Positions 1 to 28,612 of a stretch of DNA of 28,612 nt are shown in pieces. The notes beneath the pieces were generated by a model. It was not told the origin of the DNA and did no database searches. It saw only the letters and a program-made list of their open reading frames with translations. The position numbers and the translations under genes were made by a program. Source of the stretch: a virus. The stretch spans positions 1 to 28,612 of the IMG/VR virus record IMGVR_UViG_3300036715_000303. The stretch is one strand, 5' to 3'. Each line of letters begins with the position of its first letter. Within the stretch, counting starts at the first letter, position 1.

Positions 1-50
1 TGAAGTCCACTCGGTCTATCGCTCGTCTGCAAGGCGTAACCAACATCTAA
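1..50 (+). CDS. C-terminal end of probable major capsid protein (partial)
   Basis: Only the last 15 codons are inside the window. They are read from base 3 and end in IARLQGVTNI before a TAA at 48-50. The fragment is too short to identify by itself. The assignment to the major capsid protein rests on gene order: in lambda/HK97-type phages the capsid gene is followed by the head-completion genes, which is what follows here. A strong terminator (83-112) after the stop also fits a gene needing much higher expression than its neighbours. The reading frame is clear; the identity is inferred. Confidence 0.5.
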   Translation, partial: KSTRSIARLQGVTNI

Positions 51-61
51 GTCTTGTAGGT

Positions 62-77
62 AAGTCACTACTGACGT
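62..77 (+). repeat. Palindromic element copy 1 (after capsid gene)
   Basis: AAGTCA-CTAC-TGACGT. Left half-site and TGAC core are exact matches to the element that recurs between genes in this window. It lies between the capsid stop and the terminator, with TAGAAT just downstream (77-82). Function unknown; possible operator or promoter. Confidence 0.6.
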
Positions 78-82
78 AGAAT

Positions 83-112
83 AAGAGGCGGGTTCAAAAG
101 ACCCGCCTTTTT
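83..112 (+). terminator. Rho-independent terminator after capsid gene
   Basis: GGCGGGT (87-93) pairs with ACCCGCC (101-107) around a 7-base loop. A-T pairs extend the stem outward and a run of T follows (108-112). This is a canonical intrinsic terminator. It sits 37 bases after the capsid stop and 20 bases before the next start codon, so it probably lowers rather than abolishes expression of the downstream genes. Confidence 0.85.
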
Positions 113-132
113 CTTTTGATGGAGAACTAATA

Positions 133-564
133 ATGAAGCTGCGCTTAACTCAACCTGGATTCGAAGGCTATAGCGCTCAGATGGGCGTGGTCTTCTTTGA
201 GAACGGTCTGTCCACAACAGACGTGTCGCCACATGACGCCATCAGAATGGCAGCAGTAATGGGCTGTGAGTGGGAAGATGGTTCGCCTGCAAATGTCGGT
301 CAAATGTACCTGGACGGGATGAATGTGCCGGCGCCAAGTGACCAAGAACAGCGCGACGCACATGGCTCCAGCGAACAGAGTAGCGGTGATGTCGTGAAAC
401 AGACTGGCGTCTCGTACGCCGAAGAGCAACTTGCCGCTATCGCGGATGACAAAGGCATTACAGGCTTGCGTGATATCGCTGAGCCGCTCGGCATCAAGGG
501 CAACTCGATTCGTGGGCTGATTGACGCCATTATGAAAGCCACTGGCGCACCGAAGACCAAATAA
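133..564 (+). CDS. Head-proximal protein with C-terminal HeH/LEM-like domain
   Basis: 143 residues. It is preceded by GGAG at 121-124, eight bases before the ATG. The N-terminal half (about 1-65) contains GLSTTDVSPHDAIRMAAVMG and is not recognised. A polar Ser/Gln-rich linker covers about 68-90. Residues 95-136 hold a compact helix-extended loop-helix pattern with GITGLRDIAEPLGIKGNSI, typical of the HeH/LEM (SAP-like) domains seen in small phage head genes; such domains often bind nucleic acid. It occupies the place of lambda FI next to the capsid gene. A role in packaging or head maturation is plausible but inferred. Its TAA overlaps the next ATG (TAATG), which suggests translational coupling. 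Confidence 0.75.
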   Translation: MKLRLTQPGFEGYSAQMGVVFFENGLSTTDVSPHDAIRMAAVMGCEWEDGSPANVGQMYLDGMNVPAPSDQEQRDAHGSSEQSSGDVVKQTGVSYAEEQLAAIADDKGITGLRDIAEPLGIKGNSIRGLIDAIMKATGAPKTK

Positions 565-1445
565 TGGAAATCTACCTCGCTGGCACACCAGTAACATTGA
601 CCGTTCCGCTGCAAGACCGCAGCGGCAACCCCATCAACGTCACGTCCATCAATTACCGAGTCGTCAATCAGGATGGCGTCGAGATGGTGACGCAAACGGC
701 TCTAAGTGCGTTTGTGGCCGGCAGCGCCAGCGCGGTTATCGAAATTCCCTCCCTGGTGAACACGATTGCCGTCGTGCCGTCGCCAATTACCAGTAACCAG
801 ATTGACCAATTCACGCCCAGAGAAGTTCGTACCGTCGAGCTATTTTTGAATGTGGCTGGCAATACGGTGATGATCGCTAAGAGCTTCGCCCTTGAACCTG
901 CTGACCCGCTGATCGTCGGCATCAACTCGTTTCAGACGTTCTCGGAATCCGAGCTGGTTGCACTCGATATTCCAAACATAGATGGATGGAATGCTGCGAC
1001 TGAACATGACAAGATGGCGGCATTGGTTGACGCTCGCGCCCGCATCTGCCAGTTGAATTTTTGGCTGCTTAACTCGAACATTAACTGGGGTCAGGACAAC
1101 CTGAACTTTGTACCAGAAGGCGCATATCAATCGCCTTATGCCGCGGCAAACAATCAACTGTTTATGTTCAACGGCAACCTGTCGCTGCTCACGCCGACTC
1201 AATACAACAATTTGCCAATTCGCTTTCGCGCGGCGCTTCGTAAGGCACAGGTTGCCGAAGCTGACGCTATTCTTGGCGGAGATCCTGTTGAAGCGCGTCG
1301 TCGCGAGGGTCTGATGTTGGAGTCTATAGGCGAGGTGAAGCAAATGTACCGAGCTGGCAAGCCGATTGACCTGCCGGTCTCGAAACGGGCGCTGCAATAC
1401 CTGAGTCAATTCGTGACATTCTCGAAGCGTGTTGGCAGGGGCTAG
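564..1445 (+). CDS. Unrecognised head-tail junction protein
   Basis: 293 residues, starting inside the previous stop codon (TAATG). The first roughly 110 residues are rich in beta-forming, Thr/Val-rich sequence and look like an Ig-like or jelly-roll domain (YLAGTPVTLTVPLQDRSG). The C-terminal 90 residues are charged and helical (RAALRKAQVAEADAILGG; EARRREGLMLESIGEVKQ). No catalytic motif is visible. Its place between the capsid gene and the head-closure/tail-terminator genes suggests a connector, decoration or neck protein. I do not recognise the family, so the structural role rests on position only. Confidence 0.65.
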   Translation: MEIYLAGTPVTLTVPLQDRSGNPINVTSINYRVVNQDGVEMVTQTALSAFVAGSASAVIEIPSLVNTIAVVPSPITSNQIDQFTPREVRTVELFLNVAGNTVMIAKSFALEPADPLIVGINSFQTFSESELVALDIPNIDGWNAATEHDKMAALVDARARICQLNFWLLNSNINWGQDNLNFVPEGAYQSPYAAANNQLFMFNGNLSLLTPTQYNNLPIRFRAALRKAQVAEADAILGGDPVEARRREGLMLESIGEVKQMYRAGKPIDLPVSKRALQYLSQFVTFSKRVGRG

Positions 1446-1447
1446 TC

Positions 1448-2140
1448 GTGATCTACGACGATCTGGCTGACCGCCTGACGAACGAATATGGTCTGCTGCT
1501 GTTTGCGCTGTTTGGTCGCTACCAGTCCATGCAGGCACCAGGTGTCGAGATTACGCCAAAGGCACTGGTCGACCTTCAGGTCGATGCCTATGCGCTCGGT
1601 AGAGCGTTCTATGACATCGCTAAGACCGAGATCGACGCATACCTGCGCCCGATGCACGATGGCGGCTCAGAAGAGCTTGATGTCGCGCTCACGCACCGCA
1701 AACAAGAAGTTCTGACGCTGGTTCGCAAGATGGTTGTTGAAAATGTACAGCAAGTAACGAAGCTAGGCAGAACTGGGCTTAGTGACTACTCGCGCTTGAT
1801 GCGAGATGCGCACGGCGCAACGGGGTTGCTGATTCAGCGCAAGGTCGGAACCATCGACTTCAAGACGACAGACACTTTTGGCCGCAAGTGGGGTGCGAAA
1901 ACGCTCATGCGCGTGGTGATTCGAGATTTTGGCTACCAGTCCTGGCTCGATGCGCAGTTCGACGAAATGCTCGCAAGCGGCACTGATCTGGCGACCGCAT
2001 ACAGAAATAACGAGAGCGGTATCGACATGACTTTTTCGATCACCGGCGATACGCCTAAATATGAGGCACTTGACGATATTCGCTCAAGAATTTTTCATCC
2101 CAATTCAACTCTTCTGGTGAAGGCTTATGTTCCGTCCTAA
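1448..2140 (+). CDS. Unrecognised virion/neck protein (GTG start)
   Basis: 230 residues. The start is GTG at 1448, two bases after the previous stop, with a purine-rich AGGGG (1437-1441) six bases upstream. The N-terminal half is mostly helical, with a long charged segment (HRKQEVLTLVRKMVVENVQQ). The C-terminal half contains GRKWGAKTLMRVVIRDFGYQ and ends in a hydrophobic beta-like stretch. The arrangement is compatible with a minor head or portal-adjacent adaptor, but no family is recognised. The gene runs 14 bases into the next one, the usual close packing of a neck-gene cluster. Confidence 0.6.
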   Translation: MIYDDLADRLTNEYGLLLFALFGRYQSMQAPGVEITPKALVDLQVDAYALGRAFYDIAKTEIDAYLRPMHDGGSEELDVALTHRKQEVLTLVRKMVVENVQQVTKLGRTGLSDYSRLMRDAHGATGLLIQRKVGTIDFKTTDTFGRKWGAKTLMRVVIRDFGYQSWLDAQFDEMLASGTDLATAYRNNESGIDMTFSITGDTPKYEALDDIRSRIFHPNSTLLVKAYVPS

Positions 2141-2471
2141 TCAAGATTGCGTCATTCAGAAGCGCGGCTTAAACGACGTGTACGGTATGCCGATACCGGG
2201 CGTCAACGTCAAGGAGCGTTGCACCATCGTCAAGATGAACATCAAGAACGAAAAGTCCTCAGTTCGCGCTGACACTTCCGCTTCTCGTGGCAACGCTCGC
2301 GAATTTGAAGACGATGCGGAATTTCTGCTGAACAAGAATACTGTGGCGCAGATCGACGACGTGATTCTGGTTGATGGTTTTACTTTTCGCATCATGACAA
2401 GGTTTCCCCGTAAGAATCTACAGGGAGTGCCAGATCATGTTCAGATTACCTGCACTTTCTGGAGCGCATAA
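2127..2471 (+). CDS. Putative head-closure protein
   Basis: 114 residues, overlapping the previous gene by 14 bases. The sequence has short beta strands separated by loops, including an internal variable loop (about 42-65, rich in Ser/Arg/Glu) and a C-terminal pattern IDDVILVDGFTFRIMTRFPR. Small beta-barrel proteins of this size at this position in siphoviruses (HK97 gp7, SPP1 gp16 or lambda FII type) close the head and bind the tail terminator. Identity is inferred from size, strand pattern and gene order, not from a diagnostic motif. Confidence 0.5.
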   Translation: MFRPNQDCVIQKRGLNDVYGMPIPGVNVKERCTIVKMNIKNEKSSVRADTSASRGNAREFEDDAEFLLNKNTVAQIDDVILVDGFTFRIMTRFPRKNLQGVPDHVQITCTFWSA

Positions 2472-2473
2472 TA

Positions 2474-2851
2474 ATGAATCTAATGCCGCTCGCACAGCGC
2501 CTTGAAGCTCAAGGCATCGGTATTCAAGGTAGCACAATTTTCATCAACATGATTCCGGCAGAGTGTTCAGAAGGGGTTTTGTTGAGAAACAAATTGCAAG
2601 GCACGTTGATTGACTACGAATTGCCAGGATATTACAAGGCGAAATTTCAACTGATTGTTCGCGCAAAGGGCTATCAGTCTGGCGACGTGCTGATTAAAAA
2701 GGCTATCGCCGCGCTGCTCGTGAACAATACGCAGATTGGCACCATGTACGTGCGATATATGCGACCCGCAACGTTGCCGGTGGTATTTCCGCTATCCAAG
2801 GGCAACCTTATTGAGTTTGCAGTTGACTTTGACGTGCTATTCAACGAATGA
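2474..2851 (+). CDS. Putative tail terminator / minor capsid-type protein
   Basis: 125 residues, starting two bases after the previous stop. It begins with a helical segment (PLAQRLEAQGIGIQG). The strand-helix body that follows, with LPGYYKAKFQLIVRAKGYQS and DVLIKKAIAAL, resembles the small phage 'minor capsid'/tail-terminator families that cap the tail tube (lambda gpU-like role). Its neighbours, a head-closure candidate upstream and an HK97 gp10-like gene downstream, fit this. The last four bases ATGA overlap the next start codon. The family is assigned by resemblance and context. Confidence 0.55.
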   Translation: MNLMPLAQRLEAQGIGIQGSTIFINMIPAECSEGVLLRNKLQGTLIDYELPGYYKAKFQLIVRAKGYQSGDVLIKKAIAALLVNNTQIGTMYVRYMRPATLPVVFPLSKGNLIEFAVDFDVLFNE

Positions 2852-3339
2852 GCTTCAATACTCAGGGCATGGACGAACTAAAGTTGCAACTTCAGCGGCT
2901 TCGAGATGTTCCTATCGCCGCAAATGCGGAATTGAAGAAATGCGCCGGAGAGGTTGCGGACTTAGCGCGTCAAATGGCGCCAATAGATGAAGGTAATCTT
3001 GAGAGGGCCATCAAGGTGCGCTACGAGGGCGTCGAGCGCAATGCTCTTGGTCGGTTCGTCAACGGCGGCGGCGCATATACGATCTACGTAGACAATGATA
3101 TGTCTGTTGACGGTCGCGACGGCAAGACGGTTGGCGACTATGCCTGGATCATGCATGAGCATTTGACGCCGGCTGGAGATATGAATCTAGGGCCGAAGTC
3201 GGAAGAGAAGCAGGCGTCGCAAAGCATTCAGGTGGGCGGCAAGTTTCTCGAACGCGCCAGTGAAGCGATGAGAGATGGCATTTATTCTAGTCTCGCCAAC
3301 GTCGTTCGTAAGTACATTAAGGCTATGGACATTAAGTAG
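2848..3339 (+). CDS. HK97 gp10-like tail completion protein
   Basis: 163 residues, coupled to the previous gene by an ATGA overlap. The N-terminus has the typical gp10/gpZ layout: MDELKLQLQRLRD, then a long helix (AELKKCAGEVADLARQMAP), then the hallmark P-x-DEGNLERAIKV, where the usual family motif is 'P..tG.L..si'. A later segment (about 105-115) contains YAWIMHEHL, matching the 'Y...vE.Gt' position of the family, and the end is a helix (SSLANVVRKYIKAM). The family joins the tail to the head or neck. It is followed by a 63-base gap before the major tail gene. Confidence 0.75.
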   Translation: MSFNTQGMDELKLQLQRLRDVPIAANAELKKCAGEVADLARQMAPIDEGNLERAIKVRYEGVERNALGRFVNGGGAYTIYVDNDMSVDGRDGKTVGDYAWIMHEHLTPAGDMNLGPKSEEKQASQSIQVGGKFLERASEAMRDGIYSSLANVVRKYIKAMDIK

Positions 3340-3356
3340 TCTTTGTGTTAATCTTT

Positions 3357-3376
3357 ATAAGTCACAACTGACTTAT
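3357..3376 (+). repeat. Palindromic element copy 2, perfect 20-base inverted repeat
   Basis: ATAAGTCA (3357-3364) and TGACTTAT (3369-3376) are exact reverse complements around CAAC. It is the most symmetrical copy of the recurring element and lies in the gap before the highly expressed tail tube gene. Confidence 0.75.
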
Positions 3377-3380
3377 TTCT

Positions 3381-3395
3381 CTCTTTGCAAAGGAG
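3381..3395 (+). promoter_or_regulatory. Possible hairpin covering the tail tube gene ribosome binding site
   Basis: CTCTTTGCAAAGGAG can fold into a small stem with a 3-base loop. It would hide the AAGGAG Shine-Dalgarno sequence (3390-3395) that lies seven bases before the ATG at 3403. The stem is short and may not form in the cell. Confidence 0.35.
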
Positions 3396-3402
3396 TTTTT
3401 GA

Positions 3403-4263
3403 ATGAGCGACACAAAAAACGTCAAGATCGGCGTGTGTAAGGTGCTGTATAACGGCGTCGATCTGGGCTATACTCAAGGCGGTGTAGAGGTTACAGTCAA
3501 AACCGAAACCCATAAGGTCATGGTTGACCAGTTCGGCAAGACGCCGATCAATGAGTACATCATGGGCCGCGAAGTGATGGTGAAATGCCCGCTGGCTGAA
3601 ACCACGCTGAATAACTTGGTCGAAATCATGCCTGGCGCAACGCTGTATGAAACTGGTGGCGTGCAAGCAACTGGCACGATGACCATCGCTACGCAGCCGA
3701 CAGACGGTCAGACCGTGAAGATCAACGGCGCGACCGTAACATTTAAGGCGGCGAACCCGAATGCCGCGAACAACGAAGTGCTGATTGGCTCATCTGCGTC
3801 GGCAACTGCGACCAACCTTGCCGCCGCGATTAATGCAACAACCAGCGGCGCTCTGACCGCCGTGACCGCTGCTGCCGCATCGGCAACAGTTACCCTCACG
3901 TCCGTTATGAAAGGCTCTCTTGGTAACAGTATTGCCATTGCAACCGGCACCGCTGGCGCCTCCGTGACTGTTTCTGCAGCCACGCTGACGGGCGGCGTTG
4001 ATGGTACGCCTGCTCGCGTTGATGTTCAAGTCGGCGTCGGCAGCAATCTGCTGGACATCGCCCGTCCGCTTATTCTGCATCCTGTATCCAAGGCTGATAA
4101 CGACCACTCCGAAGACTTCACCGTGTTCAAGGCCGCTACCGCAGGCGCACTGAACTTCGCGTACAAGCTGGAAAACGAGCGCGTCTTCTCCTGCGAGTTC
4201 AACGGCTACCCCGACCCTGTAACCGGCAAGCTGTTTGCAATTGGCGATCCTGCCGCCGCTTAA
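3403..4263 (+). CDS. Major tail tube protein with inserted Ig-like domain
   Basis: 286 residues, with a strong AAGGAG site seven bases before the ATG. Residues 1-86 and about 203-286 form the tail-tube core: an N-terminal strand set with GVEVTVKTETHKVMVDQFGK, and a C-terminal part with FNFAYKLENERVF-type strands (NFAYKLENERVF). Between them, residues about 90-201 form an Ala/Thr/Val-rich domain (DGQTVKINGATVTFKAANP; VTLTSVMKGSLGNSIAIATG). This looks like an Ig-like surface domain of the kind inserted in many phage tail and baseplate proteins. It is internal here, unlike the C-terminal Ig domain of lambda gpV. The gene sits directly before the tail assembly chaperones, which supports the identity. 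The tube polymerises around the tape measure and carries DNA. Confidence 0.85.
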   Translation: MSDTKNVKIGVCKVLYNGVDLGYTQGGVEVTVKTETHKVMVDQFGKTPINEYIMGREVMVKCPLAETTLNNLVEIMPGATLYETGGVQATGTMTIATQPTDGQTVKINGATVTFKAANPNAANNEVLIGSSASATATNLAAAINATTSGALTAVTAAAASATVTLTSVMKGSLGNSIAIATGTAGASVTVSAATLTGGVDGTPARVDVQVGVGSNLLDIARPLILHPVSKADNDHSEDFTVFKAATAGALNFAYKLENERVFSCEFNGYPDPVTGKLFAIGDPAAA

Positions 4264-4269
4264 TCCAGT

Positions 4270-4285
4270 AAGTAACTCGTGACTA
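4270..4285 (+). repeat. Palindromic element copy 3 (after tail tube gene)
   Basis: AAGTAA-CTCG-TGACTA. One mismatch in the left half and an intact TGACT right half. It starts seven bases after the tail tube stop codon. Confidence 0.5.
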
Positions 4286-4288
4286 ATT

Positions 4289-4304
4289 CTCGCCTTCGGG
4301 CGAG
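4289..4304 (+). terminator. UUCG-capped hairpin before chaperone gene
   Basis: CTCGCC (4289-4294) pairs with GGCGAG (4299-4304) around TTCG, an exceptionally stable C(UUCG)G tetraloop. No T-run follows, so it is not a canonical intrinsic terminator. It may protect the 3' end of the abundant tail tube message or slow the polymerase, lowering chaperone expression. Confidence 0.55.
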
Positions 4305-4330
4305 GATGCAACCATCGAAGGAACCATAAA

Positions 4331-4654
4331 ATGAAGATTCTGAATCTCGACAAATTGAACATCAATGAACAGCGTAAGCTCGTTATCGGCAACGTGAGTT
4401 ACCCGGTCGAGGAAATGACTGTCGAGAATTTTATTGTCACCACCAAGGCGGCAGAAGACATCAAAGACGACTCCGTGGCGGTGCAGATTGAAGCGACCGT
4501 GGATATGATTGGTCGCAGCATACCGACGATTGACTCCGCGATCCTGAAAAAGCTGTCGCTTGACCAATTGAACATGATTGTTGCTTTCGTTCGCGGCGAC
4601 GATGTTGACGGCGTGGAATCTAGCGAAGAAGGTGACGATCAGCCGGGAAAGTAA
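4331..4654 (+). CDS. G: Tail assembly chaperone, short form (gpG-like)
   Basis: 107 residues, with AAGGAA (4318-4323) before the ATG. It is a small acidic protein ending in a disordered acidic tail (about 90-107, VDGVESSEEGDDQPGK). It lies between the tail tube and tape measure genes, the fixed place of lambda G. The final codons read CCG GGA AAG TAA, so the GGGAAAG slippery heptamer sits immediately before the stop. gpG-type proteins bind the tape measure, keep it soluble and help load tail tube subunits; they are not part of the finished virion. Assignment rests on position, size and the frameshift signal, because the sequence itself is poorly conserved. Confidence 0.85.
   Translation: MKILNLDKLNINEQRKLVIGNVSYPVEEMTVENFIVTTKAAEDIKDDSVAVQIEATVDMIGRSIPTIDSAILKKLSLDQLNMIVAFVRGDDVDGVESSEEGDDQPGK
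4645..4651 (+). promoter_or_regulatory. Programmed -1 frameshift slippery site GGGAAAG
   Basis: In the zero frame this reads G-GGA-AAG, the X-XXY-YYZ arrangement and the same heptamer that lambda uses to make gpG-T. A stop codon TAA follows at once (4652-4654). After slipping back one base the frame is open through GTA AGA ACT GCC and on to the stop at 4987-4989. Confidence 0.9.
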
Positions 4655-4989
4655 GAACTGCCGACATTGAGGAGCTTGACTTCGGGTTTCTCTTTAGTCG
4701 GGTGCTGAGTTTCTATTCGCTCTCCTACCGCGAGTTGATGGGAATGCCAGTCAAGACGTTTTGGATGCTGAATCAGAACATCGACCGCATTCTGGCGCAA
4801 CGAGATATGAGAGCTTTGACTGTTGCGGTGTGCGGTCAAAGTACCCAGGAAGCAACGCAAAGTTATCGTCAGAGTCTCATTTTGGAGATCGGCACGGTTG
4901 CGAAGCTCAAAGAAGACCCAATGCGCGATGCCGTTCGTGACGAAGAGGGATTCGCGGCACTGAAGGATATTGCGAAACAAATGAAATAA
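4651..4989 (+). CDS. T: Tail assembly chaperone T extension of the G-T frameshift product
   Basis: This is the -1-frame half of the G-T fusion. Reading continues from GTA at 4651 and gives 112 further residues, so the fusion is about 219 residues long. The frame has no ATG near its beginning. A GTG at 4702 could start a separate 95-residue product, but it has no good ribosome binding site, which favours frameshifting as the only route. The extension is more hydrophobic and helical than G (FGFLFSRVLSFYSLSYRE; TFWMLNQNIDRILAQRDM). In lambda the T part recruits tail tube subunits while the G part holds the tape measure. A ribosome binding site for the tape measure gene follows directly. Confidence 0.85.
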   Translation, partial: VRTADIEELDFGFLFSRVLSFYSLSYRELMGMPVKTFWMLNQNIDRILAQRDMRALTVAVCGQSTQEATQSYRQSLILEIGTVAKLKEDPMRDAVRDEEGFAALKDIAKQMK

Positions 4990-4999
4990 AGGAATCAAG

Positions 5000-7900
5000 A
5001 TGGCCGGTGGTAGCGAAGTCAAAAGCGTCCTGACGTTAGACGTATCTAAATTCACTTCGGCAATTGATAAAGCTACCGCCAATCTGGAGACGCTCGATAA
5101 GCAATTGAAGAGCGTCGGTAAGGTTTCGGTCGATTTTGAAAAGAGTGTTTCCGGCTTGAGCGCCGGAATTCTCAATGTTTCCGACAAATTCAAGATGCTG
5201 GACAAGACCGTTGACAGTCTTGTCGGCAAGCTCGGTCAGGCAATCGCCAGCGGCTTCGATACCGTATCCAAAAAATCTCGCGAAGCATCCAAAGACGTTG
5301 AGGGCTTTGGTAAGGCGGTAAAGCAAACCACGTCGATCAATGCAGATCAGTGGATTAAGAAGTACGCCGAGGAGATTAACAAGCTCGCGCCAGCTATCAA
5401 GAGCGCCATTTCCTCCATCGTTGAGTTTGACCGCGCTAACACCACGTCTGGCAACGTGTCAGAAGCGAGCGCGGCCAAGACGATTTCAGCGAAACTTCGC
5501 ATTCTCGAATCTGAAAAGCAAACCAACTCCAAAATCATCGCGGATCGCGAGAAAATGGCCGCAGAAGTGCGCGCCATTCAGTCTAAACTGGAAGCGGAAG
5601 CGACGGCGAAACGTCTCGACGCATCGCTATATTTCGGCAAAAACGCACCAAAGGGCAACGCGCTACGCAGTGAAGCGTCCAGCCTTGACGGTATGGCTGC
5701 TCAGATCGGTCAGGAGATTCAACAGCTCGAAATTCTCATTAAGGAGCTGAAGTGGAAGAATGCCGAGATCGACAAGGGCATTCAGCTTGTTCGCGAACAA
5801 GCTACGGCAGATGAAAAAGCTGCAATCGCGGCGAAAGAAAAAGCTGATGCTGAGAAAATTGCCGCGACAGCGGCAAAAGAAGCTGCCCGTGCATCTAAGC
5901 TGGCTTCTGACGAGTCGGCTCGCGCAGCTCGCGCAGCGGCGGCAGAGCGTATCAGGGCCGCGCGTGAAGCTGCCGATTTCGAGCGTCAGCAGGCGCAGCA
6001 GATCGCAACGATGTGGAAGGGCATGGTGCAACTCTGGGGCGCGTCAAGAATCGAGAGAGGACTTGGGTCGTCCATAATCAGCGCCGATCAAATGCAGCGA
6101 GCGGAGGTGATTGTTAAGTCACTCAATTACTCGTCAGAGCATAACAAAGCGATCATGGATAGCGCGTTCGATATGAGTAACGGGCTGAAGTTCATATCGG
6201 TACTGGATTCTGTTAAATCGCGCATGTCAGCGATTGCGTCTATTGGTTACGATAATGCCGAAATAATTGACAAGACTCTTTCAAGTGCGGTAAAGGCCGC
6301 AAATAATCTGCGATTCCTTGGTATTGCCGAACATGGCGACATGCAAACGACGATCAGAAACCTTTATGGTGTCGTTGAAATGCGTCAGCAGACGGCAGAC
6401 CCAGAAGCTACAAATAGAACATTTGAGCTGATGCAAAAAATCATCACGGGTACGCAGGGCAAGGTTGAGACGCAAGACATGGAAACGGTGTTGCGTCGTC
6501 TCGGCATGGGCGCTGGTCAATTGAGCGATCATGGCATGTTAAACCTTGCAGCCGTTGTCGATCAGTTCAAAGTTGCCGGTGGTGGTGGCGACGGTGGTGG
6601 TGCTAGTGGTGGTGTATCGACTGTAGGCACCGCATTCAAAATGATGCAGGCTTATGCAATTGGCAAGGCCAAAACAGCGCAGGCTGTTAATGAGTTCGTT
6701 GGCGCAGGAGTTCTCGATACCGGCGGGCTAGACCTGACAAAAGACAACGCTCACATTTTGAGGGAAGCAAAAGGCGCTGGATTCAAAGACGCAAAGCTCT
6801 GGATGGAAGATCCAGTTGCGGCGGTTCAAAAGATAATGCCTCAGATCATCAAGTACACTCAGGAAAAGAGCAATGTCAAAAAGTTCTATCAGGGCAGCGA
6901 TGTAAACGACCCTACAAATCAACTTGCGGCGGTCGCTCAGTACCTTGCAAGGCTCGGCATCACGACAACCGCCGCAACGGCGATGATGGTTGCTGGAGAC
7001 CCACGTTCTCAGGAGAGAATTAAGCATCAGGTTGATACGATGAGCGGCGCCAAGGGAATCGACGCCGTAGATGAAGAAGCCAGAAAAACGTATGGCAGAT
7101 CAGTACAGGAAGTGAAGGCATCGCTCGGCAACCTGGCAATACTTGTCGGCAATACGTTGCTGCCTACATTGCAAAAGGTTTTGAATGTTGTTGGCGACAT
7201 AGTGAGGGGCTTTAGCGAGTTCGCCAAGAACAATCCGCTTACCCTTCAACTGATGACAGTTGCGGCTGCCGCAACTGCCGTGGTGATGGCGTTCAAGGGA
7301 TTCACTAGCGTGTTTGGCGTTGTGGGAAACCTGTCGTCTGCCATTAGAAATCTTGCAACTGGCTTTGGAAGCGTAAATGCGAAAACGCAAGAATCTACCG
7401 CCGCGCATATCGCAAATCTGGCAGCTACAGTACGATCCGCTGATGCGACGAGAGTGTTCACAAACCTGAAATTGCAAGAAGCTCAGGCGCATGTAAACGC
7501 GATGTCTGGTATGCAAAGACTGACGGCGGTTCAAAACGTTCTCATTCCAGCTCAAAGAGCGGCGTCTACGGCGACGCAGGAGCATGTGGTTGCGAGCAAG
7601 GCGTTGTCTGCGGCGCAAAGTGCAGCGAGTGTAAGTTCGAGAGTTTTGTCTGGCGCTGTTGGTTTGTTGGGTGGCCCGCTTGGCCTAATTGGCATTGCGC
7701 TAACGCTTGGCGCACTTGCTTGGGACAAGTGGGGTGATGCCGCTGGCAATGCGGCAAGAAAGGCAGAGGATGCCGCCCGTCGCGGTAAGGCCGCGCTTGC
7801 CGGCATGTCCACAATAGAGGATAAAAAGAGAAACGCCGCAGACATTGCCGAGAAAGAGGCGGAGCTGGAGAAGTATCAGGCAAAGGTTTCGTCTGACGCG

Positions 7901-10069
7901 AATTTTAAGCCGCTGGTCGTGGAAAGAAAGAAGCAGCTTGAGGTCCTTCGCGCAGAGCAGTCTCAAATTCAGGCAAATCTGGACAGGCAAAAAGCTGATA
8001 ACGATGCGGTAGCCGCTCAACTCTTGGCAAGAAGTAAGAACGTAGGCCCAAAATTGAACGGCGCAGATTTGTATTCCGAAGAAGAGAGAATTGCGAAGGG
8101 CGCATTAAGAGGGGCGCGTAATAAAGGCGGCGACACCCAGACCGGCATTACGGCATCGGACCAGGCCGTAATTAACGCGGCGAACGACCCCGGCAGGCCC
8201 AAACGGCAATTCGAAGACCTATTCCTTCAGTCTCTCGCCAACTTGCAGGGCAGGGAAACAATTGACAAACTGAAGCTTGACACGATCATGACCGGCGATG
8301 ATTCGTATCGCGCTCAGGCTGAAGCGGCCTTCAAAGAACATTGGCTCGGCGGTCAGTTCGACAAAGGTCACGACCCGTCAAAGCGTTTGTTTAAGAAAAA
8401 TAATAAGGGCAGCAACAGTATCGACAATCTCGATATGGATGGGTCTTACAAGGATGATGCTGGTGTAACGCACACGGTAAAGGAGTGGCTTGACGCCTAT
8501 GAGGCAGGCAAGAAGCTGGAAGGTCAGATTAAGGCAGTCTCTTTCGCGAAAGCGCGCGCGAAAGCCGCAACGCTAGATGCGACTGACGCAGAGGACAGAC
8601 TTAAGAATGGTCTGCTGAAAGAATCGGACGCAATGCGAGCACTCAAGCGTGAATTTGACCGTCAGGAAGCGAACGGCGATGGTGGCGCTGGTTATGAAAA
8701 AAACAAGGCAGAAGCCTTGCTTGGTCGCGCTCGCTTGGATTCCGTTTTGATGACCGAGGCGCTGAAGCAGAAGTCGCAATCCATTCAAAATACACTGGCT
8801 CCAGACGACAACGATATCAAAGTAAAAAAGAACATCGAGGAAAACCTCAAGGTCGAGCGCGAATACCAAAGCAACGTGGCTTCGCTGAACGAGCAGATTG
8901 AAAACTACAAAAAGGCCGGGTACGACAAGGACAGTGAAGATTACGCGAGGGCGATTAGAGACAAGGAGAATCTTGAGAAGGCTCATTTAGAATGGACGAA
9001 GGAAGCAGCGAATCTTCAGGCGGACATGCTCAAAACGCCACTTCAGAAGCTCGTAAAAGAATGGGAGAATACTAGAAAGCAAGTTGACCAATTGAGTGCC
9101 AATTGGGGCAGAGGCTTCTTGAATACGTTCGCAACTCAGCTCATTAAGGGCAGGGCAGATTGGAGAGGATTCTTGTCTGGCATGGCAGAGGACGTTCTCA
9201 AAATGCAGCTCGATAAGACGATGGGCCGCGCGGTCGAAGGTGTATTCGACGGTCTCAGCAGTTGGCTGAAAGGCGTGTCTGCTTCTGACAAGTCTGCGAC
9301 GCCGGGCGTAAACGGCGCAGCTACGGCAGCCGCAGGTGGTATCGGTGGTTTGCTCGACAAGACTGCTGGCGGTCTCAGGGACTTCTGGAACTCTATCACT
9401 GGTGCCGGCAAAGCAACCGAAGGACTCGGTAATGCTGCTGTCGACACTGCGCTAAAGACGGGTTCCGAAATAGCAGGGATGTCGTCGAGGATGATGGCGG
9501 AGCAGAACGCCACAACGTCGCTGATTTCACTTGCGAACGCCGCCAGTGCCGCAGCGACAGCGATGGGTGGTTCTGCGAGCAGTGGCGTCGGTAGCGGTCT
9601 TGGCGGCTTGTTTGGCAGTTTGTTCGGTGGTGGTGCTGGCGCGACCAATACTGGCTCCATCATGAATCCGCAATCCGGTTGGGATTACCAAATGTCGCAG
9701 ATGGCTTCGCCAATTCAATTCGCCAAAGGCGGCATCATGACCAGTATGGGGCCGTTGCCGCTCAATATGTACGCCGGCGGTGGTGTTGTAAATTCCCCGC
9801 AGGTCGCGATCTTTGGTGAGGCTGGCCCGGAAGCCTACGTGCCGCTACCTGACGGTCGCAGCATTCCGGTCACCATGAAAGGCGGCGACAATGGTGGTCC
9901 AGCTACCAACATCACCGTAAACGTCGTCAATCAATCCGGCACGCCAGTTCAGGCGAAACAACAGGGCCAGCCGCGCATCGACGGCAAGCAGATCGTTCTC
10001 GACATCGTGCTTGGCGCAGTAACGCAACCTGGCCCATTTAGAGACGGCATGAAAGGAGCGCTCGCATAA
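5000..10069 (+). CDS. H: Tail tape measure protein
   Basis: 1689 residues, the largest gene in the late region apart from the tip protein, with AAAGGAA just upstream of the ATG. N-terminal residues 1-130 are amphipathic helices. Residues about 255-335 are an Ala/Lys/Glu/Arg-rich coiled coil (AAIAAKEKADAEKIAATAAK). Two hydrophobic segments lie near 745-770 and 882-908 (LLGGPLGLIGIALTLGALAW), as expected for a protein that is ejected and enters the host membrane. A Gly-rich tract covers about 525-540. The C-terminal region has the family signature GGGVVNSPQVAIFGEAGPEA followed by YVPLPDGRSIPV. It sets tail length; at roughly 0.15 nm per residue this predicts a tail near 250 nm. The gene order G-T-H-M-L-K-J confirms the identity. 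The TAA overlaps the next ATG. Confidence 0.95.
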   Translation: MAGGSEVKSVLTLDVSKFTSAIDKATANLETLDKQLKSVGKVSVDFEKSVSGLSAGILNVSDKFKMLDKTVDSLVGKLGQAIASGFDTVSKKSREASKDVEGFGKAVKQTTSINADQWIKKYAEEINKLAPAIKSAISSIVEFDRANTTSGNVSEASAAKTISAKLRILESEKQTNSKIIADREKMAAEVRAIQSKLEAEATAKRLDASLYFGKNAPKGNALRSEASSLDGMAAQIGQEIQQLEILIKELKWKNAEIDKGIQLVREQATADEKAAIAAKEKADAEKIAATAAKEAARASKLASDESARAARAAAAERIRAAREAADFERQQAQQIATMWKGMVQLWGASRIERGLGSSIISADQMQRAEVIVKSLNYSSEHNKAIMDSAFDMSNGLKFISVLDSVKSRMSAIASIGYDNAEIIDKTLSSAVKAANNLRFLGIAEHGDMQTTIRNLYGVVEMRQQTADPEATNRTFELMQKIITGTQGKVETQDMETVLRRLGMGAGQLSDHGMLNLAAVVDQFKVAGGGGDGGGASGGVSTVGTAFKMMQAYAIGKAKTAQAVNEFVGAGVLDTGGLDLTKDNAHILREAKGAGFKDAKLWMEDPVAAVQKIMPQIIKYTQEKSNVKKFYQGSDVNDPTNQLAAVAQYLARLGITTTAATAMMVAGDPRSQERIKHQVDTMSGAKGIDAVDEEARKTYGRSVQEVKASLGNLAILVGNTLLPTLQKVLNVVGDIVRGFSEFAKNNPLTLQLMTVAAAATAVVMAFKGFTSVFGVVGNLSSAIRNLATGFGSVNAKTQESTAAHIANLAATVRSADATRVFTNLKLQEAQAHVNAMSGMQRLTAVQNVLIPAQRAASTATQEHVVASKALSAAQSAASVSSRVLSGAVGLLGGPLGLIGIALTLGALAWDKWGDAAGNAARKAEDAARRGKAALAGMSTIEDKKRNAADIAEKEAELEKYQAKVSSDANFKPLVVERKKQLEVLRAEQSQIQANLDRQKADNDAVAAQLLARSKNVGPKLNGADLYSEEERIAKGALRGARNKGGDTQTGITASDQAVINAANDPGRPKRQFEDLFLQSLANLQGRETIDKLKLDTIMTGDDSYRAQAEAAFKEHWLGGQFDKGHDPSKRLFKKNNKGSNSIDNLDMDGSYKDDAGVTHTVKEWLDAYEAGKKLEGQIKAVSFAKARAKAATLDATDAEDRLKNGLLKESDAMRALKREFDRQEANGDGGAGYEKNKAEALLGRARLDSVLMTEALKQKSQSIQNTLAPDDNDIKVKKNIEENLKVEREYQSNVASLNEQIENYKKAGYDKDSEDYARAIRDKENLEKAHLEWTKEAANLQADMLKTPLQKLVKEWENTRKQVDQLSANWGRGFLNTFATQLIKGRADWRGFLSGMAEDVLKMQLDKTMGRAVEGVFDGLSSWLKGVSASDKSATPGVNGAATAAAGGIGGLLDKTAGGLRDFWNSITGAGKATEGLGNAAVDTALKTGSEIAGMSSRMMAEQNATTSLISLANAASAAATAMGGSASSGVGSGLGGLFGSLFGGGAGATNTGSIMNPQSGWDYQMSQMASPIQFAKGGIMTSMGPLPLNMYAGGGVVNSPQVAIFGEAGPEAYVPLPDGRSIPVTMKGGDNGGPATNITVNVVNQSGTPVQAKQQGQPRIDGKQIVLDIVLGAVTQPGPFRDGMKGALA
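6574..6615 (+). repeat. GGT/GGC triplet tract in the tape measure gene
   Basis: An imperfect run of glycine triplets encodes a Gly-rich linker (AGGGGDGGGASGGVS) inside the tape measure protein. It probably separates a helical domain from the hydrophobic middle. Such triplet runs can change length by slippage. Confidence 0.6.
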
Positions 10070-10425
10070 TGCTGGATTTTCCACTGGCTGATATTCAGGA
10101 TTCAAAGTATTACTCGGTAACGTCAGAAGACGTGGCGATCAAGTCGAAGATGGAGGGTGGCTATGTAGTGAGTCGCCCGCGTCACACTCGCAAAGCACGC
10201 AAGACATTCAGAACGGGGTTCTCCGATCTATCTAGCGATCAGAAAGCAACACTTGAAGTTTTCTGGGATTCCGTGTCGGGCGGCAGCGTTATATTCTTGT
10301 GGCTCAATCCGGTAGACAATGTGAGCTATCAGGTGCGCTTCACGAAGCCGATGGAGTTCAAATACGTCGGCGCTGGCGGTCATCATCGTTGGGATTGTCC
10401 CACTATTGAACTTGAGCAGGCTTAG
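10069..10425 (+). CDS. M: Minor tail protein M-like
   Basis: 118 residues, starting within the tape measure stop codon (TAATG). The sequence has the compact beta-rich layout of the lambda gpM family (phage minor tail protein), including FRTGFSDLSSDQKATLEVFW followed by a strand-rich half with YQVRFTKPMEFKYVGAGG. In lambda M sits between H and L and joins the tail-tip complex around the tape measure end. The same order is found here (tape measure, this gene, L-like, K-like). Size is close to lambda M (109 residues). Confidence 0.8.
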   Translation: MLDFPLADIQDSKYYSVTSEDVAIKSKMEGGYVVSRPRHTRKARKTFRTGFSDLSSDQKATLEVFWDSVSGGSVIFLWLNPVDNVSYQVRFTKPMEFKYVGAGGHHRWDCPTIELEQA

Positions 10426-10431
10426 TGAGAC

Positions 10432-10447
10432 AATTCACCAGTGACTT
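10432..10447 (+). repeat. Palindromic element copy 4 (before L-like gene)
   Basis: AATTCA-CCAG-TGACTT. One mismatch from the consensus in the left half, exact right half. It fills the only sizeable gap inside the tail-tip gene cluster. Confidence 0.55.
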
Positions 10448-10461
10448 ACTAGGCGACCCAA

Positions 10462-11094
10462 ATGGCACAACCACTTTCACTTGCTTCGGCAGTAGATAAA
10501 AACAGCATCGACTCACAGACACCCTGGCTTATTTGTCTGGAGGTCGATCTGATCGACTTTGATACGGGGGCATCATTCGGAACAGGCTACTTTGTTCGCA
10601 ATACCGAGGATTTGGTCTTCAACGGCAATACCTACATCAAGACCTCGTTTGACATTAACGTCAAGAATGATGCAGGCGGCCAGCCTAGCGTCACGATTAC
10701 AATCAATGACTACACTGGAACTTTTCAGTCCTACATGCAGCAGTATGGCGGTGGTGTGGGTTCTAACTGCCGAATCATTGTCGTGAATTCCGGCAATCTG
10801 GACGCTGGCATCGAAGTGATCGAGTATTTCAAGATCATCGGCGCATCAGCAAACAACTATGTGGCGACGCTTACGCTCGGCGCAGAGAACTCACTATCCA
10901 TCATCTTTCCTCGCCGTCGTCAGTTTCACGGTCGCTGCGGCTGGCGTTACATGAGCGCTGAATGCGGTTATGTCGGCACCTTGACGACATGCGATCTGAG
11001 TCTGGCCGGCCCCAACGGCTGCGAAGCTCATCTTAACCAAGCCCGCTACGGCGGCTTTCCTGGAATCAACAGCAACGGAATGAGGTACGCATGA
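10462..11094 (+). CDS. L: Minor tail protein L-like, probable iron-sulphur protein
   Basis: 210 residues. The first 150 residues form a beta-rich hub-like domain (LVFNGNTYIKTSFDINVKND). The C-terminal 60 residues carry four cysteines at 159, 168, 177 and 187 (HGRCGWRY, AECGYVG, TTCDLS, NGCEAH). They lie in the arrangement that lambda gpL uses to bind an oxygen-sensitive Fe-S cluster, followed by the family ending RYGGFPGI. In lambda gpL forms the ring between the tail tube and the central tip. Start choice: ATG at 10462, with only a weak AGGCG upstream. It is separated from M by 36 bases and coupled to the next gene by ATGA. Confidence 0.85.
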   Translation: MAQPLSLASAVDKNSIDSQTPWLICLEVDLIDFDTGASFGTGYFVRNTEDLVFNGNTYIKTSFDINVKNDAGGQPSVTITINDYTGTFQSYMQQYGGGVGSNCRIIVVNSGNLDAGIEVIEYFKIIGASANNYVATLTLGAENSLSIIFPRRRQFHGRCGWRYMSAECGYVGTLTTCDLSLAGPNGCEAHLNQARYGGFPGINSNGMRYA

Positions 11095-11465
11095 CCGACT
11101 ACTCTGAATTGATCGGCACGCCATTCGAATATGGCGGTCGCGGTCCTGACAAGTACGACTGTTGGGGTTTGGTGATGCATCTCTACAGGAGTGAGAAGGG
11201 CATTGGCATTCCAGACTATATCAGTCCATCTGATGCATCGCGCATTGCCGCGCTGATGATTGGCGATCTGCACCTTTGGGAACAGATTGAGGAAGCGAAA
11301 GGCGCTGTTGTGCTGTTTAGAGCTTCGGAATTCATGCACGTTGGTTACTGTATTGGTAACGGGCGGTTCATTCATACGTGGGACAAAAGCGGTGGCGTTT
11401 GTATCGAACGTCTGTCCGATTGGAAACGTCGCATTCTTGGTTTTTACAAATATGTCGGAAAATAA
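11091..11465 (+). CDS. K: NlpC/P60-type tail-tip peptidase, K-like
   Basis: 124 residues, coupled to L by an ATGA overlap. It has the NlpC/P60 cysteine peptidase core: catalytic Cys24 in KYDCWGLV, His83 in FMHVGYCI and a further His95 in RFIHTW. This matches the C-terminal half of lambda gpK; the N-terminal Mov34/JAB metallopeptidase half of lambda gpK (which makes lambda gpK about 200 residues) is absent. The enzyme is expected to cleave peptidoglycan stem peptides, either in tail assembly or at DNA entry. It overlaps the tip protein gene by 14 bases. Confidence 0.85.
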   Translation: MTDYSELIGTPFEYGGRGPDKYDCWGLVMHLYRSEKGIGIPDYISPSDASRIAALMIGDLHLWEQIEEAKGAVVLFRASEFMHVGYCIGNGRFIHTWDKSGGVCIERLSDWKRRILGFYKYVGK

Positions 11466-14400
11466 ATCCACACACTTCGCCGCGCCAGTTGTTCTTGTCA
11501 CGGACTCGAAATCTTTTGACATCATTCGAATCGTTAATCCGTTTGATGTGCGTCAACACGTAAAAGAAGCGCATGACTGGTCGCCAGAACTGACAATTGC
11601 CGAGTGCATCGAAAAGTATGAAGGCGAGTTTGTAGCGTCGATCAACGGTCGCATTATCGAGAAAAACGAATGGGGTTTGACTCACGTCTCTCCCGGCGAC
11701 AATCTGGTCATTTGCCCGGTGCCACAAGGTGGCGGCGGTGGCGGCAAAAGCATTGTACGTCTCGTGGCAATGATTGCCGTGGCGGTCTACGCTCCGTATT
11801 TGGTAAACGCCATTGCTGGAGATAGCTTTGTCGCAGCTACCGCCGGGACGTTCGCGGCGACACCTGCCGGAATGATGGTGACGGCGGGCGTCACGATTGC
11901 CGGCTCAATGCTTGTCAACGCCATGCTTCCCGTCTCGCCGATTCAAGGCCCATCCTCCACGTTTGCCAACAGTCGCTCTTACGGTATAGATGGCCCTAAG
12001 AATTCTTCACTTGAGGCAATTGCAGTTCCGGTCTGCTACGGTAAATTTCGCATGGCCGGCAATCTGATAAACGGGTACGTCGAAAACTACACGACCGCCA
12101 CGGCCAGCGTCAGCGGCTTAATGCCGATCAGCTACGGTAAATTTGGCACGACCAGCGCTGATGACTCATTACCCGTCGGCACAGACAGTCAAATGGTTTA
12201 CCTGCTGTATAACGCTGGTGAAGGCCCGGTGTCTATGATTTCTGATATTGAAGTCAACGATCAGCCAATCGCCAACTACACGCAGATGGAAAGTGCAATC
12301 AGGCTTGGTCTGCCATCGCAAACGTCCATCCCCTGGTTTGCGAGTGTGATTGTTCCGATCTCAAAACAGCTCAAGCTGACAACGGACTGGATTTACCATA
12401 CCACGACAGACGTGATAGATCAGGCCCGTTTTGACGTGGTGTTTCCTAATGGACTGGCGAAGATCGACAGTTCGAGCGGCAATACGGAAGCGTATTCTGT
12501 AGAGCTGGAAATCGAAGCGCGTCCGGCCTCGACGGAGCTTATCAACCCTAATGATTGGACGCCGCTGACGACGCCCGTGGCAATTGTCTCAAGCGCATCG
12601 CATACCGTTCATCATAGCGACAGCAAGACGTTCTCAAACGTAGAAGGCACATTGATAGGAGCGCTTGTAGTGAACCCCACTACAGCGGTAACATCGCTCG
12701 CATCATCTACGGCGACTGGTGGGAACACCACTCTTTCTGATTTACTCGCATCTAAGTTCGGCGTAACAACTGGCCCGAGTATCTCGAACATTCTCGTTAC
12801 GAAAGATAGCTGGGCTGACGGCTCCATGCCGCCGGACGCATTTAGTACCAGGACCATTTCTGTCTCTTGGGATGAGGCGGTTGCCGATACCTCCGGCCCT
12901 GGTGGTAGCTACACTATCACCGAAAAATCACGTTCTGCCGTGCGTCGCTCGCTGTTCACGCCGAAGTCGTCAGTCAGATCGAAGTACGAGTTTCGCATTC
13001 GTCGCAAGACGCCAAAACAGACCGATTCGACATATCTGGATGAGTGCTACCTGTCTGACGTGAATGAGATCAATTTCGACGATATAAGCTACAACAACAC
13101 GGCACTGGTGGGAATCAAAATTGCGCTGTCTGACCAGATCAGCGGTATGCCAACCGTCACCTATCTCAACCACGGTGTAGTTATCAATGCCCCGCTAGGC
13201 TCTAACAACAATGCGAATCCTGCTAATGTCGCCTGGGATATTCTCACCAATACGAGGTATGGCGCGGGATTTGCCACAAGCAGAATCGACATTCCGAAAT
13301 TCACGGAATGGGCGGCCTATTGCGACCTCAATGAGCTGGAGTTTAATGGCGTTCTCGACCAGAGCATGAACGTCTGGGACGTGCTTCAGTATGTATTTCG
13401 CTGCGGTCACGCGCAAATTGTAAATATAGGCACACGCTTCTCGGTGGCGATTGAGCGCGCCGACACGCCTGTCATGATGTTCGGCATGGGGAACATCATC
13501 GAGGGCAGCTTCAGCATCAACTGGTTGCCGCTCGCTGATCGCGCCAACGAGATCGAAGTTCAGTTCTTTGACTATACAAACAAATACAAGCAGACCGCTA
13601 TTAAGGCGTATGACTTCGACAGGCTAAATACCGGCGAGCCACAAAAGACATCGACCGTGACGCTGTACGGTATCGTGGGCAGGAATCGCGCCGACAAGGA
13701 GATTCAACTCCTGCTCAACATGAACAAGTTGATTAGGCAGACGGTCACGTTTGACGCTTCGATTGACGCGATTGCCTGCACTATTGGCGACTTGATCTAT
13801 GTGCAGCACGACATGCCCGACTGGGGAGTTGCAGGCCGACTAGAGGCGGGATGCACGACTGGAACACTGATTCTGGACAGACCGGTGACGATGGAAGCCG
13901 GAAAAATGTATAAGGCGCTCGTCTTGATGGACGGCGACATAATTGCTGAAAGAGACGTGATGCTGCAAGTAGGTACGACGACTTCAATCACATTACAGCA
14001 AACGCTCGCAGTTGCGCCGGCTCAATTTACCAATTTTATGTTTGGTGAAACCGCGAAGGTCAAGAAGACGTTTCGCATCAAGTCTATTTCTGGATCGAGC
14101 GACCACACGCGCACTATTCAGGCAATCGAATATAACCCCGCTGTCTACAACCTGACAGACCGCGTGACAGACTATGACGTGGTTACAAATGGAACTATGG
14201 GCGGTGGCGTCGCAATCATCAGCCAGGTTCGCTTTCTTGGTGGTTATGAGGAATTTGCGGCTACAGCAACAGGCTCGAAAGACCAGATTTATCTGACCTG
14301 GGACTATCCGCTATCCGGCAACTATGCTGGCGCTGACATTTACATGAGCGTGGCTGGAGAAACGCTAAAAAACGTCGGTTCTGTTGGCGGTTCAAGTAAG

Positions 14401-16473
14401 TCATACGTGACTGATGCTATAGTCGGACAGCTGATGAAGTTCAAGGTTGTTGCTTATGATATTAACGGCAAACGTGCGCCATACGATGCGGCCCCAGAAT
14501 ACACAATTACACCGACCGGAATAAATGCGAATCCGCCGAAGCCGGGAGACACGACAGGCGTCACGATCTTCTTCCAGGGCAAAGACTGCAATATCAACTG
14601 GCGTCTCAACTCGACGACCAAGAGCTATGAGTTTGGCTCCGAGCCTCTAGGCGCTGACGCTGGTACGGCAGACCCTAACTTTAAGGATTGGGAAGTAAAA
14701 ATTCTGACGATGAATGGCACGGTTCTTCGCACCGAATACGTGACAGCGCCACACTTTGTCTACACTTTTGATATGAATTGGGCAGACACGCAAGGTCATC
14801 CAAATCGTCAGTTCATGGTTGAGATTTGCGTTAGAACAACCGACAACAGGCTCGGAAATCCGGGCACGGTAGAGGCGTACAATCCACCGCCAATAATTGA
14901 TTGCAGTCAAATCGCATCAGTTGGGTCGTTTGACGGATTCTCGTTGCAATATACGAAACCTGCCGATCCTGATTACGTCGGGGCAATGATGTGGATGAGC
15001 ATGGACAACGCTGTTGAAATGACAGCGAACAATCTTGTCTACGATGGCCCAGACACGAAAGTTCAAATGAGTGGGCTGATTCCGATGTCGCAGTATTTTG
15101 TGCGAATCGTAGGATACGACGCCTTTGGCAAGTACGCGCTGATAGACGGTTGCGTGGTAGTGTGTTCGACAACCAAAATTGACGCCGAGGCTATCGCGAA
15201 TGACATTCTTAAAGACTCAATGCTTGTGCCGGAACTTCGCGCTCGTATCAACCTGATCGACGATCCATTTACGGTTGCGGGTTCCGTGAATCAGCGCCTT
15301 CAAGACCAGGCGAACACGCTCGGCGCCGCGATCACGACCGAAAGCAGCGCGAGACAGGCCGCCGACAGCTCAATTGCGTCGCAACTCAATACGCTGACTG
15401 CGGCGCTCAATGCGAATACCGCAGCGATCACCACAGAGCAAACCGCGCGAGTAAACGCTGATGGTTCGCTCGCTACGCAACTTAACGTGGTTCAAGCGAC
15501 GACAAATAGCAATACGTCGGCGATCAATGCAGAGACGACCGCAAGAACCAACGCCGACAGTGCTCTATCCACGCAAATTTCAACACTCTCGGCAAATGTC
15601 GCCTCTAGCATGGCGGCAATTCAGACAGAAGCTACTGCCAGAGCAACGGCGGATAGCGCGAACGCATTCTCGATCAGTACGCTACAAACAACAGTCGGTG
15701 CAAATACAGCGGCAATTTCGGTGCAACAGTCATCCATTGACGGATTGAGCGGTCAGTACACCGTCAAGATAGACAATGACGGCTATGTGTCCGGCTTTGG
15801 CCTCGCTTCGACCACGGTGAATGGGACGCCGGTAAGTGAGTTTATAATTCGCGCCGACAAGTTCTCCATCGCCACCCCGACCGGCCCAACAACAGAAAAT
15901 CATCCATTTACCATTGGTCAGGTCAACGGCCAGCCAAAGGTTGTTATGCGCTCGACGTTGATCGAGGACGCGGCAATCAATACGGCGAAGATTAGCGACC
16001 TTTCGGTAACCACGTTGAAGATTGGCGACAATGCGGTCACTGTGCCAATGAATGTTGTAGCGTATCCAAATGTCACTCATGCAAAAAACACACTTAATGC
16101 AAATGAGGTCGTTAGTGCCTGGCAATGGCTAGACTCTTCAACATTTATTAGCGCCTTGATTACCGTCGATCAGCAAGTTCTGCTTAATAATGATATGCCG
16201 CTGTATAGTAGATGCAGTATGGTGGCGAGACTGACAAATGTCGACAGTGTTGATGGTTATGAGTTTTGTAGGCAAAGCGTCAGCATAATGGATACCGAGT
16301 ATCAATCGTCCTTGTTCAGTTCGGCGATACAGGTTCCCTATTCTGGGTGGTGGAGGGTTGAAATAAGTCTTGGTAACGACGGACAATATTATGTAAATGG
16401 TGATCAAATACACGAGTCATTGTCGTGGGTATCGACAATGGTAATTTTGAATTGTATGGCGTTCAAAAAATGA
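11452..16473 (+). CDS. J: Central tail-tip/host-specificity protein, fused I- and J-like
   Basis: 1673 residues from the ATG at 11452. The frame stays open upstream to 11260, but that part lies inside the K gene, so the later start is preferred. Residues 1-95 form a ubiquitin/MoaD-like fold ending GDNLVICPVPQGGGGGG, followed by hydrophobic stretches (about 100-160). This is the layout of lambda gpI, here joined to the J hub. Residues about 180-900 form the hub (Phage-tail_3-like), followed by FN3-like domains (about 930-1270). Residues 1294-1421 are four exact-length 32-residue repeats. A beta segment comes next (about 1428-1530, TVKIDNDGYVSGFGL), then a distinct C-terminal domain of about 140 residues that probably touches the receptor. 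The protein forms the trimeric tip and decides host range. Confidence 0.9.
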   Translation: MSENKSTHFAAPVVLVTDSKSFDIIRIVNPFDVRQHVKEAHDWSPELTIAECIEKYEGEFVASINGRIIEKNEWGLTHVSPGDNLVICPVPQGGGGGGKSIVRLVAMIAVAVYAPYLVNAIAGDSFVAATAGTFAATPAGMMVTAGVTIAGSMLVNAMLPVSPIQGPSSTFANSRSYGIDGPKNSSLEAIAVPVCYGKFRMAGNLINGYVENYTTATASVSGLMPISYGKFGTTSADDSLPVGTDSQMVYLLYNAGEGPVSMISDIEVNDQPIANYTQMESAIRLGLPSQTSIPWFASVIVPISKQLKLTTDWIYHTTTDVIDQARFDVVFPNGLAKIDSSSGNTEAYSVELEIEARPASTELINPNDWTPLTTPVAIVSSASHTVHHSDSKTFSNVEGTLIGALVVNPTTAVTSLASSTATGGNTTLSDLLASKFGVTTGPSISNILVTKDSWADGSMPPDAFSTRTISVSWDEAVADTSGPGGSYTITEKSRSAVRRSLFTPKSSVRSKYEFRIRRKTPKQTDSTYLDECYLSDVNEINFDDISYNNTALVGIKIALSDQISGMPTVTYLNHGVVINAPLGSNNNANPANVAWDILTNTRYGAGFATSRIDIPKFTEWAAYCDLNELEFNGVLDQSMNVWDVLQYVFRCGHAQIVNIGTRFSVAIERADTPVMMFGMGNIIEGSFSINWLPLADRANEIEVQFFDYTNKYKQTAIKAYDFDRLNTGEPQKTSTVTLYGIVGRNRADKEIQLLLNMNKLIRQTVTFDASIDAIACTIGDLIYVQHDMPDWGVAGRLEAGCTTGTLILDRPVTMEAGKMYKALVLMDGDIIAERDVMLQVGTTTSITLQQTLAVAPAQFTNFMFGETAKVKKTFRIKSISGSSDHTRTIQAIEYNPAVYNLTDRVTDYDVVTNGTMGGGVAIISQVRFLGGYEEFAATATGSKDQIYLTWDYPLSGNYAGADIYMSVAGETLKNVGSVGGSSKSYVTDAIVGQLMKFKVVAYDINGKRAPYDAAPEYTITPTGINANPPKPGDTTGVTIFFQGKDCNINWRLNSTTKSYEFGSEPLGADAGTADPNFKDWEVKILTMNGTVLRTEYVTAPHFVYTFDMNWADTQGHPNRQFMVEICVRTTDNRLGNPGTVEAYNPPPIIDCSQIASVGSFDGFSLQYTKPADPDYVGAMMWMSMDNAVEMTANNLVYDGPDTKVQMSGLIPMSQYFVRIVGYDAFGKYALIDGCVVVCSTTKIDAEAIANDILKDSMLVPELRARINLIDDPFTVAGSVNQRLQDQANTLGAAITTESSARQAADSSIASQLNTLTAALNANTAAITTEQTARVNADGSLATQLNVVQATTNSNTSAINAETTARTNADSALSTQISTLSANVASSMAAIQTEATARATADSANAFSISTLQTTVGANTAAISVQQSSIDGLSGQYTVKIDNDGYVSGFGLASTTVNGTPVSEFIIRADKFSIATPTGPTTENHPFTIGQVNGQPKVVMRSTLIEDAAINTAKISDLSVTTLKIGDNAVTVPMNVVAYPNVTHAKNTLNANEVVSAWQWLDSSTFISALITVDQQVLLNNDMPLYSRCSMVARLTNVDSVDGYEFCRQSVSIMDTEYQSSLFSSAIQVPYSGWWRVEISLGNDGQYYVNGDQIHESLSWVSTMVILNCMAFKK
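14398..14413 (+). repeat. Palindromic element copy inside the tip protein gene
   Basis: AAGTCA-TACG-TGACTG is an exact core match, but it lies within coding sequence (codons for K-S-Y-V-T-D). TATAGT follows at 14418-14423. It may be an internal copy or a chance match. Confidence 0.35.
15331..15714 (+). repeat. Four tandem 96-base repeats in the tip protein gene
   Basis: Each unit encodes 32 residues beginning I-x-x-E-x-x-A-R-x-x-A-D and ending with an Ala pair. Starts are at 15331, 15427, 15523 and 15619. The units are divergent in DNA but exact in length. They are predicted to form a trimeric coiled coil or stalk between the hub and the receptor-binding end. Confidence 0.85.
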
Positions 16474-17039
16474 TTGAATTCGCTAGGTTTGACAGTAATG
16501 GTCGGTACATTGCAATGGTGATAGGCGATGAATGGGGAATGAAATTTGAAGACCTGACGCGCGTATATATCGGCAAGGTGGATTTGCAAACACAATATCA
16601 CGACATGACTACTGGGCTGCCAGCAGATAAAGGACCGCAGCCTTCAAAATTTCACGAGTTCGATTACGTCACGAAACAGTGGGTGGACCCACGCACGGTG
16701 CAGGATCACAAAGATGCAAAGTGGAAAGAAATCAAGATGAAGCGCGATGCTTTGGAAGTGGGAGGGTTTGTCTGGGATGGTTCGAAATTTGACAGTGACC
16801 CGATCAGTCAGAGCAGGATTCAGGGCGCGGTTCAACTGGCAACGATCACTGGCACTAGCTTTACAATTGACTGGACGCTTTTCGATAACACGGTTCGAAC
16901 GCTCAGTGCCGCAGATGTGATCGCTGTAGGGGTAGCGCTTGGGCAGCATGTAAACTCTTGTCATGAGCGAGCGAGAACCTTGCGACAGCAGATTGACGCG
17001 GCGACCGATGTTGCAGAGATTGAGTCAATTGCTTGGTGA
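16470..17039 (+). CDS. DUF4376-like tail-associated protein
   Basis: 189 residues from the ATG at 16470, which overlaps the tip protein stop (ATGA). A GTG at 16425 is in frame, but it lies in the upstream gene and has no better ribosome site. The N-terminal third includes FARFDSNGRYIAMVIGDEWG. The middle onward (about 85-180) has the DUF4376 pattern: a charged helix (WKEIKMKRDALEVGGFVWDG), then SKFDSDPISQSRIQGAVQLA, then DWTLFDNTVRTLSAADV and a terminal helix. Proteins with this domain sit next to tail fibre or tip genes in many phages and are often called fibre assembly proteins. The precise role is unknown. Its first 60 bases share the AT-rich composition of the tip gene end. Confidence 0.7.
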   Translation: MIEFARFDSNGRYIAMVIGDEWGMKFEDLTRVYIGKVDLQTQYHDMTTGLPADKGPQPSKFHEFDYVTKQWVDPRTVQDHKDAKWKEIKMKRDALEVGGFVWDGSKFDSDPISQSRIQGAVQLATITGTSFTIDWTLFDNTVRTLSAADVIAVGVALGQHVNSCHERARTLRQQIDAATDVAEIESIAW

Positions 17040-17043
17040 TGAC

Positions 17044-17072
17044 TTGTAAGCCGCAATTGACTGATATACAAT
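17044..17072 (+). promoter_or_regulatory. Sigma70-like promoter before the tailspike gene, with element copy 5
   Basis: TTGTAA (17044-17049) and TACAAT (17067-17072) are 17 bases apart, close to the sigma70 consensus. The spacer contains a degenerate copy of the recurring palindrome (AAGCCG-CAAT-TGACTG, 17048-17063). Transcription would start about 20 bases before the spike ATG at 17099. Confidence 0.5.
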
Positions 17073-17098
17073 GTCTTCAACATTCATAAGACGGCATC

Positions 17099-20000
17099 AT
17101 GGCACAATATAAAACCTTAGCATCGGTAACGAACGGTAGCCAGCAAGTTGTTATTTCTGGTCAGAACGCAGCCTTTCAAATCAAGGCGCGGTCGATTTTT
17201 ATGGTTGCATCTGAGCTTGTTCCTTATTTTGTCGCTACAGACGCGACATTTGATGGGACGAATACGATAGTGACGCTAACTGGCGCGTATCAGGGAGCGA
17301 CGCCGCTAATCAATCCAATCCCATGCGTTTTTTCTAGAGATTTTACATACCCAGACAACATACCCACGATTGCTCAGGGCGACGTTGGCACCGCCGCAAT
17401 CTTCACTTGTGCAATGAATCGCATTCAGGACATGATTCATTCCGTGTCGACGAGCGGTTTGGGACAATACGTCGATATGTATAACGCTGTTGTTGCCGCT
17501 GCTAACGTGGTTTCAGCGAATACGGCAACGGTAATAAGTGATGCGGCTATTGTCGCATCGGACAAAGCGTCGGCAGCATCGTCGGCAGAAAGCGCGGCAA
17601 CTTCTGCTACTTCCGCTACCGCGAGTCAAAATAAGGCAGCTCAATGGGCAGATGCAGACCTCAATATACAGGTAGAGGATGGGAAATACTCAGCGAAGCA
17701 TTGGGCGACAATAGCTAAAGCGACGGTTACGGGGATTTTAGTCTATCGCGGGTCTTGGGATGCATCGTCAGGTGTTTATCCTTCTGCTCCGACGCTTGGC
17801 GACTACTATAAAATTTCTGTTGCTGGCGCTATGGGCGGGATTCAGTTCGCAATCGGCGACTCAATGATCTTTAACGGCACAGATTGGGACAAGATTGATT
17901 CGTCGGATCAAGTGACAAGTGTGGCGGGGCGTCAGGGCGCGGTAGTGCTGACAAAGAGCGATGTTGGGCTTAGCGACGTCGACAACGTAAGCGATATCAA
18001 TAAGCCTATCTCCGCCGCACAACAGACCGCCCTGAATACTAAGCAGGACACCTCTGGCAAAGACGCATCTAACGGCTACGCTGGACTGACGCTGTTCAAA
18101 TTGAATCTTCGTAACGTCGCCAATACAGTCACAAGTTGGTTTACGAACTCAAACACCACTGCAAGAACCTACACATTGCCGGACAAGGACGGCACGGTCG
18201 CGATGACCAGCGATCTCACATCTGCGTCTATCAGTAACACGCCTTTTGGAAACATTGCCGCAACGACTGTGCAGAATGCGATCAATGAGCTTGATGCTGA
18301 GAAAGCTAAATTGGCAGGAGACGGGTCGCAGACGTTTGCGGTCGCGAATGCCACTTCGTCTAATCAGGCGGTTAATTTAGGACAACTTAGTAACGCTTCA
18401 ATAAACACGAATTTTAGTGGGTTAACAGTAACACAAAACATTACTTCACTTCCCGCTAATTATGATGTCGTTCAAGTTAAGTTGCTGCAAGCTACAACTT
18501 CGAAGGCGGGCGTGTCATTTACTTCTAGTGACTCACGAATTTTAACCGCTGGGCTTGGCCCGAACGGACCATTTATTCGTTCAGCTACTAACCCGCTAGA
18601 TTTAACGAATAACGCTGGCGTTTTAGTTCCCAACGCAGCAGCAAGTAATCAAGCCGTGAATCTCGGACAGCTTACAGCTTCCGCTGGCAGTTCCCTTGTG
18701 GGGTTCACTCAATCAGGTGCAGGAGCAGTTACTAGGACTTTACAGGCCAAGAGCAGGGAGAATGTAAGTGTCAAGGATTTTGGCGCTGTAGGGAATGGAG
18801 TAACAGATGACACTGCGGCAATCCAGGCGGCTATTGATTATGTTGCCTCTTTGGGCGGCGGCATTGTTGATTGTGCTGGTGGCAGATGGTTGATTGATTC
18901 TGCTGATGTTGTGGTAAAGAACGGAGTCACTTTGCATGGCCCGTGGAATAATCTGGGAGAGGCAGACAATATAGATTATTCAAGTATAAAGTCCGCGTTT
19001 GTCTTAAATCCTGTGTTTACAATTCGTTTAGCACAAGAATTTTCTGCTATTAAAGGCATGGGAATCTTTCGCAAAGGATTGTTTGCACCTGCCTCTATCG
19101 CGGATGCTACTACCCTCGTCAACAGTTTTGCAGGGAAAGCAATTACAGTAGGTTATGGAAATAGTAAAGACGCCTCAGATACCTATGCTGGGTACTGCTT
19201 AATCTTAGGTTTTCAGTATGCCTACTGGAATGACTATAACGAGCGCCCGCGTATTGAATATATCACAGGAGATTGTACTAACGGCATATACTTAAATCGT
19301 ATATATGATGTGAATCAGCTTTTTGGCTGCCACTTTTGGCCCTTTACAACCGCACATCAGTCTTGGACGTTTTCTGGAGATGCTGGCTGGAGAAGGCAAG
19401 GGACTGCATACTATTTTGGGCTAGGCGTAGATTGGGGCCAAGCTGTAAACTGTTTCAGTTATGGCTATGACAACGGATTCTGGATTACTGGCAGCGATAA
19501 CGTTGAGTTGCTAAATTGCGGGGCTGATGGGCATAAGAACGATAATACTTACTCAGTTGGGTATCGAATTGAAAGTACCACAAAAAACGCAAGTTTGATT
19601 GGATGCAAGGCAGCATCTAAAAATACCAGCGTTCTTATTAACATTTCTGGAGGCGGTGATTCCCAGTGTGTGAAGATTACTGGCGGTAATTTGTGGTCAT
19701 GCTCAGCTGGTACTGGCAGTCATGTTTATGTTCAGAGTGGTGACGCTATCATCACCGGCGGCGTGGCAATGTTCGATGGGCCTGTAGGGGTTAAAACGGG
19801 TGCGGCAGCTGGAAATGTTACTATTGTGGGTAACATTTTTCAACTAATTAGTATGCCATATTCCTTGGTAAATACAAATATCAGCATTGTTCATAGCAAC
19901 TCATTCTATAACTGTGCCGATGCAAGTGTAGGTGCGCAGTTAAACTTCAGTAATACCTATGAGGCTATTTCCCATTCAATATTTGGGACATCGGGTATTA

Positions 20001-20761
20001 ATGGAGGATTATTCTCTAGGCAAGCCGCTGGTAGTGCTGCAGCACCATTAGCATCCCCAAACGGTGGACAAGCCGGAAGAATCATTGCGCAGTTCCACGA
20101 CGGCACAACTTTTGGGACGGCAGGGCATACCCGTTTTACACTTAGGGCAGCCCCAAGTGCTGGGTCAACACCTGGTGGTTATATTATTGCGACTACGCCG
20201 GCCGGTTCTTCTGTCCCCGTTGATAGAGTAGCTGTCAATGAAAGTGGTGACTTTTATCCAGCGACAGACAATGCATATTTGTGTGGGACACCTAGTAATC
20301 GCTGGTCAGCAATTTACGCAGCAAATGGTACTGTTCAGACCTCAGACGCCAGAACAAAAACTGATATTACTGACGCATCCCTTGGTTTGGAATTTATCAA
20401 TAGTTTGCGCCCAGTCTCCTATAAATGGATTGAAGGCGGCAAGAAAATAATTCGTCAGGTTTTCAGGGATATTAACGGTAACGAGTGTGACTTCAATGCA
20501 AAAGAGGCTATCCCGGCAGAAATTATTACGGAACTCAGCCCCGGTAAGCGAACCCATTGGGGGCTCATAGCCCAAGAAGTAAAGGCTGTTGTGGATGCCG
20601 CAGGGGTAGATTTTGGTGGGTGGGTGCTGCTAGATACTAATGATCCAGATAGTCAGCAAGCTCTACGATATGACCAGTTTATTGCTCCTTTGATAAAAGC
20701 AATTCAGGAATTGACTGCTCGCGTGAAGAAACTGGAGAGTTCAAATGAAACTGCTGGTTAA
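17099..20761 (+). CDS. Tailspike with pectate-lyase fold and self-cleaving S74 chaperone
   Basis: 1220 residues. Residues 1-115 are the particle-binding head. Residues 125-190 are an Ala/Ser-rich coiled coil. Residues about 205-320 include the common fibre motif VAGRQGAVVLTKSDVGLSDV. Residues about 555-980 begin with SVKDFGAVGNGVTDDTAAIQ, the signature of the pectate-lyase-3 right-handed beta-helix, and continue as a long Gly/Asn-rich solenoid. Such spikes usually bind and cleave a host surface polysaccharide; the substrate cannot be read here. The C-terminus is an intramolecular chaperone of peptidase family S74, with Ser1082 and Lys1087 in SDARTKTDI and the later GLIAQEVKAV. It should cut itself off at Ser1082 after trimerisation, releasing about 139 residues. 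From about 18360 on the DNA is clearly more AT-rich than the 5' part, a sign that the enzymatic part was acquired separately. Confidence 0.9.
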   Translation: MAQYKTLASVTNGSQQVVISGQNAAFQIKARSIFMVASELVPYFVATDATFDGTNTIVTLTGAYQGATPLINPIPCVFSRDFTYPDNIPTIAQGDVGTAAIFTCAMNRIQDMIHSVSTSGLGQYVDMYNAVVAAANVVSANTATVISDAAIVASDKASAASSAESAATSATSATASQNKAAQWADADLNIQVEDGKYSAKHWATIAKATVTGILVYRGSWDASSGVYPSAPTLGDYYKISVAGAMGGIQFAIGDSMIFNGTDWDKIDSSDQVTSVAGRQGAVVLTKSDVGLSDVDNVSDINKPISAAQQTALNTKQDTSGKDASNGYAGLTLFKLNLRNVANTVTSWFTNSNTTARTYTLPDKDGTVAMTSDLTSASISNTPFGNIAATTVQNAINELDAEKAKLAGDGSQTFAVANATSSNQAVNLGQLSNASINTNFSGLTVTQNITSLPANYDVVQVKLLQATTSKAGVSFTSSDSRILTAGLGPNGPFIRSATNPLDLTNNAGVLVPNAAASNQAVNLGQLTASAGSSLVGFTQSGAGAVTRTLQAKSRENVSVKDFGAVGNGVTDDTAAIQAAIDYVASLGGGIVDCAGGRWLIDSADVVVKNGVTLHGPWNNLGEADNIDYSSIKSAFVLNPVFTIRLAQEFSAIKGMGIFRKGLFAPASIADATTLVNSFAGKAITVGYGNSKDASDTYAGYCLILGFQYAYWNDYNERPRIEYITGDCTNGIYLNRIYDVNQLFGCHFWPFTTAHQSWTFSGDAGWRRQGTAYYFGLGVDWGQAVNCFSYGYDNGFWITGSDNVELLNCGADGHKNDNTYSVGYRIESTTKNASLIGCKAASKNTSVLINISGGGDSQCVKITGGNLWSCSAGTGSHVYVQSGDAIITGGVAMFDGPVGVKTGAAAGNVTIVGNIFQLISMPYSLVNTNISIVHSNSFYNCADASVGAQLNFSNTYEAISHSIFGTSGINGGLFSRQAAGSAAAPLASPNGGQAGRIIAQFHDGTTFGTAGHTRFTLRAAPSAGSTPGGYIIATTPAGSSVPVDRVAVNESGDFYPATDNAYLCGTPSNRWSAIYAANGTVQTSDARTKTDITDASLGLEFINSLRPVSYKWIEGGKKIIRQVFRDINGNECDFNAKEAIPAEIITELSPGKRTHWGLIAQEVKAVVDAAGVDFGGWVLLDTNDPDSQQALRYDQFIAPLIKAIQELTARVKKLESSNETAG

Positions 20762-20873
20762 GTTATTTGTTGATGGCAGTCAAGTTGATTATAAGCTAAT
20801 GTTGTTCCTCGACCTCATTACTCAGGTTGATGATGGGTATGCGCTAACTAACAGAGGCCGTGCGCTACTGTAA
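20745..20873 (+). CDS. Small protein overlapping the spike gene end
   Basis: 42 residues (MKLLVKLFVD ... LTNRGRALL), starting 14 bases before the spike stop. GGAG (20734-20737) is seven bases before the ATG, a better ribosome site than many genes here have. The product is hydrophobic in the middle (YKLMLFLDLI). No family is recognised. Small genes after spikes often encode fibre assembly factors or adaptors, but nothing shows this. The neighbouring -1 frame continues as sensible coding sequence after the TAA, so the 42-residue product may be a truncated form of a longer ancestor. Confidence 0.55.
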   Translation: MKLLVKLFVDGSQVDYKLMLFLDLITQVDDGYALTNRGRALL

Positions 20874-20965
20874 AGTTGGATGGCTCAGGCGGTCTGAAGA
20901 TAGCTGATGTCTGGCAAGAAGAATTGAAAATACAAATGGAACAATCAATCATAAACTGGATGTGA
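20873..20965 (+). pseudogene. Continuation of the small spike-adjacent gene in the -1 frame
   Basis: After the TAA at 20871-20873 the frame one base back reads VKLDGSGGLKIADVWQEELK and on to a TGA at 20963-20965, about 31 residues of plausible coding sequence. It has no start codon with a ribosome site and no slippery heptamer is visible at the junction (CTACTGTAAAG). A one-base indel in an ancestral gene of about 73 residues, or a sequencing error, explains it best. Confidence 0.4.
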
Positions 20966-20988
20966 ATACAGATAAGTAAGTAGGTATG

Positions 20989-21099
20989 GGCTGACAGTGA
21001 GCAGACTACGTTCTTTAGGTCGTGGTAGTTGGCACGACAGCCAAATCGAGTGTTCTGATTCGATTGACGTTCTCCCCGCTTTAGAGAACGGATTTTCTT
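20989..21099 (+). other. Non-coding segment with consecutive stem-loops before the lysis genes
   Basis: Three hairpins follow one another: GTCGTG/CACGAC (21019-21024 with 21033-21038), AATCGA/TCGATT (21044-21049 with 21060-21065) and CGTTCTC/GAGAACG (21068-21074 with 21084-21090). An outer pairing GGCT/AGCC (20989-20992 with 21039-21042) can enclose the first. The last stem is followed by GATTTTCTT and could act as a weak terminator. The lysis-gene ribosome site GGAG (21100-21103) follows at once. It could be a processing signal, attenuator or small RNA. Confidence 0.45.
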
Positions 21100-21112
21100 G
21101 GAGCAAGATTAG

Positions 21113-21586
21113 ATGAAGTACGCTGAAGTTCGTAACAAAATAAAATCAGGCGACTTGCTCGCGTGGGCAGGCACCTGTTTTCAGTGTCGCGTCGTGCGCG
21201 CATTCACCAATTCAACATACTCTCATGTGGGCGTGGCGTGGGTGATTGGCGGTCGCGTGTTCGTGCTAGAAGCGGTTACATCGGGTGTCAGAATTTACCC
21301 GCTATCACGCGAAATCCCATTTTACTTGCAACCTACTGGTGCTTTGTGGAATGACGAGGCTGAATCATTTGCTTTGAAACACGTCGGCGACAAGTACAGT
21401 CGTCTCGACGCAATCAAGACGTTTCTGCGCATGCCGATCAAAAACGATATGTGGCAATGTGCCGAATTTGCCCAGGCTGTTCTGAGTATGGCGAGCGTCA
21501 GACTGAATTGTGACGCGACGCCGGAAGAGGTGATGAAGGCCGCCGCGCGAGTCTGTGATACTGGTTTGGTTCTGGTTGATAACTAA
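21113..21586 (+). CDS. Permuted NlpC/P60-like (YiiX/YebB-type) cysteine hydrolase
   Basis: 157 residues, with GGAG nine bases before the ATG. The motif order is that of the circularly permuted papain-fold group: GDLLAW (13-18), then STYSHVGVAW with His38, then a strand FVLEAV (Glu53), and near the C-terminus MWQCAEFAQAVL with the putative nucleophile Cys116. Classical NlpC/P60 enzymes have Cys before His, so this is the permuted type (YiiX/YaeF). Members act on amide or ester bonds. Here, directly upstream of the coiled-coil/TM protein, endolysin and holin, a role in cell-wall or envelope attack is likely but unproven. No signal peptide is seen. The stop codon overlaps a copy of the recurring palindrome. 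Confidence 0.65.
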   Translation: MKYAEVRNKIKSGDLLAWAGTCFQCRVVRAFTNSTYSHVGVAWVIGGRVFVLEAVTSGVRIYPLSREIPFYLQPTGALWNDEAESFALKHVGDKYSRLDAIKTFLRMPIKNDMWQCAEFAQAVLSMASVRLNCDATPEEVMKAAARVCDTGLVLVDN

Positions 21587-21600
21587 GTCATTACTGATTG
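21585..21600 (+). repeat. Palindromic element copy 6 (before XhlA-like gene)
   Basis: AAGTCA-TTAC-TGATTG, with an exact left half and one change in the TGAC core. The spacer TTAC is identical to the copy at 26268. It overlaps the stop codon of the upstream hydrolase. Confidence 0.6.
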
Positions 21601-21624
21601 ATTTTTACAAGAAAAGTATTTATC

Positions 21625-22023
21625 ATGTTGGCAACTTACCGCAACGAAAATCAGATGACTGAGAAAGACTGTGACTCTTGTCACTATGCAAAAGAAAGCG
21701 GCGCGTTGAACGGCCAAATTGACATTTTGCAAGATGATATCAGCGACATCAAGAGCAGCATGGGAAAAATTGCCGATGCGGTCACGCGCCTCGCAGTGCT
21801 GGAAGAAAAGCATCAAACGACAGTTCTGGCGATGGAACGCATCATGACACGTATTGAGCGCGATGAAAACCGAATTGGTGAACTTGAAAAGGCGCACATT
21901 AGACAAGAAACAGCATTTGAAGCCTATGCAAGGGCAGTTAAGATGGCCTGGGCAGTTCTTGGCGCCGGCGTGCTGTATATGGGCAGTAACTTAATTCACA
22001 TTGTTGCCGGAGCAAAGCCGTAA
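21625..22023 (+). CDS. Coiled-coil protein with C-terminal membrane segment, XhlA-like
   Basis: 132 residues from the ATG at 21625, with a weak AAGAAAAG upstream. A TTG at 21598 and an ATG at 21655 are also possible starts. The N-terminus has a Cys pair (DCDSCHYAKES). Residues about 30-95 form a heptad-rich coiled coil (QIDILQDDISDIKSSMGKIA). One hydrophobic segment ends the protein (MAWAVLGAGVLYMGSNLI). This coiled coil plus C-terminal TM layout resembles XhlA-type haemolysin/holin-accessory proteins found beside endolysins. It could help release the endolysin or connect to the envelope. The TAA overlaps the endolysin ATG, so the two are translationally coupled. Confidence 0.6.
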   Translation: MLATYRNENQMTEKDCDSCHYAKESGALNGQIDILQDDISDIKSSMGKIADAVTRLAVLEEKHQTTVLAMERIMTRIERDENRIGELEKAHIRQETAFEAYARAVKMAWAVLGAGVLYMGSNLIHIVAGAKP

Positions 22024-22442
22024 TGATTACCGTCGCCGAATACTACATGGGCCGCGATGTTCAGTTCGACAACGAGTTGACTGCTGAACTTCGCGCCAAT
22101 GCCAAAGAGACAGTCAAGCGCACCAATGCCTTGATCGCCGCGCTTGAATCTGATGGCATTGAAGCTCCTGTAAATCCGGTCACTAAGTCTCAGTTGACGA
22201 GTGGTTGGCGTCCAAAAATTATAAATCAGACGACCTTTGGTGCAGCGCTGCATTCGAATCACATAACTTGTCAGGCAAGCGACATATTCGACCCGCACGG
22301 CGACATCGACAACTGGTGTATGAATAACCAGACCAAGCTGGCCGATCTTGGGCTATGGCTTGAACACCCAAGCAGCACAAAGGGATGGAGCCACGTTCAG
22401 ATTGTGGCTCCACATTCTGGCAATCGTGTGTTTTACCCGTAA
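22023..22442 (+). CDS. M15-family peptidoglycan peptidase (endolysin)
   Basis: 139 residues, a single catalytic domain without a separate wall-binding domain. It shows the M15A/VanY-like zinc site: SGWRP (60-64), then SNHITCQASDIFDP with His80 and Asp87 as ligands, and WSHVQIVAP with His124 as the third ligand. The spacing H-x6-D fits the family motif. GLWLEHP lies just before, as in phage M15 enzymes. These cut D-Ala bonds or the L-Ala-D-Glu bond in the peptide stem. No signal peptide is present, so it would depend on the holin gene downstream for export. It starts inside the previous stop (TAATG). Confidence 0.85.
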   Translation: MITVAEYYMGRDVQFDNELTAELRANAKETVKRTNALIAALESDGIEAPVNPVTKSQLTSGWRPKIINQTTFGAALHSNHITCQASDIFDPHGDIDNWCMNNQTKLADLGLWLEHPSSTKGWSHVQIVAPHSGNRVFYP

Positions 22443-22455
22443 AGGAAATGATTAA

Positions 22456-22902
22456 ATGGAAAACCTTAAATTATTTTTTCAGGCCATGCGTTTCGGCTCT
22501 CAACTGGCTGACTCTGCCATTTGGAAGAACCGACAGCAGTCAGGCAACGCAATTATCGGCGTTCTCACGGTCGGCGCAGCCCTGCTCGCACACAAAGGAA
22601 TTGTTCTTACGCATGAGGACATTGTTTCTATCGCTGGCGCTTTTTCAACTATTGGCTTCGTGTGGAATGGCTACCTCACACTCGCAACCTCTAAATCTGT
22701 CGGGTTCGGAAAAACAAGTGCAGACGCAACCGAGGCCGTCTCACAAGTGCAGCATGGGCCTATCGTTTCTGCTAAAGACGGTGGAGAGGCGACAAATACA
22801 GAACCCATTCGCAGCAACGAGTCTGAACCCAAACAAGGGCGAAGCGGATCAGACGCCTCCAGACCAGAATCAGGCTGGAGCAGTGGAACCATTATGGGGT
22901 GA
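22456..22902 (+). CDS. Putative holin with two membrane segments
   Basis: 148 residues, with AAAGGAA eight bases before the ATG. The N-terminal 30 residues are amphipathic and charged. Two hydrophobic segments follow at about 30-46 (NAIIGVLTVGAALLAHKG) and 56-76 (DIVSIAGAFSTIGFVWNGYL), the pattern of a class II holin. The C-terminal 65 residues are hydrophilic and low in complexity. This is unusually long for such a holin, and the region is overlapped by a second reading frame that encodes a lipobox protein. It lies directly after the endolysin, which supports a holin role: timed permeabilisation of the inner membrane. Confidence 0.65.
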   Translation: MENLKLFFQAMRFGSQLADSAIWKNRQQSGNAIIGVLTVGAALLAHKGIVLTHEDIVSIAGAFSTIGFVWNGYLTLATSKSVGFGKTSADATEAVSQVQHGPIVSAKDGGEATNTEPIRSNESEPKQGRSGSDASRPESGWSSGTIMG

Positions 22903-22942
22903 ACTGTCCGGCCTGAATGTTTTTATCGAGTGCATCAACTAA
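22613..22942 (+). CDS. Possible spanin-like lipoprotein embedded out of frame in the holin gene
   Basis: 109 residues in the frame one base ahead of the holin. The N-terminus MRTLFLSLALFQLLASC is a short lipoprotein signal with an L-A-S-C lipobox, so Cys17 would be lipidated. It continues polar and partly Pro-rich (NPNKGEADQTPPDQNQAGAV) to LWGELSGLNVFIECIN, ending 40 bases past the holin stop. AAGGAA lies 12 bases before the ATG. Lambda-type phages nest the outer-membrane spanin Rz1 in another lysis gene in the same way, but usually inside Rz, and no clear Rz partner is seen here. It could be an Rz1-like protein or a fortuitous open frame. Confidence 0.42.
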   Translation: MRTLFLSLALFQLLASCGMATSHSQPLNLSGSEKQVQTQPRPSHKCSMGLSFLLKTVERRQIQNPFAATSLNPNKGEADQTPPDQNQAGAVEPLWGELSGLNVFIECIN

Positions 22943-22959
22943 CCACCAAGGAGCATCAC

Positions 22960-23199
22960 ATGAACTACCTGCTTTTGATCCAAACAATGATTTCTTCCAT
23001 CCACGCCGTTGAGCAACTGATGCCTGAAAGCACTGGCAAGCAAAAATTCGACGCCGCAGTGACGATGGTCGAAGCTGTCGTCGGTGACGTTCAGCCCATG
23101 ATTCCGGCCCTGATGACAGTTGCTACGACCATTGTTAATGGTCTGCGTGCCACTGGCGTGTTTAAGGCCAAATCTGTTGCTGTCGTTGCTGCGAAGTAA
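22960..23199 (+). CDS. Small lysis-region protein of unknown function
   Basis: 79 residues from the ATG at 22960, chosen because a strong AAGGAG (22948-22953) lies six bases upstream. A GTG at 22930 in the same frame has no such site. The N-terminus is hydrophobic (MNYLLLIQTMISSIHAVEQL) and a second semi-hydrophobic segment follows (VQPMIPALMTVATTIVNGLR). The charge pattern does not give a clear membrane topology. It is the last gene before the late terminator, 20 bases downstream. It may be a second holin-like or structural factor; no family is recognised. Confidence 0.6.
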   Translation: MNYLLLIQTMISSIHAVEQLMPESTGKQKFDAAVTMVEAVVGDVQPMIPALMTVATTIVNGLRATGVFKAKSVAVVAAK

Positions 23200-23219
23200 T
23201 AAACGGCAGCAGCTCGGTG

Positions 23220-23247
23220 AAAAGCAGGCTGAGTAAGCCTGCTTTTT
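23220..23247 (+). terminator. Rho-independent terminator at the end of the late region
   Basis: AGCAGGCT (23223-23230) pairs with AGCCTGCT (23236-23243) around GAGTA. Flanking A-T pairs lengthen the stem to about 11 pairs and a T-run follows (23243-23247). It is a strong canonical terminator separating lysis genes from the replication-side genes. Confidence 0.9.
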
Positions 23248-23271
23248 CGTTTTGAGTATGGAGTTAAGCAC

Positions 23272-24600
23272 ATGGCAATTGGGTCAGACATAATTACATT
23301 CATCGAAATCTACAACGACACGGACAATTATCCATCCATTGCCGATGTAGCTAAGGCCCTAGATATAAGCATCAAGACGGTTCGCAACAAGGCGGGTTTC
23401 TTGAGAACGCTGACAAAGAACGACCCAAGTGCGCCAAAGGTCATCATGCGCTCACCAATCACGGACATTCCCATGTCTGAGGACGCTTCGAAATTCATGG
23501 AGTCTTGGGGAGCTGAGGATTGCATCGCAGAACTGCGCCGCATCGCGGAGATCGACACCGAACAAATCGTGACGCGCAACTACTTTCGCAATCATTCGCA
23601 TATCTCCGAATCGACATGGAACCGCTACTTCGGAACTTTCGAAGAATTCAAACGCCAAGCCGGTATCAAGCTCTCGCGACAGCAGCACAGCATGGAGCGC
23701 AACATCGCGAAACACGCCTCGGTAGACCATTACCGACGCATGAACGTCGAGCGCATGGACTACGACGACAAATACCTGCGCGAAAACAGTAACCGCTTTA
23801 AAACCGTTATCGCCTGCTCCGATTTGCATGACGTTGAAGTTGACCCATTCTTTCTGCGCGTTCTGATCGACACTTGTAAACGGGTTCAGCCTGACGCCAT
23901 CAACTTCGTCGGTGATGTGTTTGACCTTCCCGAATTTGGCAAGTACAACGTCGATCCTCGCGAGTGGGATGTGGTCGGGCGTATCAAGCATGCGCATGAC
24001 AACATTTTTAGACCATTGCGCGAAGTCTGTCCTAATGCGCAGATGGACTTCGAAGAAGGCAACCATGAAGCACGAATGCTGCGTCATCTTGCCGACGCAA
24101 CGCCAGCCATGAGAGCCGTACTGTCTGATTTGCACGACTTCACGGTAGGCAAACTTCTGGGCCTTGACGAGTTCGAGATCAATTACATTGCGAAAGCAGA
24201 CCTGACCGCCTGGACGAAGCGCGACTTCGAAAAGGAGCTGGCGAACAACTACAAGGTGTATTGGGACACGTTGGTCATGCACCACTTTCCACACGCGCGG
24301 AATATGGGCCTGCCAGGCGTTAACGGTCATCACCATCGACATGAGGTGTGGGGCATGTTTAGCCCGATCTATGGCGCGTATGAATGGCATCAGATGGGTT
24401 GCGGTCATCGTCGCAACGCCTCGTATTGCGAGGGCGAAAAATGGCACATGGGCTTTGCCATCATTAACATTGACACGCATACTCGCGTCACCAATTTCGA
24501 CTACGTGTCGGTGACAGACTTTGCGATATCGGGCGGCAAATGGTATCACCGCAACTCATCCGAACAGGACGTCTCGGTTGCGAAGACGCTCCTGACTTGA
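23272..24600 (+). CDS. Calcineurin-type metallophosphoesterase with N-terminal DNA-binding-like domains
   Basis: 442 residues, with GGAG seven bases before the ATG. The N-terminal 45 residues look like a helix-turn-helix (SIADVAKALDISIKTVRNKA). Residues about 100-132 match the HNH-associated repeat type (SESTWNRYFGTFEEFKRQAG). From residue 180 a full set of metallophosphoesterase motifs is present: SDLHD (Asp184, His186), GDVFD (Asp215), GNHE (Asn264, His265), HH (337-338) and GHHHRH (353-357). The enzyme should be an active dimetal phosphoesterase or nuclease; the substrate is unknown. The DNA-binding-like front end and the neighbouring PhoH, helicase and primase genes suggest a nucleic-acid substrate. 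Only 24 bases separate it from the terminator, leaving no obvious promoter. Confidence 0.85.
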   Translation: MAIGSDIITFIEIYNDTDNYPSIADVAKALDISIKTVRNKAGFLRTLTKNDPSAPKVIMRSPITDIPMSEDASKFMESWGAEDCIAELRRIAEIDTEQIVTRNYFRNHSHISESTWNRYFGTFEEFKRQAGIKLSRQQHSMERNIAKHASVDHYRRMNVERMDYDDKYLRENSNRFKTVIACSDLHDVEVDPFFLRVLIDTCKRVQPDAINFVGDVFDLPEFGKYNVDPREWDVVGRIKHAHDNIFRPLREVCPNAQMDFEEGNHEARMLRHLADATPAMRAVLSDLHDFTVGKLLGLDEFEINYIAKADLTAWTKRDFEKELANNYKVYWDTLVMHHFPHARNMGLPGVNGHHHRHEVWGMFSPIYGAYEWHQMGCGHRRNASYCEGEKWHMGFAIINIDTHTRVTNFDYVSVTDFAISGGKWYHRNSSEQDVSVAKTLLT

Positions 24601-24637
24601 TTATAGTTTTCTTATATGGTGAAGGGGCAACGAGTGG

Positions 24638-24653
24638 GTTACACTTGTGACTC
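24638..24653 (+). repeat. Weak palindromic element copy 7 (before PhoH-like gene)
   Basis: GTTACA-CTTG-TGACTC. The right half is good but the left half matches in only two of six positions. Listed because it lies in the 80-base gap before the next gene, as the better copies do. Confidence 0.25.
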
Positions 24654-24680
24654 CATCAACCATCAGAGAGCGGAATCTAC

Positions 24681-25451
24681 ATGAGCAGAAGTAAAGGTGG
24701 CGCACGAGGCGCGAAACCAAGACAACGCGAAAGTAAGAACACGACAGAAGAGTTCTTCTTGCAAGCATCTCAGAAAGTTGAGATAGTTACCAAGAAGCCG
24801 GTAGAGCAACTGAAGGCACGAACCGACTCTCAGCATCGCTACATGAATGCAATCAAGTCCTCCCCTCTGGTGTTTGCTACAGGGCCAGCAGGCACCGGCA
24901 AGACGTATATCTGCGGCGCAATGGCCGCAGAGGCGCTCGACAGCAAGCAAATCGACAAAATCATCATCACTCGCCCCGTGGTGGAAGCGGGCGAAAGTCT
25001 AGGCTTTCTACCTGGCGAACTTGAAGAAAAGTTCGAACCTTTTTTAGCACCATTTCGCGATGTTCTCAACGAGCGTCTCGGCAAGACTTATGTGGACTAT
25101 CTAATCAAGATTGGCAAGATCGAGGCAGCGCCATTAGCTTACATGCGCGGTCGCACGTTCAAGAATGCCTGGGTCATCTTGGACGAAAGTCAAAACACTA
25201 CGCCGGCGCAGATGCGTATGTTTCTCACGCGCATGGGCGAGAACTGCAAGATGATCGTCAATGGCGATATTCAGCAGAAAGACATTTCCGGTATGTGTGG
25301 GCTTGAAGATGCTGTGAGCCGTCTGTCCTACATTCCGTCGCTCAAGATTATTCAATTCACGCGTCGCGATGTGGTGCGCTGCGGCTTGGTTCAGGAGGTG
25401 GTTGAAGCCTATGAGCAGAGGCTTGGGGCCGACGCCTCTATTCGCTATTGA
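24681..25451 (+). CDS. phoH: PhoH-like ATPase
   Basis: 256 residues, preceded by a modest GAGAGCGGA. The first 50 residues are basic and probably disordered (MSRSKGGARGAKPRQRESKN). The PhoH core follows: Walker A GPAGTGKT (68-75), the family stretch IIITRPVVEAGESLGFLPGE (94-113), YMRGRTF (154-160), Walker B WVILDE (164-169) and the sensor region VNGDIQQKD. PhoH proteins are P-loop ATPases related to the N-terminal part of superfamily 1 helicases. They are widespread in phages and their exact phage role is not settled; RNA or DNA remodelling is the usual proposal. It stands between the metallophosphoesterase and an unknown gene in the replication side of the genome. Confidence 0.92.
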   Translation: MSRSKGGARGAKPRQRESKNTTEEFFLQASQKVEIVTKKPVEQLKARTDSQHRYMNAIKSSPLVFATGPAGTGKTYICGAMAAEALDSKQIDKIIITRPVVEAGESLGFLPGELEEKFEPFLAPFRDVLNERLGKTYVDYLIKIGKIEAAPLAYMRGRTFKNAWVILDESQNTTPAQMRMFLTRMGENCKMIVNGDIQQKDISGMCGLEDAVSRLSYIPSLKIIQFTRRDVVRCGLVQEVVEAYEQRLGADASIRY

Positions 25452-25468
25452 CTTGGGTTAACTTGGGC
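25449..25468 (+). repeat. Tandem 10-base repeat upstream of a promoter
   Basis: TGACTTGGGT (25449-25458) is followed directly by TAACTTGGGC (25459-25468), sharing ACTTGGG with a 10-base period. One helical turn between copies is typical of protein binding sites. The first copy overlaps the PhoH stop codon. Confidence 0.5.
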
Positions 25469-25478
25469 ATTTCGATGC

Positions 25479-25508
25479 TTAACGCTATAAGTTAATACTG
25501 TCTATAAT
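25479..25508 (+). promoter_or_regulatory. Promoter with palindromic element copy 8
   Basis: TATAAT at 25503-25508 is a perfect -10 box; TTAACG (25479-25484) is a moderate -35 with an 18-base spacer. The spacer holds AAGTTA-ATAC-TGTCTA (25489-25504), a near copy of the recurring palindrome that runs into the -10 exactly as at 26268. A TTAAC/GTTAA inverted repeat also overlaps it. It would drive the unknown gene starting near 25543. Confidence 0.6.
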
Positions 25509-25542
25509 AAGATCATTATTTATTATTTGCGGAATGCACGGA

Positions 25543-26265
25543 ATGACCCAAAGACCTACATGGTTGGGGAGCTTTTATGGAGGGAGTCTCGGCTTTCTGA
25601 ATTACGAAGTTCTCTCAATTCAAAATGTGCCACACAAGGATCTCGCAAAAGAAGCGGAGCTGATGAGTGTCAAGTGGTTCGACTATCGTCGGCTACACCC
25701 TATGCAGACGACCTATTACTTTGTGAAATGTTACACCGACGCCTACCGCGACTTCTGTCGCAAGGCGATCAACGCCGAGACAGCCCCATACGTTCGGGCA
25801 ATTAAGCAGCACGACTTTTTGGAAGCGAAGGAGAAGCTCTCGTTTTGGCGTATGCGTCAACTGTGCGACCGGATGGGTGTGCGCTATGATTTCTTTCTGA
25901 GCTTTGCAATGTCTTGGCTGCACAAGATGATCGGTGACGGCAAGGTGTATCCGCCACGCCCCTCGCAAATCATGAACAATGAGGATCTCGTTGCTTCAGC
26001 AATGCTGGCGTGGGAAGAGCAGTGTCAGATTTCCATGCAGGTCGCTCGCGACCCATATTATCGCGTACCAAACTTCGTTGGTAGTAGAGATCAGCAAGCG
26101 CACGAGGCTTTCGTCATCGGCCAAGTCAAGTCGCGCAACGTGCCGCAATACTCGCTTCATGCTGCGCTTTATCTATATGACGTAGTGAGAATTGAGGAAG
26201 CACTACGACACTTTGACGCGAGAGTGGTGAATATGGCAATAAATGAGGTTCGGTTGCCTGGTTAG
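25543..26265 (+). CDS. Unrecognised replication-region protein
   Basis: 240 residues from the ATG at 25543, chosen because GCGGA lies about nine bases upstream. An in-frame ATG at 25534 directly abuts that GGA and is less likely. The protein is rich in Tyr, Phe, Trp, Met and Arg and mostly helical (FWRMRQLCDRMGVRYDFFLS; HAALYLYDVVRIEEALRHFD). It also has a KWFDYRRLHP segment. Scattered Cys and His do not form a clear zinc motif. I do not recognise a family. It has its own promoter, follows PhoH and precedes the Sm-like and helicase genes, so a role in early nucleic-acid metabolism is reasonable but unproven. Confidence 0.7.
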   Translation: MTQRPTWLGSFYGGSLGFLNYEVLSIQNVPHKDLAKEAELMSVKWFDYRRLHPMQTTYYFVKCYTDAYRDFCRKAINAETAPYVRAIKQHDFLEAKEKLSFWRMRQLCDRMGVRYDFFLSFAMSWLHKMIGDGKVYPPRPSQIMNNEDLVASAMLAWEEQCQISMQVARDPYYRVPNFVGSRDQQAHEAFVIGQVKSRNVPQYSLHAALYLYDVVRIEEALRHFDARVVNMAINEVRLPG

Positions 26266-26267
26266 AT

Positions 26268-26287
26268 AAGTCATTACTGACTATAAT
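26268..26287 (+). promoter_or_regulatory. Promoter with palindromic element copy 9
   Basis: AAGTCA-TTAC-TGACTA (26268-26283) runs directly into TATAAT (26282-26287). No convincing -35 lies 16-18 bases upstream (TGGTTA at 26259 is poor). The palindrome may therefore be bound by an activator or other factor that replaces -35 contacts. It begins three bases after the upstream stop codon. Confidence 0.55.
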
Positions 26288-26306
26288 GTGACGGTGTTTC
26301 ACTTTC

Positions 26307-26341
26307 GATTCAATTCAATGCTTTTTAATTTGATTCAATTC
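26307..26341 (+). repeat. Direct repeat in the leader of the Sm-like gene
   Basis: GATTCAATTC occurs at 26307-26316 and again at 26332-26341, 25 bases apart, in an AT-rich leader of about 65 bases between the predicted transcription start and the ATG at 26357. It could be an RNA- or DNA-binding site for the downstream protein. Confidence 0.5.
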
Positions 26342-26356
26342 GCAAGGAGGATTCTC

Positions 26357-26680
26357 ATGCAACAAGATCAAATTCGCGCCGACCAACAAGCCTATGCCCG
26401 TCAGGTCGAAGGAACACTTCATCGTCCTGCCGTAACGCGCAAACCTCTCAAGAGCGCAAATGCACCGAAGGGTCATGAGGCTTTTCTCAAGGCGCTAGAA
26501 GCGTCCGGTCAGATCGTTTACTTTGAAAAGGCCAGTAGCGGCGAGCGCGTGGTCGGCAAGATCAAAACATCCGACAAGTACACCATCAGCGTCATAACCG
26601 AGGTCGGAACCCGCGTTCTGTTCAAGCATGACGTTTCTGAATTCTTCGCGCCGCGCCAAACGTCAGCCGAGACGAACTGA
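26357..26680 (+). CDS. Hfq/Sm-like RNA-binding protein
   Basis: 107 residues from the ATG at 26357, which has a perfect AAGGAGG (26344-26350) six bases upstream. A GTG at 26288 is in frame but lies at the predicted promoter. Residues 1-38 are polar and basic. Residues about 39-99 have the Hfq layout: a helix GHEAFLKALEASG, Sm1 with SGERVVGKIKTSDKYTISVI (compare Hfq 'nGi.l.G.I.sfD.fvill'), and Sm2 with RVLFKHDVSEFFAP, including the Lys-His pair (90-91) that marks Hfq ('YKHAIST..P'). A short tail follows. It probably forms a ring and binds AU-rich RNA. The likely targets are phage or host mRNA or sRNA. It ends one base before the helicase start. Confidence 0.72.
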   Translation: MQQDQIRADQQAYARQVEGTLHRPAVTRKPLKSANAPKGHEAFLKALEASGQIVYFEKASSGERVVGKIKTSDKYTISVITEVGTRVLFKHDVSEFFAPRQTSAETN

Positions 26681-26681
26681 T

Positions 26682-28139
26682 ATGAGCGTTATGTGTCCTG
26701 CGACGGTGGAAGAATCCGTCGTAAAAATGATTGGCGAAAGTTTCACTGATGCTGCTGCATTAACGAAAACGGAAGCAGAAGTGGAGACAGTTGGTTTCTT
26801 CAGTATGGACGAAGGGTTTGACGCTGACTTTCAGACCAAGATCGCAGCATTTGCCTGTCGTGATGATGAGTTTATGCGTCGCGTGGCACACTTGCTCAAG
26901 CCAGATTACTTCGAGAATGCCGGTGAAGCCGCGCTGGTGAACATTGCTCTGCGTCACTTTGCTAAATACCGCTGTGTGCCGGATAACGTCTCGATGGCAG
27001 CGGCGATTCGTGAAGACGTTGCAGCAAAGATCATTCGCAAGGATGTGTTGCCGCTGGTCGTCGCGCAACGCAAGGTTATTTTGCATGACGCGCTGAGAAA
27101 TCGCGAGTATGTCGAGGACAAGGTGGTTGAGTTCGTGAGACATCAGGCGGTAGGCGCAGCTCTGCTAAAGTCTGTTGATTTGCGCGATAGGCGGCAGTTC
27201 GACAAGATAACCGCACTGATGAAGACAGCTATCGACATCGGGCTAAATGAAGAAGGTGACGGCTACGATTACGCCGCCCGCATCGGCGACAGAACGACAG
27301 AGCGTCTGGACAAAGTGTCAGGCAAGCGACCGCCGCAAGGCATCACAACCGGCATTGTCAAGATGGATGAAATGCTCTATCACCGGGGCTGGGGTCGCAA
27401 AGAGCTGGCGGCGATCATGGGGGCAGCGAAGGCCGGTAAGACGGCAAGTTTGATTAACTTCGCGCAGGCCGCGTCACTGGCCGGTTATAATGTCCTGTAC
27501 GTCACGCTTGAGGTTGGCGCAGGTATTATTGCTGATCGCATGGACGCGAGTATTTCATCGACCATGATGAAGGAGCTGTCGGACAAGATTCACGGCGTTC
27601 GCGAAAAGGTTGAAGAGGCAATGGCGAAAGCTGGTCGTCTGATTATCCACGAATACGCATCTGGCACGATGTCGCCCAACATGCTGCGAAAGCTGATTGA
27701 GCGCTACAAATCGCCAGGGCGCAATGTTGATGGATCTGTACGCCCGATCACCAAGTTCGATCTGATCGTGGTTGACTACGCTGACATCATGGCGCCCAAC
27801 TACCGCACTCAGGACACCATCGAGAACTCAAAGTCGGTCTATGTGGATCTTCGTGCGATTGCATTCGAAGAGAATGTAGCAATGCTGACAGCTACACAAG
27901 CCAACCGCGAGGGTCATAAAGCGGCGGTGGTGAAAGCGGAACACGTCGCAGAGGACTTCAACAAGGTTCGGACGGTCGACCTGATGATCTCCATCAATAA
28001 GACGGAAGAAGAGGCCCGTGATGGCATTGCGCGACTGTATTTCGCCGCCTCACGCAATCAGGAGTCCGGTTTTACCATAGTCATTAAGCAGAATTTGGCA
28101 TGTATGCAGTTTGTTACATCCGTCCTGCGAATCGAGTAG
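26682..28139 (+). CDS. Replicative DNA helicase, DnaB/gp41-like
   Basis: 485 residues from the ATG at 26682, one base after the previous stop. The open frame extends upstream inside the Sm-like gene to 26628 and an ATG at 26691 is also possible. The N-terminal part (about 40-190) is helical like DnaB/gp41 N-domains. The RecA-like motor follows with Walker A GAAKAGKT (247-254), YNVLYVTLEVG, Walker B LIVVDYADIM (Asp365), and MLTATQANREG corresponding to DnaB motif H3. The end has YFAASRNQESGFTI. It should form the hexamer that unwinds the phage fork; the primase begins two genes downstream. The ribosome site is weak, so coupling to the Sm-like gene is likely. Confidence 0.9.
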   Translation: MSVMCPATVEESVVKMIGESFTDAAALTKTEAEVETVGFFSMDEGFDADFQTKIAAFACRDDEFMRRVAHLLKPDYFENAGEAALVNIALRHFAKYRCVPDNVSMAAAIREDVAAKIIRKDVLPLVVAQRKVILHDALRNREYVEDKVVEFVRHQAVGAALLKSVDLRDRRQFDKITALMKTAIDIGLNEEGDGYDYAARIGDRTTERLDKVSGKRPPQGITTGIVKMDEMLYHRGWGRKELAAIMGAAKAGKTASLINFAQAASLAGYNVLYVTLEVGAGIIADRMDASISSTMMKELSDKIHGVREKVEEAMAKAGRLIIHEYASGTMSPNMLRKLIERYKSPGRNVDGSVRPITKFDLIVVDYADIMAPNYRTQDTIENSKSVYVDLRAIAFEENVAMLTATQANREGHKAAVVKAEHVAEDFNKVRTVDLMISINKTEEEARDGIARLYFAASRNQESGFTIVIKQNLACMQFVTSVLRIE

Positions 28140-28191
28140 TCGCCCCCTGAGTTTTGCTTTTATCGTAGCGGTAATCACAAAGGGAATCGTC

Positions 28192-28380
28192 ATGGAATCG
28201 AAAGTTATCGAAGATGCAATCGCCAAGGTTAGAGGCAACGGGTTCTACAGTGGCGCAACTGAGCGGCGTCTACGTCGCATTGTTGCCAACTTGAGAGCCT
28301 GCGGCATCAGTTGTGACATGATGATCGCTGAGATAATTATGGACTTCTGGGCAACGGTTAGCGTCGAATACGATGAATGA
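28192..28380 (+). CDS. Small protein between helicase and primase genes
   Basis: 62 residues from the ATG at 28192, chosen for the AAAGGGAA just upstream; the frame is open further back but without such a site. It is largely helical: an Arg-rich segment TERRLRRIVANLRACG followed by an acidic end (FWATVSVEYDE). No family is recognised. Its place between helicase and primase suggests a replication accessory, for example a helicase or primase partner, but that is only position. Its last eight bases overlap the next gene. Confidence 0.6.
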   Translation: MESKVIEDAIAKVRGNGFYSGATERRLRRIVANLRACGISCDMMIAEIIMDFWATVSVEYDE

Positions 28381-28612
28381 AGATTTGGGTGAAATTCTTA
28401 AATCTATTGATGTCGAGTATTGGCTTGATAGGGAAGGTGTCGATTACAAGAAGACGCGAGGCGCTCGTGGGCTTCAGGCAAATGTTAAAGAATGCCCATG
28501 CTGTGGAAATTCGAACTGGAAAGTGTATATAGGACTAGATACAGGGCTTGGAAACTGTTTCGTTTGCGAGAAGAAATTTAATCTCTGGAGCTTCATACGC
28601 TCCAGCTTGGGT
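28373..28612 (+). CDS. DNA primase, N-terminal zinc ribbon (partial)
   Basis: 80 codons are inside the window and the frame is open at its end. The start ATG overlaps the previous gene by eight bases. Residues 41-65 form a zinc ribbon with Cys41 and Cys44 (ECPCCGN) and Cys62 and Cys65 (GNCFVCEKK), and the sequence continues FNLWSFIRSS. This is the usual front end of CHC2/gp61/T7 gp4-type phage primases, which use the zinc site to recognise the priming sequence. Together with the helicase upstream it completes the primosome. The catalytic TOPRIM part lies beyond the window. Zinc ribbon: clear; primase identity: strong by pattern and context. Confidence 0.75.
   Translation, partial: MNEDLGEILKSIDVEYWLDREGVDYKKTRGARGLQANVKECPCCGNSNWKVYIGLDTGLGNCFVCEKKFNLWSFIRSSLG

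Follow-up and report, generated by a model that had tools for sequence, protein, structure and literature searches.

A phage Hfq-like protein gene in a fixed position beside the replicative helicase, with most proximal-pocket residues of Hfq kept or conservatively replaced

Introduction

In a stretch of viral DNA of 28,612 nt, here called the window, a short open reading frame lies immediately ahead of the gene for a replicative helicase, and a sequence-only reading had proposed that it encodes a phage version of Hfq that could redirect host sRNAs, guard phage RNA or act in replication. The questions raised by the locus are whether this protein, here named SmL, truly belongs with Hfq, and which of the surfaces used by Hfq it has retained. 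Hfq-like proteins of other phages and phage-plasmids are already annotated, in scattered entries, and no functional study of a phage-encoded Hfq was found in the literature searched. As far as the collections and literature were searched, the identity of the SmL family, its fixed slot and its pattern of kept and lost surfaces are new.

The SmL gene and its immediate neighbours

The SmL gene (26357..26680, plus strand, as are the neighbouring genes and elements given below) starts with ATG at 26357, ends with TGA at 26678-26680 and encodes 107 amino acids; a Shine-Dalgarno sequence, AAGGAGG, is located at 26344..26350. The assignment draws on the sequence, homology, an AlphaFold2 model and codon substitution. 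Across close copies dN/dS was 0.07-0.21, with the differences mostly in third codon positions, and SmL is therefore a real gene under purifying selection. Neither a tRNA nor an Rfam match was found in the whole window.

The genes upstream of SmL encode a metallophosphoesterase (23272..24600, PHROG match and locus comparison), a PhoH-like ATPase (24681..25451, Pfam and PHROG match) and a protein of phrog_2500 (25543..26265, PHROG match and AlphaFold2 model). Downstream is a DnaB-like replicative helicase (26682..28139, phrog_19, 2.4e-76), the start codon of which lies 1 nt past the SmL stop codon, followed by the N-terminal part of a DNA primase (28373..28612), which is cut by the window end and was recognized from the position of the primase in homologous loci.

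Homology and predicted structure of SmL

The only Pfam match of the single SmL protein was Hfq (PF17209; E=1.6e-4, 21.7 bits), which does not reach the gathering score of 27 bits. Within an alignment of 37 sequences, 36 matched the same family, the best with an E value of 8.1e-11. A profile of the family retrieved Hfq chains from the PDB, with S. aureus 1kq1 as the best match (4.2e-8) and a lone non-Hfq chain among the matches listed, at E=0.51, and hhalign aligned the family with E. coli Hfq at 2.4e-7. PHROG 5258 and PHROG 19781, to which no function is assigned, were matched by 35/37 and 33/37 family members respectively and are identified here as Hfq/Sm-like.

The AlphaFold2 model, a monomer built on the same alignment, contains a helix (residues 40-50) and five strands (53-58, 64-72, 76-80, 85-89 and 93-97), with a mean pLDDT of 92-96 per ten-residue block over residues 41-100. 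It thus has the alpha1 helix and the five-stranded Sm fold, and lack of that fold had been named beforehand as one observation that would count against an Hfq-like protein. Foldseek comparison of the model with the PDB gave Hfq in all of the best 50 matches listed, with TMt values up to 0.92, and the top match was 1kq2, an Hfq-RNA complex; among viral models an 89-aa protein of phage nickie was matched, which is the product of the gene in the same slot. By fold and by profile SmL belongs to the Hfq/Sm superfamily, and on this point Pfam, family profile, hhalign and structural comparison bear out the original proposal.

The nearly invariant core of the alignment reads KGHEA(F/Y)LKxL ... G ... 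D(K)(Y/F)T ... V(I/L)FKH ... F. The alpha1 segment, residues 38-50 (KGHEAFLKALEAS, 26468..26506), lines up with Q8-D9-P-F-L-N-A-L of Hfq by alignment, hhalign and model, and K38, G39, H40, E41, A42, L44, K45 and L47 are invariant. The Sm1 and Sm2 segments picked out from the letters were both found in place. Alignment and model locate strands beta1-beta3 of Sm1, with G67, D73 and K74-Y75, at residues 53-80 (26513..26596), and strands beta4-beta5 of Sm2 at residues 85-97 (26609..26647). The latter region includes the segment VLFKHDVSEF (residues 87-96), in which V87, F89-K90-H91 and F96 are invariant.

Ahead of the conserved KGHEAFLKAL helix is an N-terminal extension of 37 residues (26357..26467, alignment and AlphaFold2 model), about 32 more than in E. 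coli Hfq. An extension of 38 residues had been reported as foreign to host Hfq; that it is real was upheld, but its length is not fixed, ranging in the family from 14 to 68 residues with a net charge of +1 to +5. In the model a helix is predicted for residues 2-18 with moderate confidence, followed by a basic linker of low confidence. The extension is poorly conserved, too weakly so to carry a functional argument. The C-terminal tails of the family, with a median length of 11 aa, are short and carry little net charge, and the acidic C-terminal tail is missing.

SmL therefore resembles bacterial Hfq (PF17209; S. aureus 1KQ1/1KQ2, B. subtilis 3AHU and E. coli) in its N-terminal helix, five-strand Sm fold, Sm2 F/Y-K-H and pocket residues D40, K41, Y/F42, K56 and H57. 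It differs in sharing only about 20-25% identity, in having His for Q8, in keeping neither the rim patch nor the distal site, and in its extension, short C-tail, variable beta3-beta4 loop and location in a phage replication cluster. Against the NCBIfam Hfq equivalog TIGR02383 it scored 19.1 bits where the cut-off is 61.7. SmL is not an Hfq equivalog, since it scores below the cut-off and lacks the rim and distal features.

Two other Sm-like proteins bear on the assignment. Rof, which is homologous to Hfq and adopts an Sm-like fold, inhibits Rho (PMC11018626), and by analogy SmL could be a Rho antagonist that spares phage transcripts from termination. Among PDB chains, however, the SmL profile retrieved Hfq but not Rof up to E=1, and SmL keeps the RNA pocket of Hfq, for which a Rho-binding decoy would have no need; we give this explanation very little credence. 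The second is 3BY7, which we take to be a phage-associated Sm-like protein from a cyanophage, and which likewise gave no match to the profile in the PDB up to E=1. In T4-like marine viruses the gene for the cyanophage Sm-like protein is found beside terminase and sheath genes (PMC2530865), rather than beside a helicase gene as is SmL.

Kept and lost surfaces of Hfq

Residues of the proximal pocket were compared across the 37 aligned sequences. The equivalents of K56, H57 and D40 were present in all of them, Q41 was replaced by K in 35/37 and position 42 was Y, F or W in 36/37; S. aureus Hfq also has K-Y at positions 41-42 in the alignment. The Y/F-K-H signature of Sm2 was found in every sequence as F89 K90 H91. 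Q8, the base-reading residue in Hfq, is His throughout (37/37), so that four of the five positions Q8, 41, F/Y42, K56 and H57 are kept or conservatively replaced. Judged from the alignment, the proximal pocket appears largely kept. The proximal face of Hfq binds U/A-rich RNA, and His57, in contact with the 2'-OH of the ribose, favours RNA over DNA (PMC10628458); with the Lys-His pair invariant, RNA binding by the SmL pocket is plausible.

The other two surfaces have gone. In the rim arginine patch R16 is replaced by E, Q or H, R17 is variable and R19 is G in 27/37 sequences, while in the distal A-rich site Y25 is E in 24/37 and I30 and K31 are variable. In E. coli Hfq the rim arginines drive annealing and the distal surface is used for mRNA binding (PMC10628458). 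The pattern agrees with a protein that would bind RNA by its proximal face only, and because the rim patch and distal site are gone SmL is not expected to act as a general matchmaker of sRNA and mRNA.

A full mimic of Hfq that takes over the sRNA networks of the host would account for the homology and for the retention of the proximal pocket. In Hfq this pocket holds the 3' U tails of sRNAs, for which SmL could compete. It is nevertheless very unlikely, given the lost rim arginines and distal site, the equivalog score and the lack of an acidic C-terminal tail. The redirection of host sRNAs, one of the roles first suggested for this protein, is thus not favoured, R16/R17/R19 and Y25, I30 and K31 having been lost.

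The rim also bears on a role in particle assembly. During neck assembly T4 transiently recruits a hexamer of E. coli Hfq, which is bound to gp14 and serves as a second gate (PMC12270204), and SmL could be a phage-encoded stand-in for this plug. However, R19, one of the Hfq residues at the T4 interface, is G in 27/37 family members, and the SmL gene lies in the replication cluster, with the neck gene (phrog_927, window 2848-3339) about 23 kb away. We consider such a function highly improbable.

A promoter-like element upstream of SmL

Between the phrog_2500 gene and SmL, motif comparison identified a promoter- or operator-like element, AAGTCA-TTAC-TGAC-TATAAT (26268..26287), and a weaker second copy is located upstream of the phrog_2500 gene (25489..25508). 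The element, AAGT(C/A)A-N4-TGA-(N)-CTATAAT in general form, combines the inverted repeat AGTCA/TGACT with a perfect -10 box directly next to it, and precedes SmL in nearly all of the loci L001-L049. As a regular expression it occurred 29 times in 32 loci (346 kb), mostly upstream of SmL, and not once in any of 20 shuffles. Ten large phage records of 107-118 kb together contained 23 exact copies, with none in the reversed control. Eight of the ten records carried it (those behind L013, L021, L031, L037, L038, L039, L043 and L049), with 1-5 copies per ~110-kb phage, all on one strand within each record. The distribution suggests a phage-wide class of promoter or operator and co-expression of SmL with the replication genes.

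Proposed activity of SmL

The reading that we prefer, with a probability of about 0.6, is that SmL forms an Hfq-like ring which binds U/A-rich single-stranded RNA on its proximal face and acts early on phage RNAs, without sRNA-mRNA matchmaking. The protein would be made, probably, from its own sigma70-type promoter along with the helicase and primase, and this shared expression makes an early function likely. By analogy with Hfq it would assemble into a ring, presumably a hexamer, and short U- or A-rich RNA could be held round the pore by H40, K74, Y75, K90 and H91. The basic N-terminal arm would project from the proximal face and may add contacts to RNA or to a partner. Bound in this manner, SmL may protect or steer the transcripts of the phage, or RNA with a part in its replication.

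Conservation of the gene neighbourhood

The scan of IMG/VR yielded 49 SmL loci, and 65 with the alignment. The order metallophosphoesterase, PhoH, phrog_2500, SmL, DnaB, a variable gene and primase is conserved. The phrog_2500 gene is directly upstream of SmL in 64/65 loci, the remaining locus ending at a contig edge, and DnaB is directly downstream in every one of the 65 whose contig extends that far. The helicase neighbour noted in the window was thus seen wherever the contig allowed. In one locus (L016 / L081 4328-7138) DnaB carries a large in-frame intein-type insertion immediately behind the lysine of Walker A (GGPKAGK|CVTRD ... VSHN|TT), by which the helicase is split in the search.

The phrog_2500 protein has 28 invariant residues, and its AlphaFold2 model is all-helical with a pLDDT of 91.7. 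Against the PDB this model gave no significant match, the few insignificant ones being sigma-factor domains. A function as helicase loader was considered for it, but the confident helical model did not decide the mechanism.

When three members of the SmL family were compared by tblastn with 50,697 phage records no match was obtained, and cultured relatives were therefore located by way of DnaB and phrog_2500 instead. A pattern-based scan of genome contigs with the SmL family likewise gave no confirmed relative, a result that does not prove absence. By DnaB the nearest named relatives are phage-plasmids of A. baumannii (56%) and Nickievirus (46-47%), and further relatives include Rhizobium, Stenotrophomonas and SSU5-like elements. 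Divergent Hfq-like proteins, some already annotated as Hfq, fill the SmL slot in Nickievirus and the Acinetobacter phage-plasmids. The slot is empty in SSU5, Klebsiella pJN2-26, Rhizobium phages, Pararhizobium p5 and a Parasutterella contig. SmL is an accessory gene inside a conserved replication module, and since several relatives with the same helicase lack it, it does not belong to the core functions of replication.

The linkage nonetheless raises the possibility of a replication accessory, a ring that binds ssDNA, primer RNA or the helicase and aids helicase and primase at the fork, with RNA regulation no part of its job. The invariant association with DnaB, the gap of 1 nt and the nearby primase would all suit such a protein, and Hfq of E. 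coli both binds ssDNA and influences the replication of M13 (PMC10392684). The ssDNA effect depends chiefly on the C-terminal tail of Hfq (PMC10392684), however, which is absent in SmL; the RNA-favouring His57 equivalent is invariant, and relatives that share the helicase-primase pair do without the gene. On balance this explanation is rather unlikely. Less likely still is that a branch of Hfq was recruited into the phage replication module as a ring, translated directly before the helicase, that handles primer or origin RNA at the fork, a role that, to our knowledge, has not been described for any Hfq.

Hfq-like proteins in the SmL slot of named relatives

The proteins in the Nickievirus slot (nickie gp117, YP_009620715; Nican01_00034, annotated 'RNA-binding protein Hfq'; hairong_042) share with SmL the position between phrog_2500 and DnaB, an NGH..ILK helix and an Sm1 of the form GxVTQFDNYTI, and that of hairong clears the Pfam Hfq cut-off with 31.4 bits. 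They differ in being only 22-25% identical to SmL and, in nickie, Nican01 and phiK7B1, in having FKS in place of FKH. As the gene is retained in phages such as nickie although the His of Lys-His is lost, the pocket is perhaps not what matters in every member.

The AB-like phage-plasmids of Acinetobacter have in the same slot WP_000614153 ('RNA chaperone Hfq', pPB364_1) and WP_000005905 (hypothetical), with VLFKHQISEF and VIFKHNLVMF at Sm2; the pPB364_1 protein clears the Pfam Hfq cut-off with 27.7 bits. These proteins have long N-terminal extensions (143-179 aa in all) and only weak similarity to SmL. A. baumannii possesses an Hfq itself (PMC5663733), and because its phage-plasmids carry the slot copy all the same, a host need not lack Hfq. 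A supply of Hfq for hosts without one was ruled out as the purpose of SmL on this ground.

With 65 loci and a fixed gene order the SmL family offers a clean set for probing a phage Hfq that has the proximal pocket alone. Nickievirus and the Acinetobacter phage-plasmids have the gene, while SSU5-like elements and Rhizobium phages form natural controls without it, and two PHROG families to which no function had been assigned gain an identity.

Further observations were made on individual loci. In Stenotrophomonas phage BUCTxx99 (L054 3821-4030) the slot holds a 69-aa protein that is Sm-like by eye, for which hhalign, Pfam and NCBIfam gave no Sm support; it could be an Sm protein that has diverged still more, or a replacement of unrelated origin. 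The Parasutterella muris contig (L061) has the order PhoH, phrog_2500, DnaB and primase without SmL, and its metallophosphoesterase (2273-4225) contains an apparent intein-type insertion (NHE|CISLDTEV ... NFTGN|C). In three Acinetobacter phage-plasmids (L063, L064 and L065) the gene for a plasmid replication initiator of the RepM or RepB family is located upstream of phrog_2500, at the place occupied by PhoH in the group of the window.
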